From assembly GCF_004123675.1 (NCBI RefSeq), contig NZ_CP035417.1, positions 267,501-331,500 of the forward strand: 64,000 nucleotides of DNA, in the 5' to 3' direction. The notes beneath the pieces are model-generated. The model saw nothing but the letters and a program-made list of their open reading frames with translations, was not told the DNA's origin and ran no database searches. The stretch comes from Leisingera sp. NJS204 (lineage in GTDB: Bacteria; Pseudomonadota; Alphaproteobacteria; Rhodobacterales; Rhodobacteraceae). Within the stretch, counting starts at the first letter, position 1, and each line of letters starts with the position of its first letter. Shown one piece after another: positions 1 to 64,000 of the stretch. The position numbers were made by a program, and so were the translations under genes.

Positions 1-446
1 TCCTCGACCCACCACTTCCCTGGGAGTGGCGATACGATTTGACCGTTAAGCACTGTGCAGTGTTTAACCGTCCAATCGGACGGAAATTGACATCGTAAAG
101 AGAGATACAATCAACAAGACTGTTGGTCGCCCGAGTGTGGGATTGACCTCAGTCAGGTGCTGACTGTCCTTCGGGACGGGATGCGAGCTTCAGAATACGT
201 CATGTTTCCTCAGACGTCCTGAAGTCTGCCTGATTGAAAAGACAGTGTTGTCCAAGTCAAGTACACTAACCCGGTTCAATATCCGCAAGGATTTGAACCC
301 GCATGATCGCACGATCATGCAATAAGTTCCTGGTCGCAATTGTGGCCGGGAGCGGGATAGTTTGCTTTTTGGTTCAGGAAAACATGCTGCGGTTTCTTAC
401 CAGCTTCCGCAGCTGAGCGTGTTTTAGAACACTCTCTTTTTCTGGA
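1..446 (+). other. 3' part of the 16S-23S internal transcribed spacer
   Basis: No protein gene or complete tRNA is visible here. The position directly before the 23S gene makes this the distal part of the rRNA spacer; any spacer tRNAs would lie outside the window to the left. The last 16 bases or so (about 442-457) are complementary to 3284-3299 after the 23S gene, so they form the long processing stem that brackets the 23S precursor, the usual RNase III substrate. Confidence 0.75.
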
Positions 447-3294
<2,848 letters not shown>

Positions 3295-3514
3295 TCCAGT
3301 AACAGACAGTGTTACTCAAAACCAAACAAGCAAACACATCCCATAATACAAGACCTGGACAACGTTGATTGTAACCGACGCAAGTTGCACGTGCCTGCCG
3401 CCACCCGGCGGTGACACAGCAACCGGGCGGCATCTCGCGCATTTGCTGAAGCAAATACGCTGCCTGCCGCTCGCCAGCCTTGCTTCGCAAGGCCGTCGGA
3501 ATTGGATTTTTCTT

Positions 3515-3632
3515 GGTTTGGTGGCTACAGCACAAGTGAAACACCCGGTCCCTTCCCGAACCCGGAAGTTAAGCACTGTCGCGCCGATGGTACTTGGGCT
3601 CAAGCCCTGGGAGAGTAGGTCACCGCCAAACC
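3515..3632 (+). rRNA. rrf: 5S ribosomal RNA
   Basis: Roughly 118 bases with the standard 5S core: ACACCCGGTCCC, CCCGAACCCGGAAGTTAAGC, GCGCCGATGGTACT and GGGAGAGTAGGTCACCGCC. The ends pair (GGTTTGG at 3515-3521 with CCAAACC at 3626-3632). The roughly 215-base spacer from the 23S gene holds small hairpins (for example ATTTGC-tgaa-GCAAAT near 3440) but no tRNA. Confidence 0.95.
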
Positions 3633-3677
3633 TAGTAAAATCCAATAATCTCTCAATACGGTCTCAAAAAAACCTGA

Positions 3678-3754
<77 letters not shown>

Positions 3755-3761
3755 GAACTAA

Positions 3762-3941
3762 TTAACCTGACATATCAAAGGCTTCGGATCTACCATCCGG
3801 GGCCTTCTTCGTGTTTAGGCCTTCCGCAACCGACGCCAGCCGCAACAGCCCGGCCAGATCCCCCTCCAGCGTCAGATCCAGGCCAGCGCCCGCCGCCGCA
3901 GGCGTCAGCACGATCCGCTCCACCAATGCGCGCAGTGACTC
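3762..3941 (-). pseudogene. C-terminal fragment of a serine site-specific recombinase
   Basis: About 60 codons on the minus strand, reading LRALVERIVLTP, then LEGDLAGLLRLA and a KKAPDG tail, which match the extreme C-terminus of large serine recombinases common in Rhodobacteraceae. The fragment runs toward the 3' end of the initiator tRNA gene. Its upstream part is missing: the frame passes straight into the terminal inverted repeat of the adjoining IS3 element at 3942, so the insertion, or a deletion next to it, removed the rest. The first dozen residues of the open frame are IS sequence. Presumably a relic of an element once integrated beside tRNA-fMet. Confidence 0.7.
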
Positions 3942-4192
3942 TGGACGTGTCCCGTTTTCGTGCCGCTCCAAGTGCTCGTTTAGGCCACTTTCCGTTCGAA
4001 TGCGACGGGGCTTTTCCAGCCCAATGCTGAGTGCCGCCGTCGCGGATTGTAGAAGCCATTGATGTAGTTGAAGATGGCCAGTTCAACGGCCCTACGCGTT
4101 GGCCACGACCTTCGCCAGATCAGCTCTGCCTTGATCGTTTTGAAGAACGTTTCGACCGCCGAGTTGTCGTAGCAATTTCCCTTGCCGCTCAT

Positions 4193-4231
4193 CCACTGCC
4201 CCGGCAGTGCATGTTTACATGCATGAGAGGG
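4193..4231 (-). repeat. Palindromic insertion unit, copy A (in frame in OrfB)
   Basis: 39 bases on the minus strand between a TCC and the ATG of the conserved MSGKGN motif of the IS3 OrfB. It starts with CCCTCTC, continues with a stem-loop (ATGCATGT-aa-ACATGCA) and ends with CTGCCGGGGCAGTGG, itself nearly palindromic. It adds 13 codons without a stop. Copies B (4565-4606) and C (27906-27942) have the same plan with a different stem sequence. Confidence 0.7.
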
Positions 4232-4564
4232 GGACACGCTGAACCCGTGTTGTCGCAGGATTATCTGATAGTCATGAGAACAGTATTGCGATCCACGATC
4301 CGTATGATGAATGCAGCCCATAGGCGGTGATCTGAAGGCTATAGCCATGTTCAGCGCCCGGATCGCCAAGTCCCGCTTCATCCGATTGCTGATGGCCCAA
4401 CCGATCACCCGCCGGGAATGCAGATCAAGGATCACCGCCAGGTAGAGCCAGCCCTCGCGCGTCCACACGTAACTTATGTCACCTGCCCATTTCTGATTGG
4501 GCGCATCTGCGCAGAAATCCCGGTTCAGCAGATTGGGTGCGATGTTGAAGGCGTGGTTGCTGTC

Positions 4565-4606
4565 CCCCTCTCGGCTGATTGCTTCGCAATCGTCTGCCGG
4601 GCAATG
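4565..4606 (+). repeat. Palindromic insertion unit, copy B (frameshifting)
   Basis: 41-42 bases on the plus strand inside the same OrfB, in the opposite orientation to copy A. Layout: CCCTCTC box, stem-loop GATTGC-ttc-GCAATC, then CTGCCGGGCAATGG. The expected uninterrupted reading TTDSNHAF is split at this point and the length is not a multiple of three, so the transposase frame is lost. The stem sequence differs from copies A and C but stays self-complementary. Confidence 0.65.
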
Positions 4607-4913
4607 GTCGTCACCTTGTATTTCTTAGATCGTTCGACACGGATGCCATTCTCACGCATCAAACGCCCGACGCGACGATGGCCAATGTTCAGGCCCAACT
4701 CCTTCAGTTCCTCGGTCATCCGTGGGCGGCCATAACTGCCCAGGCTGAGGCGAGATTGTTCCTTGATATGCGCCAGAACGACCATGTCAGTGCGCTGCCT
4801 TTGACTGGCCGGGCGGCTGCGATAGGCCCGTAGACCGCGCTCACTGACATCCAGCACATTGCACATCCGCTTGGCGCTGAAGGTATCAGTGTGTTCTTCG
4901 ATGAACCTGAACC

Positions 4914-5210
4914 TCATGGCTTTTGGCCCGCGAAGAACTGCGTTGCCTTTTTTAAGATCTCCCTCTCCTCCTTGAGAATGCGGTTCTCCCGTCGAAGCCG
5001 TTCATTCTCTCGGGCAAGGTCGAGGTCTTTGTCGGATACCACCTCGGTGTCGCGATGCGCTGTGATCCACTTGTTCAGGGTCGAAAGGCCAACACCCAAA
5101 TCAGAGGCCACTTGCTTCCTGCTCAGCCCGCTCGTCAGCGCAATCCGCACCGCATCGGCCCGGAATTCTTCTGTCCGTTTCAGTCCCATAGTTCGTCTCC
5201 TTTGCTGCAA
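4914..5210 (-). CDS. IS3-family transposase OrfA
   Basis: 98 residues. An N-terminal helix-turn-helix of the transposase-8 type (GLKRTEEFRADAVRIAL, then SRKQVASDLGVGLSTLNKW) is followed by a leucine-zipper-like coiled coil (LARENERLRRENRILKEER), the normal layout of IS3 OrfA, which binds the inverted repeats and joins with OrfB through frameshifting. The reading frame is intact and overlaps the start of OrfB by 4 bases. The start could be the internal Met at residue 8 (MGLKRTEEF), which is more typical of the family. Because OrfB is broken, this protein alone would not move the element. Confidence 0.88.
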   Translation of the reverse strand: MQQRRRTMGLKRTEEFRADAVRIALTSGLSRKQVASDLGVGLSTLNKWITAHRDTEVVSDKDLDLARENERLRRENRILKEEREILKKATQFFAGQKP

Positions 5211-5252
5211 TAAATGCTATCAAAGGAGCGGCATCAAACCGCGACACGTCCA

Positions 5253-5617
5253 GTTTACTGCGCCGGATTGGGTTGGATCGACCCGGGTTGTAACCCTGCA
5301 GAGACGGAAATTGTGGATAAGGGCCTCGAAATACGGAACTTTCCCTCTGCAGAGGGAGCTGGGCAGGGATGCGGGCATGGACCGCCCCGGCGTGGCTTTG
5401 GGGCAAAATCTTTCCGGGAGGGAATTATCCGGATTTTGGACCAACCGGAGTCTGCGCCGCGGGAGTTTGCACAAAACATTGTGCAAATCCGGTGGCTGGG
5501 CCGCTTGATTGGCGGGCGAATCTACTGGTCCAGGACCGGCTCTGGACCATTTTTGCGCGGCACCTCGCGCAGCCAGCACTTGATGGCCTCGCCGTCAAAC
5601 TCCCTTTTTCGAACTAG
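5253..5617. other. Non-coding stretch between two insertion sequences
   Basis: Open frames exist here on both strands but none resembles a protein family, and they lack ribosome binding sites. A direct CCCTGCAGAG / CCTCTGCAGAGG repetition around 5290-5360 and the palindrome TTTGCACAAAACATTGTGCAAAT near 5466-5490 are the only structure seen. CTAG at 5614-5617 is probably the target duplication of the next element. Confidence 0.4.
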
Positions 5618-5618
5618 G

Positions 5619-5984
5619 TCATGTTGACAAAAGGCGGAACCATAGGCGGATTGACGTGATGTCGATGAAACCCAGAAAACTCTCAGCAGTTTTGTCATAA
5701 CGGGTTGCGACACGGCGCGCGTTCTTGAGCTTGTTGAAGCACCGTTCGACCATATTGCGCAGCCGGTAAAGCGTATGATCCACTCCAACACGCATCTTGC
5801 GGGTCTTTCGCATCGGGATTTGCGGCTGGATAATGCGCTCGTTCATGTTTTCCCGAATGCGATCAGCGTCATATCCACGATCTGCCAGCAGCACTTTCGG
5901 CTCGGGCAGGTTGTCAGCCATGACAAGATCAAAGCCAAGGTAATCTGACGTTTGCCCCGGCGTGATCTCGGTTCTCATTGGCAA
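5619..5984 (-). CDS. IS5-family transposase, C-terminal frame (OrfB)
   Basis: 121 residues carrying the remaining DDE-fold motifs: RTEITPGQTSDYLGFDLV, the LLADRGYDADRIRE aspartate motif and RLRNMVERCFNKLKNARRVATRYDKTAESFLGF with the catalytic glutamate. It is most likely translated as a fusion with the upstream frame through -1 slippage near 6060; the Met given as start is only the first in the open frame. It ends a few bases inside the left inverted repeat. Confidence 0.85.
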   Translation of the reverse strand: MPMRTEITPGQTSDYLGFDLVMADNLPEPKVLLADRGYDADRIRENMNERIIQPQIPMRKTRKMRVGVDHTLYRLRNMVERCFNKLKNARRVATRYDKTAESFLGFIDITSIRLWFRLLST

Positions 5985-6406
5985 CCCGTGCGCGTTGACG
6001 CAGAGGTGGATCTTGGTCGAAAACCCACCTCTTGAGCGGCCAAAACCCTGTTCCGGAGTCCCCCTTTTGCGCCAGCGGCTTGGTGGTGCGCGCGGATCAC
6101 GGTGCTATCAACCATTTGCAGGGCGTCGGGGACGGCTCTGCTCTGGTTCAGGGCATCCAGGATATCCTCCCAAAGCCCTGCCAGGGTCCAGCGCCTGAAC
6201 TGGCGGTAAACGCTGGACCATTTGCCGAACTCCTCAGGTAGGTCCCGCCACGGGGACCCGGTTCTGGATATCCAGAAAATCCCATCCAGAACAAGGCGGT
6301 GGTTGGCCGGTTTGCGCCCGTTTGCAGCGCGGATAGCGAGGATGAAGTGTTCAAAAAACGCCCATTCCTCATCCGTCATCAGATCTCGTGCCAAGCTGGT
6401 CTCCAT
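5975..6406 (-). CDS. IS5-family transposase, N-terminal frame (OrfA)
   Basis: 143 residues. Contains the DUF4096-type N-terminus (LMTDEEWAFFEHFI, GIFWISRTGSPWRDLPEEFGKW, VYRQFRRWTLAGLW) and the first catalytic aspartate motif MVDSTVIRAHHQAAGAKGG. After GAKGG the frame leaves the family consensus; moving back one base at the AAAAGGGGG run gives GTPEQGFGRSRGGF, the normal continuation into the second frame. This indicates a programmed -1 frameshift rather than a random break. The start is chosen at the first Met of the METSLARDLMTDEEW segment, a few bases inside the element. Confidence 0.85.
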   Translation of the reverse strand: METSLARDLMTDEEWAFFEHFILAIRAANGRKPANHRLVLDGIFWISRTGSPWRDLPEEFGKWSSVYRQFRRWTLAGLWEDILDALNQSRAVPDALQMVDSTVIRAHHQAAGAKGGLRNRVLAAQEVGFRPRSTSASTRTGCQ

Positions 6407-6537
6407 CGAAGATACCAGCTTGAATCACGCCTGCGGTGCGTTGTGAATCCCTTTTGTCAACACCGCCTAGGCGCATGTCTTGCGTGGACATGTGCCGTTT
6501 CTTTTGCGGGAAATGGCACAGAGCTTTTGTGAAGCGG

Positions 6538-7128
6538 CTATTCGACGGCCTGCATTTCGGTATCGATTTCGATGACCAGTGTCCCAACCGGGATGGTCAT
6601 GCCGACACCGAAGTCCTTGGGCTCGATTTCGGTCCGCGCGTGAAACGCGGCCCAGTCGCCTTTGTAGTACTCCAGGAACTGCGCCAGCGGGTGCTTGCCG
6701 ATGTGGGTCAAAGTGGCCTGAAGCGTCACGTGCTTGGTCACCCCGTGCATGGTCAGGTTACCGGTGATATCAGCAGTCTTGTCGCCAGTGCGGGTAACTG
6801 AGGCGCTTTCAAAGGTGATTTCCGGGTAGGTTTCCACTTCCAGAAAATCGGCATTCTTGATGTGATCATCCAGCGCAGCGACGCCGGAATGGATGCTGGT
6901 TGCATCCACGACCGCGTTCAGGCTCGCGCCTTCGATATTGGCTTCATCCAGAACCAGGGTGCCTTCAGCCTTGGTGAACTCACCATGCTGCATCGAGACG
7001 CCTGCATGGCTCCATGCAACGCGGACTTCGGTGTGGCCCTGCTGGGTCTTATAGGTTTTTTCTGCAAAGACAGGGGTCGCCAGCAGAAAGGCGGCTGCAG
7101 TTGCGGTGAGGAGGTTTGAGAAAGACAT
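6538..7128 (-). CDS. YceI-family periplasmic protein
   Basis: 196 residues. A signal peptide (MSFSNLLTATAAAFLLATPVFA) precedes the YceI lipocalin-like barrel, with typical stretches HTEVRVAWSHAGVS, AALDDHIKNADFLEVETYPEITFES and GNLTMHGVTKHVTL. YceI proteins bind long isoprenoid or amide lipids in the periplasm and often accompany redox enzymes or cytochrome b561 genes. The start at 7128 is chosen because it gives a clean signal peptide and has GGAGA just upstream; an earlier start would add 21 unlikely residues. It is last in a minus-strand run after the membrane protein and the two Mo-hydroxylase genes, so it may share their TetR control. Substrate unknown. Confidence 0.88.
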   Translation of the reverse strand: MSFSNLLTATAAAFLLATPVFAEKTYKTQQGHTEVRVAWSHAGVSMQHGEFTKAEGTLVLDEANIEGASLNAVVDATSIHSGVAALDDHIKNADFLEVETYPEITFESASVTRTGDKTADITGNLTMHGVTKHVTLQATLTHIGKHPLAQFLEYYKGDWAAFHARTEIEPKDFGVGMTIPVGTLVIEIDTEMQAVE

Positions 7129-7259
7129 GGCATCTCCAATCTTGAGGGTTGAGGAATTGGGGGCGCGGGCGAGGAAAAGCGTGTGTTCCACGCACCCCCT
7201 GGCTCCGGCCGGAACCTGAATCTGTCCATGTTCGGGCCCCGGTCAGACGAGGTCAGGCA

Positions 7260-7844
7260 TCAGGGCTGATAGGGTTCTTCCCGAAGCGTATGGCTGACCA
7301 GAAGCTTGAAGAACAGGATTGGCAGGAACCATTCCAGGTGCTCGGGATTCTCGAAAACGTAGAGCGAAAGAAGCAGAGCGATGCAGTAGACAAGGGCCGC
7401 AAACGGGCGCTGCAGGTATAAAGGCGTCAGAAGGATCGCCGCACAGGACGCGAGGGTGAAACCATAGACCATGGCAATCCAGCCCAGATCAAAGCCCAGA
7501 AACGCCCAGCTGAACAAAGTGATCTGGATCAGGTGAATCGCAATAAAGCTCATATGAGCCTTGAAGCCTTCGCCCTCGCGGAAGAACCAGCGTTTGGCTG
7601 CGGAGGTCGAATTGGTAATGGATCCGCCGACCATGTCCACGGCGATCAGAGCAACCAGAATATACTGCCAGATATTCCAGTCAGCGCTCTGGAAGAGGCC
7701 GAAGACAACAACGCCGGCAGCAAAGATGAACGGCGGATAAAGCTGAAGGTTCTTTTCCGCTTTTGTCGCTCCTGGGCCGATCAGCGTGTCGATGAAGCCC
7801 CAGAAGCCAGCCCGTTTTTCGGGCAGCGTCCAATCAATTCTCAT
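7260..7844 (-). CDS. Multi-pass membrane protein of unknown function
   Basis: 194 residues with about five or six hydrophobic helices (around YPPFIFAAGVVVFGLF, YILVALIAVDMVGG, MSFIAIHLIQITLFSWAFLG, IAMVYGFTLASCAAILL and the C-terminal FAALVYCIALLLSLYVF / WFLPILFFKLLVSH). No haem-binding or catalytic signature was recognised. The start at 7844 (MRIDWTLP) is preferred over an upstream TTG that overlaps the previous gene. It lies 31 bases downstream of the molybdopterin subunit gene and before the YceI gene on the same strand, which suggests a role linked to that enzyme, for example electron transfer or uptake; this is inference from position only. Confidence 0.7.
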   Translation of the reverse strand: MRIDWTLPEKRAGFWGFIDTLIGPGATKAEKNLQLYPPFIFAAGVVVFGLFQSADWNIWQYILVALIAVDMVGGSITNSTSAAKRWFFREGEGFKAHMSFIAIHLIQITLFSWAFLGFDLGWIAMVYGFTLASCAAILLTPLYLQRPFAALVYCIALLLSLYVFENPEHLEWFLPILFFKLLVSHTLREEPYQP

Positions 7845-7875
7845 AGTCTTGTCGTTTCCTTTATGAGTTTGCAAT

Positions 7876-10062
7876 TCAGGCAAAAGTCACGCCGTTTTCA
7901 GCCATCGGCAGTTTGCTGACCATCGTGCCAGCCAGGGCCGCAATGGCATTGGCCAGAGCCGGGCCTGCCGGAGGCGTTCCGGGTTCGCCGATGCCGCTGG
8001 GGGCTTCTGCCGAGGGGATGATGTGGACATCAATGGCGCCGATGTCCCCGATGCGCAGCGGCTCGTAATCCGGGAAATTGAACTGGTCCACTTCGCCGCT
8101 GCTCAGAGTGATCTGATCACGCATGATGTGCCCGATGCCGTAACCGACGCCGCTTTGGATCTGGGCATCCACGATGTCCGGGTTGACAGCAATGCCGCAA
8201 TCCACCGCGCATGTGATTTTCTCAATCTTCACGCCGTCTTCCGGATTTCCGGACACTTCGGCAACAAGGGCAACAAAGGTGCCAAAGGACATATGTGCCG
8301 AAATCCCCTGCGCATGACCGGCAGGTGCCGTGCCCCAGCCGGCCTTTTCAGCGGCCAGTTTCAGAACCGCTGATTTCCTCTGCTGGTTCTTGTTATCCGC
8401 GCCTGCAAGATACTTCAGCCGGTACTCCAGTGGGTCGGTTCCGGCTGCCTTGGCTGCCAGATCCATCATTGTTTCCATCACGTAGGCGGTATGGGCGTGG
8501 CCGATGGAGCGCCACCACAAGACTGATGTTGCCTTCTGGGTATCTGTCAGGCCCAGGGCAAATCCCGGAATGCTGTAGGCCGTATCAACAGCCCCTTCCA
8601 CGGAAGTGTGATCCACGCCGTTATGCACGACAAGGTGCTCGAACGGGGTGCCTTTCATTACAGATTGACCGGCAATTTGGTGCTGCCAGCCGACAATGCC
8701 GCCATTGGCGTCCAGTCCGACCCGCACCTTGTGGCCGAAGGCAGGCCGGTAGTAGCCGCCCTGGATATCATCCTCGCGCGTCCAGACCAGTTTCACCGGC
8801 CGCGTCCGGTCCGTCATGATAAAGGCCATGGCCGCTTCGACCTGATAGTCCGCCGTCGGGGTTGCCCGGCGACCAAAGGAACCGCCTGCGAACATCGACT
8901 TGATGTGGATCTTTTCCTGCGGGAGCCCGAAGATTTCCTGATAGGCCAGATGGGTTGCCGTCGGCATCTGCGCACCATCATGGAGCACGATGTCCCCGTC
9001 TTCGGTCTGTTCAATGGTGCAATTCAACGGCTCCATCGGGGCGTGCGCCAGCAGCGGGAAGTAGAAGGTCTTCTCAATGGTTTTTTCCGCCCCATTGATG
9101 TCTGCCGCCACTGCATCCGGATCCGTGCTGTTTGCCCGGAACTCAGGTTCCGCGTCCAGCGCCGCCCGGATTTCGGCTTCAACCTCATCAGAGCTGCGGG
9201 TCTCGGCGGTGGAAACATCCCACTCAGCCTCAACCGCTTCCCGCGCCTGAATTGCGGCCCAGGTGTTTTCCGCATAAACGGCAATGCCCGCCTTGTTCGG
9301 CAGCACTGCGGTGTGCAGGTAGCCTTTCACGTCCTGCGCAGCGCTGTCGTCAAAGCTGACGGCCAAACCGCCCCGCGACGGCGGGCGCTTGATCAGCACA
9401 ACCATTTGGTTGGGAAGATGCACATCCATGGAAAATTTGGCCTGACCATTGCCTTTGCCTGCGGAATCCAGACGGCGGGCCGCAGGTGAGCCGATCAGCT
9501 TGTAGTCTGCCGGGTCTTTCAATCGCGGGTTTTCAGGCGCCGGGAGCATCGTGGCAGCCGCCACAAATTCGCCGATGGGCGTTGAATGCCCGGCCGCTTT
9601 AACAATCCCCTCGTCGATTGTGATTTCCGCGGCATCAATTCCCCATGCCGCAGCCGCGGCCGCGATCAGCATCTCACGGGCTGCCGCGCCGGCCTGGCGG
9701 TACTGATCCCAGGAGTTGACGAGGGATGTGGAACTGCCTGTGCCTTGGAAAATCTCGAACCTGAGGTTGGCATAAAGTTCAGGATTGGAGGGCGCGAACT
9801 CGAACTCGATCTGATCAAGACGCAGGCCGATTTCTTCCGCAATCAGAGTAGAAAGCCCGGTGCTGATGCCCTGACCGGCCTCATAGTGCTTGACGATCGC
9901 TGTCACTACGCCGTCCGACCCGACTTTGACAAATGGATTGAACTGAGCCTGGCTTGCCTCGGCAGCGGCAAGACCGCCGCTGGGATTCACTCCGACAAAG
10001 AGAACAGCTGTGGAAGCCGCAGCCCCCTTCAGAAAGTTTCGGCGGGACGTATTCGGGGTCAT
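7876..10062 (-). CDS. Molybdopterin-binding subunit of an isoquinoline 1-oxidoreductase-type Mo-hydroxylase
   Basis: 728 residues. A twin-arginine signal (SRRNFLKGAAASTAVLFVG) sends the folded enzyme to the periplasm. The rest matches the large subunit of the xanthine dehydrogenase family in its IorB branch: QGISTGLSTLIAEEIG, the FQGTGSSTSLVNSWDQYRQAG segment, MEPLNCT, FAGGSFGRR, VMETMMDLAA and the C-terminal GIGEPGTPPAGPALANAIAAL with the catalytic glutamate. Such enzymes hydroxylate N-heterocycles or oxidise aldehydes and need the small 2Fe-2S subunit, encoded 2 bases upstream in the same operon. No cytochrome subunit is fused or adjacent. The substrate cannot be told from sequence alone. 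Confidence 0.9.
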   Translation of the reverse strand: MTPNTSRRNFLKGAAASTAVLFVGVNPSGGLAAAEASQAQFNPFVKVGSDGVVTAIVKHYEAGQGISTGLSTLIAEEIGLRLDQIEFEFAPSNPELYANLRFEIFQGTGSSTSLVNSWDQYRQAGAAAREMLIAAAAAAWGIDAAEITIDEGIVKAAGHSTPIGEFVAAATMLPAPENPRLKDPADYKLIGSPAARRLDSAGKGNGQAKFSMDVHLPNQMVVLIKRPPSRGGLAVSFDDSAAQDVKGYLHTAVLPNKAGIAVYAENTWAAIQAREAVEAEWDVSTAETRSSDEVEAEIRAALDAEPEFRANSTDPDAVAADINGAEKTIEKTFYFPLLAHAPMEPLNCTIEQTEDGDIVLHDGAQMPTATHLAYQEIFGLPQEKIHIKSMFAGGSFGRRATPTADYQVEAAMAFIMTDRTRPVKLVWTREDDIQGGYYRPAFGHKVRVGLDANGGIVGWQHQIAGQSVMKGTPFEHLVVHNGVDHTSVEGAVDTAYSIPGFALGLTDTQKATSVLWWRSIGHAHTAYVMETMMDLAAKAAGTDPLEYRLKYLAGADNKNQQRKSAVLKLAAEKAGWGTAPAGHAQGISAHMSFGTFVALVAEVSGNPEDGVKIEKITCAVDCGIAVNPDIVDAQIQSGVGYGIGHIMRDQITLSSGEVDQFNFPDYEPLRIGDIGAIDVHIIPSAEAPSGIGEPGTPPAGPALANAIAALAGTMVSKLPMAENGVTFA

Positions 10063-10064
10063 CT

Positions 10065-10529
10065 TCAGCCCTCCAGAATTTCAGCAGCGCGCAAGATACC
10101 GGCCCGGATACGCTGGTACGCAGCACACCGGCAGGCATTCCCCGACATGTAATCGTCGATGTCTTCCGCCGTAGGTTTGGGGGTTTCTGCAAGCAGCCCG
10201 GCCGCAGACATGATCTGCCCGGATTGGCAGTAGCCGCATTGAACGACATCCAGCTCCAGCCAGGCCTGCTGCACAGCAGCTCCGATGGCTCCGCTGCCGA
10301 CGGCCTCGATGGTGGTGACTTCCGAGCCCTCAGTATCTTCTATGTATGTCTGGCAAGAGCGGACCGGCTCACCATCCAGATGCACAGTGCAGGCACCGCA
10401 TGAAGCAACTCCGCAGCCAAATTTCGTTCCGGTTAGTTTTAGTTCGTCCCGGATCACCCAAAGAAGCGGGGTTCCCGGTTCAGCTTCGACCATGTGCGTC
10501 TGGCCGTTCAGTTTCAGCTTGATAGTCAT
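10065..10529 (-). CDS. 2Fe-2S subunit of the IorAB-type Mo-hydroxylase
   Basis: 154 residues with two iron-sulfur sites: a plant-type ferredoxin cluster (CGVASCGACTVHLDG, then C at PVRSC) in the N-terminal half and the xanthine-oxidase-type second cluster (CGYCQSGQIMS followed by CRC) in the C-terminal half. It passes electrons from the molybdenum subunit encoded just downstream. The start at 10529 gives MTIKLKLNGQTH, the usual N-terminus, with AGAGGGATG upstream. First gene of a probable four-gene operon (this, Mo subunit, membrane protein, YceI) read away from the TetR gene. Confidence 0.92.
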   Translation of the reverse strand: MTIKLKLNGQTHMVEAEPGTPLLWVIRDELKLTGTKFGCGVASCGACTVHLDGEPVRSCQTYIEDTEGSEVTTIEAVGSGAIGAAVQQAWLELDVVQCGYCQSGQIMSAAGLLAETPKPTAEDIDDYMSGNACRCAAYQRIRAGILRAAEILEG

Positions 10530-10635
10530 TTTGTCATCCCTCTGGCGGAACCGCCTTGCCGTCGCCTGGCCAACGGGCGGCTTGGCAGAAGCTTCTTGAA
10601 GATGCCTTCTTCGGTATTTTGAATCACCATATACT

Positions 10636-10651
10636 GTCAACACTTGTTGAC
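10636..10651. promoter_or_regulatory. Palindromic operator between iorA-type gene and tetR
   Basis: GTCAACA-CT-TGTTGAC is a perfect 7+7 inverted repeat in the 176-base gap between the divergent oxidoreductase operon and the TetR gene. Size and position fit a TetR-family operator controlling both directions. A TTGAC inside it could be the -35 of the regulator's own promoter. Confidence 0.65.
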
Positions 10652-10705
10652 TTGCAGTGATGACAACAAGCTTGACTTCCCGCCAAAAGCGATCACATTC
10701 GCGTC

Positions 10706-11404
10706 ATGACTTCGGAAAATCCAACCATCCAAACCAAAAACTTGATCTTCAAAGCTGGAACCAGTCTCAGCACGGAGCTGATTCTGGATACCGCCCTCGC
10801 TCTGGCTGAGGAGGTCGGAAGCCTTGAAAAACTGTCCCTCCGGAAAATAGGCAAAGCCTTGAATGCCGATCCCACGGCGATCTACCGTTACTTCCGCAGC
10901 AAGAATGAATTGTTGCAGGCCATGGCGGACCGGATCTATGCAAGGATGCTGCCTGCCAGGGACATGGAGGACGAAGACTGGGCCACTCAGCTTACAGAAA
11001 TCGCATCGTCTGTCCGAAGTGTTTACCTGGTATTTCCAACGATCGGGCTGGAAGTGACAAACCTGTCTGACTCTGATGCCAGGGCAGCCAGTTACGTAAT
11101 TGAAGCAATCTACCTTGCGCTGGAGAAATCCGGACTCCCGGAAAGGCAAATCCCGATTTTCGGAGAAGTTCTGCTTTCCATGGCTATCGGCGTTGGAACT
11201 GGTGAACATGTGTTCGGTTCTGATCCGGTCCGCGGCAAGGAGCTGGTTAGGCAGAAGCAATCAAAGCTTGATCCAGCTGAGTACCCGAACTTGACCCGGT
11301 ATTTGGGCAATCCGATCCCTTCAAATGATGAAGTGTTCGAACTTGCCGTTCAAATGCTGATCGAAAAGATCTCAGCAAGTGCCAATGCCAACACTAAAAG
11401 CTGA
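10706..11404 (+). CDS. TetR-family transcriptional regulator
   Basis: 232 residues. The N-terminal helix-turn-helix is clear (ILDTALALAEEVGSLEKLSLRKIGKALNADPTAIYRYFRSKNELLQAM, about residues 25-72); the C-terminal ligand domain resembles the TetR_C family with an EHVFGSDP stretch. It is divergent from the Mo-hydroxylase operon with the palindrome at 10636-10651 between them, so it most likely represses that operon until a substrate-like ligand binds. The long N-terminal extension before the HTH (about 24 residues) could mean the real start is slightly downstream, but no other good start was seen. Confidence 0.88.
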   Translation: MTSENPTIQTKNLIFKAGTSLSTELILDTALALAEEVGSLEKLSLRKIGKALNADPTAIYRYFRSKNELLQAMADRIYARMLPARDMEDEDWATQLTEIASSVRSVYLVFPTIGLEVTNLSDSDARAASYVIEAIYLALEKSGLPERQIPIFGEVLLSMAIGVGTGEHVFGSDPVRGKELVRQKQSKLDPAEYPNLTRYLGNPIPSNDEVFELAVQMLIEKISASANANTKS

Positions 11405-11559
11405 ACACCTGAGGGAAACCCGTCCAAGAACCGGCCAACACATCGCCAAGGAATGTCCCGGCTTTGGACGCTGCCTTTTTCAGTTTCCGCAGCATGAATC
11501 GTAAGAAAGACCGCCCTATCAAACGGATGGCCTTGGGCTGGCAGCCTCAGGCAAGGAAT

Positions 11560-12678
11560 ATGAAACTGAAGAGCCTCGCTCTCCTGACGGCCGGATTTCT
11601 CCCGCTGCTAAGCGCATGTGCTTCCTACGAAACAAAAGACAAGTCCCAGACCATGAGCAGTTCAGTACCCAGCCATCACACTGCCAATGGCAGCTTCAGA
11701 AACCCTCCCGGCAGCCCAGCACGCGAAGGGTCCGCCGGAGAGATGCTCAGGTTCATCATGAACCAGCTGCTTTCTTCTTTCAAAACACCTATTCCCAGCG
11801 ATCATGTCCTGGGAGTTGACGAATTCCGTCGGCAGTTGGCGGATGCCCGGAATCCAAGTGTGACTTGGCTGGGCCATTCAGCCTTCATCATTAGGCTGGG
11901 CGGCAAGGTCATACTGACAGATCCTTTCCTCGGGGAAACTGCGGGTCCTGCGGGCTTTGGCCCCAAACGGTTTGTCGCAGCTCCGATCACCGGAGCGGAG
12001 CTTCCCAAGGCAGATGTGCTGTTGGTCAGCCACAACCACTATGACCATCTCGACGCACCCACAATTGAGGCCTACTCTTACAAGGCCGACACCCAGGTTA
12101 TTGTGCCACTGGGTTTAGGAACGTTCTTTACCAGCCGCGGCTATTCAAAGGTGATCGAACAGGACTGGTGGGAGGAGTGGCAATCCGGCTCCCTCAGAAT
12201 CTCCACATTGCCGGCAATCCACAACTCCGGCCGCGGGCTCCGAGACAAGAACAAAACGTTGTGGGCCAGCTTTGGCATCTACTCCGAAGAAGGCAGTATC
12301 TGGTTTTCCGGCGATACGGCGAGCGGCCCTATCTTTGACGGGCTCGGCAAAAAGGCGGGGCCTTTCGATTTGGCCTTGGTGGCGATAGGAGCATATGAGC
12401 CGCGCAAACTGATGAAGGGAGCCCATGTCACGCCAGAAGAAGCTGTTGATCTTGTAAAGAGAGTTGGTGCGCGAACCGCAATCGGCATGCATTGGGGGAC
12501 AATTGCGTTGACGCCCGAGAACCCGTTTGATGCTCCAACGAAGTTTCGGCAGGCCGCTGAAAGGCAGGGCCTGGGGGCAGAAAAAGCTGTCGTGATGAAA
12601 ATCGGTGAATCCGTAAATCTGTCTGCCGGAGACCTTGCGCTGCCGCACCTCCTGCAGCGAGATTTTGGCAGTATCTAG
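11560..12678 (+). CDS. MBL-fold metallohydrolase lipoprotein (UlaG / NAPE-PLD-like)
   Basis: 372 residues. Starts with a lipoprotein signal (MKLKSLALLTAGFLPLLSAC, lipobox LSAC, acylated Cys20). The mature part is a metallo-beta-lactamase fold of the NAPE-PLD/UlaG branch: VTWLGHSAFIIRLGGKVILTDPFLG, the metal motif SHNHYDHLD, PAIHNSGRG, WFSGDTASGP and the late histidine in GMHWGTIAL. Members hydrolyse phosphodiester or lactone bonds; here the lipid anchor places it at the membrane facing the periplasm. The start follows AAGGA, rather closely; Met residues further upstream in frame are possible but would bury the lipobox. No linked pathway gene, so substrate unknown. Confidence 0.85.
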   Translation: MKLKSLALLTAGFLPLLSACASYETKDKSQTMSSSVPSHHTANGSFRNPPGSPAREGSAGEMLRFIMNQLLSSFKTPIPSDHVLGVDEFRRQLADARNPSVTWLGHSAFIIRLGGKVILTDPFLGETAGPAGFGPKRFVAAPITGAELPKADVLLVSHNHYDHLDAPTIEAYSYKADTQVIVPLGLGTFFTSRGYSKVIEQDWWEEWQSGSLRISTLPAIHNSGRGLRDKNKTLWASFGIYSEEGSIWFSGDTASGPIFDGLGKKAGPFDLALVAIGAYEPRKLMKGAHVTPEEAVDLVKRVGARTAIGMHWGTIALTPENPFDAPTKFRQAAERQGLGAEKAVVMKIGESVNLSAGDLALPHLLQRDFGSI

Positions 12679-13216
12679 CTTCGCCCTTTCCAGCGGAGTG
12701 TGAACTGGCCCCCGTTTAGACCGGACACCTTGACTTGACCAAGGAGGCTTACCCACGCTTTGCCCGAGACATGTGAATTCGGGTGGCAGGTCTCGCTGGA
12801 GCATGCTCGAACGGCTGGTTTTCACGCCGCGCAGCGGCGCCGAAAAAGATGCAGTCGCGGCGATTTTGCTGCTGCGAGCGCGCGCAGCGAAAACACCCAA
12901 GGTACAGGTTGGGCTCCGACCGGGCGTTCGCCGCGCCAGGCGCGAATGACGATAGGCAGCCCGGAGCGGACATGCGAATGAGGCACGCGGTGCTGGATGC
13001 TGCAGGCGCGAGGCTTGTCAGCCAATTCATCCATTGCGGACGTTCATCCAGGCACGGGCAATACCTTCGAAGCTTCGCTCTCGGCCCGAGAATTCCCCAT
13101 TTCATCGCTCGGTTGACCTAACCGCAATTCGCCGCGCTGCCGAAATAGCATGTTAGAATTATGCACCAACGTCGGGTTGGTGTGGTGGAAGGGCGTGGCG
13201 GATCGGAGAGCCTATC
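12679..13216. other. Intergenic stretch without a recognisable gene
   Basis: Short open frames on both strands have no family resemblance. The segment TGAACTGGCCCCCGTTTAGA at about 12699-12718, followed by CCGGACACC, looks like the terminal repeat of an IS3-type element, so this may be the scar of one, but no transposase remains. Several short GC-rich palindromes (for example GAGCATGCTC near 12799) are scattered through it. Confidence 0.4.
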
Positions 13217-13432
13217 ATGCCCATTGCCAATTTACCCGCCATTCGCGCGTGCCGCCCAGCCTGGAACAAGGGGCGCGTTGTCGGTCAGAAGCGGCCGCTC
13301 CTGCCAAAACACGTCTGGGCCATTCGCGTCCGTTTGGAGATCGCCCGGAACCACAGGGATCTTGCCCTGTTCAACCTGGCCATCGACAGCAAGCTGCGTG
13401 GCTGTGATCTGGTGAAACTGAGGGTCGCGGAT
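13217..13432 (+). pseudogene. N-terminal fragment of a tyrosine-type integrase
   Basis: About 70 codons matching the N-terminus of a well-known proteobacterial integrase group: LPAIRACRPAWNKGR, then RPLLPKHVWAIRVRLE, NHRDLALFNLAID and SKLRGCDLVKLRV. The match ends at about 13430, well before any catalytic residue, and the sequence continues directly as part of an acyl-CoA ligase. A recombination event therefore joined the two. The frame stays open a few codons past the junction. It cannot be an active recombinase. Confidence 0.75.
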
Positions 13433-13919
13433 GACCCAGGGTTATTACGGTAACGAGCAAGCCTCTGACGAACTGTGGGCTGGCGGGTATCTGCACACCG
13501 GGGATGTTGGCTATATCCGTGAGGATGGATCGTTGCAGATCACTGACCGGCTCAAGGATGTGATCAAAACCGGCGGCGAATGGATTTCGTCACTGGCATT
13601 GGAAAACATAGCCTCCGCTTGTTCCGGCGTCGAAGACGTGGCCGCGATTGGCCTGCCACATGCCAAGTGGGGCGAAAGGCCGGTGCTGGTTGCTCAGCTT
13701 GCAAAGAATGCCGAACCGGATCAGGTGCGCCGAGTCATCCTGGAAGAATTCCAGTCGCGCGCTGACATGGGGGACCTGTCGAAGTGGGCGGTGCCAGACC
13801 GAATATTCTTTATCGACCGGCTTCCCAGGACCAGTGTTGGCAAGCTCGACAAGAAGCTCTTACGGCAAGAGATTTCTACAGGCACGGATGTGAAATCATG
13901 TGTAGTGGTTCCGATGTGA
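13431..13919 (+). pseudogene. C-terminal third of an AMP-forming acyl-CoA synthetase
   Basis: 162 codons covering the last part of an ANL-superfamily ligase: TQGYYGNEQASDELWAGGYLHTGD (aspartate of motif A7), ITDRLKDVIKTGGEWIS (hinge motif A8) and PRTSVGKLDKK with the A10 lysine. The adenylation core is absent because the gene starts at the junction with the integrase fragment; the Met at 13431 is only the first in frame. Its last codons run into the IS481 element at 13915, which supplies the stop. The GGEWISS pattern is usual in medium- and short-chain or DmdB-like ligases. It once probably acted with the beta-oxidation genes beyond the IS. Confidence 0.85.
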
Positions 13920-15117
13920 TCTGACAGTTGGCCGTTTTTCCGGCGGCGTCTGTCAGGTCAAGTTTGGTTCAGGAACTTTTCCTTCCAGATTTCTTTGCCC
14001 TCGATCATGGTCTGAAACGGCGTTCTGCCGCAACACATTTTGCCCTGATGAGTGCGCTCGTGGTTGTAGTGGTGCAGCCATTCGTCCAGATCGGCCTGCA
14101 AGGCTTCGATGCTGTCGTAGAGCTTCTTGCGGAACGCGACCTGATAAAACTCCTGCAACACCGTCTTGTGAAACCGTTCGCAGATGCCATTGGTCTGCGG
14201 TGATTTCACCTTGGTTTTGGTGTGGTCGATATCGTTGATCGCCAGGAAGAGCTGGAAATCGTGTTTGTCGACGCGCCCGCAGTATTCCGTCCCGCGACTG
14301 TCATGATCCGCAGCACCGGCAGGTCGTGCTCGTCATGGAATGGCAGCACTCGGTCATTGAGCAGGTCGGCTGCGGTGATCGGTGTTTTGGTGGTGTAGAG
14401 CTTGGCATGCGCCACCTTGCAATAGGTGTCCACGTAAGTCTGCTGATAGACCCGCCCGACGCCCTTGAGGGTGCCGACATAAAACGTGTCCTGTGATCCC
14501 AGATAGCCGGGATGGGCTGTTTCCACCTCGCCGCAGGCTTCATCGTCGAGCTTCTTCTTCTCCAGCGCCTGCACCTGGGCCTCGGTCAGGATCATGCCGT
14601 CCTCGGCCACCTTGGCTTCCAACGCCCTCAGCCGGGCCTTGAAGTTCGCCAGATCGTGCCGCAGCCAGATCGACCGGACACCCGAGGGTGAGACGAAGAC
14701 ACCCAGCTTACGCAACTCGTTCGAAGTGCGGGCCTGACCGTAGGCCGGGAAATCAGTGGCGGATTTGATGACGGCCTGCTCGGTCGCGTCGTCCACCCGG
14801 TTTGCCAGATTGGGCTTGCGCCGGGTGCGCTCAAACAGCGCTTCCACGCCGCCTTCTTCAACGGCTGACTTGTAGCGATAGAAAGTATCCCGGCTATAGC
14901 CCATCACCTGACAGGCTTTCGAGACATTCCCCAGTTCCTCGGCCAGATTCAGCAGGCCGGTTTTGTGTTTGATGATCTTGTCGGTAGTATTCAACATCGT
15001 GGTTTCCTCGTTTCGATGGTTTGGTTGGCACCACCATCAAAACGGACAACCATCTCCCTTCAAGGGAACCACCGCCCCCAATCCAATTTGAAAAAATGGG
15101 GGCGGTGTCAGATCACA
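13915..15117 (-). mobile_element. IS481-family insertion sequence with broken transposase
   Basis: 1203 bases bounded by TGTGATCTGACA (13915-13926) and its complement TGTCAGATCACA (15106-15117), starting with TGT as IS481 elements do. CGA is found beside both ends, but a clean target duplication cannot be assigned. The single transposase gene on the minus strand has lost its frame. The element sits between the acyl-CoA ligase fragment and the cupin gene, 18 bases before the latter's start codon, so it has removed or replaced that gene's promoter region. Confidence 0.88.
13958..14997 (-). pseudogene. IS481-family transposase, frameshifted
   Basis: The first 230 or so codons (from 14997) give the expected protein: HTH region KACQVMGYSRDTFYRYKSAVEEGGVEAL, linker ERTRRKPNLANRV, and the integrase core GYLGSQDTFYVGTLKGVGRVYQQTYVDTY. 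Near 14290, after LPVLRIMT, one base appears to be missing, so the second aspartate motif and what follows (normally TEYCGRVDKHDFQLFLAINDI) are read in the wrong frame. The downstream part reappears in another frame at 14209-13958 as SPQTNGICERFHKTVLQEFY with the catalytic glutamate. Two overlapping open pieces, no active enzyme expected. Confidence 0.85.
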
Positions 15118-15135
15118 TCGAGACTAATTCAAATC

Positions 15136-15822
15136 ATGACAGACAAGCAGCACCGTATTCAGGCCCTCATCCGAGCCATTGTCGCGTATTTGGAGACCCA
15201 CCGCAGCGATGCGCCCGGTGTTGATCTGACGCTGGACAAGCTTGCAGCCATGGATCTTTCCTGCAGGCGGCAGCGTGATGTCCCTCCCCAGGGAACCCGT
15301 CATGATCAGATGCTGATTCAAGCCATCGCCGGCATCACCGAGCCCAAACTGCTTGAAATCGCAAAATGCCTGTCTGCGGCTAAGGATGACCTGGTCTGGC
15401 GCGAGGACAACGCGCAGTTCTATCCGCCCGGCGCCGACCTGGGGGAGGGGTATATTAAGTGCAACCTGCATTCCTTGCTGATTGGCGCCGATGCCTGCGG
15501 GCATCACCATCCTGACTTCAGCCTGGGTATCTTTATGCTGGGTCCGCGGACGTTGTACCGCGACCATAACCACGACGCGCCTGAGCTTTATCTGAACCTG
15601 TCCGAGAGATCCGGCTGGCGGTTCAGATCCGGCGAATGGCAGGACTATGCTGCCGGGTCGCTTATCTGGAACGCCGCAGGCGAGCCCCATGCCACCCGGG
15701 TTTATGATCTGCCGTTCATCTCGGTCTTTGTCTGGCTTGAGAACGTGAGTTCGCGCTGCAATGTCATCCCCTTCAACGACTGGGCCGAGATCGAACAAGG
15801 TCTTGCCCAAAAGTCCATCTGA
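15136..15822 (+). CDS. Cupin of the DMSP-lyase type (DddL/DddQ/DddW-like)
   Basis: 228 residues. The C-terminal half is a cupin with the metal ligand pattern of DMSP lyases: LYRDHNHDAPELYLNLS (His144, His146, Glu150, Tyr152) and a later His185 in AAGEPHATRVY. DMSP lyases of this family cleave dimethylsulfoniopropionate to acrylate and DMS in Roseobacters. The N-terminal helical region and overall length resemble DddL more than the shorter DddW. The gene begins 18 bases after the IS481 end, with no ribosome binding site visible, and is followed 11 bases later by a FadJ-type enzyme and a thiolase. A related cupin with another acyl substrate is possible, so the name is provisional. Confidence 0.6.
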   Translation: MTDKQHRIQALIRAIVAYLETHRSDAPGVDLTLDKLAAMDLSCRRQRDVPPQGTRHDQMLIQAIAGITEPKLLEIAKCLSAAKDDLVWREDNAQFYPPGADLGEGYIKCNLHSLLIGADACGHHHPDFSLGIFMLGPRTLYRDHNHDAPELYLNLSERSGWRFRSGEWQDYAAGSLIWNAAGEPHATRVYDLPFISVFVWLENVSSRCNVIPFNDWAEIEQGLAQKSI

Positions 15823-15833
15823 GGTCTCCCAAA

Positions 15834-17954
15834 ATGTTTTCTATAGAACGCAGCGGCAGCGTTGCAGTCATCGAGCTGAACGCCCCACCAGTGAACGCAC
15901 TTGGCCTGAAGATGCGGCAAGCGCTCTCTTCGGCCGTTCATGAGTTGGAAGCTGACGAGCAGGTCAAAGCTATTGTTTTATGTTCGGCATTGCCGCTTTT
16001 TTGCGGCGGCGCTGACATCGCCGAGTTCCGTACAGGGGCGGTCTGGGACAAACCGGATCTGCCAGACCTGTGCGTAACAATTGAAACCAGCAGGAAACCT
16101 GTTGTCGCGGCTATTGCAGGCCCTGCGATGGGGGGCGCACTGGAGATCGCACTTGCCTGTGACTACCGTGTTGCCGCGCCGGAGGCATTGATGGGCCTGC
16201 CCGAAATCAAACTGGGGCTGCTGCCCGGTGCAGGTGGGACTCAACGACTGCCACGGGTTGCCGGGCTGGAAGTGGCGACACGGATGATCCTTTCCGGTGA
16301 CCCTGTGAAAGGCGATTTTGCTCTGTCCTGCGTGCTGGTCGACGCACTTTTCGAGAGCGGCCAGGATTTTCGCGCACATGCTATAGAGTTCGCCACCAGG
16401 ATTGCGCGTGAGGGGGATCCGAAGCGCAGTTGCGCGGATATGACCGTCGCACACCCTGATCCGAAGGGTTTTCTCGCGGGTTTCCGGACCGAGATCGCGC
16501 CAAGGTCCAAAAACCTTGTCGCCCCTGAACGATGCCTAAAATCGCTTCAGGCCGCCTGCGAATTGCCGCTGGCCCAGGGGCTTGCACAGGAAAAGGCAGG
16601 ATTTGCCGAATTGCTCGGCACACCTCAATCGCGCGCGGGCCGCCATCTGTTCTTTGCAGAGCGTGAATGCACCAAGGTTCCCGGCGTTTCACGCGGGCAG
16701 CTGCCACGTGACATTGCATCGGTCGCCGTGATCGGCGCGGGAACAATGGGGCGCGGCATCGCCATCGCCTTTCTTCAGGCGGGGTATCCGGTCACACTTT
16801 TGGAAACTACACAAGGGGCGCTGGAACAGGGGCTGGATCAGGTTTCAAAGCACTTCCAGCGTGCAGCTGACAAGGGACGGTTCAGTCCCGATCAGGCAGA
16901 GGCTTTTGCATCCAACGCCACAGGGACGCTCAGCTATGCAGACCTCGCAGATGCCGACCTGATCATCGAAGCAGCGTTTGAAAGCATGAATGTCAAACGC
17001 CAGATTTTCGAAGCGTTAGACCGGCACGCAAAACCTGGCGCGATACTGGCCTCAAACACATCGACGTTGGATCTTGATGAAATAGCCGCGGTCACGTCCC
17101 GTCCGGAGGATGCGATTGGTCTCCATTTCTTCAGCCCGGCCAATGTCATGCGCTTGCTGGAAGTGGTGCGCGGCGCCAAGACCGCACCCGATGTCATTGC
17201 GACGGCAATCACAGTCGCAAAGAAGATTCGAAAGCTCCCTGTCACGGTGGGCGTTTGCTACGGCTTTGTCGGGAACCGGATGCTGGAGCCATACTTCCGC
17301 GAAGGGTCCCGGCTGCTGCTTGAGGGGGCGGCGCCGAAACAGGTAGATGACGTCCTTGAAGGTTTCGGCATGGCCATGGGCATTCATGCGATGGCAGATC
17401 TGGCTGGGATCGATGTGGGCGCCCGCGTGCGTCAGGAGCGGCGAAGTGAAATTGCGCATGATCCGGCATACCAGGCAGTCCAGGACAGGCTTTTTGAATT
17501 GGGACGACTGGGTCAGAAGACCGGGCGAGGCAGCTATATCTACGAGGGCCGGACACGGGTTGAAGATCCCGAGGTTGTTCAAATCAGCAAAGAGCTGGCC
17601 ACACGGCATGGTGTAGCGCACCGACAAATCGACGATCAGGAAATCCTTGAGCGGTGTCTGTATCCCTTGATCAACGAGGGCTTTCTGATCCTTGAAGAAG
17701 GCATGGCAACGCGCCCTGGGGACTGCGACCTGATCTGGGTCAACGGCTATGGCTTTCCCGACTGGCGCGGCGGCCCAATGCACTATGCCGATGAAGTCGG
17801 ATTGCCCCGCATTCTGGACCGCATGAACCACTACCGGCAATCGCTGGGCGCCTATGGCGAGATGTGGTTCACACCCGCGCCTTTGCTGGAGGAACTCGCA
17901 AACACGGGCGTGACACTTGCAGAGCACTTTGAGGCCAAAAAGGGAACATCATGA
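15834..17954 (+). CDS. FadJ-type bifunctional enoyl-CoA hydratase / 3-hydroxyacyl-CoA dehydrogenase
   Basis: 706 residues. The N-terminal crotonase half carries the oxyanion loop FCGGADIAEF, GPAMGGALEIALACDYRVA and PEIKLGLLPGAGGTQRLPR with the catalytic glutamate. From about residue 290 follows the NAD-binding Rossmann motif VAVIGAGTMGRGIAIAFLQAGY, then GLHFFSPANVMRLLEVV with the catalytic histidine, and two C-terminal dehydrogenase domains. It performs the hydration and NAD-dependent oxidation steps of beta-oxidation or of acryloyl/propionyl-type CoA metabolism. It overlaps the thiolase gene by 4 bases (ATGA), so the two are translationally coupled. Confidence 0.93.
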   Translation: MFSIERSGSVAVIELNAPPVNALGLKMRQALSSAVHELEADEQVKAIVLCSALPLFCGGADIAEFRTGAVWDKPDLPDLCVTIETSRKPVVAAIAGPAMGGALEIALACDYRVAAPEALMGLPEIKLGLLPGAGGTQRLPRVAGLEVATRMILSGDPVKGDFALSCVLVDALFESGQDFRAHAIEFATRIAREGDPKRSCADMTVAHPDPKGFLAGFRTEIAPRSKNLVAPERCLKSLQAACELPLAQGLAQEKAGFAELLGTPQSRAGRHLFFAERECTKVPGVSRGQLPRDIASVAVIGAGTMGRGIAIAFLQAGYPVTLLETTQGALEQGLDQVSKHFQRAADKGRFSPDQAEAFASNATGTLSYADLADADLIIEAAFESMNVKRQIFEALDRHAKPGAILASNTSTLDLDEIAAVTSRPEDAIGLHFFSPANVMRLLEVVRGAKTAPDVIATAITVAKKIRKLPVTVGVCYGFVGNRMLEPYFREGSRLLLEGAAPKQVDDVLEGFGMAMGIHAMADLAGIDVGARVRQERRSEIAHDPAYQAVQDRLFELGRLGQKTGRGSYIYEGRTRVEDPEVVQISKELATRHGVAHRQIDDQEILERCLYPLINEGFLILEEGMATRPGDCDLIWVNGYGFPDWRGGPMHYADEVGLPRILDRMNHYRQSLGAYGEMWFTPAPLLEELANTGVTLAEHFEAKKGTS

Positions 17955-19135
17955 GAGAAGCCGTTATCGTCTCTACCGCACGAACCCCTATTGGGGTTGC
18001 CTTCAAGGGTGCGCTGAACAACATCAAATCCCCAACCATGATGGGGCACGCCATTCAGCACGCGGTTGAACGTGCAGGAGTGGACCCCGGATTGATCGAA
18101 GATGTTGTGATCGGATCGGTCCTGACTGCCGGAACAGGAGGGCTGAATGTCGGCCGCTTATCCGCGCTGGCGGCTGGACTTCCTGTCACTGTGTCAGGTC
18201 AGACGATAGACAGGCAATGTTCATCGGGATTAATGGCCATTGCGACGGCCGCAAAACAGATCATCGTGGATCGGCAGAACGTTGCGGTTGCAGGCGGGCA
18301 GGAGAATATTTCCGCGGTGCAGAATGCCTATCTGAAGTGGGCAGGTGATGAGAAGGACCCAAGCGTTACCGCCCAGTGCGAACATGCCTATATGCCGATG
18401 CTGATGACGGCTGAGAATGTGGCCCGGGTATATGGGATAAGCCGCGACGCTCAGGATGAATACGCAGCACTTTCGCAAAAGCGGACTGCACGGGCACAAG
18501 CCGCTGGCGCCTTTGACGACGAGATTGTCCCGATCACCGCCACCAAGCGGGTCAGGAACCGCGAAACCGGGGAGGAGACCCTGGAAGAGGTGACTTTGTC
18601 CAAGGATGAAGGCAACCGGCCAGGCACGACAGCCGAAACACTTGGCCGATTGAATCCTGTTTTGGAAAGGGGCGTCATCACAGCCGGCAATGCAAGCCAG
18701 CTTTCCGACGGGGCCTCGGCCTGTGTCCTGATGGAACGGAAAATTGCTGACCAGCATGGCCTTACACCCCTTGGCATCTATCGCGGCATGGCAGTCGCAG
18801 GCAATGCACCGGAAGAGATGGGGATCGGCCCAATCCATGCCATACCGAAATTGCTAAAGAATGCAGGTCTCGGTATCGATGACATCGGGCTTTGGGAGTT
18901 GAACGAGGCATTCGCTTGCCAGGCGCTCTATTGCCGCGACCATCTTGGCATTGATCCCGAGCTCTACAACGTGAACGGCGGTGCTATATCGATTGGCCAC
19001 CCCTACGGCATGACAGGCGCGAGACTAGTCGGGCATGCTTTGCTTGAGGGCAAGCGTCGTGGCGAAAAATACGTGGTTACGTCCATGTGTGTCGGCGGAG
19101 GCATGGGGGCCGCAGCGTTGTTCGAAGTCACCTGA
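17951..19135 (+). CDS. Acetyl-CoA C-acyltransferase (thiolase)
   Basis: 394 residues, full thiolase length. The nucleophilic cysteine lies in IDRQCSSGLMAI, the catalytic histidine in NGGAISIGHPYGMTGAR, and the second active-site cysteine in MCVGGGMGAA. It cleaves 3-ketoacyl-CoA to acetyl-CoA and a shortened acyl-CoA, completing the cycle with the coupled upstream enzyme. Degradative specificity is inferred from its FadB/J-type partner. It ends the operon that begins, after the IS, with the cupin gene. Confidence 0.94.
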   Translation: MREAVIVSTARTPIGVAFKGALNNIKSPTMMGHAIQHAVERAGVDPGLIEDVVIGSVLTAGTGGLNVGRLSALAAGLPVTVSGQTIDRQCSSGLMAIATAAKQIIVDRQNVAVAGGQENISAVQNAYLKWAGDEKDPSVTAQCEHAYMPMLMTAENVARVYGISRDAQDEYAALSQKRTARAQAAGAFDDEIVPITATKRVRNRETGEETLEEVTLSKDEGNRPGTTAETLGRLNPVLERGVITAGNASQLSDGASACVLMERKIADQHGLTPLGIYRGMAVAGNAPEEMGIGPIHAIPKLLKNAGLGIDDIGLWELNEAFACQALYCRDHLGIDPELYNVNGGAISIGHPYGMTGARLVGHALLEGKRRGEKYVVTSMCVGGGMGAAALFEVT

Positions 19136-19834
19136 CGCCACTGAAGTAAAATTAAGCGGAGCGTTATCTGACCGAGACATCGACGACCTGTCATCTGCGA
19201 CGGTCGCCTTCCGCAGAAGACACGTTCCATCTCGGACGCAATGTGCAAATAGCAGTCATTTGAGAACTCGCAGCGAAAGTCTGAAAAGTCCCGCACTGTG
19301 TGAATTCACCGGGTTCAGAAGCTCGCTGTCGCAGCGAACGGCAGAAACGACGGGCTGCGCCGCAGCGAAAATCCTCGGTCGGTTGCGTCAAACGGCCGAG
19401 TTTGCAAAGGGCGCTTCCTGCGCTCCGCTACCCCCGGTGCATCCCGCAGCATCACATGAGGCGCTTTAGCCCTGCCGAGGGTCCGCTTCCGGGAATTTGG
19501 CCTCAGACCTTCGCACCTGCGGCGAAACCAGCGCCGGGCCTAGCACGACCGGCAGCTTAGGGCTGCCTGGCGTCGTCTGGCGGAAGCGTCCTGGCGAAGT
19601 TTCGCTGCAACCCTGCCGCCGCATCGCCGCAAGTCGGCAGAGAGCCCCCAACCGCTACTGCCTTGAACGTCACAGTTTGCTGCCGCAGCATGTCGACCAA
19701 CGACATCACGTCAATCTGTCTCTGGTTTCGCCATTTGTCAACATGACCTAGTTTTTGGCGAGAAGAAGGGCAGTGCTGACCAACCCCAAAAGACTTACTG
19801 CGGGCTGTTAAGGAACTAATTGTGCTGTCGGGCA
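19136..19834. other. Long intergenic stretch, nothing coding seen
   Basis: About 700 bases between the thiolase gene and the rpoE promoter. Short frames occur on both strands, but none shows a family motif or ribosome binding site. The segment 19220-19400 is rich in short CGCAGCGAA-like repetitions that are frequent in degraded Roseobacter spacer DNA. No clear terminator for the thiolase operon was found. Confidence 0.4.
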
Positions 19835-19862
19835 TGATCCAAGTTTCTAAAGTGACCGTATC
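19835..19862 (+). promoter_or_regulatory. ECF (RpoE/ChrR-type) promoter of rpoE
   Basis: TGATCC (19835-19840), 16 bases, then CGTATC (19857-19862). This is the known consensus of the group 11 ECF sigma factor RpoE in Rhodobacter. It precedes rpoE itself, as expected for autoregulation. Two further copies occur in the divergent gap at 22643-22724. Confidence 0.85.
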
Positions 19863-19943
19863 CACGTTATGGTGACAATAAATTTGCACAGTCCACCCGG
19901 CAGAAAAAAACTGCGCAGGGAATCCCCAAGGGGCACAGCAGCA

Positions 19944-20498
19944 GTGTCAAACGGCAAGGCCCATTCTGAGCTGACAATCTGGCTGCTAGCGGTTCGCGAC
20001 CAGCGGGACCGTGCTGCCTTTGCTGCGCTGTTTGACCATTTGGCACCGCGGTTGAAAGGATTTGTCATTCGCTCCGGCGCCAGCTCCGCGCTGGCTGAGG
20101 AAATCGTGCAGGATGTCATGCTCACCATCTGGCGCAAGGCGGCGCAGTTTGATCCGCATAAGGCACAGGCCTCGGCCTGGATTTATCAGATCACGCGTAA
20201 CCGCCATATCGATATTGTTCGTAAGGAACACCGTCCGGTTCCGGATGAGCTGGGCGCGGACCCAGGATTGGAACCGGATGCCAGCCAGATGCTTGGCCTG
20301 GAGCAAGAAGCAGAGCGGTTGAAGCTGGCAATCCAGAAGTTGCAGCCGGATCAGAAAGAGATGATCGAAAAAGCCTATATCGGCGAGCTGACCCATCAGG
20401 AGATCAGCAGCCAGACCGGCCTGCGGCTTGGAACCGTTAAATCGCGCATTCGCCTCGGATTGGAGCGGCTGCGCAAAGAACTAAAAGGATTGCGCTGA
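19944..20498 (+). CDS. rpoE: ECF sigma factor RpoE (ChrR-controlled, singlet-oxygen response)
   Basis: 184 residues. Region 2 (DRAAFAALFDHLAPRLKGFVI, EEIVQDVMLTIWRKAAQFDP, ASAWIYQITRNRHIDIVRKE) and region 4 (DQKEMIEKAYIGELTHQEISSQTGLRLGTVKSRIRLGLERLR) match RpoE of R. sphaeroides almost along its whole length. An upstream ATG at 19869 would sit at the expected transcription start and add 25 unrelated residues; the GTG at 19944 gives the right N-terminal length and is preferred, leaving an untranslated leader of about 75 bases. Directly followed (1 base) by the anti-sigma gene. Expected to switch on genes for protection against singlet oxygen and photo-oxidation. Confidence 0.92.
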   Translation: MSNGKAHSELTIWLLAVRDQRDRAAFAALFDHLAPRLKGFVIRSGASSALAEEIVQDVMLTIWRKAAQFDPHKAQASAWIYQITRNRHIDIVRKEHRPVPDELGADPGLEPDASQMLGLEQEAERLKLAIQKLQPDQKEMIEKAYIGELTHQEISSQTGLRLGTVKSRIRLGLERLRKELKGLR

Positions 20499-20499
20499 A

Positions 20500-21135
20500 A
20501 TGCCTGCAATCACCCATCATATCCCCGACGCAATCATCGCGGCCTACGCAGCCGGCAGTCTGCCACATGCTTTTTCCATGGTGGTGGCCAGCCACTTGTC
20601 CTATTGCCGCGATTGTCAGGCAGCGCTTGGCGCGCATCAAAGCGCTGGCGGCGTCTTGCTGGAAACCACGAAAGGTGAAGAGCTGTCGCCTGGAATGAAG
20701 GCCCGCGTTATGGCGAAGCTGGATGAGCCTGCATTGCCGGAGCCGGTCTATGATGCCAGTGGGATTTACCCTGGTCCTGTGATGCAGGCCTTGAAGGGCG
20801 GCACCCCGCGCTGGCGGACCCTGGGCATGGGCGTAAAGCAGAACATCCTGTACGAAGGAAACGGCGGTTCAGCCCGGCTGCTCTATATTCCGGCAGGTCA
20901 GGCGGTGCCTGACCACACTCACAATGGCTTGGAACTGACGCTGGTGCTGCAAGGGAGTTTCAGCGACGAGACAGGTAGGTTTGGTGTTGGCGATGTTGAG
21001 ATCGGCGATGAGGATCTGGAGCATACTCCGGTGGCAGATGCTGGCGCCGCCTGTGTCTGTCTTGCTGCCACAGATGCCCCGTTGCGGTTCAATGCATTCA
21101 TGCCGCGCTTGCTGCAACCGTTGTTCAGAATCTAA
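20500..21135 (+). CDS. chrR: Zinc-binding anti-sigma factor ChrR
   Basis: 211 residues. The N-terminal anti-sigma domain has His6 and the motif HLSYCRDC (His32, Cys36, Cys39), the four zinc ligands known from ChrR. The C-terminal half is a cupin (PDHTHNGLELTLVLQG with further metal ligands) that in R. sphaeroides is needed for the response to singlet oxygen. ChrR holds RpoE inactive until singlet oxygen triggers its release and degradation. It starts one base after the rpoE stop, so both are made from one transcript. Confidence 0.95.
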   Translation: MPAITHHIPDAIIAAYAAGSLPHAFSMVVASHLSYCRDCQAALGAHQSAGGVLLETTKGEELSPGMKARVMAKLDEPALPEPVYDASGIYPGPVMQALKGGTPRWRTLGMGVKQNILYEGNGGSARLLYIPAGQAVPDHTHNGLELTLVLQGSFSDETGRFGVGDVEIGDEDLEHTPVADAGAACVCLAATDAPLRFNAFMPRLLQPLFRI

Positions 21136-21143
21136 GACGAGCC

Positions 21144-21869
21144 TTATTTGCTGCGGTAAACCAGCCAGTCAGGCAGCAGGTGCAGCAGCTTGATCGCCCA
21201 AGAAAACGGGCGCGGGAAATCTGTCCGGAAGCGGCGAGATTGCAGCGCTGCCACAACATGCCCCGCCGCCAGCTCCGGGGGCATGATCTGCGGCATGGCA
21301 AAGCTATTCTTGTCTGTCAGTCGGGTCTTGATAAATCCCGGGTTTATGATGCGGACCGTTACGCCGGACCCTGTTAGGTCATGCCGCATAGTTTCAGCCA
21401 GGCTGATCAGCGCAGCCTTGCTGGCGCCATAGCCGATGGCGGCAGGCAGGCCTCGGTATCCGGCCAGCGAGCCGATCAATGCGATGTCGCCGCGGCCCGC
21501 TTTGACGAAATCCGGCAAGACTTGCCCCAAAACCCTGACAGCACCGTTGTAGTTCACGTCGCTCATCTTCAGGGCGGCGCCTGTGTCCCAATCCTGAGTG
21601 CGCATCGGTTCATAGGCGCCGGCGTTGTAGATGACCATATCCACTGTGCCTGCCAGCCGTGCAACCTGGGCGACCGACCCCATATCCGTTACATCCATTG
21701 GCAGCGGTTTTGCCTGGGTCAGCTCACGGGCCAGATCTTGCAGGGCAGCTGCTGAACGGGCTGACAGGACCAGCCGGGCGCCCTCTCGGTCCAACTGCCG
21801 CGCGATCTCACGCCCCAGCCCGTGGCTTGCGCCCACCAGCCAGACGGTCTTGCCATGAAAGCTGTTCAT
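21144..21869 (-). CDS. Short-chain dehydrogenase/reductase
   Basis: 241 residues. Classical SDR signs: GASHGLGREIARQL (cofactor-binding glycines), VIYNAGAYEP and an active-site arrangement with Ser in LIGSLAGYRG and YGASKAALI (Tyr-x-x-x-Lys). The start at 21869 gives MNSFHGKTVWLVGAS and overlaps the end of the DUF1365 gene by 4 bases. Homologous SDRs are part of the RpoE regulon next to the fatty-acid-modifying genes in R. sphaeroides; the reaction here is unknown. Faces rpoE-chrR tail to tail with 8 bases between. Confidence 0.9.
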   Translation of the reverse strand: MNSFHGKTVWLVGASHGLGREIARQLDREGARLVLSARSAAALQDLARELTQAKPLPMDVTDMGSVAQVARLAGTVDMVIYNAGAYEPMRTQDWDTGAALKMSDVNYNGAVRVLGQVLPDFVKAGRGDIALIGSLAGYRGLPAAIGYGASKAALISLAETMRHDLTGSGVTVRIINPGFIKTRLTDKNSFAMPQIMPPELAAGHVVAALQSRRFRTDFPRPFSWAIKLLHLLPDWLVYRSK

Positions 21870-22636
21870 GCCTTGCGTCCAGAATAGGTAGAGCTGTCGG
21901 ATATGAGCGGTTCCGGCGGTGCTGATTTTCTCAGAAACGGCGCCCGTTTGGCCCAGAGTTTCAGCGCCTGCCAATAGATCAGGGCCACCACTCGCAGCGC
22001 ACCAAAGGGCCTGCGCAGCGCGGCTCCAGCCAGTGAGATTGTGGAGGCCGGGCGGCGCAACCCGTTCAGCGTTGCCAGCACGCCCTGTTCGCCGTTCCTG
22101 TAGGAAATCCGGATATTGAAGGCGTGGTCCGTCATCCCGAAGTGGAACTGGTAGCTGCCGGCGACCTGCTGAAATGGAGACACATGCATCAGCTTTTCAG
22201 CCTCGATCACCTCATCCTGGCGGATAGGCCGATAATCCGGGTGCGCTGCAAAGTAACAATGGCGATGGCCGAAGGTGTTGTTTACTTCAGCAATGAAGGC
22301 TCTTGGCGTTCCGTCCCTGACAGCGATCCAGAAGCTTACCGGGTTAAAGTGGAACCACAGAAAGCTCGGCTGGGTCAGTAGCAACAGTTGTGCATCTTCA
22401 ACTGGAAAGCTGCGCTGCTGCAATTGATCTCGGAACCAGGCAACTCCGCTGCCTGCCCCGCGCGGGCCGCCATGGTGGCGGTCAAAGATAGAAAACAGAT
22501 TGAACCGATTGCGTGACAGCAAGGGCGGTGCTCCTTCGGTCAAATCGGTCAGAATATAGTCCACTCCGTACCGAAACGCATTTTTTAGGCCACCGCTGCG
22601 GGCGTGATAGGTCTGGGCGGGCACATGCTCAATCAT
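21866..22636 (-). CDS. DUF1365-family protein
   Basis: 256 residues with the family's hallmarks: TYHARSGGLKNAFRYGVDYILTDL at the N-terminus, NRFNLFSIFDRHHG, LLTQPSFLWFHFNPVSFWIAV and EVNNTFGHRHCYF. DUF1365 genes are nearly always beside the flavin oxidase and CFA-like methyltransferase seen here, and are thought to act on the same membrane lipids; the activity is not known to me. Its ATG lies only 7 bases past the -10 of the ECF promoter on the minus strand, so the message is probably leaderless. Confidence 0.9.
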   Translation of the reverse strand: MIEHVPAQTYHARSGGLKNAFRYGVDYILTDLTEGAPPLLSRNRFNLFSIFDRHHGGPRGAGSGVAWFRDQLQQRSFPVEDAQLLLLTQPSFLWFHFNPVSFWIAVRDGTPRAFIAEVNNTFGHRHCYFAAHPDYRPIRQDEVIEAEKLMHVSPFQQVAGSYQFHFGMTDHAFNIRISYRNGEQGVLATLNGLRRPASTISLAGAALRRPFGALRVVALIYWQALKLWAKRAPFLRKSAPPEPLISDSSTYSGRKA

Positions 22637-22642
22637 TCTTCT

Positions 22643-22670
22643 TCTACGCCTGCGGAACCACTTCGGATCA
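22643..22670 (-). promoter_or_regulatory. ECF (RpoE-type) promoter for the DUF1365-SDR operon
   Basis: Read on the minus strand: TGATCC (22670-22665), 16 bases, CGTAGA (22648-22643). Same elements and spacing as at rpoE. The expected transcription start falls at or next to the DUF1365 start codon. Confidence 0.82.
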
Positions 22671-22696
22671 CATCACAAGAAAAAACCTTGCCGCAG

Positions 22697-22724
22697 TGAT
22701 CCGCCCCCCTTTGAGAGCCGTAAC
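22697..22724 (+). promoter_or_regulatory. ECF (RpoE-type) promoter for the ufa-like operon
   Basis: TGATCC (22697-22702), 16 bases, CGTAAC (22719-22724). It points to the flavin oxidase gene. Because the -10 abuts an ATG at 22725, that ATG cannot be in the message, and the next one at 22755, with AAGGAAAG before it, is the real start. Confidence 0.85.
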
Positions 22725-22754
22725 ATGCTCAAACAACAGGAAGGAAAGCTGCAT

Positions 22755-24104
22755 ATGCTGGATCAGACGCAGGGGCCGCGGCGCAGGATCGCGATTGTCG
22801 GAGGCGGCATCTCCGGCCTGTCCGCAGCCTACTTCCTATCAGCCAATCACGACATCACACTGTTTGAGGCCGCCCCCCGTCTTGGCGGCCATGCCCGCAC
22901 GGTTCTGGCAGGCAGGAACGGGGACCAGCCGGTCGACACCGGCTTTATCGTGTTCAACTATGCAACCTACCCTTATCTCACCAAACTGTTCCGCGAACTG
23001 GACGTGCCAGTGATGAAAAGCGAAATGAGTTTTTGCGCCAGCATCGACAATGGCAGGCTGGAATACGGGCTGAATAGTCTGCGCATGCTCACTGCGCAGA
23101 AAAGCAACCTACTCCGGCCCCAGTTCCATAAAATGATTGCTGACATCATTCGCTTTGGCAAACAGGCCGAGGCAGCAGCGGTAAGTGATGACAAGACCAT
23201 AGGCGAACTGGTGGATGAGCTGGCCCTTGGGCAATGGTTCCGCGACAATTACCTGATGCCGATGTGTGGAGCGATCTGGTCCACGCCGGTCAGCGATGTA
23301 GATGCCTTCCCGGCGAAGTCACTGGTGCAGTTTTTTCGCAACCACGCGTTGCTTGCCGGAACTGGCAAGCATCAGTGGTGGACGGTCAAAGGTGGCAGCA
23401 TTGAATACGTCCGCCGTTTGGAGGCCGCGCTGATTGCCCGCGGATGCCAGATTCGGACCGGGACACCCGTTCACAAAGCAACACGTAATGACGCTGGTGT
23501 TACACTGCAGATGGATGGGCAGGAGGGGGGCACCTTTGACGAGGTGATTTTTGCCTGCCACTCGGATCAGGCGCTGGCCATACTGGGCGCCGATGCAACG
23601 CCTGCTGAGGCCGCCGCACTCGGCGCAATCCGGTATCAACCGAACAAGGCAGTGCTGCATTGCGATGAGGGGCAGATGCCGCGACGGCGCACTTGCTGGT
23701 CAAGCTGGGCTTACCGCAGCCAGGATGGCAGCGTCGGGGTGACCTATTGGATGAACCGGTTGCAGAACATTCCCGAGAGCGATCCGCTCTTCGTAACGCT
23801 GAACCCGTCTCAGCCCATTCCAGCAAGCAAAATCTATGACGAGACAGAGTTTGCCCACCCGGTTTTCGACAAGGCCGCGCTGCGGGCGCAGCGTGAGCTC
23901 CGGGCCATGCAAGGCCAGAACCGCACTTGGTTTGCCGGCGCCTACAACCGGCACGGTTTTCACGAAGACGGCATCGCCAGCGCCATGCGGATTGTCCGCA
24001 TGATGAATTCCCCCGCCGCACACCCATCCAAAGGAGCAGAACATGGCATTCACAGACAAAGCCCTGCAGGCACAATTCCTCTCAGCTTGCGCGCGTCTGC
24101 GTGA
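22755..24104 (+). CDS. FAD-dependent oxidase/desaturase, UfaD-like
   Basis: 449 residues. N-terminal FAD-binding fold (IAIVGGGISGLSAAYFL) followed by FEAAPRLGGHARTV and DTGFIVFNYATYPYL, as in the flavin amine-oxidase-like proteins that accompany CFA-type methyltransferases. In R. sphaeroides the equivalent (RSP1090, UfaD) desaturates the methylated fatty acid on the way to furan fatty acids. Start set at 22755 from promoter position and ribosome binding site. It overlaps the methyltransferase gene by 62 bases. Assignment to UfaD rests on gene order and family, not on alignment. Confidence 0.82.
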   Translation: MLDQTQGPRRRIAIVGGGISGLSAAYFLSANHDITLFEAAPRLGGHARTVLAGRNGDQPVDTGFIVFNYATYPYLTKLFRELDVPVMKSEMSFCASIDNGRLEYGLNSLRMLTAQKSNLLRPQFHKMIADIIRFGKQAEAAAVSDDKTIGELVDELALGQWFRDNYLMPMCGAIWSTPVSDVDAFPAKSLVQFFRNHALLAGTGKHQWWTVKGGSIEYVRRLEAALIARGCQIRTGTPVHKATRNDAGVTLQMDGQEGGTFDEVIFACHSDQALAILGADATPAEAAALGAIRYQPNKAVLHCDEGQMPRRRTCWSSWAYRSQDGSVGVTYWMNRLQNIPESDPLFVTLNPSQPIPASKIYDETEFAHPVFDKAALRAQRELRAMQGQNRTWFAGAYNRHGFHEDGIASAMRIVRMMNSPAAHPSKGAEHGIHRQSPAGTIPLSLRASA

Positions 24105-25200
24105 AGGGCGCCTGACACTGCGCACACCGGACGGAGCGCGCTATGAATTCGGCGACCGGGGGGCAGCGGCGGAAATGCAGATCCATGATTGGGCCGCGGT
24201 CTCTGCCATGGCGGCGCATGGCCAGGTCGGCCTGGGCGAGGCATATGTGCAGGGCCTTTGGGACACGCCGTCGGTCGAAGGGGTGATGCAGCTGGCCATG
24301 CAGAACCGGGACCATCTTGGCAGTTATGACCAGGCCAACCCGCTGAACCGGGCAAAGTTCCGCATCGTCGACACGCTGCTGCGCGCGAACTCCAAACGCG
24401 GTGCTCGCAGGAACATCCGCGCGCATTATGACGTCGGCAACGAATTCTATCAGCTTTGGCTCGACGACGGCATGACCTATTCCTCCGGCCTGTTTGGTGA
24501 CGGGTGCGGCGACCTTGCCAAGGCGCAGACCCGCAAGAACGACCGTATATTGTCACGGCTGGGAACCAGTGAACGGGTGCTGGAAATCGGCTGCGGCTGG
24601 GGCGGGTTTGCCGAACAGGCCAGTGCTGAAGGCCGTGACGTGACCGGTGTCACCATTTCCCGCAACCAGCACAGCTATGCCGAAAGCCGTCTGGACGGGC
24701 GCGCTGATATTCAGCTGCGCGATTACCGCGACATCGAAGGGAAATACGATAACATCGTCTCGATCGAGATGATCGAGGCAGTCGGTGAGCGCTACTGGCC
24801 CAACTATTTTGCCAAGCTCAAAAGCAATCTGGCCGAGGGTGGCCGGGTGCTGTTGCAGGCCATCACCGTGCAGGACGATTTCTTTCAGACCTACCGCAGC
24901 TCCTCGGACTACATCCGCCAGTATGTATTTCCAGGCGGTATGCTGCTGTCAGATCAGGTGATCACGCAGCAGGCAGACGCTGCGGGGCTGCAGGTCAGGG
25001 AAAGTTTTGCGTTCGGTCAGGACTACGGCAAGACCTGCCGCATCTGGGCGCAGCGCCTTGCGGATCAGAAACGCCGCATTACGGAATTGGGCTATGGCGA
25101 GGCCTTTTTCCGTAATTGGCAGTATTACCTTGAGATTTGCGCAGCATCTTTTGCCGTCGGCCACACCAATGTGGTGCAAGTGGAGTTGGCACATGCTTAG
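24043..25200 (+). CDS. CFA synthase-type fatty-acid methyltransferase, UfaM-like
   Basis: 385 residues. SAM-binding motif VLEIGCGWGGFAEQAS, the CFA-synthase signature region RNIRAHYDVGNEFYQLWLDDGMTYSSG and SIEMIEAVGERYW. Members transfer a methyl group from SAM onto the double bond of a phospholipid acyl chain. The neighbours make the UfaM role (methylating vaccenate) more likely than plain cyclopropane formation. AAGGAG lies 7 bases before the start. Overlaps the next gene by 8 bases, part of a five-gene chain of overlapping frames. Confidence 0.87.
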   Translation: MAFTDKALQAQFLSACARLREGRLTLRTPDGARYEFGDRGAAAEMQIHDWAAVSAMAAHGQVGLGEAYVQGLWDTPSVEGVMQLAMQNRDHLGSYDQANPLNRAKFRIVDTLLRANSKRGARRNIRAHYDVGNEFYQLWLDDGMTYSSGLFGDGCGDLAKAQTRKNDRILSRLGTSERVLEIGCGWGGFAEQASAEGRDVTGVTISRNQHSYAESRLDGRADIQLRDYRDIEGKYDNIVSIEMIEAVGERYWPNYFAKLKSNLAEGGRVLLQAITVQDDFFQTYRSSSDYIRQYVFPGGMLLSDQVITQQADAAGLQVRESFAFGQDYGKTCRIWAQRLADQKRRITELGYGEAFFRNWQYYLEICAASFAVGHTNVVQVELAHA

Positions 25201-25684
25201 GCCGGTCATCCTGCTTTGCCTGCTGGCACTGCCGGCAGCCGGGGCCGCCAGTCAGCTTCAAGCCCTGCTGCCGGGCGCCAAGGAGCGCGGCGCCGCGACT
25301 TTCCGCCTGCTGGGCCTGCCGGTTTATCAGGCTCGGCTGTTCACCAGTGATGCCGCCCCGCTGGACTGGTCGCAGGACTTTGGCATCGAACTGACCTATC
25401 AGCGCAGTATCAGCCAGGCGGATCTGACCGGGGCCACCCTGCGTGAAATGCGCCGAATGGGCAATCCGCCACCACCGGAAGCCAAGCTTGCCGCCTGTTT
25501 TCAAAATGTTGCGCCCGGCGACCGTTATCTGGCCGTCAGCCGGGGCCCCGACCGGGTCGATTTTCTGCGCAACGGCCGCACTACATGCAGCTTGCGACAC
25601 CCGCAAATCAAACGGCATTTCATGTCGATTTTCTTAGGCGCAAAATCCCGTTCTGCCAGCTTCACGCGCAGCCTCCTGGGATGA
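25193..25684 (+). CDS. Chalcone-isomerase-like periplasmic protein
   Basis: 163 residues. A signal peptide (MLRPVILLCLLALPAAGAA) precedes a chalcone-isomerase-like fold: RLLGLPVYQARLFT, ELTYQRSISQADL, GDRYLAVSRGPDRVDF. Bacterial members of this family bind fatty acids rather than flavonoids, which fits a lipid-modification operon. Overlaps both neighbours (start inside the methyltransferase stop, ATGA with the transporter). Role inferred from context. Confidence 0.8.
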   Translation: MLRPVILLCLLALPAAGAASQLQALLPGAKERGAATFRLLGLPVYQARLFTSDAAPLDWSQDFGIELTYQRSISQADLTGATLREMRRMGNPPPPEAKLAACFQNVAPGDRYLAVSRGPDRVDFLRNGRTTCSLRHPQIKRHFMSIFLGAKSRSASFTRSLLG

Positions 25685-26913
25685 CAATGCTTTACCCGCG
25701 TGTCAGCCTTTATGCGATGATGCTCGCCTCGGCAGGTATTCCGCTGTACATTCACCTGCCGCAATTTGCGTCGGTGGAACTGGGGATTGGATTGGGCACT
25801 CTCGGTGTGATCCTTCTGTCCATCCGCCTGATAGATCTGGTTCAAGATCCGCTGATCGGCTGGATGGCCGATCGTTGGCCGCAGGCCCAGCTTAGGTTTG
25901 CGATGCTCGCGGCCGGCGGACTGGCGATCGGCTTTCCCCTGCTGTTTTCGTTGACCCCGGGGCCACAAGCCACAATCCAGCTGGTTCTGACCCTGATCGT
26001 TCTGTTCACTGCCTACAGTCTTGGCATGATCCTGCTCTATGGCCGCAGCGCTACGCTGGCCAAACAGCCCGGGCCCCATGAGCTGCTCACGCTGGCGGCC
26101 TACCGCGAGGCCGGATTGCTGGCAGGCGTTATCTTCGCCGCAATCGCGCCGGCCGCTCTGGCGGCCTTTGGGGCAGCGGGCCAGGGGTATGGTGCCTTTG
26201 GCATGGCCCTAGGTCTGTTTGCGCTGCTGACCGGGTTGCTGACCCGCCCGATCTGGACCCGCCCGGCATACGTCGGCCAGCGTTTGTCCATCCGGTCGCT
26301 GGCCAACGCCGGGGCTTTCAGACTGCTGATCCTGGCGGTGCTGAACAGCCTGCCTGTTGCGCTGACGTCCACTTTGTTCCTGTTTTTTTCCGGGGACCGG
26401 CTGCAGCTTGCGGAATATGCCGGGGGGCTGCTTGTGCTGTTCTTCCTGTGCGCAGGTCTCAGCGTGCCGCTGTGGACGTTCATCAGTCAGCGGACCAGCC
26501 CCAAGCAAACCCTGTTGATTGCGATGCCGATGGCAATCGCAAGCTTTGCCGGCGCGGCCTTTCTCGATGCTGGAGACCTGGCGGGATTTGCCCTGATCTG
26601 TGCGGCCTCCGGGGCAGCGCTTGGTGCAGACATGGTGCTGCTGCCTGCCATGTTCAGCATTGTCTTAACCAAGGCAAACCTCAATGCAGCCGCCGCTTTC
26701 GGCATCTGGTCTTTTGCTGGCAAGCTGGCGTTGGCCTTGGCTGCAGCCTTGGCCCTGCCGCTGCTGGAACATCAGGGATTCCGTCCCGGCGGCCCGAATG
26801 ACGCCCAAGCGCTGGGGGCCCTGACCCTGGCCTATGCGGTGCTGCCCTGTGTGCTGAAAACCGTTGCTTTTGCTTTTGTCCTAACGCTTCCATCGGAGAA
26901 ACCCGCGCCATGA
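25681..26913 (+). CDS. MFS transporter, GPH (sugar/cation symporter) type
   Basis: 410 residues with about twelve hydrophobic helices. The loop after helix 2 reads DLVQDPLIGWMADRW, the GPH-family pattern normally written DPxxGxxxDR. A homolog belongs to the RpoE-controlled cluster RSP1087-1091 in R. sphaeroides. Given its neighbours it may move lipids or lipid precursors, not sugars; this is inference. The ATG at 25681 overlaps the previous stop as ATGA, and its own stop overlaps the next start the same way. Confidence 0.88.
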   Translation: MTMLYPRVSLYAMMLASAGIPLYIHLPQFASVELGIGLGTLGVILLSIRLIDLVQDPLIGWMADRWPQAQLRFAMLAAGGLAIGFPLLFSLTPGPQATIQLVLTLIVLFTAYSLGMILLYGRSATLAKQPGPHELLTLAAYREAGLLAGVIFAAIAPAALAAFGAAGQGYGAFGMALGLFALLTGLLTRPIWTRPAYVGQRLSIRSLANAGAFRLLILAVLNSLPVALTSTLFLFFSGDRLQLAEYAGGLLVLFFLCAGLSVPLWTFISQRTSPKQTLLIAMPMAIASFAGAAFLDAGDLAGFALICAASGAALGADMVLLPAMFSIVLTKANLNAAAAFGIWSFAGKLALALAAALALPLLEHQGFRPGGPNDAQALGALTLAYAVLPCVLKTVAFAFVLTLPSEKPAP

Positions 26914-27458
26914 AACTGCTTACAGTCCTGCTGCTGATCGCGCTTGTTGCGATGATCGCAAAAACCTACTTGCTGAGTTTCCGGTTCCAGTCGCCGCAAG
27001 ACTATGCCGGGACAGGCCCGGAGTTCATCCTGAACAAGCACCTGTCCGGCGAGATCCTCTCTGAAGGGCTGATCTTTGGCCCCGATGGCAAGATGGCCAA
27101 CAGTTTTACTGCAAGGATGGTCGGAGAATGGGAAGGCAACACCGGCACTTTGACCGAGCAGTTCACCTATTCGAACGGCGTGACGCAAAGCCGGAAGTGG
27201 TATCTGACGCTTGGCCCGGACAACACATTTACTGCCACAGCCGATGATCTGGTGGGAGAAGGACAAGGCGTTGTTTCCGGTAGCACAGTGCGGCTAAGCT
27301 ATACGATCAGACTGCCCCAAAGCGCAGGAGGCCATGTGCTGCGGGCAACGGACTGGATGTATCTGACTGAAAGTGGCGTCATCATCAACAAGTCAGAAAT
27401 GCGTAAGTTCGGCTTGAAAGCAGCTGAACTTGTCGCGACATTGCGGCCAGCGCCATGA
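26910..27458 (+). CDS. DUF3833-family protein
   Basis: 182 residues. One N-terminal hydrophobic anchor (LLTVLLLIALVAMIAKTYLLS), then a beta-rich domain with FILNKHLSGEILSEGLIFGPDGK, FTYSNGVTQSRKWYLT and TDWMYLTESGVIINKSEMRKFGL, typical of DUF3833. These small proteins are almost always encoded with the CFA-like methyltransferase cluster; the exact function is unknown. Last gene of the RpoE-driven operon; no strong terminator was seen after it. Confidence 0.85.
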   Translation: MKLLTVLLLIALVAMIAKTYLLSFRFQSPQDYAGTGPEFILNKHLSGEILSEGLIFGPDGKMANSFTARMVGEWEGNTGTLTEQFTYSNGVTQSRKWYLTLGPDNTFTATADDLVGEGQGVVSGSTVRLSYTIRLPQSAGGHVLRATDWMYLTESGVIINKSEMRKFGLKAAELVATLRPAP

Positions 27459-27657
27459 GATAAGCGTTTGGGTATAGCTTTTGCGGCAATCACCAACTGA
27501 GCTCTGAGCGCCGGTGCCCAGTTTTCGGATTGGGAAAACTGCCGTCGAAATCTCGAGTTACTTACTTCGCCCCATTAGCAGTTCTACACTAGTCGCCGGG
27601 AGAGATTCCTGCGTATTCTGAGCTACTCCCCAATGTTTGGACAGGTTTTGACGTAGG

Positions 27658-28569
27658 TTAAGCTACTCTCTGCTCCTGCTGATCGGTTTGGGTTTCTTCT
27701 TTTCTCAGCCAATAGACCACGGCTGGGGGTTTGCCGCCAAGGGCGGAGTGTGGGCGTTTCGGTTGTAGAAATCGATCCATTTCCCAACGCCCGCCTTCGC
27801 CTCTGATCCGGTCTCCCAGGCGTGCAGGCAGACGCATTCGTATTTCAACGACCGCCAGAGCCGCTCGACGAAGATGTTATCGAGGAAGCGCCCCTTGCCA
27901 TCCATCCGCTGCCCGGCAGCGCATGTGTGCATGCGCGAGCGGGGAGATCCGCACGCCGGATCGGCGCAATCTGCTCGTCCAGGCAAAAGATGTGAACTGG
28001 CTGCCCTGATCCGTATTCATGATTTCCGGCGGGCCAAACCTGGCGATGGCCTCGTTCAGTGCCTCGACGCAGAAGTCTGCTTCCAGCGTGTTCGAAAGGC
28101 GCCAGGCCAGCACCTTTCGGGTGTGCCAATCCATGATCGCCGCCAGATACAGAAAGCCCCTGCGCATTGGCAGATACGTGATGTCGGCACACCACACCTG
28201 ATTGGGACGCTCCAGGCGTAGACCACGCAACAGATAGGGATAGGTCTTGTGCCCTTTCGCTGCTTTGCTGGTGTTTGGTTTCTGATAGATCGGCATCAAG
28301 CCCATCAGCCGCATCAAGCGTCGGATGCGCTTCTCGTTCACAAGGTGCCCGTCGTTTCGGAGGTGCCAAGTCATCTGGCGGACACCAAAGAACGGCGTTT
28401 CCAGGAACTGTTCATCGATCCGGCGCATCAACATCAGGTTCATCGCCGTCTCGCCCTTGGGCGTGTAGTAAAACGACGACCGCGAGATCGACAGCAGCTT
28501 GCACTGCTTGCCAATCGACAGGTTGGCATTGGCAGGCTCAACCATCTTGCGCCTCACTTGCCGGTCCAC
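27658..28569 (-). pseudogene. IS3-family transposase OrfB with a palindromic insertion and a frameshift
   Basis: The first 220 residues are intact: HTH-21 region (SIGKQCKLLSISRSSFYY), ETPFFGVRQMTWHLR, the core QVWCADITYLPMRRGFLYLAAIMDWHTR and TDQGSQFTS with two catalytic aspartates. After SGVRIS a 37-base palindromic unit (27906-27942) shifts the frame; the normal continuation MDGKGRFLDNIFVERLWRSLKYE resumes in another frame. A further missing base near 27755 (DFYNRNAHT instead of DFYNRKRPHS) breaks the C-terminus again. Inactive. Confidence 0.85.
27906..27942 (-). repeat. Palindromic insertion unit, copy C (frameshifting)
   Basis: 37 bases on the minus strand, between TCC and the ATG of MDGKGRF. 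CC-GCTC box, stem-loop GCGCATG-cac-CATGCGC, then CTGCCGGGCAGCGG, of which CTGCCGGGCAG is a perfect palindrome around its centre. Same architecture and same protein position as copy A, though the host transposase belongs to another IS3 subgroup. Confidence 0.7.
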
Positions 28570-28847
28570 GGCTTGAGCTTTCGTGACAAAAAATCGTTGG
28601 CGACAGCCAGCTCCCCGATCTTCGCGTGCAGTTCTTTGACCTGCTCCTCGTCGATCTCTGGGGACTTCTTTCCGCCGCGTTCAAACACGCCGGACGCGCC
28701 TTCCAGCAGAGCGCGTTTCCAGCTGTGGATCATCGTGGGATGGACGCCGAATTGGCTGGCAAGCTCAGCCGCAGTTCGCTCACCCTTCAAAGCCTCAAGC
28801 GCGGCTTTCGCCTTGAACTCGGGCGAGTGGTTCTTCCGTTTCGACAT
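28554..28847 (-). CDS. IS3-family transposase OrfA
   Basis: 97 residues. Transposase-8 helix-turn-helix (HSPEFKAKAALEALKGERTAAELASQFGVHPTMIHSWKRALLEGA) followed by a coiled-coil stretch (EEQVKELHAKIGELAVANDFLSRKL). Frame intact and overlapping OrfB by 16 bases, as usual. Belongs to the element at 27620-28927, whose OrfB is broken. Confidence 0.86.
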   Translation of the reverse strand: MSKRKNHSPEFKAKAALEALKGERTAAELASQFGVHPTMIHSWKRALLEGASGVFERGGKKSPEIDEEQVKELHAKIGELAVANDFLSRKLKPWTGK

Positions 28848-28927
28848 CTCTGATCTCCTCTTCGTCGAAGACCAGAAGACAACAAATCATAGCTTACGTC
28901 AGTGTCCGAAATTCAGGGGGTAGCTCA

Positions 28928-29090
28928 CTACGCCCATTCCGCCATACTGCTTGCGCCAGCGGTAATAGGTCTGTTCAACAACGCCGATCTGCCTGATCGC
29001 ATCAAGACGGGACATTCCTTGACCCATCAGAACTTCAGCCTGCCGTAACTTCGAGACAATCTCTTCCGGCTTGGGTCGCTTGTTTGCCAT
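28928..29090 (-). pseudogene. N-terminal fragment of an IS407-type transposase OrfA
   Basis: About 54 codons: KRPKPEEIVSKLRQAEVLMGQG, SRLDAIRQIGVVEQTYYRWRKQYGGMG, the standard start of the small OrfA in the IS407 subgroup of IS3. It is cut where the IS3 element at 27620-28927 was inserted; the last residues of the open frame come from that element's inverted repeat. The remainder of the IS407-type element was not found. Confidence 0.8.
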
Positions 29091-29144
29091 TCTCGGTCTT
29101 CCGTTTCCTAAACATAGCGCTGGACCAGTTCAGTTGGGGAGGCT

Positions 29145-29354
29145 CACTATTACGACAGCCATGATCAGCTGCGCACTCACCTCGCCGGCTTCATGGATGC
29201 ATACAACTTCGCTCGCAGGCTGAAGACGCTCAGCGGCCTCACACCCTGCGAATACACCTGCAAGGTCTGGACTGCAGAGCCAGATCGTTTCATTCTAATT
29301 CCGATCCACCAGATGCCGGGACTGAACACCTGGACACAGTTGCTAGGGTGTAAG
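29145..29354 (+). pseudogene. C-terminal fragment of an IS481-type transposase
   Basis: 70 codons on the plus strand: HYYDSHDQLRTHLAGFMDAYNFARRLKTL, then GLTPCEYTCKVW and HQMPGLNT, the typical C-terminus of a family of IS481 integrase-core proteins (not the same as the one at 13958). No start or catalytic core remains. It lies directly before the stop of the Rieske oxygenase gene on the opposite strand. Confidence 0.78.
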
Positions 29355-29358
29355 GCGT

Positions 29359-30558
29359 TCAGATCATGCTGAAATAGCTTCGGTAGAAGCCGGGCAGACT
29401 CCATTCCATTTCCGACAGCGGGCCGGGAATGAAACGGTGCGAATTCACCCCTTCCTGATTGTGGCGGATAATCTTTTCGTCATCGAGCGAAGTCACATGC
29501 CAGAGCCAGGAAAGCGCCTCCTTGTCGTAGTCGCGCCCCTCTTCCGCACCGCCGCGCACATACCAGGCGATTTGTATGTCGGTCTCCTGCAGAGAGCGCG
29601 GCACAAAGCGGTAGCCGACAAAGTGGTCGGCGTAGATCAGGAAATAGTTGAGCGTGCCGACCGCAAGGTCGGTGGCGCCGCCGTCATGGCCGCTGAGCTT
29701 GCCCAGCGGAGGCGCCAGCGGCGCGCCATCCCTGCTGCCGGTCTGATAGCCGGGAAACAGCGGGTAGCGGCGCCAGTAGACGTCCGCGCCCGAGGCCAGG
29801 GCATTGGGGCCGGTGAGGTCCAGTTCTTCGGTCGGCAGGCCGATGGAGGCTGAGCGTTCGCGCAGGGCTTCGCCATGTTTTACTACATCCGCCGGGTCTT
29901 TCAGCGAATGGCTGCGCGAATATTCCTGATGCGAGGGCGCGCAATGGTAGCACTCCAGATAGTTCTCCAGCGCCAGCTTCCAGTTGGCGGGCACCGGATA
30001 GGAGGCTTCGTGCGCAAGCGTCAGATTTTCCAGCTGCATCGGGGCGGACAGCGGTGCCAGTTTGTCCAGGCTGTCCTGCAGTGCCGGCGGGTTTTCGTCG
30101 GCGCAGACAAAGATCAGCCCTTGGAAAATCTGCACCTGCACCGGGAACAGCCCGTATTCGCCGGGGTCGAAATCCGGCCCCATGGCACGGCCGCCACGCA
30201 GTTTTCCGTCCAGACCGAAAGTCCAGGCGTGATAGGGACAGGAGAAAACCCGGGCTGTGCCCTGTTTCTCCAGGCACACGCGGGATCCGCGATGGCGGCA
30301 GACATTCAGATGGGCGCGGACATCGCCGCTTCGGTCGCGCACCACGATGATGGATTCCGGGCCGTAGTCGAACAGGAAATAGTCGCCCGGCTCTGCGATC
30401 TGGCTGACATGGCCGGCCCAGATCCAGTTGCGGTTCCAGAACGCCTTGATGTCGTGGTCATAAACCGCCTGAGAGGTATAGAAATGCCGCTCAAGCGCAA
30501 ATCCGGGCTGATGGGTTTCAATCAGGTCACGCATCACTTGCAGGTCATCTTTGGGCAT
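29359..30558 (-). CDS. Rieske-type oxygenase alpha subunit (probable quaternary-amine demethylase)
   Basis: 399 residues. The Rieske 2Fe-2S motif is NVCRHRGSRVCLEKQG up to FSCPYHAW (Cys-x-His ... Cys-x2-His). The mononuclear iron site is ENYLECYHCAPSHQEYSR. Length and the CYHCAPSH pattern are those of the GbcA/stachydrine-demethylase/carnitine-oxygenase group that removes N-methyl groups, more than of aromatic dioxygenases. It starts at 30558 with GGAGG upstream, and its ATG overlaps the stop of the flavoprotein gene by one base. No ferredoxin reductase gene is adjacent, so electrons must come from elsewhere or from the partner flavoprotein. Confidence 0.85.
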   Translation of the reverse strand: MPKDDLQVMRDLIETHQPGFALERHFYTSQAVYDHDIKAFWNRNWIWAGHVSQIAEPGDYFLFDYGPESIIVVRDRSGDVRAHLNVCRHRGSRVCLEKQGTARVFSCPYHAWTFGLDGKLRGGRAMGPDFDPGEYGLFPVQVQIFQGLIFVCADENPPALQDSLDKLAPLSAPMQLENLTLAHEASYPVPANWKLALENYLECYHCAPSHQEYSRSHSLKDPADVVKHGEALRERSASIGLPTEELDLTGPNALASGADVYWRRYPLFPGYQTGSRDGAPLAPPLGKLSGHDGGATDLAVGTLNYFLIYADHFVGYRFVPRSLQETDIQIAWYVRGGAEEGRDYDKEALSWLWHVTSLDDEKIIRHNQEGVNSHRFIPGPLSEMEWSLPGFYRSYFSMI

Positions 30559-32633
30559 TATACGCCTCCCATATCGTTGAGTGAGATAAGTTCGCGGCGG
30601 AACCATTCAGCATCGGCTGCCGCCGGGTCGCGTTCAAAGTTGCGTGCCGCCAAATGGCCGGCAAAGACCGCATCGGCAATCAGGCCGGGCGAGGCGGCGT
30701 CGCCGATCAGTTCCAGCGTGGTGAACCGGTGCCCGTAGTCTGCGCGCAGGGTATCAAAAAGCGCCGTATCGCGCTGGCGTGACGTCACCATCAGAAGGCT
30801 GGCGCAGCTGATTTGCCGGATGCGGCCGGTGTAGGCACAGGCGAGTGCCGCGCCGGTGGCATCCGCCGATTGGAGCAGGTGCAGCGGCACGATCTCGACG
30901 CCTGCCTGCAACAGGCTGGTTTGCACCCGGGCCTGCTCCAGCGTCAGGTCGGTAAAGACTGAAGCCACAGCGCCGGGCGTGGCCAGGATCACCTTGCGGC
31001 CCGCGGCGGCCAGGTGGTCGGCCAGCACCCCGCCCAGATACCCCTGGTCGTCATCATAGAGCAGCACCGGCCCGCTGTCCGGCGGCAGTTCACCAGCCAT
31101 GATGTCATCCGGTGTGAAACAGGGCATATCCTGCACCGGCAACGGCGCCAGCGAAGAGCGCCCGCGTCCGTCGCGGTGCCACTGGCTTCCGGTTGCGAGG
31201 AAGACATTGGGAATGCCGAGATCCGCCACCTCTTCGGCGGTCATCGGGCTGTCTGTGAACATCTGGACATTGGCCCGCTGCTGCAGCTGCCACAGACGGT
31301 TGTCCGCGACCCGTTTCCAAGCTGCCAGCCCTTTGAGGCGGCTTTCGCGCAGCGCCCGCCCGCCAAACTCCTCCCCGGCTTCGGCAAGGGTCACGTCATA
31401 GCCGCGTTTGGCCAGCTGCATCGCGCATTCCAGCCCGGCGGGTCCGGAACCGACCACCAGCGCGTGCTCCTCATGGCCCTTTGATGCGATCACCTCAGGG
31501 TGCCATCCGCGCCGCCATTCCTCGCCCATGGTCGGGTTCTGGGTGCAGCGGATCGGCACCCCGAGCATATCAGCAGAAACGCAAATATTACAGCCGATGC
31601 ATTCGCGGATTTCCTCAATCCTGCCTTCTTCAATTTTCTTAGGCAGGAACGGATCGGCAATCGAGGGCCGGGCCGCGCCAATGAGATCAAGCACCCCCGT
31701 TTTGACCAGCGAGGCCATCAGATCCGGCGAGGTGAAACGGCCGACACCGACGACGGGTTTGGAAGTCACCTGTTTGACGAATTCGATGTAAGGAACCTGA
31801 AACCCGTCCTGCGGCTGGAACCGGGTGGTCTGGCTGTCATTGCTCCAGTCCGAGACATTCACATCCCAAAGGTCGGGCAGATCGGCCAGCAATTCCACCA
31901 CGGCGCGGCCTTCCTCCTTCGCCTGCATCCCGTCCGGTCCGGCCATCTGGTCCACGCCAAAGCGGAAGGCCACCGCGCAATGGCCGTCAAGCTCCTCGCG
32001 GGTTTCCTCCAGCAGTTCGCGGGTAAGGCGCAGCCGGTTTTCCAGGCTGCCGCCGTATTCATCGCTGCGGTTGTTGTACTGCGGCAGCAGAAAATGCTGC
32101 GGCAGGGTCATCTGGTGGCCGGCGTAGATATAGACAATATCGAAACCCGCCTCCTTGGCCCGCCGCGCGGCGGCCCGGTGCCAGCGGCGCAGGTCGCGGA
32201 TGTCGGATTTGTCCATCGCACGAGCCTGTTTCGGGAATGGTGTGTCGATCGGCATGTCCGACGGGCCAAGCACCGGCGCGCGGGTCAAATGGTTGGTGGC
32301 ATGATGGCCGTTATGGGCGAGCTGGATCGCCGCAAGCGCACCTTTGTCATGCACACCTTCCGTCATCAGCCGGAGGGCGGGGATGTCATGCTCATCCCAA
32401 AGCCGGTTTTCCGCATACGGCCCAAGGTCCGAGGTCGGATGAATTTCCGTCTCCTGGGTGGAGACGACGGCCCAGCCGCCTTCGGCCTTCATGGTGCGCA
32501 TCGCGGCCTCTGCCTGGGGGCGCACATGGCCCATCCCGTTGCAATGGGGCACCTGATAAAATCGGTTCCGTGCGGTGACGGGGCCGATTTTCACCGGCTC
32601 GAAGAGAATGGAGTACCCATGAGCGCCTGACAT
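30558..32633 (-). CDS. Trimethylamine-dehydrogenase-type FMN/4Fe-4S/FAD oxidoreductase
   Basis: 691 residues, close to TMADH (about 730). The TIM-barrel FMN domain reads ARNRFYQVPHCNGMGHVRP and DIVYIYAGHQMTLPQHFL; the cluster motif CIGCNICVSADMLGVPIRC gives four cysteines; the region after about 390 has the nucleotide-binding motif VVGSGPAGLECAMQLAKRGYDV. Close relatives are TMADH, dimethylamine and histamine dehydrogenases, DgcA (dimethylglycine) and StcD (methylproline), all oxidising an N-methyl or amine group. With the coupled Rieske enzyme it could perform the second demethylation of a betaine. The exact substrate is not determined. Confidence 0.87.
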   Translation of the reverse strand: MSGAHGYSILFEPVKIGPVTARNRFYQVPHCNGMGHVRPQAEAAMRTMKAEGGWAVVSTQETEIHPTSDLGPYAENRLWDEHDIPALRLMTEGVHDKGALAAIQLAHNGHHATNHLTRAPVLGPSDMPIDTPFPKQARAMDKSDIRDLRRWHRAAARRAKEAGFDIVYIYAGHQMTLPQHFLLPQYNNRSDEYGGSLENRLRLTRELLEETREELDGHCAVAFRFGVDQMAGPDGMQAKEEGRAVVELLADLPDLWDVNVSDWSNDSQTTRFQPQDGFQVPYIEFVKQVTSKPVVGVGRFTSPDLMASLVKTGVLDLIGAARPSIADPFLPKKIEEGRIEEIRECIGCNICVSADMLGVPIRCTQNPTMGEEWRRGWHPEVIASKGHEEHALVVGSGPAGLECAMQLAKRGYDVTLAEAGEEFGGRALRESRLKGLAAWKRVADNRLWQLQQRANVQMFTDSPMTAEEVADLGIPNVFLATGSQWHRDGRGRSSLAPLPVQDMPCFTPDDIMAGELPPDSGPVLLYDDDQGYLGGVLADHLAAAGRKVILATPGAVASVFTDLTLEQARVQTSLLQAGVEIVPLHLLQSADATGAALACAYTGRIRQISCASLLMVTSRQRDTALFDTLRADYGHRFTTLELIGDAASPGLIADAVFAGHLAARNFERDPAAADAEWFRRELISLNDMGGV

Positions 32634-32718
32634 GGCCGCGCATCCTTTGTGTCGTGAGTGATTGCAGAAAGAGTCGGAGGCCGGAAAAGGCGGGCGTCAG
32701 CGCCCGCCGCGCGCGGGC

Positions 32719-33777
32719 TCAGAACCCGGCCTTGATGCGCTCGAATTCCTTCAGCATGCGGCCTTCAAGCGCGGGGGTGACGGCGTCGAAGAACAGGCTG
32801 CCCTCGAAGAACTTGTCGACATCAGCAAAGCCGTAGGTTTCGATTAGCTCCTGATCGGCGGATTTGAAGGCATCGGCATTGGCATGCGCGTAGCCCCAGC
32901 TCTCAATGATGTATTTGCCGCTGGCCTCGGCGCTCAGCGCATTCAGCATGTCATAGACCTGCTCGTCGCTTTGGGTCGAGGAGGTCAGATGCACATAACC
33001 GCAGACCCAGGTGGCGATGCCTTTGTCCACGTCGCGCATCATCTTTGCAGGGGTTTCGTTCCAGATCAGGTTCAGCTCAGACTGGTTCCAGCCCCAGCCC
33101 ATGGTCACCTCGCCCGAGGCAAGGGCCTGATCCAGCTGGCCCGCATCGGACCAGTAGAAACGCACATTCGGGTGGATCGCGCGCAGGAAGTCCGAGGCTT
33201 TCTGGAACTCCTCATCCGACATATCGGTATAGCTTGAGGCGCCGGTTGCCAGCGCCGCCATTGCATAGGCCGAGGAGGCCGCATCGGGAATGGCGATCTT
33301 GCCCTGATGGGCCGGATCACCCAGCAATTGCAACGAGACGTCCGCAGCATTGATCTGGTCGGTGCGGTAGATCAGCCCGGTGTTGCCCCACTCAAATGGC
33401 ACCATATAGGTGTTGCCGTCGATGGTGACGCCGTCCACATCCTTGATCTGCGGCAGCAGCTTGTCCCAGTTGCTGATTTTCGAGGTGTCGATCGGTTTCA
33501 GAAGCCCCGCTGCCACCCATTTGCGCAAGCCGTCGGTGCAGGGATGGGCAAGATCTGCGGCAAAGCCCGATTGCAGCTTGGTAAAGGCCTCTTCGACGCT
33601 GCCGAAATAAGTGTAGCTGGGGGCGCCGCCGTATTTGGCGACATAATCGCCGTAGAAGCCCTGATCCTCATAGCCTGACCAGTCAAAGACCGACAGGCTG
33701 GCGGCATCTGCGGATGCGATACCTGCCGAGGCGGTCAAAGCCGTGGCAGCGGCCAGTACCGTTTTGAAATGTTTCAT
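32719..33777 (-). CDS. Periplasmic binding protein, PotD/PotF-like ABC importer
   Basis: 352 residues. Signal peptide (MKHFKTVLAAATALTASAGIASA) then a spermidine/putrescine-type binding protein: LSVFDWSGYEDQGFY, DLAHPCTDGLRKWVAAGLL, YMVPFEWGNTGLIYRTDQ, MGWGWNQSELNLIW. The many aromatic residues suit a cationic amine ligand such as a betaine or polyamine. The start has GGAGG 8 bases before it. First characterised by position: it is followed, in operon order, by the oxidoreductase and Rieske genes, which supports an import-and-demethylate role. A GC-rich hairpin without a T-run lies at 32686-32705 after it. Confidence 0.9.
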   Translation of the reverse strand: MKHFKTVLAAATALTASAGIASADAASLSVFDWSGYEDQGFYGDYVAKYGGAPSYTYFGSVEEAFTKLQSGFAADLAHPCTDGLRKWVAAGLLKPIDTSKISNWDKLLPQIKDVDGVTIDGNTYMVPFEWGNTGLIYRTDQINAADVSLQLLGDPAHQGKIAIPDAASSAYAMAALATGASSYTDMSDEEFQKASDFLRAIHPNVRFYWSDAGQLDQALASGEVTMGWGWNQSELNLIWNETPAKMMRDVDKGIATWVCGYVHLTSSTQSDEQVYDMLNALSAEASGKYIIESWGYAHANADAFKSADQELIETYGFADVDKFFEGSLFFDAVTPALEGRMLKEFERIKAGF

Positions 33778-33796
33778 TGTCTTCCTCCCATTATTC

Positions 33797-34897
33797 TCAT
33801 GACTCGCGGGCGCCGAGGTCGATGACCGAGGCGTTCTGCACCCCCAGCCAGACCGGATCGCCCTGCTTGTGATCAACCGTGTGAAAATAGTTCGGCACCG
33901 ACACCGCAATGGGCTGCTGCAACCCGTCAGTGGTGACGTGGTAATGCACGTTCTCGCCGTAAAACGCGGCATTGGTGACGGTGCCCTGCAGGTAGCCGTC
34001 GTAGCCATCCGGCCGTTGCGCCGAAATCTCCAGCTGTTCGGGACGGATCCCCGCCAGCAGTTGCGGCCCGCGCCGCGCCACATTGGGGTTCACGTCGATG
34101 GTGAGCGGCCCGAAGCCCTGCACCTGGGCTTTCAGCTTGCCGTCCGCCTCACCTGTCACGGCCGCGTCGAGGAAGTTCATGCCACCGATGAAGGCCGCCA
34201 CTTCCCGGCTTGCGGGGCGGGCATAAAGCACCTCGGGTTTGTCGACCTGTTTAAGCTGGCCCTGGAACATCACGCCGATGCGGTCGGACATGGTCATCGC
34301 CTCATATTGGTCATGGGTGACCATGACAAAGGTGATGCCAAGCTTCTGCTGCAGGCGGCGCATTTCGAATTGCATCGCCTCGCGCAGATTTTTATCGAGC
34401 GCCGACAGCGGCTCGTCCAGCAGCAGCACCTTGGGCCGCATCACCAGCGCGCGGGCCAGGGCAACCCGCTGGCGCTGGCCGCCCGACAGCTCATCTGCCT
34501 TGCGCGCCTGCAGCCCGCCCAGCTCTACCATCTCCAGCGCCTCGGCCACGCGTGCGCTGATCTCGGCCTTCTTAAGTTTCAGCTTGCGTAGCCCAAAGGC
34601 GACATTGTCGCCGACATTCAGATGCGGGAAGATCGCGTAAGACTGGAACACCATATTTGTGGGGCGCTTGTTGGCAGGGATCTCCGCCATCTCCTGGCCG
34701 CTGATGCGGATGGTGCCGGCGTCATGATCCTGAAAACCGGCAATCATCCTGAGCGCTGTTGTCTTGCCGCAGCCGGAGGGGCCAAGGAGCGAGAAAAATT
34801 CGCCCTCCTTCAGTTCGAGGTTCAGATCGCGCACCGCCACAAAGGTGCCAAATCGCTTTTCCACCCCGGAGATTTCGATGATGTTCTGGCTGGTCAT
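33797..34897 (-). CDS. ABC transporter ATP-binding protein, PotA-like
   Basis: 366 residues. Walker A GPSGCGKTTALR, signature LSGGQRQRVALARAL, Walker B VLLLDEPLSALD, switch histidine in MVTHDQYEA, and a C-terminal TOBE domain (GIRPEQLEIS and beyond). It powers import for the PotB/PotC-type permeases and the binding protein around it. Third gene from the promoter in the minus-strand operon; 14 bases separate it from the PotC-like gene. Confidence 0.94.
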   Translation of the reverse strand: MTSQNIIEISGVEKRFGTFVAVRDLNLELKEGEFFSLLGPSGCGKTTALRMIAGFQDHDAGTIRISGQEMAEIPANKRPTNMVFQSYAIFPHLNVGDNVAFGLRKLKLKKAEISARVAEALEMVELGGLQARKADELSGGQRQRVALARALVMRPKVLLLDEPLSALDKNLREAMQFEMRRLQQKLGITFVMVTHDQYEAMTMSDRIGVMFQGQLKQVDKPEVLYARPASREVAAFIGGMNFLDAAVTGEADGKLKAQVQGFGPLTIDVNPNVARRGPQLLAGIRPEQLEISAQRPDGYDGYLQGTVTNAAFYGENVHYHVTTDGLQQPIAVSVPNYFHTVDHKQGDPVWLGVQNASVIDLGARES

Positions 34898-34911
34898 CTT
34901 CTGTCCTTCAT

Positions 34912-35703
34912 TCAGGCGGATTTGGTGGAGCGGCGGCGGAAATATTCGGCGGTTAGCAACAACAGCACCGAGGCCAGCAGCAGCAAGGAGCCTAGCGCCA
35001 GCGTGTTCGGCAGCTTCGCCGGAAAGCGGATTTGGCTCCAGATGTAGACCGGCAGGGTGGGCTGGTTGCCGGACAGGAAGAAGGCCAGCACAAATTCGTC
35101 AAACGACACGGTGAACGTGACTAGCAGGCTGGCGACAATGCCCGGCGCCACGATCGGCAGGGTCACCCGGCGGAAGGTACCGATGACGCTTTCGCCCAGA
35201 TCAAAGGCGGCTTCCTCCAACGATAGGTCAAAGTCGTCAAAGGCGGATTTCATGATTGATACGGCAAACGGCAGCGCAACAAAGACATGGCCGAGGATCA
35301 CCGTGGTCAGCGACGGCCGCAGCCCCAGCGAGATGAACAGCACCAGCATCGACGACGCCACGATGATGCCGGGGATGACCAAGGGCAGCATCACAAGCCC
35401 TTCGGAGACCTCGCGCCCCGTGAAGCGGTAGCGCACATAGGCGCGGGCCGCAAACAGCCCCAGCGAGGTGGCCGCCAGTGCGGTCACCACGCCGACGATC
35501 AGCGAGTTCGCCATCGCCTGTAAGAGCGTGTCCTGCGCGCCCAGCTGGGCATACCATTTCAGGGTAAAACCCTTCATCGGGAAGGCGACGATGGTGCCGT
35601 CGTTGAAGGAGAACAGCGGCAGCAGCAGCACCGGCAGGTAGAGAAAGATCAGGTAGCCGACCGCATAGGCCAGCAGCCAGGGGAAACGGAGTGACTTGCT
35701 CAA
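34912..35703 (-). CDS. ABC transporter permease, PotC-like
   Basis: 263 residues, six predicted membrane helices, with the EAA loop LEEAAFDLGESVIGTFRRVTLPIVAPGI that contacts the ATPase. The start is a TTG at 35703 that overlaps the stop of the PotB-like gene (TTGA) and has GGGGAGGAG 7 bases upstream; the open frame continues far upstream but into the neighbouring gene. Forms the channel with the PotB-like permease. Confidence 0.91.
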   Translation of the reverse strand: MSKSLRFPWLLAYAVGYLIFLYLPVLLLPLFSFNDGTIVAFPMKGFTLKWYAQLGAQDTLLQAMANSLIVGVVTALAATSLGLFAARAYVRYRFTGREVSEGLVMLPLVIPGIIVASSMLVLFISLGLRPSLTTVILGHVFVALPFAVSIMKSAFDDFDLSLEEAAFDLGESVIGTFRRVTLPIVAPGIVASLLVTFTVSFDEFVLAFFLSGNQPTLPVYIWSQIRFPAKLPNTLALGSLLLLASVLLLLTAEYFRRRSTKSA

Positions 35704-36563
35704 CGGATTCTCCTCCCCAAGACGGTGGCCAGGATAACGAACAGGATGGCGACAAAGCCGACCGAGGCCATCGCCACCAGCGACAGCGTCGCGCCCAGCG
35801 GCCAGTTGTTGGCGGGGCCGAACTGCACCTGGATGAGGTTCGCCACCATCTTGCCCTGCGAGCCGCCGACCAGCGACGGGGTGACGTAGTCGCCCACTGT
35901 GGGAATGAAGATGATCAGGCTGCCGGCGATGATGCCGGGCACCGACAGTGGCAGGGTGACCCGGAAGAACCGTTCCAGCTTGGAGCACCCGAGATCGGTG
36001 GCGGCCTCCAGCAGTGCCCGGTCGATCTTCTGCAGCGACACATAGATCGGCAGGATCGCAAACGGCGCCCAGGCATGGGCCAGGGTCAGCACCACCGCGA
36101 ATTCATTGTAGAGAAGAAAGGTCAGCGGTTCATTGATCAGCCCCATTGAGAGCAGCGCGGAATTCATCACCCCGTTGAACCCGAGGATCAGCTTCCAGCT
36201 GAACACCCGCAGCAGGTAGCTTGACCAGAACGGGATGGTGATCAGCAAGAGCCAGAGGGTTTTCTTGCGGGTGCGGTAGGCGATGAAATATGCAATCGGA
36301 TAGGCCAGCGCCACCGTCGCCATGGTCACCGCCCCGGCAATCAGGATCGAGCGCAGCATCAGATGCCGCACCAGCGGATCGGTGGCGGCCTCGGTGTAAT
36401 TGGCCCAGGTCAGCGTCTTGTCGATGTCGACATAGGACTGGGTCCAGAAGCTGTAGGCCACCAGAATGCCCAGCGGCGCAGCTACCAGAAGCCCCACATA
36501 TAGCGACGCAGGGGCGCTCAATGCATAACCCTTGCCTGCTTCGGTTCTGAGAAATCCGGCCAT
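35700..36563 (-). CDS. ABC transporter permease, PotB-like
   Basis: 287 residues with an N-terminal helix (SLYVGLLVAAPLGILVAYSFW) and five more, and the EAA loop LLEAATDLGCSKLERFFRVTLPLSVPGI. The start at 36563 (MAGFLRTEAGKG) is chosen over an upstream in-frame ATG that lies in the operator region. First gene of the operon, so its promoter should be in 36564-36700, where two TetR-type operator palindromes are found. Confidence 0.91.
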   Translation of the reverse strand: MAGFLRTEAGKGYALSAPASLYVGLLVAAPLGILVAYSFWTQSYVDIDKTLTWANYTEAATDPLVRHLMLRSILIAGAVTMATVALAYPIAYFIAYRTRKKTLWLLLITIPFWSSYLLRVFSWKLILGFNGVMNSALLSMGLINEPLTFLLYNEFAVVLTLAHAWAPFAILPIYVSLQKIDRALLEAATDLGCSKLERFFRVTLPLSVPGIIAGSLIIFIPTVGDYVTPSLVGGSQGKMVANLIQVQFGPANNWPLGATLSLVAMASVGFVAILFVILATVLGRRIR

Positions 36564-36607
36564 GTCACTCCAGTGTCTGATATGCGGGTCCGGCGTCGCC
36601 CATAAAA

Positions 36608-36623
36608 ATGGACAATCGTCCAT
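36608..36623. promoter_or_regulatory. TetR-type operator, proximal copy
   Basis: ATGGACAATCGTCCAT, a perfect inverted repeat ATGGAC-N4-GTCCAT, 45 bases before the start of the permease operon. A second, slightly imperfect copy is at 36672-36687. The pair lies between the ABC/demethylase operon and its divergent TetR regulator. Confidence 0.72.
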
Positions 36624-36671
36624 CAAATCTGACGGCTGGAAGGGCCCTCTGTCAACAGGGTTTCCAAAAAA

Positions 36672-36687
36672 ATGTACAAACGTCCAT
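36672..36687. promoter_or_regulatory. TetR-type operator, distal copy
   Basis: ATGTACAAACGTCCAT, matching ATGgAC-N4-GTCCAT with one mismatch in the left arm. It is 64 bases from the proximal copy, about six helix turns, and likely serves the regulator's own promoter or cooperative binding. Confidence 0.68.
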
Positions 36688-36806
36688 TTATGGTGGAGAA
36701 ATTCCTTTGGTGTGCCTAGACTGGCAAAATACACCTGCCTGCTGCATAGGTTCGCGCCATGTATCAGGCGGGCCAGATTCGGCAGGGATCAAAAATTCGG
36801 GATCAA

Positions 36807-37454
36807 ATGACCGGGAAAAGGGAACAGAACCGCGAGCAGAACCGCCAAGCCCTGATCGGCGCCGTGCTGGATTCAGTGGCAGAGAAGGGCATATCCGAAA
36901 CCTCTGTCAGTGAGATCATCCAGCGCGCCGGCCTGTCGCGCGGCATGATCCACCTGCATTTCGGCGGCAAGGACAACCTGGTTCACGCTGCCGCGCATCA
37001 TTCCTCGGAAGAATATTATGACGAGCTGGAGGCTCTCTTGCAGACCGCTGGCGAGAGCCCGCAGGAGCGGATCGAGATGATCGTGCGCGGCGACCTTAGC
37101 GAACGGGTGCTGAACCGGCGCAATGTCAGCATCTGGTATGCCTTCCGCGGCGAGGCCCGGAACCGCAAAGCCGTCGCCGAGTACTCCGACACCCGCGACG
37201 GGAGGCTGCGGGGCATGATCCACAGCGCATTTTCCCGAATCGTTTGCGAATCCGGCACCCCGGCCCCTTTCGAGGCCGCCCGTGATGCCACCCACGGCAC
37301 CCTGGCATTGCTGGAGGGCATGTGGACCGACTTCTTGCTGCACCCTGACCGCTTCGACCGGGAAGAGGCATCGCGGATCATATTCCGCTTCCTGGCGGCC
37401 ATGTTCCCGGCGCATTTTTCGCTGAAGGGTGCTGTGCGCCCGTTGAAAGTATAG
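36807..37454 (+). CDS. TetR-family regulator (BetI-like)
   Basis: 215 residues from the chosen Met (MTGKREQNREQNRQ); an in-frame ATG at 36759 would add 16. The helix-turn-helix is AVLDSVAEKGISETSVSEIIQRAGLSRGMIHLHFGGKDNLVHAA. The C-terminal domain (FRGEARNRKAVAEYSDTRDGRL, MWTDFLLHPDRFDREEASRI) resembles BetI and related regulators of betaine genes. It is divergent from the transport/demethylation operon and should bind the two palindromes between them. This supports a choline/betaine-like inducer but does not prove it. Confidence 0.87.
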   Translation: MTGKREQNREQNRQALIGAVLDSVAEKGISETSVSEIIQRAGLSRGMIHLHFGGKDNLVHAAAHHSSEEYYDELEALLQTAGESPQERIEMIVRGDLSERVLNRRNVSIWYAFRGEARNRKAVAEYSDTRDGRLRGMIHSAFSRIVCESGTPAPFEAARDATHGTLALLEGMWTDFLLHPDRFDREEASRIIFRFLAAMFPAHFSLKGAVRPLKV

Positions 37455-37655
37455 GCACCTCGGCGCGGTTACAAATTACAGCCGCGCCGCACATCAGGGC
37501 AAGCCCTGCGTCAGCGGCCCCGATCTCACCCTGGATGCAGCGGCTTGAGACCATCCATCGTCGGGCCGGGATTATCGGCGAATTCGGTTCAGATTATTTG
37601 AGTCTGTAAATCGGGACTGGCTCAAGACAGTTGCGGCCGGGCTCAGCCATAGAAT

Positions 37656-37817
37656 TCATGCGGCTTTTTTCAGTTTCCTTACGGGTGTCATGCCGCTGAT
37701 GCCCATGTTGGGTCGCTCATTGTTGTAAATCCAGAGCCATTCCGTTGCCTGGTTCTGCGCCTCCTCGACGGTTTCAAAGATGTATTGCCCCAGCCAAGGC
37801 TGACACGAATCAAACGT
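37656..37817 (-). pseudogene. C-terminal fragment of an IS3-family (IS2-like) transposase
   Basis: About 54 codons read on the minus strand: TFDSCQPWLGQYIFETVEEAQ, then ATEWLWIYNNERPNMGISGMTPVRKLKKA and a stop. This is the end of an integrase-core OrfB. Nothing else of the element remains. Its upstream edge overlaps the 3' end of the AmpR-like gene, whose stop codon it seems to provide. Confidence 0.78.
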
Positions 37818-38718
37818 CTCCCGATCCAACAGGAGGCATCAGCTTTGCCTCTCCCGCGCTCTGCCCAGAGAGCCATCGGGAAAATGCGTTCATCGCCCGT
37901 GTCGCAGGGCGGTCTGACGGCCAGGCCAGATAGTAACGCCCGGCGGAAAAGGTGACGCAGAAGGGTTGCGCCAGCCGGCCTTGGGCAATGAAACTCTCGA
38001 ACATGGCGACTGGCAACAGCGCAGCACCTGCCCCCGAGGCGGCCAGTTCCGCGAGCGCCACCGAGCTGTCAAAAACCGGACCTGTGACCATCGGACAGGG
38101 CGCACCTGCGACTTCGAACCAGCCCGGCCATTCAGCGCTGCGGTAGCTGCGCAGAAGCGTCACCTGTCCGAGGTCCGACGGATGCCGCAGGCGCGCCGCC
38201 AGCCCCGGCGCGCAGAGCGGTGCCAACGGCGCCTCCGTCAGCGGGATCGCGTCATGGCCGGTCCAGCCGCCGGTGCCGAAACGGATCGCCATGTCCAGCC
38301 CCTCGCGCAGGATTTCCACCCGGTTGTTGTTGGTCGAAATCCGCAGATCGATCTCCGGATGCGCCTGCCGGAAGGTATCGACACGCGGCATCAGCCAGCC
38401 GAGCGCAAAGGTCGTGTTCACTCCGACTTTCAGCACCTCTACGTCACGCTGCCCGCCAAGGCGGTCGAGCACCCTCGCCATCGCGTCGAACCCGTGTTCG
38501 AGCACCGGGAAAAGCCGCTGCCCCTCGTCGGTCGGCACCAGCCCCTGCGAGGTGCGCAGGAACAGGGTGACGCCCAGCAGATCCTCCAGCCGCGCGATCT
38601 GATGGCTGACTGCGGCCTGGGTCACGCGCAGTTCGACGGCGGCCTTGGTGAAACTGCCCTGGCGCATGGCAACCTCGAACACGCGCAGAGCGTTCAACGG
38701 CAGGTCGGGGCGATCCAT
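37810..38718 (-). CDS. LysR-family regulator, AmpR/GcvA-like
   Basis: 302 residues. N-terminal winged HTH: LPLNALRVFEVAMRQGSFTKAAVELRVTQAAVSHQIARLEDLLGVTLFLR, followed by GLVPTDEGQRLFPVL, the subgroup that includes AmpR and GcvA. The effector domain is complete to about residue 290 (AWPSDRPATRAMNAFSRWLSGQ). It is divergent from a class A beta-lactamase gene, the standard ampR-bla layout, so it probably activates that gene when cell-wall fragments accumulate. The last residues come from DNA shared with an IS relic, so the natural C-terminus may have been trimmed or changed. Confidence 0.88.
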   Translation of the reverse strand: MDRPDLPLNALRVFEVAMRQGSFTKAAVELRVTQAAVSHQIARLEDLLGVTLFLRTSQGLVPTDEGQRLFPVLEHGFDAMARVLDRLGGQRDVEVLKVGVNTTFALGWLMPRVDTFRQAHPEIDLRISTNNNRVEILREGLDMAIRFGTGGWTGHDAIPLTEAPLAPLCAPGLAARLRHPSDLGQVTLLRSYRSAEWPGWFEVAGAPCPMVTGPVFDSSVALAELAASGAGAALLPVAMFESFIAQGRLAQPFCVTFSAGRYYLAWPSDRPATRAMNAFSRWLSGQSAGEAKLMPPVGSGDV

Positions 38719-38844
38719 GTCGATACCTCAGCTAATGACAGGCGATAAGATTTGTCGTTTGTAGCGCCGGATCAAGCTGAAATATACCAGACGCATGATA
38801 TCACCTGATGTCGTCTATGGCACATATCCGGAAAGGAACACCCC

Positions 38845-39726
38845 ATGCGGTTCACCGCTTCCGTCCTGTCGCGCGCAGTGGCAGGGCTTGCTCTTGGCCT
38901 GTCTCTGGCCACCATGTCCGCAGCTGACACGCGCCTCGAGGCGCTGGCCGAAACCGTGTCGCAAGTTGAACAGAGGCTTGGCGGGCGTGTCGGCCTGTCG
39001 CTCGAAGAGGTCGGCGGGCAGACGTCCTGGTCGCACCGGGAGGATGAACGCTTCCTGATGAACAGTACCGTGAAGGCGCCGATCTGCGGGGCCGTTCTCG
39101 CGCAGCGCGATGCGGGGGCCCTGGCTCTTTCTGACGCGCTGCCGGTGCGCGCGGCGGATCTGCAGTCCTACGCGCCGGTCACCAAAACGCGGGTTGGCAA
39201 GGACATGACGATCGAAGCGCTGTGCTTCGCCGCCATCGACATGAGCGACAACACCGCAACCAACATTCTGATCGACCGGCTAGGCGGCCCGCAGGCAGTT
39301 ACGCGATTCTTCCGCGGCATCGGCGACCCGATCAGCCGTCTGGACCGGCGTGAGCCCGGTCTGAACACCTTTGTGCCCGGCGATCCACGCGACACCACGA
39401 CCCCGGCGGCAATGGCCGTAACGCTGGAAAAGTTGCTGCTGGGCAGTGCGCTGTCCCCGGTATCGCGCGACCAGCTGGCGGACTGGATGAGCCATGGCGG
39501 CGTGACGGGCAACTTGCTGCGCGCTGACGCGTCTGCGGACTGGCAAGTCCTCGACAAGTCCGGCAGCGGCAGCCACACCCGCAATATCATCGCAATGGTC
39601 ACACCCGGCAAAGGGGCGCCGTGGATCATCACCATCTTTCTGTCAGACGCCGATGCGGATTTCGACACCCGCAACGCGGCCCTGCAGAAACTTGGCAGTG
39701 CAGTCATGGCAGTGATCCGGGACTGA
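38845..39726 (+). CDS. Class A beta-lactamase
   Basis: 293 residues. Signal peptide (VLSRAVAGLALGLSLATMSAA). Active-site motifs: STVK (Ser74, Lys77), SDN (134-136), REPGLN with Glu170 in the omega loop (EPELN in most class A enzymes) and KSG (238-240) in place of the more common KTG. Cys81 and Cys127 stand where TEM/CARB enzymes have their disulfide. It should hydrolyse penicillins in the periplasm; spectrum cannot be inferred. Divergent from the AmpR-like regulator with a 126-base promoter gap. Confidence 0.94.
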   Translation: MRFTASVLSRAVAGLALGLSLATMSAADTRLEALAETVSQVEQRLGGRVGLSLEEVGGQTSWSHREDERFLMNSTVKAPICGAVLAQRDAGALALSDALPVRAADLQSYAPVTKTRVGKDMTIEALCFAAIDMSDNTATNILIDRLGGPQAVTRFFRGIGDPISRLDRREPGLNTFVPGDPRDTTTPAAMAVTLEKLLLGSALSPVSRDQLADWMSHGGVTGNLLRADASADWQVLDKSGSGSHTRNIIAMVTPGKGAPWIITIFLSDADADFDTRNAALQKLGSAVMAVIRD

Positions 39727-39910
39727 GCAGGCTCGGGCCGGGGCGCGGAAATTCGGGTCAGGTCAAGTCTTGCAGCGCGGCAGAGTTCAGCATGAAACTG
39801 TGCCGGTCGAATGCCGGCACTCCGCCTGGCTGCCGGCCGGTTTGGACCGTGGCGGTACAGCGAAAATCAATGCCGGATCTGGCGGCAGGGATGGATTTGC
39901 AAATGCCGCA

Positions 39911-40172
39911 CAACAATGCGCAGCTCTGGAACCTCGGTGAAGGTCCATTCACTTTCCGGGTTCAGGCGGGAACCCGCGGTTTGCCTGAGGGGCTTTATCG
40001 TAGCACAGCCGGTTCCTGAACTGGCGTCCGTTTTTGAGCTCATTGTTCAGGATGCCGGTGCCCCTTTGGCGGTTGCCAAGGATGGTCGAGGCGCCCCGAT
40101 GGCGCCAAACGGGCCCGTCACGCCTTCCTTGTTGAGCTCTTCTGCGATCTTCTTCGGGGACAGGGCCAGTGT
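39911..40172 (-). pseudogene. Degraded middle fragment of a serine recombinase
   Basis: Minus-strand pieces in different frames align to the central part of a large serine recombinase: SPKKIAEELNKEGVTGPFG, then TILGNRQRGTGILNNELKNG followed by RQFRNRLCYDK, then SRLNPESEWTFTEVPELRIV. At least two frameshifts separate them. The fragment begins right after the stop of the AraC-type gene and ends at about 39911, where similarity stops abruptly. The following 160 bases to the beta-lactamase gene are unassigned. Confidence 0.65.
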
Positions 40173-41198
40173 TCAATTTTTCGATGCTCTGTACGAACTT
40201 GGTGTTACACCTGTCCACCGCCGGAAAGCGCGGTGGAAATTCGCGGGAGAGGAGAACCCGACATCCTGAGAGATTTCTTCGATGCTCTTGCTCCCGGCCT
40301 GCAGGTCATGAATGGCTATGTCCCGGCGCAGCCCGTCCTTGATCGCCTGAAAGGAGGTGTCTTCCGCATCCAGCCGCCGCATCAAGGTTCTAGGTGTGAC
40401 GTTCAATGCGCGGGCGGCATCTGCCAAGTGGCCGCCCTCCCAGCTTGTTTGATAAAGGAACTCCCGGACTCTCAAAGACTGCTTATGTTCCCTATACCCT
40501 GTGAACATCCAGTCTCGGGGAGCCCGGCTTAGAAACTCCTTCAGTTCCGCAGAGCTGCGTCTTTTTGTTGGCCCCAGTTTCGCGACCTCAAACGTAATTG
40601 CCGAACACGGTGCCATGAAGCTGATCTGCGCCGGAAATATCACCGCGTAATCGTCTGAAAACCCAGGGCGCTCAAAGGCAAATTGAACCGCCTGGACAGG
40701 CACTTCATATCCTGCAAGCCAGGACAGCAGCCCATGCGCCAGTTTCAGGATGAGCATATGGCCGAACTGCTGACAGGGCTGCTCACCGCGTGGCAAAAGC
40801 CGCAGGCTGAGACTGCCGGGCCCGGACGCAAGTTTCATCTGGTAATCGTCCAGCAACAGGTTCCAAAACGTAGAGAACCGGTGCAAGGCTGAAGGAAGAG
40901 AGCTGGCTTCGCGGACCGTTGTCAGCAGGTGCTGCAGTGCTCTGGCCCGGATCGGCCGGCTCCAAAGGCCCATCATTTCATCATTGGTTTCGATGGCAGC
41001 GATTTGGTAAAGCCGGACAATCTGATCCAAAGTAATGCGGTGGGCAATCTGACCCTGGACTGCATGCATCCCCGCGCGCTGCAGGAAGGAGGCCAATTGG
41101 GCATCCGTGCAACAATGCCGCAAGGCCATAATCCAATTCCCGGCAAACTGCGACGAAACCGTGGCCAGGCTTGAAGGTTCCGAAGTTGTCATTTCCAT
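40173..41198 (-). CDS. AraC-family regulator with arabinose-binding-like domain
   Basis: 341 residues. The N-terminal part is of the Arabinose_bd type (QIVRLYQIAAIETNDEMMGLW, HRFSTFWNLLLDDYQ) and the C-terminus holds the double HTH of AraC: GGHLADAARALNVTPRTLMRRLDAEDTSFQAIKDGLRRDIAIHDLQAGSKSIEEISQDVGFSSPANFHRAFRRWTGVTPSSYR, here given as a position span of about residues 255-338. No neighbouring catabolic gene is obvious, so the target is unknown. It is isolated between a recombinase relic and a LysR gene. Confidence 0.88.
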   Translation of the reverse strand: MEMTTSEPSSLATVSSQFAGNWIMALRHCCTDAQLASFLQRAGMHAVQGQIAHRITLDQIVRLYQIAAIETNDEMMGLWSRPIRARALQHLLTTVREASSLPSALHRFSTFWNLLLDDYQMKLASGPGSLSLRLLPRGEQPCQQFGHMLILKLAHGLLSWLAGYEVPVQAVQFAFERPGFSDDYAVIFPAQISFMAPCSAITFEVAKLGPTKRRSSAELKEFLSRAPRDWMFTGYREHKQSLRVREFLYQTSWEGGHLADAARALNVTPRTLMRRLDAEDTSFQAIKDGLRRDIAIHDLQAGSKSIEEISQDVGFSSPANFHRAFRRWTGVTPSSYRASKN

Positions 41199-41398
41199 AG
41201 GCTCCAGCGCCGATTGTCATTTTTGGAGAGCATATCGCCTTTTTTAAGCGTGAATTTGGTCAGCTGCTACAGGCATCTGGCATGAAGTAACAATACGCAC
41301 CCACGGCGGAAAGCAACAGCCGCGGGACCGCTTCTGCGTGTCCTCAGGTGAAATTGCCGGCGATTGTGGCGTGACCTGCTGCCGGGCATTCTCAGGCC

Positions 41399-42283
41399 CT
41401 AGGCCGGTTCGGCTGCCCCAATTCTGTTCCAAAGCTCACTGGCAACGACGCCGGGCGGGCGGTCTCGGCGTCTTATCTTGAAGATCATCGTTCGGCGTAC
41501 AGGAAATCGTTCCAGGTTGAGAGGAAGCAAAGCACCGGACAGCCGCTCCGCCTCGGTCATATGGTCCGGCAGGCCGCCCCAGCCGAGACCGGCGAGGATC
41601 ACCTTTTTCTTGGCGGCAAGATCGGAGACGGTCCACTTCAGCCCGCCCGGCAGCAGATCGCGGCTTTGTTCATGCGCGGCGCCGCCTGTGCCCGCCGCGA
41701 CCACCTGCACGTGGCTTTGCATTTCGGATGCTGAAAGTGCACGGGAGCCGGCCGGCAGGTTCAGCCCGGGGCTGGCCACTGGCCGTATTGTCACCTCCGT
41801 GACCGGCTCAGCTTCCACATCATCCAGCGGCACCCCTTCCAGCGAAGCAAGCGCGATATCTGCCTTGCCCTCCATCAGCCGGGCAATCGGGCCGCCCATC
41901 ATTTCCATCCGCAGCCGCAGGTGGGTGGCCGGGTGATGCCGCCCGGTTTCGGCAAGCGCCGGCAGCAAAGGATCCAGATCCATTGTGGCGCTGACGGCAA
42001 TGTTCAGTTCTGGCTCTTCGCGGGCGCGCAGCCGGGCGGCAGTGGTTTTCAGGCCTTGCATCTGCCGCAGCACCCGCGACGCCTCGCGGTAGAAGATTTC
42101 ACCTGCCGGGGTGAGCGCCGGCCGGTAGGCCGCGCGGCTGAACAGCTCCAGCTCCAGTTCCTCTTCCAGCTGGCGGATTGTGTGGCTGATGGCGGACTGT
42201 GATTTGTGCAGCCGCTCCGCCGCGCCGCGGAAGGTGCCGGTTGAGACAATCGCCTCCAGGGCAACAAGCTGGTCGTGTTTCAT
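41399..42283 (-). CDS. LysR-family regulator
   Basis: 294 residues. Winged HTH at the N-terminus: HDQLVALEAIVSTGTFRGAAERLHKSQSAISHTIRQLEEELELELFSR, then RPALTPAGEIFYREA. The effector domain (ELNIAVSATMDLDPLLPAL and the rest) is of the usual length. It is divergent from the glutathione-transferase operon across a 108-base gap and most likely controls it. The inducer is unknown. Confidence 0.88.
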   Translation of the reverse strand: MKHDQLVALEAIVSTGTFRGAAERLHKSQSAISHTIRQLEEELELELFSRAAYRPALTPAGEIFYREASRVLRQMQGLKTTAARLRAREEPELNIAVSATMDLDPLLPALAETGRHHPATHLRLRMEMMGGPIARLMEGKADIALASLEGVPLDDVEAEPVTEVTIRPVASPGLNLPAGSRALSASEMQSHVQVVAAGTGGAAHEQSRDLLPGGLKWTVSDLAAKKKVILAGLGWGGLPDHMTEAERLSGALLPLNLERFPVRRTMIFKIRRRDRPPGVVASELWNRIGAAEPA

Positions 42284-42391
42284 GTAGTTGCCATATGATC
42301 TGTTTTTTTAATCACTACTGTGAGAACACAATATTATCAACAAATCATGTCAAGGGGTAGTCAGGAGCATCACCAAGCACAGGAGATAGTG

Positions 42392-43003
42392 ATGAAGCTC
42401 TACTACAAACCCGGCGCTTGCCCGCTGGCCAGCCATATCGCCCTGTATGAGACAGGCCAATCGTTTGAAATCGAAGCCGTCGATACCGCCGCGGGCCGGA
42501 CTGCAAGCGGCGCGGACTACCGCGCGATCAACCCCAAAGGCTATGTTCCGGCCCTGGGCCTGGACGACGGCAGCGTTCTCACTGAAGGGGCGGCGGTTCT
42601 GCAATATATCGCGGACGGCAACCCGGAAGCGGGTTTGGCGCCGGCGGCAGGCACCTTGGCCCGTGCCCGGATGCAGGAACAGCTCAACTGGATCGGGACC
42701 GAGCTGCACAAGGCCTTTAACCCGCTGTTCCGCGACGGAATATCCGAGGGCGGTAAAGACGACGCGCGCACCGCTGTAGCGGGCAAGTTCGATTTCATCG
42801 AGACGCAGCTGGAGGATGGCCGCGAGTGGCTGGTAGAGAACCGGTTCTCGGTCGCGGACGCCTATCTGTTCGCGGTCTCGAACTGGGCGAACTTCACCGG
42901 CATCGACCTGGCCCGCTGGCCCCGGCTGGCGGCGTTCGTGAGCCGCAGCGCGTCCCGCCCGTCCGCTCAGGCTGCAATGCGCGCAGAAGGGCTGATCCAA
43001 TGA
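42392..43003 (+). CDS. Glutathione S-transferase family protein
   Basis: 203 residues. Thioredoxin-like N-terminal domain KLYYKPGACPLASHIALYETG (the beta-class GST start with Cys and Ser near residue 10), the cis-proline region INPKGYVPAL and LTEGAAVLQYIAD, then the helical C-terminal domain ending FSVADAYLFAVSNWA. Conjugates or reduces electrophiles with glutathione. The start at 42392 has AGGAG 6 bases before. Overlaps the next gene by 4 bases (ATGA), first of a four-gene operon. Confidence 0.92.
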   Translation: MKLYYKPGACPLASHIALYETGQSFEIEAVDTAAGRTASGADYRAINPKGYVPALGLDDGSVLTEGAAVLQYIADGNPEAGLAPAAGTLARARMQEQLNWIGTELHKAFNPLFRDGISEGGKDDARTAVAGKFDFIETQLEDGREWLVENRFSVADAYLFAVSNWANFTGIDLARWPRLAAFVSRSASRPSAQAAMRAEGLIQ

Positions 43004-43380
43004 CACCAGCCGATCACAAAGTGGTCGGCGCATTGATGGAGGCCTATTTCGAGGGCCTCCATCACGCCGACAGCACCATGCTGCGTGAAGTTTTTCACCC
43101 GCAACTGGCCTATATCTGCGCAACCGAAGGCGATGAACTGTACCTGGATCTTGAAACCTACATGGCCCGCGTCGATGGGCGCGAGCCGCCGGCCAAGCGC
43201 GGCGACCCGCGCGAGGAGGAGATCCTGGAGATTGCCTTTGCCAGCGACCGGCTGGCCCGTGTCAGTGCCCGGATGACCATGATGGGCCGGGATTTCCATG
43301 ACCTGCTTACCCTTGTCCGCCACGGCACCGAATGGCGCATCGTTGCAAAAGTGTTCTCATACGTACCGCGAAAGGGCTGA
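43000..43380 (+). CDS. NTF2-like (SnoaL-type) small protein
   Basis: 126 residues of an NTF2-like cone fold: ALMEAYFEGLHHADSTMLREVFHP, LDLETYMARVDGREPP, ARMTMMGRDFHDLLTLVRHGTEWRIVAKVF, the pattern of putative lumazine-binding / SnoaL-like proteins. Exact function unknown; coupled between a GST and a tautomerase, so it may handle a reactive small molecule. The ATG overlaps the GST stop. Confidence 0.85.
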   Translation: MTPADHKVVGALMEAYFEGLHHADSTMLREVFHPQLAYICATEGDELYLDLETYMARVDGREPPAKRGDPREEEILEIAFASDRLARVSARMTMMGRDFHDLLTLVRHGTEWRIVAKVFSYVPRKG

Positions 43381-43383
43381 CCG

Positions 43384-43605
43384 ATGCCTTATGTGAATAT
43401 CAAAGTCACCCGCGAAGGCGGCCCCGATGGCACCGGCCCGAGTGCGGACCAAAAGGCGCAGCTGATCACCGGAGTTACGGACCTGCTGCAGGAAGTTCTG
43501 GGTAAGAACCCGGCAACCACATTTGTGGTGATCAACGAGGTTCCTCTGGAGGATTGGGGCGTTGGCGGCCTGCCGGTGCAGGAGTACCGGAAGCAGGCGC
43601 AATGA
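43384..43605 (+). CDS. 4-oxalocrotonate tautomerase-type enzyme
   Basis: 73 residues starting MPYVNIKVTREG; after Met removal Pro1 is the catalytic base of the tautomerase superfamily. The rest (ADQKAQLITGVTDLLQEVLGKNPATTFVVINEV) matches 4-OT subunits. Acts on keto-enol pairs or dehalogenates small acids. It overlaps the downstream monooxygenase gene by 4 bases. Confidence 0.9.
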   Translation: MPYVNIKVTREGGPDGTGPSADQKAQLITGVTDLLQEVLGKNPATTFVVINEVPLEDWGVGGLPVQEYRKQAQ

Positions 43606-44552
43606 AAACGCGGCTGACAGAGGCGCTGGGGATCACTTGCCCGGTGATCCAGGCGCCGATGGCCTTTGCTGCAGGCGGCGCGCTGGCCAGCGCTGTCTCC
43701 AGCGCCGGCGGGCTGGGCATGATCGGGGGCGCCTATGGCGATGCCGCTTGGATCGACCAGCAGTTCGACATTGCAGCGGGCGCCCGCGTCGGCTACGGGC
43801 TGATCACCTGGAAACTTGCGGAACAGCCGCAGCTGCTGGACCGGGTGCTGGCACACGATCCAGCGGCGCTGTTCTTGTCCTTTGGCGACCCGGCACCATT
43901 TGCGTCAGCGATCAAGGACGCGGGTGTGACGCTGATCTGCCAGGTGCAGACACTGCGCGACGCGCGGCAAGCGCTGGGCTGCGGCGCAGACATCATTGTC
44001 GCCCAGGGTGCGGACGCCGGGGGCCATGGCGAAGCCCGCGGCACCTTTGCCTTGGTGCCGGAGATCGCTGACGAGATCGCACGCCGGAACAGCAAGGCGC
44101 TGCTCTGTGCCGCAGGCGGCATCACGGATGGCCGCGGCCTTGCAGCGGCCTTGATGCTGGGGGCGGATGGGGCGGTGATCGGCACGCGGTTCTGGGCCTC
44201 GCGCGAGGCGTTGGTGCATCCGCGCATTCTTGATCGCGCGCTGGCGGCAACGGGAGACGACACGATCCGCACACGTGTGGTGGATGTGGTCCGCGGTTAC
44301 GACTGGCCCGGCCGTTACAACGGCCGCGTTCTGCGCAACCGGTTCATTCAAAAATGGCACGGTTCCGAGGAGGCCTTGAAACTGGAAGCGGGCGCAGAGG
44401 CCGCAAAATGGTCGGCAGCCCAGGAGGCTGGCGATCCGGATGTTGCAACCGCTTTTGCCGGTGAAGGCATCGGCTTGATCAAAAATGTTCAGGCCGCCAG
44501 CGAAATTCTGGCGGGCATCACGGCGCATGCGCAGCGGTGTCTGGCAGGGTAA
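43602..44552 (+). CDS. Nitronate monooxygenase (2-nitropropane dioxygenase family)
   Basis: 316 residues, FMN-dependent TIM barrel. N-terminus LTEALGITCPVIQAPMAFAAGG, the phosphate-binding segment ADIIVAQGADAGGHGEARG with the family's catalytic-site histidine, then LLCAAGGITDGRGLAAALMLGADGAVIGTRF. Oxidises propionate-3-nitronate and similar nitro toxins; NADH:quinone reductase activity is another known option. Last in an operon of detoxification-like enzymes; followed by a strong terminator hairpin. Confidence 0.92.
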   Translation: MKTRLTEALGITCPVIQAPMAFAAGGALASAVSSAGGLGMIGGAYGDAAWIDQQFDIAAGARVGYGLITWKLAEQPQLLDRVLAHDPAALFLSFGDPAPFASAIKDAGVTLICQVQTLRDARQALGCGADIIVAQGADAGGHGEARGTFALVPEIADEIARRNSKALLCAAGGITDGRGLAAALMLGADGAVIGTRFWASREALVHPRILDRALAATGDDTIRTRVVDVVRGYDWPGRYNGRVLRNRFIQKWHGSEEALKLEAGAEAAKWSAAQEAGDPDVATAFAGEGIGLIKNVQAASEILAGITAHAQRCLAG

Positions 44553-44584
44553 AGACGGTAAGAACTGGAGTGAACAATTGGGCC

Positions 44585-44614
44585 GGAACAGGCGGGAACG
44601 CTCCCGTCTGTTCC
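44585..44614. terminator. Bidirectional intrinsic terminator
   Basis: GGAACAG and CGGGA pair with TCCCG and CTGTTCC around an ACGC loop, followed on the plus strand by ATTTTC. It lies between two convergent genes (monooxygenase on plus, oxidoreductase on minus) and can serve both. Confidence 0.75.
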
Positions 44615-44628
44615 ATTTTCAGCAGGTT

Positions 44629-45492
44629 TCAGAATGCATGGTCCAGAACAAATTTGCCTGTATACCCGGGGGTCTCCAGCCTGCGGTGCGCTTCCGCGAT
44701 CTGGTCAAGCGGCAGGATATCTTGGACCTCCGGCGCCAGGACGCCCTGGGCCAGCCAACCCGCCAATGGCTGCAGAACCTCCTGATTGGCGGGGTTTTGA
44801 ACCGTCACCGGGCAAATGCCCCGCGATTCCGTGAATACCCCGCCTGGCTTCCACCACTCCGGGACAATGGTTGCATAGGCGCCGCCATCTTTCACGGCGG
44901 CAAATGCCTGCTGCGCGTGTTTGTGCCCGCGCACGTCAATAGCGCCGTCCACCTGCCGCGTGTCCGGGGCGGCGGGTTCGAACCCCAGCAGAGGGGCAAT
45001 TGCTGCCGCCATTGCGCCAACCGCCCCCTTTGGGTTGTTGATCAGGACACGCGCGCCCGGCGGCAAAGCCAGGGCCTGAAGAGCCGCCAGCGCTGTGCTG
45101 CCGGTCAGCGGCACTGCGGCGGCAGTGGTAAAGGGAACCGTGTCCGCAATCTTTACAACCTGACTGGCTGGCAATGCTGCAAATTCCGCGTGGGTGCCAA
45201 CCAGTGATCCCGGCTGCGGCGAAATTGCCAACACCCGGTCGCCGGGGGCAAACCCCTCTGTTTCCGGGCCAAGCGCCTCGACTGTCCCCGCCGCATCCCA
45301 ACCCAGGATCATCGGGAAAAGGGCGGGATCATCGGGCAGGATGGCTCCTGACCGCACGCCCGCATCCACCGGGTTCATGCTGGACGCATGGATGCGGATC
45401 AGTACCTCTCCCGGCTTGGGGTCGGGACGCGGCAGGTCTGCCATCCGGAACACATCCACGTCGCCAAAAGATCCTATGATTGCAGCTTTCAT
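44629..45492 (-). CDS. Zinc-less medium-chain (quinone-type) oxidoreductase, shortened
   Basis: 287 residues. N-terminal GroES-like domain: KAAIIGSFGDVDVFRMADLPRPDPKPGEVLIRIHASSMNPVD, then GWDAAGTVEALG. The cofactor domain begins with VLINNPKGAVGAMAAAIAPLLG but skips directly to APDTRQVDGAIDV, so roughly 30-40 residues present in usual members (second strand and turn of the Rossmann fold) are missing compared with the family. The C-terminus (LDQIAEAHRRLETPGYTGKFVLD) is normal. GGAGG precedes the start. It may still bind NADPH weakly or be inactive. Divergent from a TetR gene that likely controls it. Confidence 0.82.
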   Translation of the reverse strand: MKAAIIGSFGDVDVFRMADLPRPDPKPGEVLIRIHASSMNPVDAGVRSGAILPDDPALFPMILGWDAAGTVEALGPETEGFAPGDRVLAISPQPGSLVGTHAEFAALPASQVVKIADTVPFTTAAAVPLTGSTALAALQALALPPGARVLINNPKGAVGAMAAAIAPLLGFEPAAPDTRQVDGAIDVRGHKHAQQAFAAVKDGGAYATIVPEWWKPGGVFTESRGICPVTVQNPANQEVLQPLAGWLAQGVLAPEVQDILPLDQIAEAHRRLETPGYTGKFVLDHAF

Positions 45493-45501
45493 CCGTGCCT
45501 C

Positions 45502-45530
45502 CATTATTTTGTAGTGATCGTTAAATAATG
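45502..45530. promoter_or_regulatory. Operator-like inverted repeat, oxidoreductase / tetR gap
   Basis: CATTATTT and AAATAATG form an inverted repeat around TGATCG. The core TGATCGTTAA (45514-45523) recurs as TGATCGATAA at 45562-45571, next to the start of the TetR gene. The two copies suggest binding by the regulator at both promoters. Confidence 0.5.
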
Positions 45531-45588
45531 GGTTGCTTGCCGGGTCAAGTGTTTTGTGTAATGATCGATAAGTAATTTGGAGGCGACC

Positions 45589-46179
45589 TTGGGGCGGCAA
45601 AGATCTTTTGACACCGGCCATGCGATTGAACAGGCGATGCTTCTATTCTGGGAGCGCGGATATGAAGCCGCATCGATGGCCGATCTCAGCGCGGCCATGG
45701 GGGTGAACCCCCCAAGCATCTATGCGGCCTTTGGCAACAAACAGGCGTTGTTTGAGCGCTGTGCGAGCCACTACGCGCAGAACATTGCGGCCTATGCCCC
45801 CCGCGCTCTGGACGGGGAAGCAACGGCTGCCAAAGCCCTGCGCCGCTATGTGTTTGAGGCCATTGAGGCGTTTTCCGGGAAGGAGAGACCCAAAGGCTGC
45901 TTGCTGGTCAGTGCTGCAACCAATTGCGGTACCGCCAGTACCGGCGCGCAGAAACTGCTCGCCGGGTACAGGCAGGCCAGCGAGGCAATGGTCGCCGCCC
46001 GGATCCGGCGTGGTATCGAAGACGGAGACATGCCGGCAGCAAGCGATCCGGATCTGTTGGCGAAGTACATTGCAGTTCTGATTCAGGGGCTTGCGGCGCA
46101 AGCCCGCGATGGCGCCACAGCTGATGCTTTGCACAGCGTGGCTGAACTGGCGCTGGGCCAAGTTGCGGTTTTGCCTTAG
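45589..46179 (+). CDS. TetR-family regulator
   Basis: 196 residues. HTH: HAIEQAMLLFWERGYEAASMADLSAAMGVNPPSIYAAFGNKQALFERC. C-terminal domain of the YdeP/AcuR-like TetR_C type (RPKGCLLVSAATNCGT). The start is taken as the TTG at 45589 because GGAGG stands 5 bases before it; a TTG at 45577 in the same frame has none. Divergent from the oxidoreductase gene; the repeats between them are candidate operators. Confidence 0.86.
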   Translation: MGRQRSFDTGHAIEQAMLLFWERGYEAASMADLSAAMGVNPPSIYAAFGNKQALFERCASHYAQNIAAYAPRALDGEATAAKALRRYVFEAIEAFSGKERPKGCLLVSAATNCGTASTGAQKLLAGYRQASEAMVAARIRRGIEDGDMPAASDPDLLAKYIAVLIQGLAAQARDGATADALHSVAELALGQVAVLP

Positions 46180-46779
46180 AAAAGAAAGGATACCCGTCTG
46201 CTGGCCCTATCTTTAAAACCGCTGGATCAAGCTTAACTGCTGTCTCATCTGAAATATGTTCAGAGGTTCCAAAGAACGTGTCTGCAGACCTGTTTTAAGG
46301 CCCGGATCTGTTCCCAAGCACATGTTTGTTGTCCGTAAGATTCTTGCATCACCTGGAAAACACCAAGTCCCAAAGCTGCCTTTGTCAGACTAAGGCATGC
46401 GGCCTTAGCCGCTGGCGGGCAGGCTGGTGCCCGCGGCCGCGGCAAGCAAAGTGCTGCCGGGCCTTTGGCTGAAACGGGGCATTGGAATCCCTCTCGCAAA
46501 TCTCGATGCCGCTGCGTTTACAGCAAAATCCACCGCTGTCCTGGCCAAGGCTACGGACAATCATCACTTACACACGCAGTTTAACTAACTTCGACGCAAG
46601 TAGTTATGGGCCCGTTAACTCAGTCTTTCCAAGCGTCCCGCGCCAATTGCGGCGGAAATTGGACGCAACCGCCTTGATTGCCTGAATGGCGCCGCGATCT
46701 TTCCGCATTCTGCTTTCAGCGTTGGGGTTCATCCGCCCCGCTCCGGCCAAAGCCCAGGCTGCCACAAGGAATTGACGCT
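46180..46779. other. Intergenic stretch before the kinase operon
   Basis: About 600 bases without a convincing gene; the open frames on either strand show no family features. TTTTTAAGGCC-like and GCCGCGGC palindromes occur near 46290 and 46435. The promoter of the kinase-GTPase operon should lie in the last 200 bases, but no clear -35/-10 was identified. Confidence 0.4.
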
Positions 46780-48138
46780 GTGCCTCACGACACATCTTCT
46801 GTTGACCCGGCTCTCGCCTGTGAACTGCCCTGCGGCTTCAAACTGCTGCAAGGCCAGTACCAGATCGAGCAGCCGCTGCTCAGCGGTGGCTTTGGGATCA
46901 CCTATCTGGCCCGCGACAGCCTGGAACGCCGCGTTGTCATCAAGGAGTGCTTTCCGGCAGGCATTTGCCGCCGCAGTGGCACGGATGTCGAACCCAACAC
47001 GGAAGAGCACGCCAAATCCTGTCGCAATGTCTTGCGCAATTTTCTGCGCGAGGCGCATCTGCTGGCCCGCGCCCGGCATTCCGGCATCGTTGGCGTGCAT
47101 CAGGTGTTCAAGGAAAATCAAACCGCCTATATCGCGATGGAATTCGTCGACGGTTTGGACTTGCTGACCGTGCGGGAGGACCAGCCTGAACGGCTGACCG
47201 GGCCGCTTCTGCGGCACATTCTTTGCCAGGCACTGGAAGCGCTCGACTGCCTGCACAGGCAAGGGATTTTGCACCGCGACATCTCGCCGGACAACTTCAT
47301 CCTTGGAAAGGATGGGAGCCTCACGCTGATCGATTTCGGGGCCGCCTGCGGCACTCTTCCCAATGATGATACCGCGCTGCCGGTGCTGCTCGCGGTCAAG
47401 GATGGGTATTCCGCGCATGAGCTGTACAAGCCCGAGTTGCCTCAACGCCCGGCCTGTGACCTCTATGCGCTGGGTGCCACGCTGTACTACCTGATTACCG
47501 GTAACGTGCCCGCAAGCAGCCAGCAGCGGCTGAGCGCAGTAATGGCAGGTGACCCGGACCCGTGCAAACCGCTGCTGGGCAGACCGTGGAACGCGGATCC
47601 TGCGGTGCTTGCCACCGTGGATATGGCGATGTCCGTGCTTCCGGCTGAACGGTTCCAATCGGCGCATGACTGGGCGGGCGCGCTGGCCGAAAACGGCTGC
47701 GAAACACAGAACGCTGCGGAAACAGACGCTCAACTGCCCGGCACGGTTGCGCCAGCGCCAGAAGACAATGCCAATCTGGACGCCGTCATCGCCGAGCTGG
47801 TCGCGACGGCCAATGGCGGCCTGACACCTGGGCAACCGCGCTCGGCCAGGCAGCAGCAGACCGCACCTGCCAGCAAACCCTCAAAGCCGCTTCGCCAGCT
47901 GGTGAATATCTTCGGCGAGCCGGTCAGCGACGTGGAAGCCTGGCTGGAGGAACAGGACGCAATCCCCCGGCGGAAGAAAAACGCTCCCGCCGTGGAACGG
48001 CTGCCCGCCGCCGTACCTGCTGCGGACCTCCCGGCAGATCCGGTTCTGGAACTGCGCCAGGAAAAGCCCGGTTTCGCGGGCCGGCTGCGAAAAATCTTCG
48101 GGCGCCAGCGCAGCACCCCGGAAACGGTTAAGAACTGA
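46780..48138 (+). CDS. Soluble Ser/Thr protein kinase
   Basis: 452 residues. Kinase domain at about 25-300: glycine loop LLSGGFGITYLARD, Lys55 in VVIKECFP, catalytic loop HRDISPDN (Asp167, Asn172) and DFG (185-187), all needed for activity. The KECFP and HRDISPDN forms place it in a bacterial group distinct from PknB. The C-terminal 150 residues are low-complexity with a short conserved-looking patch (PLRQLVNIFGEPVSDVEAWLE); no membrane helix or PASTA repeat. Start: the GTG at 46780 has AAGGA 9 bases upstream. First gene of an eight-gene operon that also encodes an FHA reader and a PP2C phosphatase. Confidence 0.87.
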   Translation: MPHDTSSVDPALACELPCGFKLLQGQYQIEQPLLSGGFGITYLARDSLERRVVIKECFPAGICRRSGTDVEPNTEEHAKSCRNVLRNFLREAHLLARARHSGIVGVHQVFKENQTAYIAMEFVDGLDLLTVREDQPERLTGPLLRHILCQALEALDCLHRQGILHRDISPDNFILGKDGSLTLIDFGAACGTLPNDDTALPVLLAVKDGYSAHELYKPELPQRPACDLYALGATLYYLITGNVPASSQQRLSAVMAGDPDPCKPLLGRPWNADPAVLATVDMAMSVLPAERFQSAHDWAGALAENGCETQNAAETDAQLPGTVAPAPEDNANLDAVIAELVATANGGLTPGQPRSARQQQTAPASKPSKPLRQLVNIFGEPVSDVEAWLEEQDAIPRRKKNAPAVERLPAAVPAADLPADPVLELRQEKPGFAGRLRKIFGRQRSTPETVKN

Positions 48139-48149
48139 AGGGAATGGGT

Positions 48150-49499
48150 ATGAAATTCATCAAGGATATCATCGGCGAAAAGCGGGAGAGGGTCCGCCTG
48201 GACGGTCATGCCGCACCAGAAGCAGACCCGGCCCAGGCGCCTGTGCAGGATGCGGTTGCTCCTGACGTCGCCAGTACCGGGGCTGCCCGTCCGCCTCTCA
48301 GCCTCGACCGTGGTTTCCTGCTGGATGCAGTGCCGGAAACAGCTCAGGCGGCATCCCCCGTGGAGACTGCTGCTCCGCTGGCTGGCAAGCCCGCGGATGA
48401 CGGCTGGACTTATGACGCAGGGCCTGATGACGCGTTGGCAGAAGGCGAAGGTTTGCCAGGCTTTGCTGAAGAGCAGCCCCAGGACCCGGCCATTGCGGCC
48501 TTTTTCGCCCGCGAGCAGGAAACCGTGGCAGTGCCAGCGGTCAGTGCTGACCCTAGGGATGCCGGAACCCTTGGCAGCCTCGCAGGCGCCGCATCAGATG
48601 ATCCCTTCGCAGCTGGCGCCGAAGCGCCTGCGCGCGTTGGCATTGAGGATAGTTTCCGCAGCCCGGAACTGGCTGAACCAGCAGCCGAAAGCAGCGAATC
48701 CTACAGGGTCTTCAAGCGAACCCAGGCCGGCGTACAGGAGCAAGGCAGCGCGCCAGAAGTTGAGGAGACTCCTTCTGCAGCCTTCGCCCCAGTACATCAG
48801 CCTCAGCAGCAGCCGGAAATCAGCCCGCGCGGCGTCGAAGCACAGCCTGCCAGTATCCTGGCAGGCACCCCTCAACCGGCTGCCCCTGCTCCGCAGGCGG
48901 CTCCTGTTGCCGCCCCGCAACCGGCGCCGGCAGCTTCGCAACCCGTGGTCTCCATGGACATCCCGGCAGACGCGTCGATTGATGTGCCGGCACCGTCGAT
49001 GGGGCGCGGCGCCAGCCGGGCGGGACGGGTCAAGACCCGCCTGCTGGGTTTCAGCCCGGCTCAAACCGAAGACAGCGATCCCTTTGCCCGCAGCCAGAAA
49101 GACATTGCGCCCGGTTACACCCGTTTCCCCGTCGGCTGGCTTGCCATCGTGCAGGGGCCGGGCCGCGGTGCTGCTTTTACATTGTTCAGCGGCGTCACTG
49201 TGATCGGCCGCGGTGCCGACCAGACCGTTAGGCTGGACTTTGGTGACAACAGCATCTCGCGCGACAACCACGCTGCCATCGCCTATGACCCGGAACAGAA
49301 GGCTTTCTATATCGGCCACGGCGGCAAGGCGAATCTGGTGCGCCGCAACAACCGCCCTGTGCTCAGCACTGAAACCCTTGCAGCGGGTGATGTGATCCGC
49401 ATTGGTGAAACCACCCTGCGCTTCGTGCCGCTGTGCGGCGCCGATTTCGGCTGGGACCAGCCGCAACCCAGCGATACCGACCATGCTGTGCACCGCTGA
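48150..49499 (+). CDS. FHA-domain protein
   Basis: 449 residues. Residues 1-320 are Ala/Pro/Glu-rich and probably disordered, apart from a basic start (MKFIKDIIGEKRERVRL). The FHA domain is C-terminal: LAIVQGPGRGAAFTLFSGVTVIGRGADQTVRLDFGDNSISRDNHAAIAYD as a region of about residues 330-380, with the GR, S and H residues that contact phosphothreonine, up to IRIGETTLRFVPL. It should bind a protein phosphorylated by the upstream kinase. The tail overlaps the phosphatase gene by 17 bases. ATG at 48150 is preferred to the one at 48144 because of spacing from GAAGGGA. Confidence 0.86.
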   Translation: MKFIKDIIGEKRERVRLDGHAAPEADPAQAPVQDAVAPDVASTGAARPPLSLDRGFLLDAVPETAQAASPVETAAPLAGKPADDGWTYDAGPDDALAEGEGLPGFAEEQPQDPAIAAFFAREQETVAVPAVSADPRDAGTLGSLAGAASDDPFAAGAEAPARVGIEDSFRSPELAEPAAESSESYRVFKRTQAGVQEQGSAPEVEETPSAAFAPVHQPQQQPEISPRGVEAQPASILAGTPQPAAPAPQAAPVAAPQPAPAASQPVVSMDIPADASIDVPAPSMGRGASRAGRVKTRLLGFSPAQTEDSDPFARSQKDIAPGYTRFPVGWLAIVQGPGRGAAFTLFSGVTVIGRGADQTVRLDFGDNSISRDNHAAIAYDPEQKAFYIGHGGKANLVRRNNRPVLSTETLAAGDVIRIGETTLRFVPLCGADFGWDQPQPSDTDHAVHR

Positions 49500-50466
49500 G
49501 TTCGAATATGATGCCGCGACGGCCATCAGCAAGGGCCGCCGCGAGCGCCAGGAGGACGCGCTTGCCGCCGATTTCCTGGCCGGTACCGGCACTGGTTTTG
49601 CGGTGCTGGCCGATGGCATGGGCGGCCATGCCGCCGGAGATGTCGCCAGCAAAATCGTGGTCACCGAAGTGTTCAGCGATCTGAAGCTGCGCGCGGACGA
49701 CCCGGGTGCGTTGGAACAGTCGATCGGCGCAGTGCTGCAGCAGGCTGCCAGCGGTGCAAATGCCTGCCTTGGCGAATACGCCAGCCATCAGCCTCAGGCC
49801 CGGGGAATGGGCGCGACGCTGCTGGCTCCGGTGCTGTTCAGCGACCGGCTTTACTGGATCTCGGTTGGTGACTCGCCGCTTTACCTGTTCCGCGACGGTG
49901 CGCTGATCCGGCTCAACGCCGATCACTCGATGGCAGCAGAGATCGACAGGCTGGCCGCCCAGGGCCGCATGGACCCGGCCGAGGCCGCCAGCCACCCGGA
50001 CCGGCATTGCGTTACCTCAGTGCTGACGGGGGCGGAAATCCCCCGCATCGACTGCCGCAGCACACCTGTCCGGCTGCAGCATGGCGATATAGTTCTGGCC
50101 GCCAGCGACGGGCTGCAATTCCTGGAGGAGGACGAGATCGCCGCCGTCCTCGCTGCAGAATGCGGCAGCTCCAGCGCCCGTATCGGTGCGGCGCTGATGC
50201 GGCAGCTGGAGGTGCTGAATGCCCCGGAACAGGACAATGCCGCGTTCTGCGTGATCAAACCGATTGACCCGCAGGCCGCTCTTCCTGCCCAGGCACAGCC
50301 ATCAGCGCTGCCGATGGACGCGCCGGTTCTGGACCCGCCGCCGCCCGAACAGCCGCCCGCGCCGCCGCGTCAGCGCAGCGGCCGCCGGGTGATCACCCTC
50401 CTGGCTTCGGCGACGTGGGATTCAGCACCCGCCGCCCGCCGCAATAAGACGGATGCATCGGCTTGA
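49483..50466 (+). CDS. PP2C-family Ser/Thr phosphatase
   Basis: 327 residues. PP2C metal-binding motifs: ERQEDA (in place of the usual NEDA-type), VLADGMGGHAAGDVAS (Asp44), GMGATLLAPVLF, YWISVGDSPLYLFRDGALIRLNADHS, AASDGLQFL and the final DNAAF aspartate. All metal ligands seem present, so it should be active and reverse the kinase. The last 60 residues are proline-rich and of unknown use. It overlaps the FHA gene in front and the GTPase gene behind (TTGA). Confidence 0.9.
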   Translation: MLCTAEFEYDAATAISKGRRERQEDALAADFLAGTGTGFAVLADGMGGHAAGDVASKIVVTEVFSDLKLRADDPGALEQSIGAVLQQAASGANACLGEYASHQPQARGMGATLLAPVLFSDRLYWISVGDSPLYLFRDGALIRLNADHSMAAEIDRLAAQGRMDPAEAASHPDRHCVTSVLTGAEIPRIDCRSTPVRLQHGDIVLAASDGLQFLEEDEIAAVLAAECGSSSARIGAALMRQLEVLNAPEQDNAAFCVIKPIDPQAALPAQAQPSALPMDAPVLDPPPPEQPPAPPRQRSGRRVITLLASATWDSAPAARRNKTDASA

Positions 50467-51656
50467 GCCTTCCTCAGACAGATATCAGCCCGCTGGCAGG
50501 CCAGCTGGAGCACACGCTCAGCGCAGGGCAGCTGCCGGCAGAGTTTTCAGGCTGGGGCAGCCAGTTGCTGCGCCGGCTGCGCCAGCCGGTGCAGATCATT
50601 GTCACCGGCGTCACCGGTTCGGGCAAGTCGGCGCTGATTGATATGCTGTTGGGGCGTGTGGTCATTGGCCGCAATGCGGGCAGCGCGGTCATTGACATTT
50701 GCTATGGCGATCAGGAATGCGCGGTTTTTGAAACCGTCAAGGGCGAGCGCCTGCAGCAGGCGGGTGTTCTGGCTGATCTTGACATACCGGCAGGCACGCT
50801 GCGGATCCGCCAGTTTCTGCCGGACCCGCGGCTGCGCACCCACAGCTATACGGAACTGCCGCTTGCAGGCCCGCAGATCCGCCAGCAGAACCTGCTGCAG
50901 CAGGCCTCTGGCGCGGCGGATATTATCCTGTGGTGCAGCCAGGCGTTTCCGGACACAGAACAGGCCCTGTGGGCTGAAATTCCTGACAGCACCAAGGATC
51001 ACAGCTTCCTGGTGCTGACAATGGCCGACCAGCAGATCATGCGGGGAACCTTGGATGGGTTGATCATGACGGTGGAACCGGTTGCCGCTGAGGAGTTCCT
51101 GGGCGTTTATCCGGTTGCCGCGATCCAGGGGCTGACAGCCCGGACAGCAGCCGCACCGGCACATGATCTTTGGCGCTCCAGCGGTGGCAAGCAACTGGCG
51201 GATGGCGTGATGTGGCAGGTTGAAACGGGGCGTGCCTCGGACGTGGATCAGGCCGAATTGCTGATCCGCCAGTTTGGCGGTGAAACAGCCGGCCCTGTCG
51301 GCCTGCAGTCCGCAATTCCTGCTGCGGCCCCGCCGCTGACCGCTGCCGCCGGCCTCAGCAGCGCATTGGACCAGATGCAAGCCTGCGCAGAGGAAATGCT
51401 GGCCGAGGCCGAAGCCGCAGGCGGCCCGCAGGCCGGCCCGGTGCTGGCGCAATGCATGGAGATGATCCGAGGCTTGTCGCAGACATTGGCGGCAATGCCA
51501 GGCAGCACAGCCGTTGAGGCAGCCCGCGAAGCAGCGCAGGACGGGGAGGAAATGCTGATGCTCTGCCAGCTGGAGCAGGACGAAGACGCGGCCATCGACG
51601 CGGTGACGCTGCTGATTCAGCTGAAAAAGGAGCTGATCGAAGACACCACTGAATGA
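50463..51656 (+). CDS. P-loop GTPase, first of three in the operon
   Basis: 397 residues. G1 loop GVTGSGKSAL (49-58), a long beta-stranded segment, WCSQAFPDTEQALW, and LVLTMADQQ at the position of the G4 motif (normally TKxD), so nucleotide specificity is uncertain. The second half is helical and acidic (ALDQMQACAEEMLAEAEAAGG, EEMLMLCQLEQDEDAAIDA) without a known domain. Resembles Era/YfjP-like GTPases in the first 220 residues. Start is a TTG that overlaps the phosphatase stop. Lies 85 bases before the dynamin-like gene. Confidence 0.78.
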   Translation: MSLPQTDISPLAGQLEHTLSAGQLPAEFSGWGSQLLRRLRQPVQIIVTGVTGSGKSALIDMLLGRVVIGRNAGSAVIDICYGDQECAVFETVKGERLQQAGVLADLDIPAGTLRIRQFLPDPRLRTHSYTELPLAGPQIRQQNLLQQASGAADIILWCSQAFPDTEQALWAEIPDSTKDHSFLVLTMADQQIMRGTLDGLIMTVEPVAAEEFLGVYPVAAIQGLTARTAAAPAHDLWRSSGGKQLADGVMWQVETGRASDVDQAELLIRQFGGETAGPVGLQSAIPAAAPPLTAAAGLSSALDQMQACAEEMLAEAEAAGGPQAGPVLAQCMEMIRGLSQTLAAMPGSTAVEAAREAAQDGEEMLMLCQLEQDEDAAIDAVTLLIQLKKELIEDTTE

Positions 51657-51741
51657 TGACCAGCCGCACCTCCTTTCCCGCCGCCTCGCGGCCCGGCAGG
51701 GCAGAGACACACGCCAAAGCAAGACACAACAAGGTTCAGCC

Positions 51742-53787
51742 ATGAACATGGAAGCTCAGATCGAGAGTGCCACCGACATCCACGCCTCCGCGCGTCCGAC
51801 CAATCTGAATGCGGGGCTGGAACCGCTCTTGGAATTCGCCCGCAAAGCGCAGCGGATTGAAACCGCCCTGTCTGCTTTGTCCGCAGTTTCGGGGATGCGC
51901 GTCCAGCGCAGCCTGTCGCGGCTGCTGTCGGAGCTCAGCACCTTTGAACCCAGTGTCACGCTGCTGGGACAGGTGAAGTCGGGCAAGACATCCCTGGTCA
52001 ATGCGATGGCGGGCTGGGCTGACCTGCTGCCGTCGGACGTGAATCCCTGGACCTCGGTTGTCACCTCCTTGCATCTGACACCGGGGGATGCCCGGATTGA
52101 GAACAAGGCCTGTTTCCAGTTCATGACCGAGGATGAATGGGACCGGCTGCTGACCAAGGGCGGGCGCATCGGTGAAATGGCGGGCCGTGCCGGCGCCAGC
52201 AGCGAGCTGCAAAAAATCCGTACCCAGATAGAAGAGATGCGGGAACGATCGCGCCAGCGGCTGGGCCGTAAATTCGAACTGCTGATGGGGCAGAAACACG
52301 AATACGGCTATTTCGATAAGAACCTGATCGAACGCTACATCTGCCTGGGCGACGACTTTGACGAGGAGGAGGGCGGCGCCGGCGAACAGGGGCGCTTTGC
52401 CGATATCACCCGCGCGGCCGACCTGTACCTGAATTGCCTAAGCGTGCCCCACCGCCTGTGCCTGCGTGACACGCCTGGCGTCAACGACACCTTCATGATG
52501 CGCGAGCAGATCACCATCCAGGCAATCCGCGACAGCCGCCTTTGCGTGGTGGTGCTGTCGGCAGGCCAGGCGCTGACTTCGGTCGACATGGGGCTGATCC
52601 GGATGATCTCCAACCTCAAGTCCCGCGAGGTGGTGATCTTCGTCAACCGCATCGACGAACTCGCCGACCCCGCCGCTCAGATCCCCGAGATCGAGGCCAG
52701 CATCCGCCAGACGTTGGACACTCATCACGGGCCCGAGGACGCAACCGTCCTTTTCGGCAGCGCCTATTGGGCTAACAAGGTGCTGACCGGCGGGCTGGAG
52801 GACATGGACAAGGCAAGTTCCGCTGCGCTGCTCCATTGGGCCGAAGCTTCGGTCAACAGTTCCCATGCGGATCTGTCGGCCCAGAACATGGTTTGGGAGC
52901 TGTCCGGGCTGCCTGCGCTGAACCGGGTGGTGGCTGAGCGGATCGTGACCGACCTTGGCACGCCGCTGCTGACCCGCGTTGCCGGCTCTGCCGTTACCGC
53001 CGCCACCGGCCAGCAGGCGGCAGATGCGGTCAGAGTGCAGGGCGAGGGCGGCGCGCAGGCCGGTCTTCACGACACCAGCGCCGCGTTTGAGAATATCTGC
53101 AAATCCCATCTGGACGCACTGGAGGCCGAGACCGCGCAAATCCTCGACGGATTCCGCGACCGCGCCGACCGGGCTCATGCCACCTTTACAGACCGCGCCA
53201 CCCACGCGCTGATCGAACACCTGGAGAAATGGGGCGAGGACTGCCACTGGGAATATGATCCCGCCGGGCTGCGGATGCTGTTGCGTTCTGCTTATTCAGT
53301 GATGACCAGCCGCCTGCAGGCTGCCGCCCAGGCCCGGTACAAGGCCGCGGTGCAGGACATTGCGGAACTGCTCTATGACGGTTTCGGCGCTGCGGTCGAG
53401 GGTATTCAGCTGTCAGTTCCCGAGGTGCCCCCGGCCAGCTCTCCGATTGCGCTGGGGCAGGCCATCGCACTGGATTTCAATGACAGCTGGTGGGCCGCCT
53501 GGTGGCGCCGCACCCGCGGCTACCAGGCATTTGCCAAACGTTTCCGCAGCCTGATCGCGGGCGAGACCGAAGATTTCATGACCCAGCTTAAATTCGTGCA
53601 GACAGCAAATGCGGGCGCTGCTGTCCTTGCCCGGCTGCAGGGCTTTTTCGACGACCAGCGCGACATCCTGATGGAAATCGCGGACCACAGCCGCCGCGGC
53701 GGTGATGTTCAAGGGCTGATCGCCAATGACAGCCGCCGGACACAGGCCGACGACGCCTTGCAAACGCTCAGGAGCTTCACCGAATGA
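51742..53787 (+). CDS. Large dynamin-like GTPase
   Basis: 681 residues. GTPase motifs: G1 LLGQVKSGKTSL (about 74-85), G3 LRDTPGVND (DTPG 243-246), G4 NRIDE (302-306). A long insertion with a coiled coil (SSELQKIRTQIEEMRERSRQR, about 153-173) separates G1 from G3. The C-terminal half is mostly helical, and at 583-588 it carries a tryptophan cluster, SWWAAWWRRTRGYQAF, that could dip into a membrane, as the paddle tips of bacterial dynamins do. No transmembrane helix is obvious. Overlaps the next GTPase gene by 4 bases. Bacterial dynamins often work in pairs, and a second one follows directly. Confidence 0.87.
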   Translation: MNMEAQIESATDIHASARPTNLNAGLEPLLEFARKAQRIETALSALSAVSGMRVQRSLSRLLSELSTFEPSVTLLGQVKSGKTSLVNAMAGWADLLPSDVNPWTSVVTSLHLTPGDARIENKACFQFMTEDEWDRLLTKGGRIGEMAGRAGASSELQKIRTQIEEMRERSRQRLGRKFELLMGQKHEYGYFDKNLIERYICLGDDFDEEEGGAGEQGRFADITRAADLYLNCLSVPHRLCLRDTPGVNDTFMMREQITIQAIRDSRLCVVVLSAGQALTSVDMGLIRMISNLKSREVVIFVNRIDELADPAAQIPEIEASIRQTLDTHHGPEDATVLFGSAYWANKVLTGGLEDMDKASSAALLHWAEASVNSSHADLSAQNMVWELSGLPALNRVVAERIVTDLGTPLLTRVAGSAVTAATGQQAADAVRVQGEGGAQAGLHDTSAAFENICKSHLDALEAETAQILDGFRDRADRAHATFTDRATHALIEHLEKWGEDCHWEYDPAGLRMLLRSAYSVMTSRLQAAAQARYKAAVQDIAELLYDGFGAAVEGIQLSVPEVPPASSPIALGQAIALDFNDSWWAAWWRRTRGYQAFAKRFRSLIAGETEDFMTQLKFVQTANAGAAVLARLQGFFDDQRDILMEIADHSRRGGDVQGLIANDSRRTQADDALQTLRSFTE

Positions 53788-54743
53788 CACAGGAATCCGC
53801 CATGCACACTCCCGTCTTCCCGGCTGCTGTACCACAGCGCAAGCCACGCCTGGCACTGATGGGCGAGTTCAGCGCCGGCAAAAGCACCCTGACCAACCTG
53901 CTTGTGGGGCGTCAGCCGCTGCCCACCCGCGTGACCGCCACCCGGTTGCCGCCGGTCTGGATATCGCACGGACCCGAGGCGGCCAGCATCACCGGCATCG
54001 ATGGCGGCGAAACTCCGCTGCTGCTCGGCGACCTCGCCAATGTGCCGATGGACACCACTGCGCTGATCCGCCTGACCCTCCCGGCAGAGGCGTTGGAGCT
54101 GTGCGATCTTATTGATATGCCGGGCATTTCGGACCCCAACATGCCGTCCAGTGTCTGGCAAAACCTGCTGCCCGAGGTAGACGGCATTATCTGGTGCACC
54201 CATGCCACCCAGGCCTGGCGTCAGTCCGAAGCCGCCGTGTGGGAGGAGATTTCACACCGCTTTGAAGGCCCGAGTACATTGCTGATCACGCATTTCGACA
54301 AGCTGCGAAACAGCCGTGATCAGGACCGTGTGGTCCGGCGTGTCAGGAAGGAAACCGGCGATGCCTTCGGCGCAATCTTTCCGCTGTCGCTAAGCCAAGC
54401 GCTGGCCGCGGGCGAGGATATGGAAGTTTGGAAGACCAGCGGCGCTGACAGTTTCATTGAATTTCTGGTGGATATGCTGGTGACTTGGGCACAGCCAAAC
54501 CGCGTTGCGCCTGCACAATCCAACCCTGCGGCTTCTGCAGCAAATCCGCAAACGGAGCAGCCTTTAGGGGCTGACGTGCTGGATTTTGGCGGCAGACGCG
54601 AGAGCGGTGAACAGCCGCAATTGCAAGAAAGCCCTGCCTGCGCGGAAGCCGGCGACCGTGTGACACCGCGCCGGGTCACCCCGGTCAAGCGCAGCAAGCG
54701 GCCGGCCCGGTCCCGGCCCGAAACCCATCCTACTGGTGAATAG
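53784..54743 (+). CDS. Smaller dynamin-like GTPase
   Basis: 319 residues. G1 GEFSAGKSTL (27-36) with the dynamin-style Ser-Ala-Gly-Lys, a threonine in TRVTATRLP for G2, G3 DMPGISD (111-117) and a G4-like THFDK (169-173). The last 80 residues are basic and low in complexity (RRVTPVKRSKRPARSRP), fit for binding acidic lipids or nucleic acid. Unlike its larger neighbour it lacks a helical assembly domain, so the two may form a hetero-oligomer. Coupled by ATGA. Confidence 0.85.
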   Translation: MTQESAMHTPVFPAAVPQRKPRLALMGEFSAGKSTLTNLLVGRQPLPTRVTATRLPPVWISHGPEAASITGIDGGETPLLLGDLANVPMDTTALIRLTLPAEALELCDLIDMPGISDPNMPSSVWQNLLPEVDGIIWCTHATQAWRQSEAAVWEEISHRFEGPSTLLITHFDKLRNSRDQDRVVRRVRKETGDAFGAIFPLSLSQALAAGEDMEVWKTSGADSFIEFLVDMLVTWAQPNRVAPAQSNPAASAANPQTEQPLGADVLDFGGRRESGEQPQLQESPACAEAGDRVTPRRVTPVKRSKRPARSRPETHPTGE

Positions 54744-54808
54744 CACATGATACCCAAACGTCCCGCAGCAGAATGCACAGCGGCCCTTGCCGGGAACGGG
54801 AGGATTCT

Positions 54809-55198
54809 GTGACGCTTTCCCTGCAGCTTGATACGCTGCGTCAGACCGCCAAGGGCTGCCGTTTGGCCGCCTTTGGTGATCTCGGCGCCAGCATTGTCCT
54901 GCGCAGCAGCAGCGCCGCCAGCCATCCGCAGGAATATCTTGACGGCCTCTGCCAGCAGGCCCGGCTGGGGTTCTTGCTGCTTGATGCCGCTTTGGCAGCC
55001 GGAGATCCGCAATCCGCTGCGCCGGCCGATGATGTCCTGATTCTGACCCCGGGCGAAGCACGCGTTTTCATCCGCGCCGCAGATGGTTCGGGTGATGCGG
55101 TGTTGTGTGTCTGCTCCGATGCGGCAAGCGCTGGGCGGCTTGCTGCCCCGGCGCGGAGCCTGCTGGCAGCAGTGGCAGCAGTGGCCGGGGGGGCATGA
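54809..55198 (+). CDS. Small Roadblock/LC7-like protein
   Basis: 129 residues. Pattern of a Roadblock/longin-like alpha-beta fold: a helix (LQLDTLRQTAKGCRL), strand AAFGDLGASIVLRSS, helix YLDGLCQQARLGFLLLDAAL, strands DDVLILTPGEARVFIRA and DAVLCVCS, and a last helix. Similarity is to the fold, not to a named member, so this is tentative. Roadblock proteins are classic partners of small GTPases (MglB with MglA). The GTG start has GGGAGG 5 bases before it. Overlaps the last gene of the operon. Confidence 0.55.
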   Translation: MTLSLQLDTLRQTAKGCRLAAFGDLGASIVLRSSSAASHPQEYLDGLCQQARLGFLLLDAALAAGDPQSAAPADDVLILTPGEARVFIRAADGSGDAVLCVCSDAASAGRLAAPARSLLAAVAAVAGGA

Positions 55199-55992
55199 TG
55201 GCAGACGCGGCTGCTTATCTCCTGCCGCATCCGGCCGGAGCAGCCGGCGCGCTGCAGCAGGCATTGAACCGGCTGGCCGAAACACCAACCGCAATTCGTG
55301 CAGGCATGCAGCAGGCTGCTGCCGGGCAGGAACCGCTCGCCGTTGCTGTGCTGCGCGAAATCAGCGAAACCGTATTGCCCCGGGAACTGACCATCTGTGT
55401 CGGCCAGCAGCCCGCCGCGGTGCTCACCGTTGCGCAACGCAGGCTTACGGGGTTGACCCTGGGTCGCTCCGCAGGTCCCGCGGACGGGGCAGAGGATCCA
55501 GACACAGCAGCCCGGATATTTGCCGCGCGGCTGCGCACATTGGATGCCGTTGCCGATGACGCAGGCTTCACAATCAAACGCCGTCCTTGCAAGGCAACCG
55601 AAGGTGTTGGCAGCTGTACTGCCAAGATGCTGAGCGACGCCATGGGCGCAGCCGAAAGCAGCAGCCCGCTGGACCGGTTCCACGCTCGCGCTACCCCTCA
55701 GGCAGAGGCTTGGATTTCATGCGGGCGGGGTGGGAATCTGTCCGGCAGCGGTGGGCCGGAGGAGCTGCTTTGCCAGTTGGAGGCAGTGCGTACCGTCCTC
55801 GCGGCCCAGGGTGCTTGCCCCTCCACGGCCAGAATGCCTGCGTCCAAGCCGGAATGCCTGCTGCTGCCGGTCTCACCTCAGAGGCGCATCATCGTGGTCT
55901 CAGCCTGCGGCGAACAGCTGCTTTTGGCCCTGCGTGCCGGCGCGGCAGATGCGATGCTGCGTGTGTGGACGGAAATTTTTCCCGGCTCTTGA
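55195..55992 (+). CDS. Uncharacterised last protein of the kinase-GTPase operon
   Basis: 265 residues, no known family recognised. The C-terminal 110 residues (LDRFHARATPQAEAWISCGRGGNLSGSG, LEAVRTVLAAQ, PQRRIIVVSACGEQLLLALRAGAADAMLRVWTEIF) repeat the strand-helix order of the preceding Roadblock-like protein, so it may hold a second such domain. The N-terminal half has helix-strand alternation (LAVAVLREISETVLPRELTICVGQQPAAVLTVAQRRLTG as a region). No signal peptide or membrane helix. Starts inside the previous stop (ATGATG at 55195). Confidence 0.65.
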   Translation: MMADAAAYLLPHPAGAAGALQQALNRLAETPTAIRAGMQQAAAGQEPLAVAVLREISETVLPRELTICVGQQPAAVLTVAQRRLTGLTLGRSAGPADGAEDPDTAARIFAARLRTLDAVADDAGFTIKRRPCKATEGVGSCTAKMLSDAMGAAESSSPLDRFHARATPQAEAWISCGRGGNLSGSGGPEELLCQLEAVRTVLAAQGACPSTARMPASKPECLLLPVSPQRRIIVVSACGEQLLLALRAGAADAMLRVWTEIFPGS

Positions 55993-56018
55993 TCCGTGCT
56001 TGCAGAAATCCGCCCGCA

Positions 56019-57197
56019 TCAAACAATGCCCAAACCCTGTTCCGCTCCTGACCGGTCCGGATGCAAGCTTTTCCTCCAGAACAGGACGATAACCCCCGTA
56101 GCGGATATCTGCGCGGCGGCAAAAAGGGCCATTGCAACCAGCAGCCCAAAGGTGTCGGCCAGCGCGCCGCTGGCAATGACCGGCAGCGAAAACCCGCAAT
56201 AGGCATAGACAAACAGGCCCGCCGTTGCCCGCGCCCTGTCATCAGGTGCGCGCAGCGACACCTCTGCCAGGGAGGCAAGATAGGTAAAGCCATAGCTTGC
56301 CGCGCTGGTGATGCAGGTTCCGGCAAGGACCAGCACCAGTGATGTCAGCCAGACGCCGGCCAGGAGCACGAGAAAGCCCAGCGGGATCAGCACAAACCCG
56401 AGTGCCAATGCCCGGCCGTTGGACATGCGCCGGGCGATTGGCTGGCAGAGAAACCCTGCGAAGATCGCCAGAAAAATGACAAGCCCGGTCCATCCGCCAA
56501 GCCCATTGGCGGCCAATTGCAACGGCACGACGGCAATGGTCATGCCAGTTGTCGACCAGGCCAGCGCCATTGCCGCACCGAACACCCAGGTGCCGGACGG
56601 AAAGACCGGCAGCCGCAGCGGTGTGACGGGTTTCGGACTGTCCGCCTTGGGCAGGGCCAAGGCGGCTGCGGCCAGAACCGGCGCTGCTGCAAGAAGCGCA
56701 AGATAGCTGAACGGCAGGAATGTCGGCCCTTGCAGGCCAAGGCTAAGCCCGGTTGCCAGAGCGCCGCCGCCGAAGCCAAGCGACGTTGCCGATGTCACAA
56801 TCAAGGCCGCGGTGCGTGCCCGGGTGGCGCCAAGGATTTCGGCCATATACGCAGTGCCTGCAGTGGTCGCCAACCCGGTCCCGATACCCAGCAAAACCCG
56901 CGCCGTGACCAGGCTTGCCCAGTTTGGGAATTGTACCAGCACCGCTGTCGCAACCGCGCCAAGGACCAGGGCCAGAGCAAGAGGGATACGCCGCCCGGTC
57001 CGGTCTGACAGCCCGCCAAGCAGCAGCAGCGTTGGCATCAGGCCACCTGCATAGGCGGCGAAGGCAATTGTAACAGCAGTGGCACCGGCAGTGTTCTGCG
57101 CGGCGTAGGCGTCATACAGCGGCGCCTGCAGGTTAACGGCAAAGGTCACAGCGAACAGAATCACGGCAAGCAAAGCAGCAGACATAAATCGGAGCAT
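56019..57197 (-). CDS. MFS transporter
   Basis: 392 residues, twelve predicted helices. The loop after helix 2 is LGGLSDRTGRRIPLA, the MFS A-motif. N-terminal helix FMSAALLAVILFAVTFAVNLQAPLY. Drug/metabolite exporter type is likely but the substrate is unknown. The start at 57197 has GAGG 8 bases before; the open frame upstream is much longer but lies inside the divergent regulator. Divergent from the MocR gene, which likely controls it. Confidence 0.88.
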   Translation of the reverse strand: MLRFMSAALLAVILFAVTFAVNLQAPLYDAYAAQNTAGATAVTIAFAAYAGGLMPTLLLLGGLSDRTGRRIPLALALVLGAVATAVLVQFPNWASLVTARVLLGIGTGLATTAGTAYMAEILGATRARTAALIVTSATSLGFGGGALATGLSLGLQGPTFLPFSYLALLAAAPVLAAAALALPKADSPKPVTPLRLPVFPSGTWVFGAAMALAWSTTGMTIAVVPLQLAANGLGGWTGLVIFLAIFAGFLCQPIARRMSNGRALALGFVLIPLGFLVLLAGVWLTSLVLVLAGTCITSAASYGFTYLASLAEVSLRAPDDRARATAGLFVYAYCGFSLPVIASGALADTFGLLVAMALFAAAQISATGVIVLFWRKSLHPDRSGAEQGLGIV

Positions 57198-57252
57198 TGG
57201 GCGGGCCTCGCAGGTTGACTTGCCTCCGCAATGCCATGAAGTTTCGACGTAT

Positions 57253-57270
57253 GACAATTTTTCTATTGTC
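57253..57270. promoter_or_regulatory. Inverted repeat between MFS and MocR genes
   Basis: GACAAT-tttttc-ATTGTC, a 6+6 palindrome 18 bases before the MocR start; another ATGACA copy follows at 57274-57279. MocR regulators bind repeats in the gap to their divergent target, so this is a candidate site. Confidence 0.5.
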
Positions 57271-57287
57271 CTAATGACAGTGAGCAG

Positions 57288-58622
57288 ATGAAGAAAGCCA
57301 GATATATCCGCCTTGCCGATATGCTCGCCAATGCGATCCGCGAGGGCAAACTGGCGCCGGGCTCCAGACTGCCGACACACCGGGCCTTTGCGGAGAAATC
57401 CGGCGTCGCGCTGGCGACTGCAACCCGTGTCTACAAGGAACTGGAGCGCAGGGGGCTTGTCAGCGGCGAGGCCGGGCGCGGCACCTTTGTGCGTGATCCT
57501 GGCCTGCCCATGACACTGGGGGTGCATCAGACCGCGGCTGAGGGGATCACGGATCTGGTGTTCAATATGCCAGGCGGACCCGCGGACGCAGACATTTTGC
57601 GGGCCGGATTGCGGCGGCTGGCGGCGGCGGGCGATTTGGATGCGATGCTGCGCTATCAGCCCCACGGCGGCCGCATGCACGAACGCCGGATCATCGCCGA
57701 AAGCCTCGGACGGTCTTTGGGCCGGATTGACCCCGAACACTTGCTGGTCACCTCAGGCAGCCAGCACGGGCTGGCGATCACGTGTCTGGGCCTGTTTCAG
57801 CCCGGCGATGTGATCGCTGCTGATGCGCTTACATATCCAGGGTTCAAATCGGCTGCCGCATTGAATGGTCTGGAACTTGCCCCGGTCGGGACGCAGCAGG
57901 GTGTCATGGACCCGGATGATCTGGACCGGCAATGCCGCATGCGGAACATAACTGCTGTCTATCTGATGCCGACGGTCCAAAGCCCGCTGGGAACCGTCAT
58001 GGATGAAACAGTCCGGCTGCACATGCTTGACGTGGCGCAGCGGCACAACCTCCTTATCATTGAGGACGCGGCCTATGCGTTTTTGGAACCGGATCCGCCG
58101 CCCGCTTTCCTGTCGCTGGCACCGGACCGGACGGTGCATATCGGCGGTTTTTCCAAAAGCCTCGCAACCGGTTTGCGGTTGGGATATGCGGTCGCGCCTG
58201 CAAACCGCACTGCAGCGCTGCTGGAAGCGATCCGCGCGACGACCTGGAACGCGCCCGCATTGATTTCCGCATTGATCACAGGCTGGATCGAAGACGGGAC
58301 GCTGAAAAACTCAGAGAAAGCCCGCAGGCAGGATGGCGCCGCGCGCCAATCGGTATGCCGGGAGGTCTTTGGCGAGGCTTCGGTCATTTCGCATCGAAAC
58401 GCGGGGTTTGCCTGGCTGCCGCTTGAAAAAGGTGCCCGTGCGCAACCTATCGTGACGCGATTGAACGGCCAGGGGGTCTCGGTATCCGGCGCAGACGCTT
58501 TTGCAACAGCTGCCGCAGCTCCGCAGGCCCTGAGGCTGGCGTTTGGCGGTTTGCCGATGGCAGAGCTGCGCGGCACACTGGAGACGGTGCGCCAAGCGGT
58601 TCAAGCTGAGAGGGCAGGCTAG
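57288..58622 (+). CDS. MocR-type regulator (GntR HTH fused to aminotransferase fold)
   Basis: 444 residues. N-terminal GntR winged helix: RYIRLADMLANAIREGKLAPGSRLPTHRAFAEKSGVALATATRVYKELERRGLV as a span of about residues 5-58. From about 90 on, a class I aminotransferase fold with the PLP lysine in HIGGFSKSLATGLRLGY and IIEDAAYAF. Such proteins sense PLP or amino compounds. Probably regulates the divergent MFS gene. Confidence 0.92.
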   Translation: MKKARYIRLADMLANAIREGKLAPGSRLPTHRAFAEKSGVALATATRVYKELERRGLVSGEAGRGTFVRDPGLPMTLGVHQTAAEGITDLVFNMPGGPADADILRAGLRRLAAAGDLDAMLRYQPHGGRMHERRIIAESLGRSLGRIDPEHLLVTSGSQHGLAITCLGLFQPGDVIAADALTYPGFKSAAALNGLELAPVGTQQGVMDPDDLDRQCRMRNITAVYLMPTVQSPLGTVMDETVRLHMLDVAQRHNLLIIEDAAYAFLEPDPPPAFLSLAPDRTVHIGGFSKSLATGLRLGYAVAPANRTAALLEAIRATTWNAPALISALITGWIEDGTLKNSEKARRQDGAARQSVCREVFGEASVISHRNAGFAWLPLEKGARAQPIVTRLNGQGVSVSGADAFATAAAAPQALRLAFGGLPMAELRGTLETVRQAVQAERAG

Positions 58623-58683
58623 GGCGGGCATCCCAAAATGCGGCCCGCTGGTCATGTGTTTCTTCAGCCGTTGCCGGCTGGGT

Positions 58684-59553
58684 TCAGAACCACTGCCCCG
58701 GCTCCATCAGCCCCAAATCCAATAGTTGGCGCGAATGCCATTCAAACGGCGCGGAGTTGTGCCACCGGAAGGTTTCAATATCGAAGGTGGAGCCGGGATT
58801 GCGTTTCAGCGCCTTGGCGGTGCGGAAAGAACAGACCGCAGCAGTCAGGTTATGATGCCAGGGGCAGGCATAGGTGTTGTATTCCTGATCGTTGAAAGTG
58901 TGGTCCTGCTGCAGCACCAGTCCCGGTTTGGCCTTGAACAGTGATATCCGGTCGATTTTACGGCTTTTCTCCGGGATATGCTCTTCGAACCGCCAGCGCA
59001 CCCCGCCAAAGAAATCCAGCTGCCGTTCGCGCGGATGGCCGGTTTCTGGGTCCTTGCGCGACTGGGCATAGTAACCGGATTTGTCGAGATAGGCCGCCTC
59101 CAGCGAGACAGCGCCGGGGCAGGCCTCCAGATCGCCGGCATAAAGGTCGATCACATAGCTGAGCACCGCATCCCGCCGCTCTTCGGTGTGGAAGGTCAGC
59201 ATTTCGCCAACGCTGCGCGTCTCGCAGAACGGGTAGAACAGATATTCGGCATTGTAGCAGTAATAAAGCCAGCAACCGGGTTGCGCGGCAGCGATCATCG
59301 CATTGACGGCCCCTGTCAGCGCACCTTCAGGGGCGCAGTCAAACGGCACCCGGTGCACCTTGGCGCGTACATCCTGCGGCAAGTCAAAGGCATCCGGCAT
59401 CAGGGCCACAACCGCTTTGAAACCGCTTTGCAGGTGGTGGCGCAGCGTGGTGGCGATTTCCACCTCATCCTCGACAAAGACCAGCGCAACCGGTCCTTTG
59501 GCCAGCAACGCCTTGCCCTCTTTCAGGAAATCCTGCAGCGAAGAATACATCAT
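58684..59553 (-). CDS. Glycosyltransferase-2-like protein
   Basis: 289 residues. N-terminus [31 protein letters not shown] resembles the first strand-helix of GT-A glycosyltransferases of the Glyco_tranf_2_4 kind; later segments ([83 protein letters not shown]) match a Rhodobacteraceae group of unassigned proteins. No membrane helix. The start is the first of ATGATG at 59553. Function only by fold; it stands alone, divergent from miaB. Confidence 0.65.
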
Positions 59554-59681
59554 GCCTGTCTGCCTTTTGCCTTTCTGGCCATTGCGGCCAAAATCGGGTA
59601 AATCCCGCCTCATTGCAAGCGGCGGCATTTGTCTGTAAGGCAGGCCGCTGTTTACCCACCTTGGCTGGAAGGCTGACCCGC

Positions 59682-61004
59682 ATGAGCGCCCCGAAGAAGC
59701 TGTTTATCAAGACCTATGGCTGTCAGATGAATGTCTATGACAGCGAACGCATGGCCGAAGCGCTGGGCGGTGAAGGCTATATCGAGACCAAATCGGCAGA
59801 TGACGCCGACATGATCCTGCTCAATACCTGCCACATCCGGGAAAAGGCCGCCGAGAAAGTCTATTCCGAGCTGGGCCGTTTTAAAGGGCTGAAGGCAGAG
59901 AAGCCGGATCTGAAGATCGGTGTCGCCGGCTGTGTAGCCCAGGCCGAGGGCGAAGAGATCATGCGCCGCCAGCCGCTGGTGGATCTGGTGGTCGGCCCGC
60001 AAAGCTATCACCGTCTGCCCGAAATGGAAGCCAAGACGCGCGAAGGGGAAAAGGTGCTGGACACCGATTTCCCCGAGGAAGACAAGTTCGAAAAGCTCAA
60101 GAACCGCCCCAAGGCCAAGCGCGGCCCCACCGCGTTTCTGACGGTGCAGGAAGGCTGCGACAAATTCTGTGCCTTCTGCGTGGTGCCCTATACCCGCGGC
60201 GCCGAAGTTTCGCGTCCCGCGGACCGCATCCTGACCGAAGCCCGCGATCTGGTGGAGCGCGGCGTGCGCGAAATCACCCTGCTGGGCCAGAATGTGAATG
60301 CCTACCATGGTGCCGGCCACAATGGCGACCTGACCCTGGCGCAGCTGATCTGGGAGTTGGACAAGGTCGACGGGCTGGAGCGTATCCGCTTCACCACGTC
60401 GCATCCCAACGACATGCAGGACGACCTGATCGAGGCGCATGGCACCTGCGCCAAGCTGATGCCTTATCTGCATCTGCCGGTGCAGGCGGGATCGGACAAG
60501 ATCCTGAAGCGGATGAACCGCGCCCACACCGCCGAAAGCTACCTCCGCCTGATTGAGCGCATCCGCGCCGCGCGGCCCGACATCCTGATCTCCGGCGACT
60601 TCATCGTCGGTTTCCCGGAAGAGACCGAGGACGATTTCCAGGCCACCATGGACCTGGTGGAAGAAGTGAAATACGGCACTGCCTATTCTTTCAAATACTC
60701 GACCCGCCCCGGCACCCCTGCAGCCGAACGCGCCCAGGTCGATCCGGCCGCGGCGGATGACCGTTTGCAGCGCCTGCAGGCCCTGCTGACCCGGCAGCAG
60801 CGCGAGGTGCAGGACAGCATGGTGGGCCGCGAGGTGGGTGTTCTGTTTGAGAAGCCGGGCCGCCGGCCGGGCCAGATGGTCGGTAAATCCGACTACCTCC
60901 ACGCCGTCCATGTCGCTGATTGCAACCGCGCGCCGGGGGACCTGGCCCGGGTGCGCATCATTTCCTCTGGTGCAAATTCCCTGGCCGGGGAGTTGATCGG
61001 CTAA
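59682..61004 (+). CDS. miaB: tRNA-2-methylthio-N6-dimethylallyladenosine synthase MiaB
   Basis: 440 residues. UPF0004 domain with three cluster cysteines ([32 protein letters not shown]), the radical-SAM motif [16 protein letters not shown] and a C-terminal TRAM domain ending SLAGELIG. Adds the methylthio group at A37 of tRNAs that read UNN codons. The start at 59682 gives the usual [17 protein letters not shown]. Located upstream of the OmpA and phoH genes as commonly seen in Roseobacters. Confidence 0.96.
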
Positions 61005-61283
61005 AACTCCCGCCACAGCGCGAATCTTCCCAGCCGCTTTTAACAGAGCGGCTCAATTTCCGTTTATTCTGAATGCGCATGTGAGTCCCGATTGCATCGG
61101 TTCCGGCGACAATTTCCTTTTGATGCTTTGAGTGTCCCGGAAAATGCGATTAATCTGCGCGGAATAACAATTAATTTAGCAGGTATACTGCATCAATTTC
61201 AGGTAGTTTGACTCTTATGGCCTGAGCGGTGGGCACGTAAGCGGCAAGCGCGCTGGGGGAACTTAGGTGAAGGAAATCTGGTT

Positions 61284-61859
61284 GTGTTGATACTCAAATT
61301 TAATAAGGCGGTTGCATTGGCCGCCGCTGCTGCGGCCGCGCTCAGCATCGCTGCCGCGCCTGCCAGCGCGCAAACTCAGCGGACCATCAAGGGCGAACGT
61401 TATGTGCCCACCATCTGGGTTGACCCGGACGGCTGCGAACACTGGGTGATGGATGACGGTGCCGAAGGCTTCATGTCCCCGCATGTGACCCCGGATGGCA
61501 AGCCGGTCTGCCGCCGCGGCAACATTTGCGGCGTGATGCCGACAGATCAGTTTTTTGCCACAGACAAACACTACATCAATGCCGCAGGCCGCAAGCGCCT
61601 GGGGGAATTTTTCCAGCAGGCGAAATCCAATGGCGCCCGCGCCTTTATCGTGGCAGGCCATACCGACAGCCGGGCCTCGGATGAATACAATATCCGCCTG
61701 TCCGAGCGCCGCGCCCATGCCGTGGCTCAGGCGGGCCGTTCGGTGGGTGCGCGGATCAATGATGTGCGCGCTTACGGTGAACGCGATCCGCGGGTGCCTA
61801 ACACCAGTGCCGGAAATATGGCGCAAAACCGCCGTGTCGAAATCTATTGCCTGCGCTGA
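61284..61859 (+). CDS. OmpA-family protein with an N-terminal WVDPDGCEHW module
   Basis: 191 residues. Signal peptide ending in APASAQ, then a module IWVDPDGCEHWVMDDGAEGFMSP followed by TPDGKPVCRRGNIC, and the C-terminal OmpA peptidoglycan-binding domain (RLGEFFQQAKSNGARAFIVAGHTDSRASDEYNIRLSERRAHAV, as about residues 105-150; ends NRRVEIYCLR). Expected at the outer membrane, bound to peptidoglycan. GTG start with AAGGA 8 bases upstream. The same module recurs in the lipoprotein encoded 13 bases downstream, so the pair probably work together. Confidence 0.85.
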   Translation: MLILKFNKAVALAAAAAAALSIAAAPASAQTQRTIKGERYVPTIWVDPDGCEHWVMDDGAEGFMSPHVTPDGKPVCRRGNICGVMPTDQFFATDKHYINAAGRKRLGEFFQQAKSNGARAFIVAGHTDSRASDEYNIRLSERRAHAVAQAGRSVGARINDVRAYGERDPRVPNTSAGNMAQNRRVEIYCLR

Positions 61860-61872
61860 GGAGACAAAACCC

Positions 61873-62178
61873 ATGCTGATGCGTAAAACACTTCTGCTCC
61901 TCGCCGCCGCGGCCCTGGTCCCGGCCTGTTCCGAAACCCTGGACAAAACCCGTGACCAGCATGCCGGCGATGGCTCCTCCAGCCATCTGTCGAACATGAC
62001 CGCGGGCATCTGGGTCGACCCGCAGGGCTGCGAACACTGGATCATCGACGACGGTCTCGAAGGCTACGCCGACCTGCGCCGCACACCCGACGGCAAGCCG
62101 GTCTGCAACAGCAACCTGCCGCGCAACACTGCCACCGGCCCGTTCAAGGCAGGTTCAACTTTTGCCGACGCGCTGTAA
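61873..62178 (+). CDS. Small lipoprotein sharing the WVDPxGCEHW module
   Basis: 101 residues. Lipoprotein signal MLMRKTLLLLAAAALVPAC (acylated Cys19), then GIWVDPQGCEHWIIDDGLEGYAD and TPDGKPVCNSNLPR, aligned residue by residue with the module of the preceding OmpA protein, including both cysteines. It ends soon after. Likely anchored in the outer membrane. Followed by an intrinsic terminator. Confidence 0.82.
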   Translation: MLMRKTLLLLAAAALVPACSETLDKTRDQHAGDGSSSHLSNMTAGIWVDPQGCEHWIIDDGLEGYADLRRTPDGKPVCNSNLPRNTATGPFKAGSTFADAL

Positions 62179-62203
62179 TACGGAAAGAACGGCACGCTAA
62201 GAA

Positions 62204-62229
62204 GCCGCCCTCCGGGGCGGCTCATTTGT
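62204..62229 (+). terminator. Intrinsic terminator after the OmpA/lipoprotein pair
   Basis: GCCGCCC-tccg-GGGCGGC followed by TCATTTGTTT. The seven-base GC stem and T-rich tail fit a Rho-independent terminator; it separates this pair from phoH. Confidence 0.75.
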
Positions 62230-62319
62230 TTCAATTGAGTGATTTTCCGCTGCTGATGCTTGCGCAAACGGGACAACGGCGGCAAACTGAAAGGGCAACG
62301 CCAGATTGAGGAGATCAGC

Positions 62320-63330
62320 TTGGCCATCAGTGCCCTGAATGACGCGCAAGACCAGTCCGCAACCCATGAAGTGCTTCTGGAATTTCCCGACAACCGATTG
62401 CTGATCGACCTGTGCGGCGAATACGACCGCAACTTGGCTGACATCGAACAGAAACTGGGCGTGCAGATCGTCCGCCGCGGCAACCAGCTATCGGTGATGG
62501 GCGAGGAGTCGGCACGCGGACAGGCGGCAGGCGTGCTCACCGCGCTTTATGACCGGCTGGAAACCGGCCGCAGCGTCGAAAGCGGCGATATCGACCGCGA
62601 ATTGCGCATGGGGCAAGAGACTGCGGATGCCGAACCGGACGGCCAATTGCAAATGTTCCGCGGCGGCCGGGTGGAAATCAAAACCCGCAAAAAACTGGTG
62701 GAACCTCGCACCGAAGCTCAGAAGGCCTATGTGCATTCGCTGTTCGAAAGTGAACTGGCCTTCGGGATCGGCCCGGCAGGCACGGGCAAGACCTATCTCG
62801 CCGTTGCAGTGGGTGTTTCCATGTTCATCACCGGCCATGTGGACCGCATCATCCTCAGCCGCCCGGCGGTGGAGGCGGGCGAAAAGCTCGGCTACCTGCC
62901 CGGCGACATGAAGGACAAGGTCGATCCTTACATGCAGCCCTTGTACGATGCGCTGAACGATTTCCTGCCGGAAAAACAGGCGGCCAAACTGATCGAGGAA
63001 AAACGCATCGAAATCGCGCCGCTTGCTTTCATGCGCGGGCGGACGCTGTCCAATGCCTTTGTGGTGCTGGATGAGGCGCAGAATGCGACCACCATGCAGA
63101 TGAAGATGTTCCTGACCCGCCTGGGCGAAGGCTCGCGCATGGTGATCACCGGCGACCGCTCCCAGGTCGATCTGCCGCGCGGCGTGCAATCGGGTCTGGC
63201 AGACGCGGAACGGCTGCTGAACGCGATCCCGAGAATCAGCTTCAATTACTTCACTGCCCGCGACGTGGTGCGGCACCCCCTTGTGGCGGCGATCATCGAA
63301 GCCTATGACGCGGATGCTAAACCGGCCTGA
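62320..63330 (+). CDS. phoH: PhoH-family ATPase
   Basis: 336 residues. Walker A GPAGTGKTYLAV, Walker B VVLDEAQN, STRPAVEAGEKLGYLPGD-like PhoH core (LSRPAVEAGEKLGYLPGDMKDKVDPY as about residues 195-220) and MVITGDRSQVDLPRG. N-terminal KH-like part (EFPDNRLLIDLCGEYDRNLADIEQKLGVQIVRRGN). A TTG at 62320 with GAGGAG 6 bases upstream is taken as start. PhoH and YbeY are paired in most proteobacteria and act in ribosome and RNA quality control. Confidence 0.93.
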   Translation: MAISALNDAQDQSATHEVLLEFPDNRLLIDLCGEYDRNLADIEQKLGVQIVRRGNQLSVMGEESARGQAAGVLTALYDRLETGRSVESGDIDRELRMGQETADAEPDGQLQMFRGGRVEIKTRKKLVEPRTEAQKAYVHSLFESELAFGIGPAGTGKTYLAVAVGVSMFITGHVDRIILSRPAVEAGEKLGYLPGDMKDKVDPYMQPLYDALNDFLPEKQAAKLIEEKRIEIAPLAFMRGRTLSNAFVVLDEAQNATTMQMKMFLTRLGEGSRMVITGDRSQVDLPRGVQSGLADAERLLNAIPRISFNYFTARDVVRHPLVAAIIEAYDADAKPA

Positions 63331-63349
63331 TGCAAAGGCTCTGCCGGGT

Positions 63350-63394
63350 TTCACCTTTGTAAAAATACTCCGGGGGTGCGGGGGCTGGCCCCCG
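63350..63394 (+). repeat. Intergenic hairpin repeat of REP-like type
   Basis: Between phoH and ybeY: TTTCACCTTTGTAAAAATAC then TCCGGGGGTGC and the palindrome GGGGGC-TG-GCCCCC (63380-63393). Similar AATACTCC-plus-GC-palindrome units are spread through many Rhodobacteraceae genomes in spacers, so this is probably one copy; only this one was seen in the window. Confidence 0.4.
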
Positions 63395-63410
63395 TATGTG
63401 CAACGGCTCC

Positions 63411-63923
63411 ATGACGCTCGACATCACGATCGAAGACAGCCGCTGGCAAGAGGCCGGGCTTGAAGCACTGGCTGAACAGGCTGTCTCAGCGGTTCTGGCG
63501 CATTTTGCGTTGGACCCGGAGGATTGCGAAATCTCGCTTCTGGCCTGTGATGACCCGCGCATTGCGGATCTCAACGCCGAATTCCGCGAAAAGGCCAAGC
63601 CGACAAATGTGCTGAGCTGGCCCGCCGAAGACCTTGCCGCGGAAGAAGACGGCGGCACCCCGGCGCTGCCCGAGGCGGATTTCACCGGCGAATACCCGCT
63701 GGGCGACATTGCGGTTTCTTATGACACTTGCGCCCGTGAAGCGGCGGAAGCAGGCAAGCCGCTGGGCGATCATACCAGCCATTTGATCGTTCACGGAATG
63801 TTGCATCTTTTCGGTTATGATCACATTCGTGACCGCGATGCCGCATTGATGGAAGGGATTGAGGTGCTGCTACTTGGCAAAATGGGTATCGCGAACCCAT
63901 ATATGAGTGAGGACGCCCCTTAA
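63411..63923 (+). CDS. ybeY: Endoribonuclease YbeY (16S rRNA maturation)
   Basis: 170 residues. The zinc site HLIVHGMLHLFGYDH (His-x3-His-x5-His) and the preceding GDIAVSYDTC are diagnostic. N-terminus MTLDITIEDSRWQEAGLEALAEQA. The start at 63411 is preferred over the ATG at 63396, which lies in the hairpin repeat. Needed for 16S 3' end maturation and 70S quality control. Followed 22 bases later by a CorC-type gene, the usual order phoH-ybeY-corC. Confidence 0.94.
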   Translation: MTLDITIEDSRWQEAGLEALAEQAVSAVLAHFALDPEDCEISLLACDDPRIADLNAEFREKAKPTNVLSWPAEDLAAEEDGGTPALPEADFTGEYPLGDIAVSYDTCAREAAEAGKPLGDHTSHLIVHGMLHLFGYDHIRDRDAALMEGIEVLLLGKMGIANPYMSEDAP

Positions 63924-63945
63924 GCGGGGCCTTTGGATAGGATCG

Positions 63946-64000
63946 ATGGGCGACATAGAAGGCAGTTCTAACGCGGCGCAGGGCGCGCTGCAGAACATCA
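63946..64000 (+). CDS. Start of a CorC/TlyC-type CBS-domain protein (truncated by window end)
   Basis: Only 18 codons are inside the window: MGDIEGSSNAAQGALQNI. The start with GGATAGGAT just upstream, the position after ybeY and the N-terminal wording match the hemolysin-like CBS-domain proteins that follow ybeY in Rhodobacteraceae. No domain is visible yet, so the call rests on context. Confidence 0.6.
   Translation, partial: MGDIEGSSNAAQGALQNI

Follow-up and report, generated by a model that had tools for sequence, protein, structure and literature searches.

The window analyzed here is the whole stretch of 64,000 nucleotides from Leisingera sp. NJS204, which carries the eight plus-strand genes listed in Table 1. 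The same eight open reading frames were obtained with a codon-usage gene caller, whose training set consisted in part of five of these genes, and the eight genes of the initial annotation at 46,780-55,992 were thereby borne out. Start-stop overlaps had also been described at five of the seven junctions. We found overlaps at four, namely 17 nt at FHA/PP2C and 4 nt each at PP2C/GTP4, DYNL/DYNS, and RBL/ORF8, and the figure of five is reached only if the 5-nt gap at KIN/FHA is included. The other two junctions are gaps of 85 nt (GTP4/DYNL) and 29 nt (DYNS/RBL). The start of RBL is probably the GTG at 54809, after GGGAGGA, giving a protein of 129 aa. A scan for promoters and terminators found nothing above chance: it yielded 2 promoter and 11 terminator sites, and shuffled sequences gave 1.5 (sd 1.2) and 8.5 (sd 3.1), respectively.

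Table 1. Genes of the locus, with positions in the window
Gene	Position	Strand	Description
KIN	46780-48138	+	Ser/Thr kinase of the Hanks type (452 aa); hydropathy scan without TM segment
FHA	48144-49499	+	Long low-complexity region, KTRLLGF (T298), C-terminal FHA domain at 352-421
PP2C	49483-50466	+	Ser/Thr phosphatase, 327 aa, ATG at 49483
GTP4	50463-51656	+	Diverged DYNS paralogue; P-loop retained, DxxG unconserved
DYNL	51742-53787	+	Large dynamin-like GTPase, 681 aa; predicted trunk helices and invariant WWxxWW tip at 583-588
DYNS	53784-54743	+	Small dynamin-family GTPase, G domain and low-complexity tail, 319 aa
RBL	54773-55198	+	Predicted Roadblock-fold protein; modelled from 54773
ORF8	55195-55992	+	Unnamed protein, 265 aa; consensus LREIxETVLPR, invariant R82 (alignment of 53 sequences)

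The eight-gene set is kept together across many marine bacteria. Among the best 80 of 268 loci, 62 had at least 6.5 kb before and at least 3.5 kb after DYNL, and 61 of these 62 carried the complete set on one strand in a fixed order, as counted from plus-strand matches only, with runs of one family collapsed and with eight profiles derived from the same 80 loci. In the host family, all eight genes were present at 43 of 57 loci (54 genomes). Three of these complete sets were reordered (L245, L250, and L253), the DYNS/DYNL order of L245 being possibly an artefact of long open frames, and DYNL was split in two pieces at L226, which is one of the 38 loci counted as standard in order. Twelve of the 57 loci duplicate DNA already represented in the 80; the 45 non-repeat loci comprised 33 complete sets, 7 cut by an end, and 5 incomplete despite room. 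At L238 and L239, which have full context, KIN was undetectable and the remaining genes were kept. A further complete set was rearranged at L181, and the two halves were convergent in L111/L112, L113/L114, and L121/L122. These results indicated that the neighbours of the large dynamin do not vary freely among genomes, and the conserved set suspected from the window alone is supported. The distribution was patchy (77 of 295 host-family genomes), the flanks were variable, and some copies were plasmid-borne.

The kinase, FHA reader, and phosphatase, referred to here as the phospho-module, were well conserved in their functional residues. KIN matched Pfam Pkinase (E 3.3e-28), and its GGFG loop, VIK lysine, HRD, and DFG motifs were near-invariant among 59-67 relatives. 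FHA matched the Pfam FHA model over the cut-off (E 7.7e-07), with G355, R356, S372, and H376 of the domain each present in 69 of 69 relatives. PP2C matched PP2C_2 (E 7.1e-13) and, under that model's cut-off, the NCBIfam Stp1/IreP model (E 1.1e-39); D52, D71, D236, and D278 were invariant in 64-67 relatives. The catalytic residues of the kinase, FHA, PP2C, DYNL, and DYNS were essentially invariant, which supports the kinase-FHA-PP2C set of the initial annotation, including its active-looking kinase. T298 of FHA was also invariant (67 of 67), and the KTRLLGF pattern occurred only once in the genome. According to the available excerpts of PMC2784874, a threonine motif likewise lies N-terminal to the FHA domain in OdhI and GarA, which offer a precedent for a self-binding switch (OdhI inhibits 2-oxoglutarate dehydrogenase), and kinase, PP2C-type phosphatase, and FHA genes are similarly grouped in the actinobacterial pknA-pknB-ppp-FHA operon. 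In the same excerpts (PMC2784874), the actinobacterial operon also holds ftsW and ftsI genes, whereas the set in the window is joined to dynamins.

DYNL matched Dynamin_N (E 1.5e-12), and its G1, G3, and G4 motifs (GQxKxGKT, DTPG, and NRxDE) were invariant in 72-78 relatives. Profile matches were obtained to Cj-DLP1 and BDLP. The predicted fold of DYNL was that of a full dynamin resembling BDLP and IniA, with a helical neck/trunk and a tip region; 544 residues aligned to BDLP and 483 to IniA, which is most of its length. The alignments to SynDLP and Cj-DLP1 covered 423 and 393 residues with large rmsd values (8.7 and 17.5). DYNS matched Dynamin_N (E 1e-10), its GEFSAGKST and DxPGISDP motifs were near-invariant in 67-68 relatives, and some distant relatives reached 541-631 aa. 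The large and small dynamins annotated initially are supported as a pair. GTP4 is a diverged paralogue of DYNS, as judged by profile comparison with hhalign (probability 99.7, pairwise E 6.2e-27, 205 columns), whereas only 22 columns aligned to DYNL. Its P-loop lysine was present in 61 of 61 relatives and a conserved DxxG motif was absent, which makes hydrolysis doubtful. Of the three GTPases originally counted, DYNL and DYNS therefore stand, but GTP4 is better called a degenerate paralogue. Bacterial dynamins mostly occur as operon pairs, as stated in the excerpted text of PMC6104087. The locus resembles Cj-DLP1/2 of Campylobacter jejuni, BDLP1 of Nostoc, IniA, and SynDLP in its side-by-side dynamin genes, and DYNL resembles the known pairs in its intact G1, G3, and G4 motifs. 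In contrast to these pairs, DYNL is partnered by a short G domain (DYNS), and the window adds the degenerate third paralogue, the Roadblock-fold protein, and the phospho-module, components that the excerpts of PMC6104087 do not name as Cj-DLP partners.

RBL appears to be related to Roadblock proteins by fold only. The predicted fold consisted of a helix, two strands, a helix, three strands, and a helix, and MglB was among its four best fold matches. No Pfam match was found at E 1, the Robl_LC7 profile included, and RBL was therefore filed as a Roadblock-fold protein outside that Pfam family; by sequence, it had no PDB relative (best E 0.69). MglB, a Roadblock protein, acts on the GTPase MglA. 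RBL shares the Roadblock fold with MglB, but the partner GTPases in the window are of the dynamin family, whereas MglA is small and Ras-like. For ORF8, neither Pfam nor NCBIfam gave a match above cut-off, and the PDB search yielded no relative that was convincing (best E 0.12). No Pfam domain was detected in any of its 64 homologues, no named homologue with a function was found among them, and comparison of its profile with RBL or LC7 gave nothing. Roadblock-like proteins had been claimed in the plural; one, RBL, is retained, but ORF8 is unsupported as a second. The DYNL distance correlation (0.44-0.83), calculated without a control outside the operon, was not used as evidence.

Twenty divergent dynamin arrays were hand-picked and kept separate from the loci above, and 18 of them were without the phospho-module. 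In the DYNL tree, which was midpoint-rooted with frames of <550 aa left out and a 54-tip node without printed support, the phospho-module marked mainly one clade. Taken together, these results suggested that the phospho-module is an added layer on which the dynamin pair does not depend. LC7-like or LOV-like proteins adjoin the dynamin pair in some sister arrays; the LC7-like match was below the Pfam cut-off (E 0.034), and no profile link was found between the LC7-like proteins and RBL.

We give an even chance to the reading that the eight genes encode a dedicated phospho-controlled membrane-remodelling machine at the cytoplasmic face of the inner membrane, for which we propose the following interactions, direction of switching, lipid binding, and purpose. 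DYNL would be the mechano-enzyme, whose GTPase domain, trunk, and aromatic tip may bind lipid and deform or bridge it. DYNS, which in the window is probably too short for a trunk, and GTP4, which would bind nucleotide and probably not hydrolyze it, may serve as two partner G domains that adjust how DYNL assembles. RBL may act on one of these two G domains as an adaptor or GTPase regulator, in the manner of MglB on MglA. The phosphorylation state of FHA would be set by KIN and PP2C, and the site of an intramolecular switch like that of OdhI/GarA is probably the KTRLLGF threonine, which precedes the FHA domain. When phosphorylated, this motif would fold back onto its own FHA domain; when dephosphorylated, the domain would be free and could recruit phosphorylated partners. 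The purpose is perhaps to maintain membranes during envelope or light/redox stress. In a second Leisingera copy, the kinase carries a TM segment and a C-terminal region, and next to this copy lie two proteins that match SBP weakly, one of them also matching LysM above cut-off; together these features are a pointer to envelope sensing. The conservation of the set, its invariant motifs, the predicted folds of DYNL and RBL, the kinship of GTP4 and DYNS, and the LC7-like or LOV-like partners in sister arrays also speak for the machine. However, the lack of a TM segment in the KIN of the window counts against it, as do the undetectable KIN at L238 and L239 and the divergent dynamin arrays without the phospho-module. 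Membrane remodelling was already suggested in the initial annotation, and the fold of DYNL strengthens it, but it is an activity that we infer.

The same genes could instead form a signalling or polarity hub, in which the GTPases and the Roadblock protein make an MglA/MglB-like switch that places envelope machinery and leaves membranes undeformed. The closeness of RBL to MglB in fold, the 319-aa length of DYNS, which probably leaves no space for a helical trunk in the window, and the excess of kinase, FHA, and PP2C over mechanical parts are in its favour, but a pure switch would have no need of the trunk and the invariant aromatic tip that DYNL retains, and we regard such a hub as rather unlikely. 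We consider it very unlikely that the phospho-module and the dynamin module are two unrelated operons, adjacent by chance or for transcription only. The 85-nt gap and the dynamin-Roadblock arrays found without the phospho-module agree with this; nevertheless, complete sets survive the reordering at L245, L250, L253, and L181 and the convergence of the halves, and GTP4, a DYNS paralogue, overlaps PP2C. The threonine-phosphorylation pathway of the type VI secretion system (T6SS) consists of PpkA, Fha, and PppA, which have the same three activities as the phospho-module, but we consider it extremely unlikely that the set represents T6SS regulatory genes lying beside dynamins by happenstance. A search of 21 genomes of the window genus found TssB in 20, among them the window genome. 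However, it was present in 21 and not found in 28 of the 49 DYNL-bearing genomes searched (from the genomes of 50 of the 80 loci, of unstated completeness and some being metagenome bins), and one genome (G019) has TssB and no DYNL match. The window set lies apart from T6SS genes: the T6SS of the window genome is on another contig, has its own FHA-like gene, and was not matched at E 1 by any of the eight profiles, and no tss genes were found among the ten flank representatives scanned. Service to a T6SS as a general explanation, which would have undone the system idea of the initial annotation, was ruled out by the missing TssB, the separate contig, and the lack of profile matches.

Phage defence was another suggested use. 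In this case, infection would trigger the kinase and release the dynamins, which would disrupt or seal the membrane, in a machine of the Eleos kind, which comprises LeoA plus LeoBC proteins. DYNL matched the PADLOC LeoA model weakly (E 3.7e-10), DYNS matched LeoBC at E 0.0058, and KIN matched several defence kinase models, as is expected of most Hanks kinases; the patchy distribution, variable flanks, and plasmid copies would also fit. On the other hand, the unit is long, multi-gene, and conserved with invariant motifs, a search of 50,697 phage records found no DYNL match, the ten flank representatives are signalling, metabolic, and envelope genes, and none of the ten window neighbours matched PADLOC at E 1e-5. 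Beyond the weak LeoA match, nothing positive was obtained, and we consider a defence role improbable. In the GTPase-centred GAP1-N2 conflict systems (eLife 2020), GTPase genes are also linked to an active kinase and PP2C, but in the excerpts of PMC7159879 these are an actinobacterial theme and carry vWA, and the words 'dynamin' and 'Roadblock' are absent from the main text of that paper (PMC7159879).

Returning to the membrane-remodelling machine, we tentatively suggest, at somewhat less than even confidence, that its input is modular. One dynamin core would be joined to the kinase/FHA/phosphatase switch in one lineage and to LC7-like, LOV-like (light), or dual-specificity-phosphatase partners in its sisters, with a Roadblock subunit, a pseudo-GTPase paralogue, and direct control by Ser/Thr phosphorylation. 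If true, this would be the first bacterial signal-gated dynamin remodelling, as far as the literature was searched, and its logic would resemble that of GTPases on eukaryotic endomembranes, which are regulated by phosphorylation and Roadblock proteins. As far as we are aware, the activation of bacterial dynamins is poorly understood; with kinase, phosphatase, phospho-reader, Roadblock-fold protein, and dynamins in one conserved set, cultured marine bacteria offer a direct way to test whether phosphorylation controls such a dynamin. The set also unites Roadblock control of GTPases with dynamin membrane work, two subjects that, as far as we know, are usually treated separately in bacteria. Consistent with the initial annotation, no named system or description of this operon was found in the parts of the open-licence literature covered (including excerpts of PMC7016017, PMC7159879, PMC2784874, and PMC6104087).

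On two Leisingera plasmids, the neighbours of the set include an HWE kinase with heme oxygenase, a mechanosensitive channel, CsbD, and a redoxin. Such stress-type neighbours vary from genus to genus and do not occur in the window, so they carry little weight. Close LuxI relatives occur in genomes without DYNL as well, and we thus regard as a lead only a trio of histidine kinase, response regulator, and LuxI-like protein, at least two members of which lie near 16 of the 80 loci and near 6 of the 57 host-family loci (L198-L254).

The operon runs from a Hanks Ser/Thr kinase through an FHA-domain protein, a PP2C phosphatase, a degenerate small GTPase (GTP4), a large dynamin (DYNL, 681 aa), a small dynamin GTPase (DYNS) and a Roadblock-fold protein (RBL) to the eighth product (ORF8). 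The initial annotation of eight plus-strand genes in about 9.2 kb was borne out; of the overlaps it placed at five of seven junctions, four were found and the fifth was a 5-nt gap. In the window, a TetR gene was located upstream and a convergent MFS transporter downstream, in a genome of 5,036,933 bases. The G+C content shifted along the window, from 52-61% at 1-30000 to 60-65% over the operon.

To follow up the suggestion that conservation of the neighbours be checked, the best 80 of 268 places encoding a DYNL relative in a scan of named genomes were fetched; the nearest named relatives were Leisingera species, with 80-95% identity for DYNL. All eight genes were found in the same order and strand in 61 of the 62 loci with enough flank, and the exception (L068) lacked only a detectable RBL. 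Because these 80 loci were the closest relatives, a wider sample of 57 loci from 54 genomes was taken from the list of DYNL-bearing family genomes. DYNL was present in 77 of 295 family genomes drawn from 294 genera and in 2 of 385 class-wide genomes, namely the window's own and one more of its family. The complete set was observed in 43 of the 57 loci: 38 had the standard order, two (L213, L228) an extra PP2C or FHA match, and three (L245, L250, L253) another gene order. Nine loci were cut by the end of the fetched stretch, two (L238, L239) lacked only the kinase, and three (L243, L246, L252) lacked kinase, FHA and PP2C. Twelve loci were DNA already among the 80; the remaining 45 comprised 33 complete, 7 cut and 5 incomplete loci. 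That the genes stay together even where their order has changed speaks for a functional unit, and we are nearly certain that the eight genes are one conserved unit. A decayed copy was observed in genome G005 (L120), where DYNL, DYNS, RBL and ORF8 were present only as fragments, and kinase, FHA and PP2C were not found within the 19 kb fetched.

The proposed kinase, FHA reader and PP2C phosphatase were confirmed by above-cut-off Pfam matches, as were the two dynamin-like GTPases (Dynamin_N for both), while GTP4, RBL and ORF8 had no above-cut-off Pfam match. Across up to 78 relatives, the kinase K55, HRD and DFG, the FHA R356, S372 and H376, the PP2C aspartates, the DYNL P-loop, DTPG and NRxD, and the DYNS P-loop and DxPG were essentially invariant. 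GTP4 had been described as a third P-loop GTPase; its P-loop lysine was kept in 61/61 relatives, but motif counts revealed no conserved DxxG. Profile comparison aligned GTP4 with DYNS over 205 columns (probability 99.7, pairwise E 6.2e-27), and GTP4 and DYNS with DYNL over only 22 and 26 columns, all E-values being single-pair without library correction. Judged by sequence profile, GTP4 is a diverged DYNS paralogue, a kinship invisible to Pfam.

The threonine of the FHA protein's KTRLLGF, a pattern occurring once in the genome, was kept in 67/67 relatives. It precedes the FHA domain, like the OdhI phosphothreonine; PMC2784874 describes how the OdhI N-terminus, once phosphorylated, attaches to the FHA domain of the same protein and shuts partners out. 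We propose, at about even odds, a comparable mechanism here: kinase and PP2C would control which state the FHA protein is in, the FHA domain, when free, would gate the dynamin complex, and RBL would act on DYNS, GTP4 or DYNL. We infer these interactions and the operon's purpose from sequence and predicted-fold facts, which alone are established.

The initial annotation also raised the idea that the kinase/FHA/PP2C module serves a T6SS. T6SS and DYNL co-occur in most genomes of the window's genus, but no match to the marker TssB turned up in 28 of the 49 genomes with DYNL that were searched (completeness not stated; some are metagenome bins). Moreover, the T6SS of the window genome sits on another contig, and its locus had no match to the eight operon profiles and has its own FHA-like gene, judged by N-terminal sequence. 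The T6SS explanation thus fails. Long frames with TssB matches, as listed below for this locus, were found in relatives too.

An older dynamin unit probably acquired the phospho-module in one or a few events, as the grouping in a midpoint-rooted DYNL tree indicated. One group held 54 of the 99 tips (50 with at least two of kinase, FHA and PP2C; 4 with RBL and fewer), and three further phospho-linked copies fell in a neighbouring group of 10 tips. Twenty hand-picked divergent loci showed dynamin pairs, often in tandem, and no kinase, FHA or PP2C was found in 18 of them, the exceptions being L180 and L181; the L180 DYNL copy adjoining an LC7-like gene was placed elsewhere in the tree. Partners at these loci were RBL (7/20), an LC7-like protein (8/20; Robl_LC7 E 0.034, below cut-off, for the one run against Pfam) and LOV-like PAS proteins (2/20). 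The latter carry what we take to be the LOV signature, and light input to dynamin pairs is possible. The sister dynamin-Roadblock arrays L185 and L191 also carry an ABC-like P-loop ATPase.

Features identified in the window and in fetched loci
Feature	Location	Remark
Eight-gene operon	window 46780-55992	plus strand, all genes
Second copy	L111:6489-14998 with L112; L113/L114; L121/L122	some Leisingera genomes
LOV-like PAS protein, ~180 aa, beside dynamin pairs	L118:7850-8389; L180:4897-5442; L194:11795-12337	NCRF(L/M)QG motif
Dual-specificity-phosphatase-like gene	L185:3798-4340; L191:4231-4641	Pfam-checked in L191
Histidine kinase/response regulator/LuxI-like trio	L049, L051-L057, L060, L061, L063, L069, L071, L085, L101, L108	varying order; no LuxI-like gene clustered in L056
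1540-aa ORF starting with second TssB-like domain	L258:6804-11426	T6SS locus of window genome

Every assigned operon part falls in a known family, and PMC6104087 describes dynamin pairs in operons. Searches of open-licence literature gave no paper in which dynamins are combined with a degenerate paralogue, a Roadblock-fold protein and a switch made of kinase, FHA and PP2C. As initially stated, no named system emerged, neither there nor in two plasmid records (33 kb and 95 kb; L. aquaemixtae and L. caerulea), where the only labels on the eight genes are kinase, FHA, PP2C, dynamin (two genes) and hypothetical (three genes). Neighbours on these plasmids were an HWE histidine kinase with heme oxygenase, mechanosensitive channel, CsbD and redoxin genes. 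Operon flanks differed between genera, yet these plasmid neighbours and the trio listed in the table, which lay near 16 of the 80 loci, are recurring hints. LuxI relatives were present in genomes without DYNL too.

A second copy, about 46% identical, was found in seven genomes of the window's genus. In the three of these genomes that were read, it keeps all eight genes, split into a dynamin half and a phospho half that are transcribed towards each other. The L111 kinase is longer and has a TM segment. Between kinase and FHA lie genes for two proteins whose SBP matches are weak, and one of these proteins has a LysM domain; these features suggest envelope sensing.
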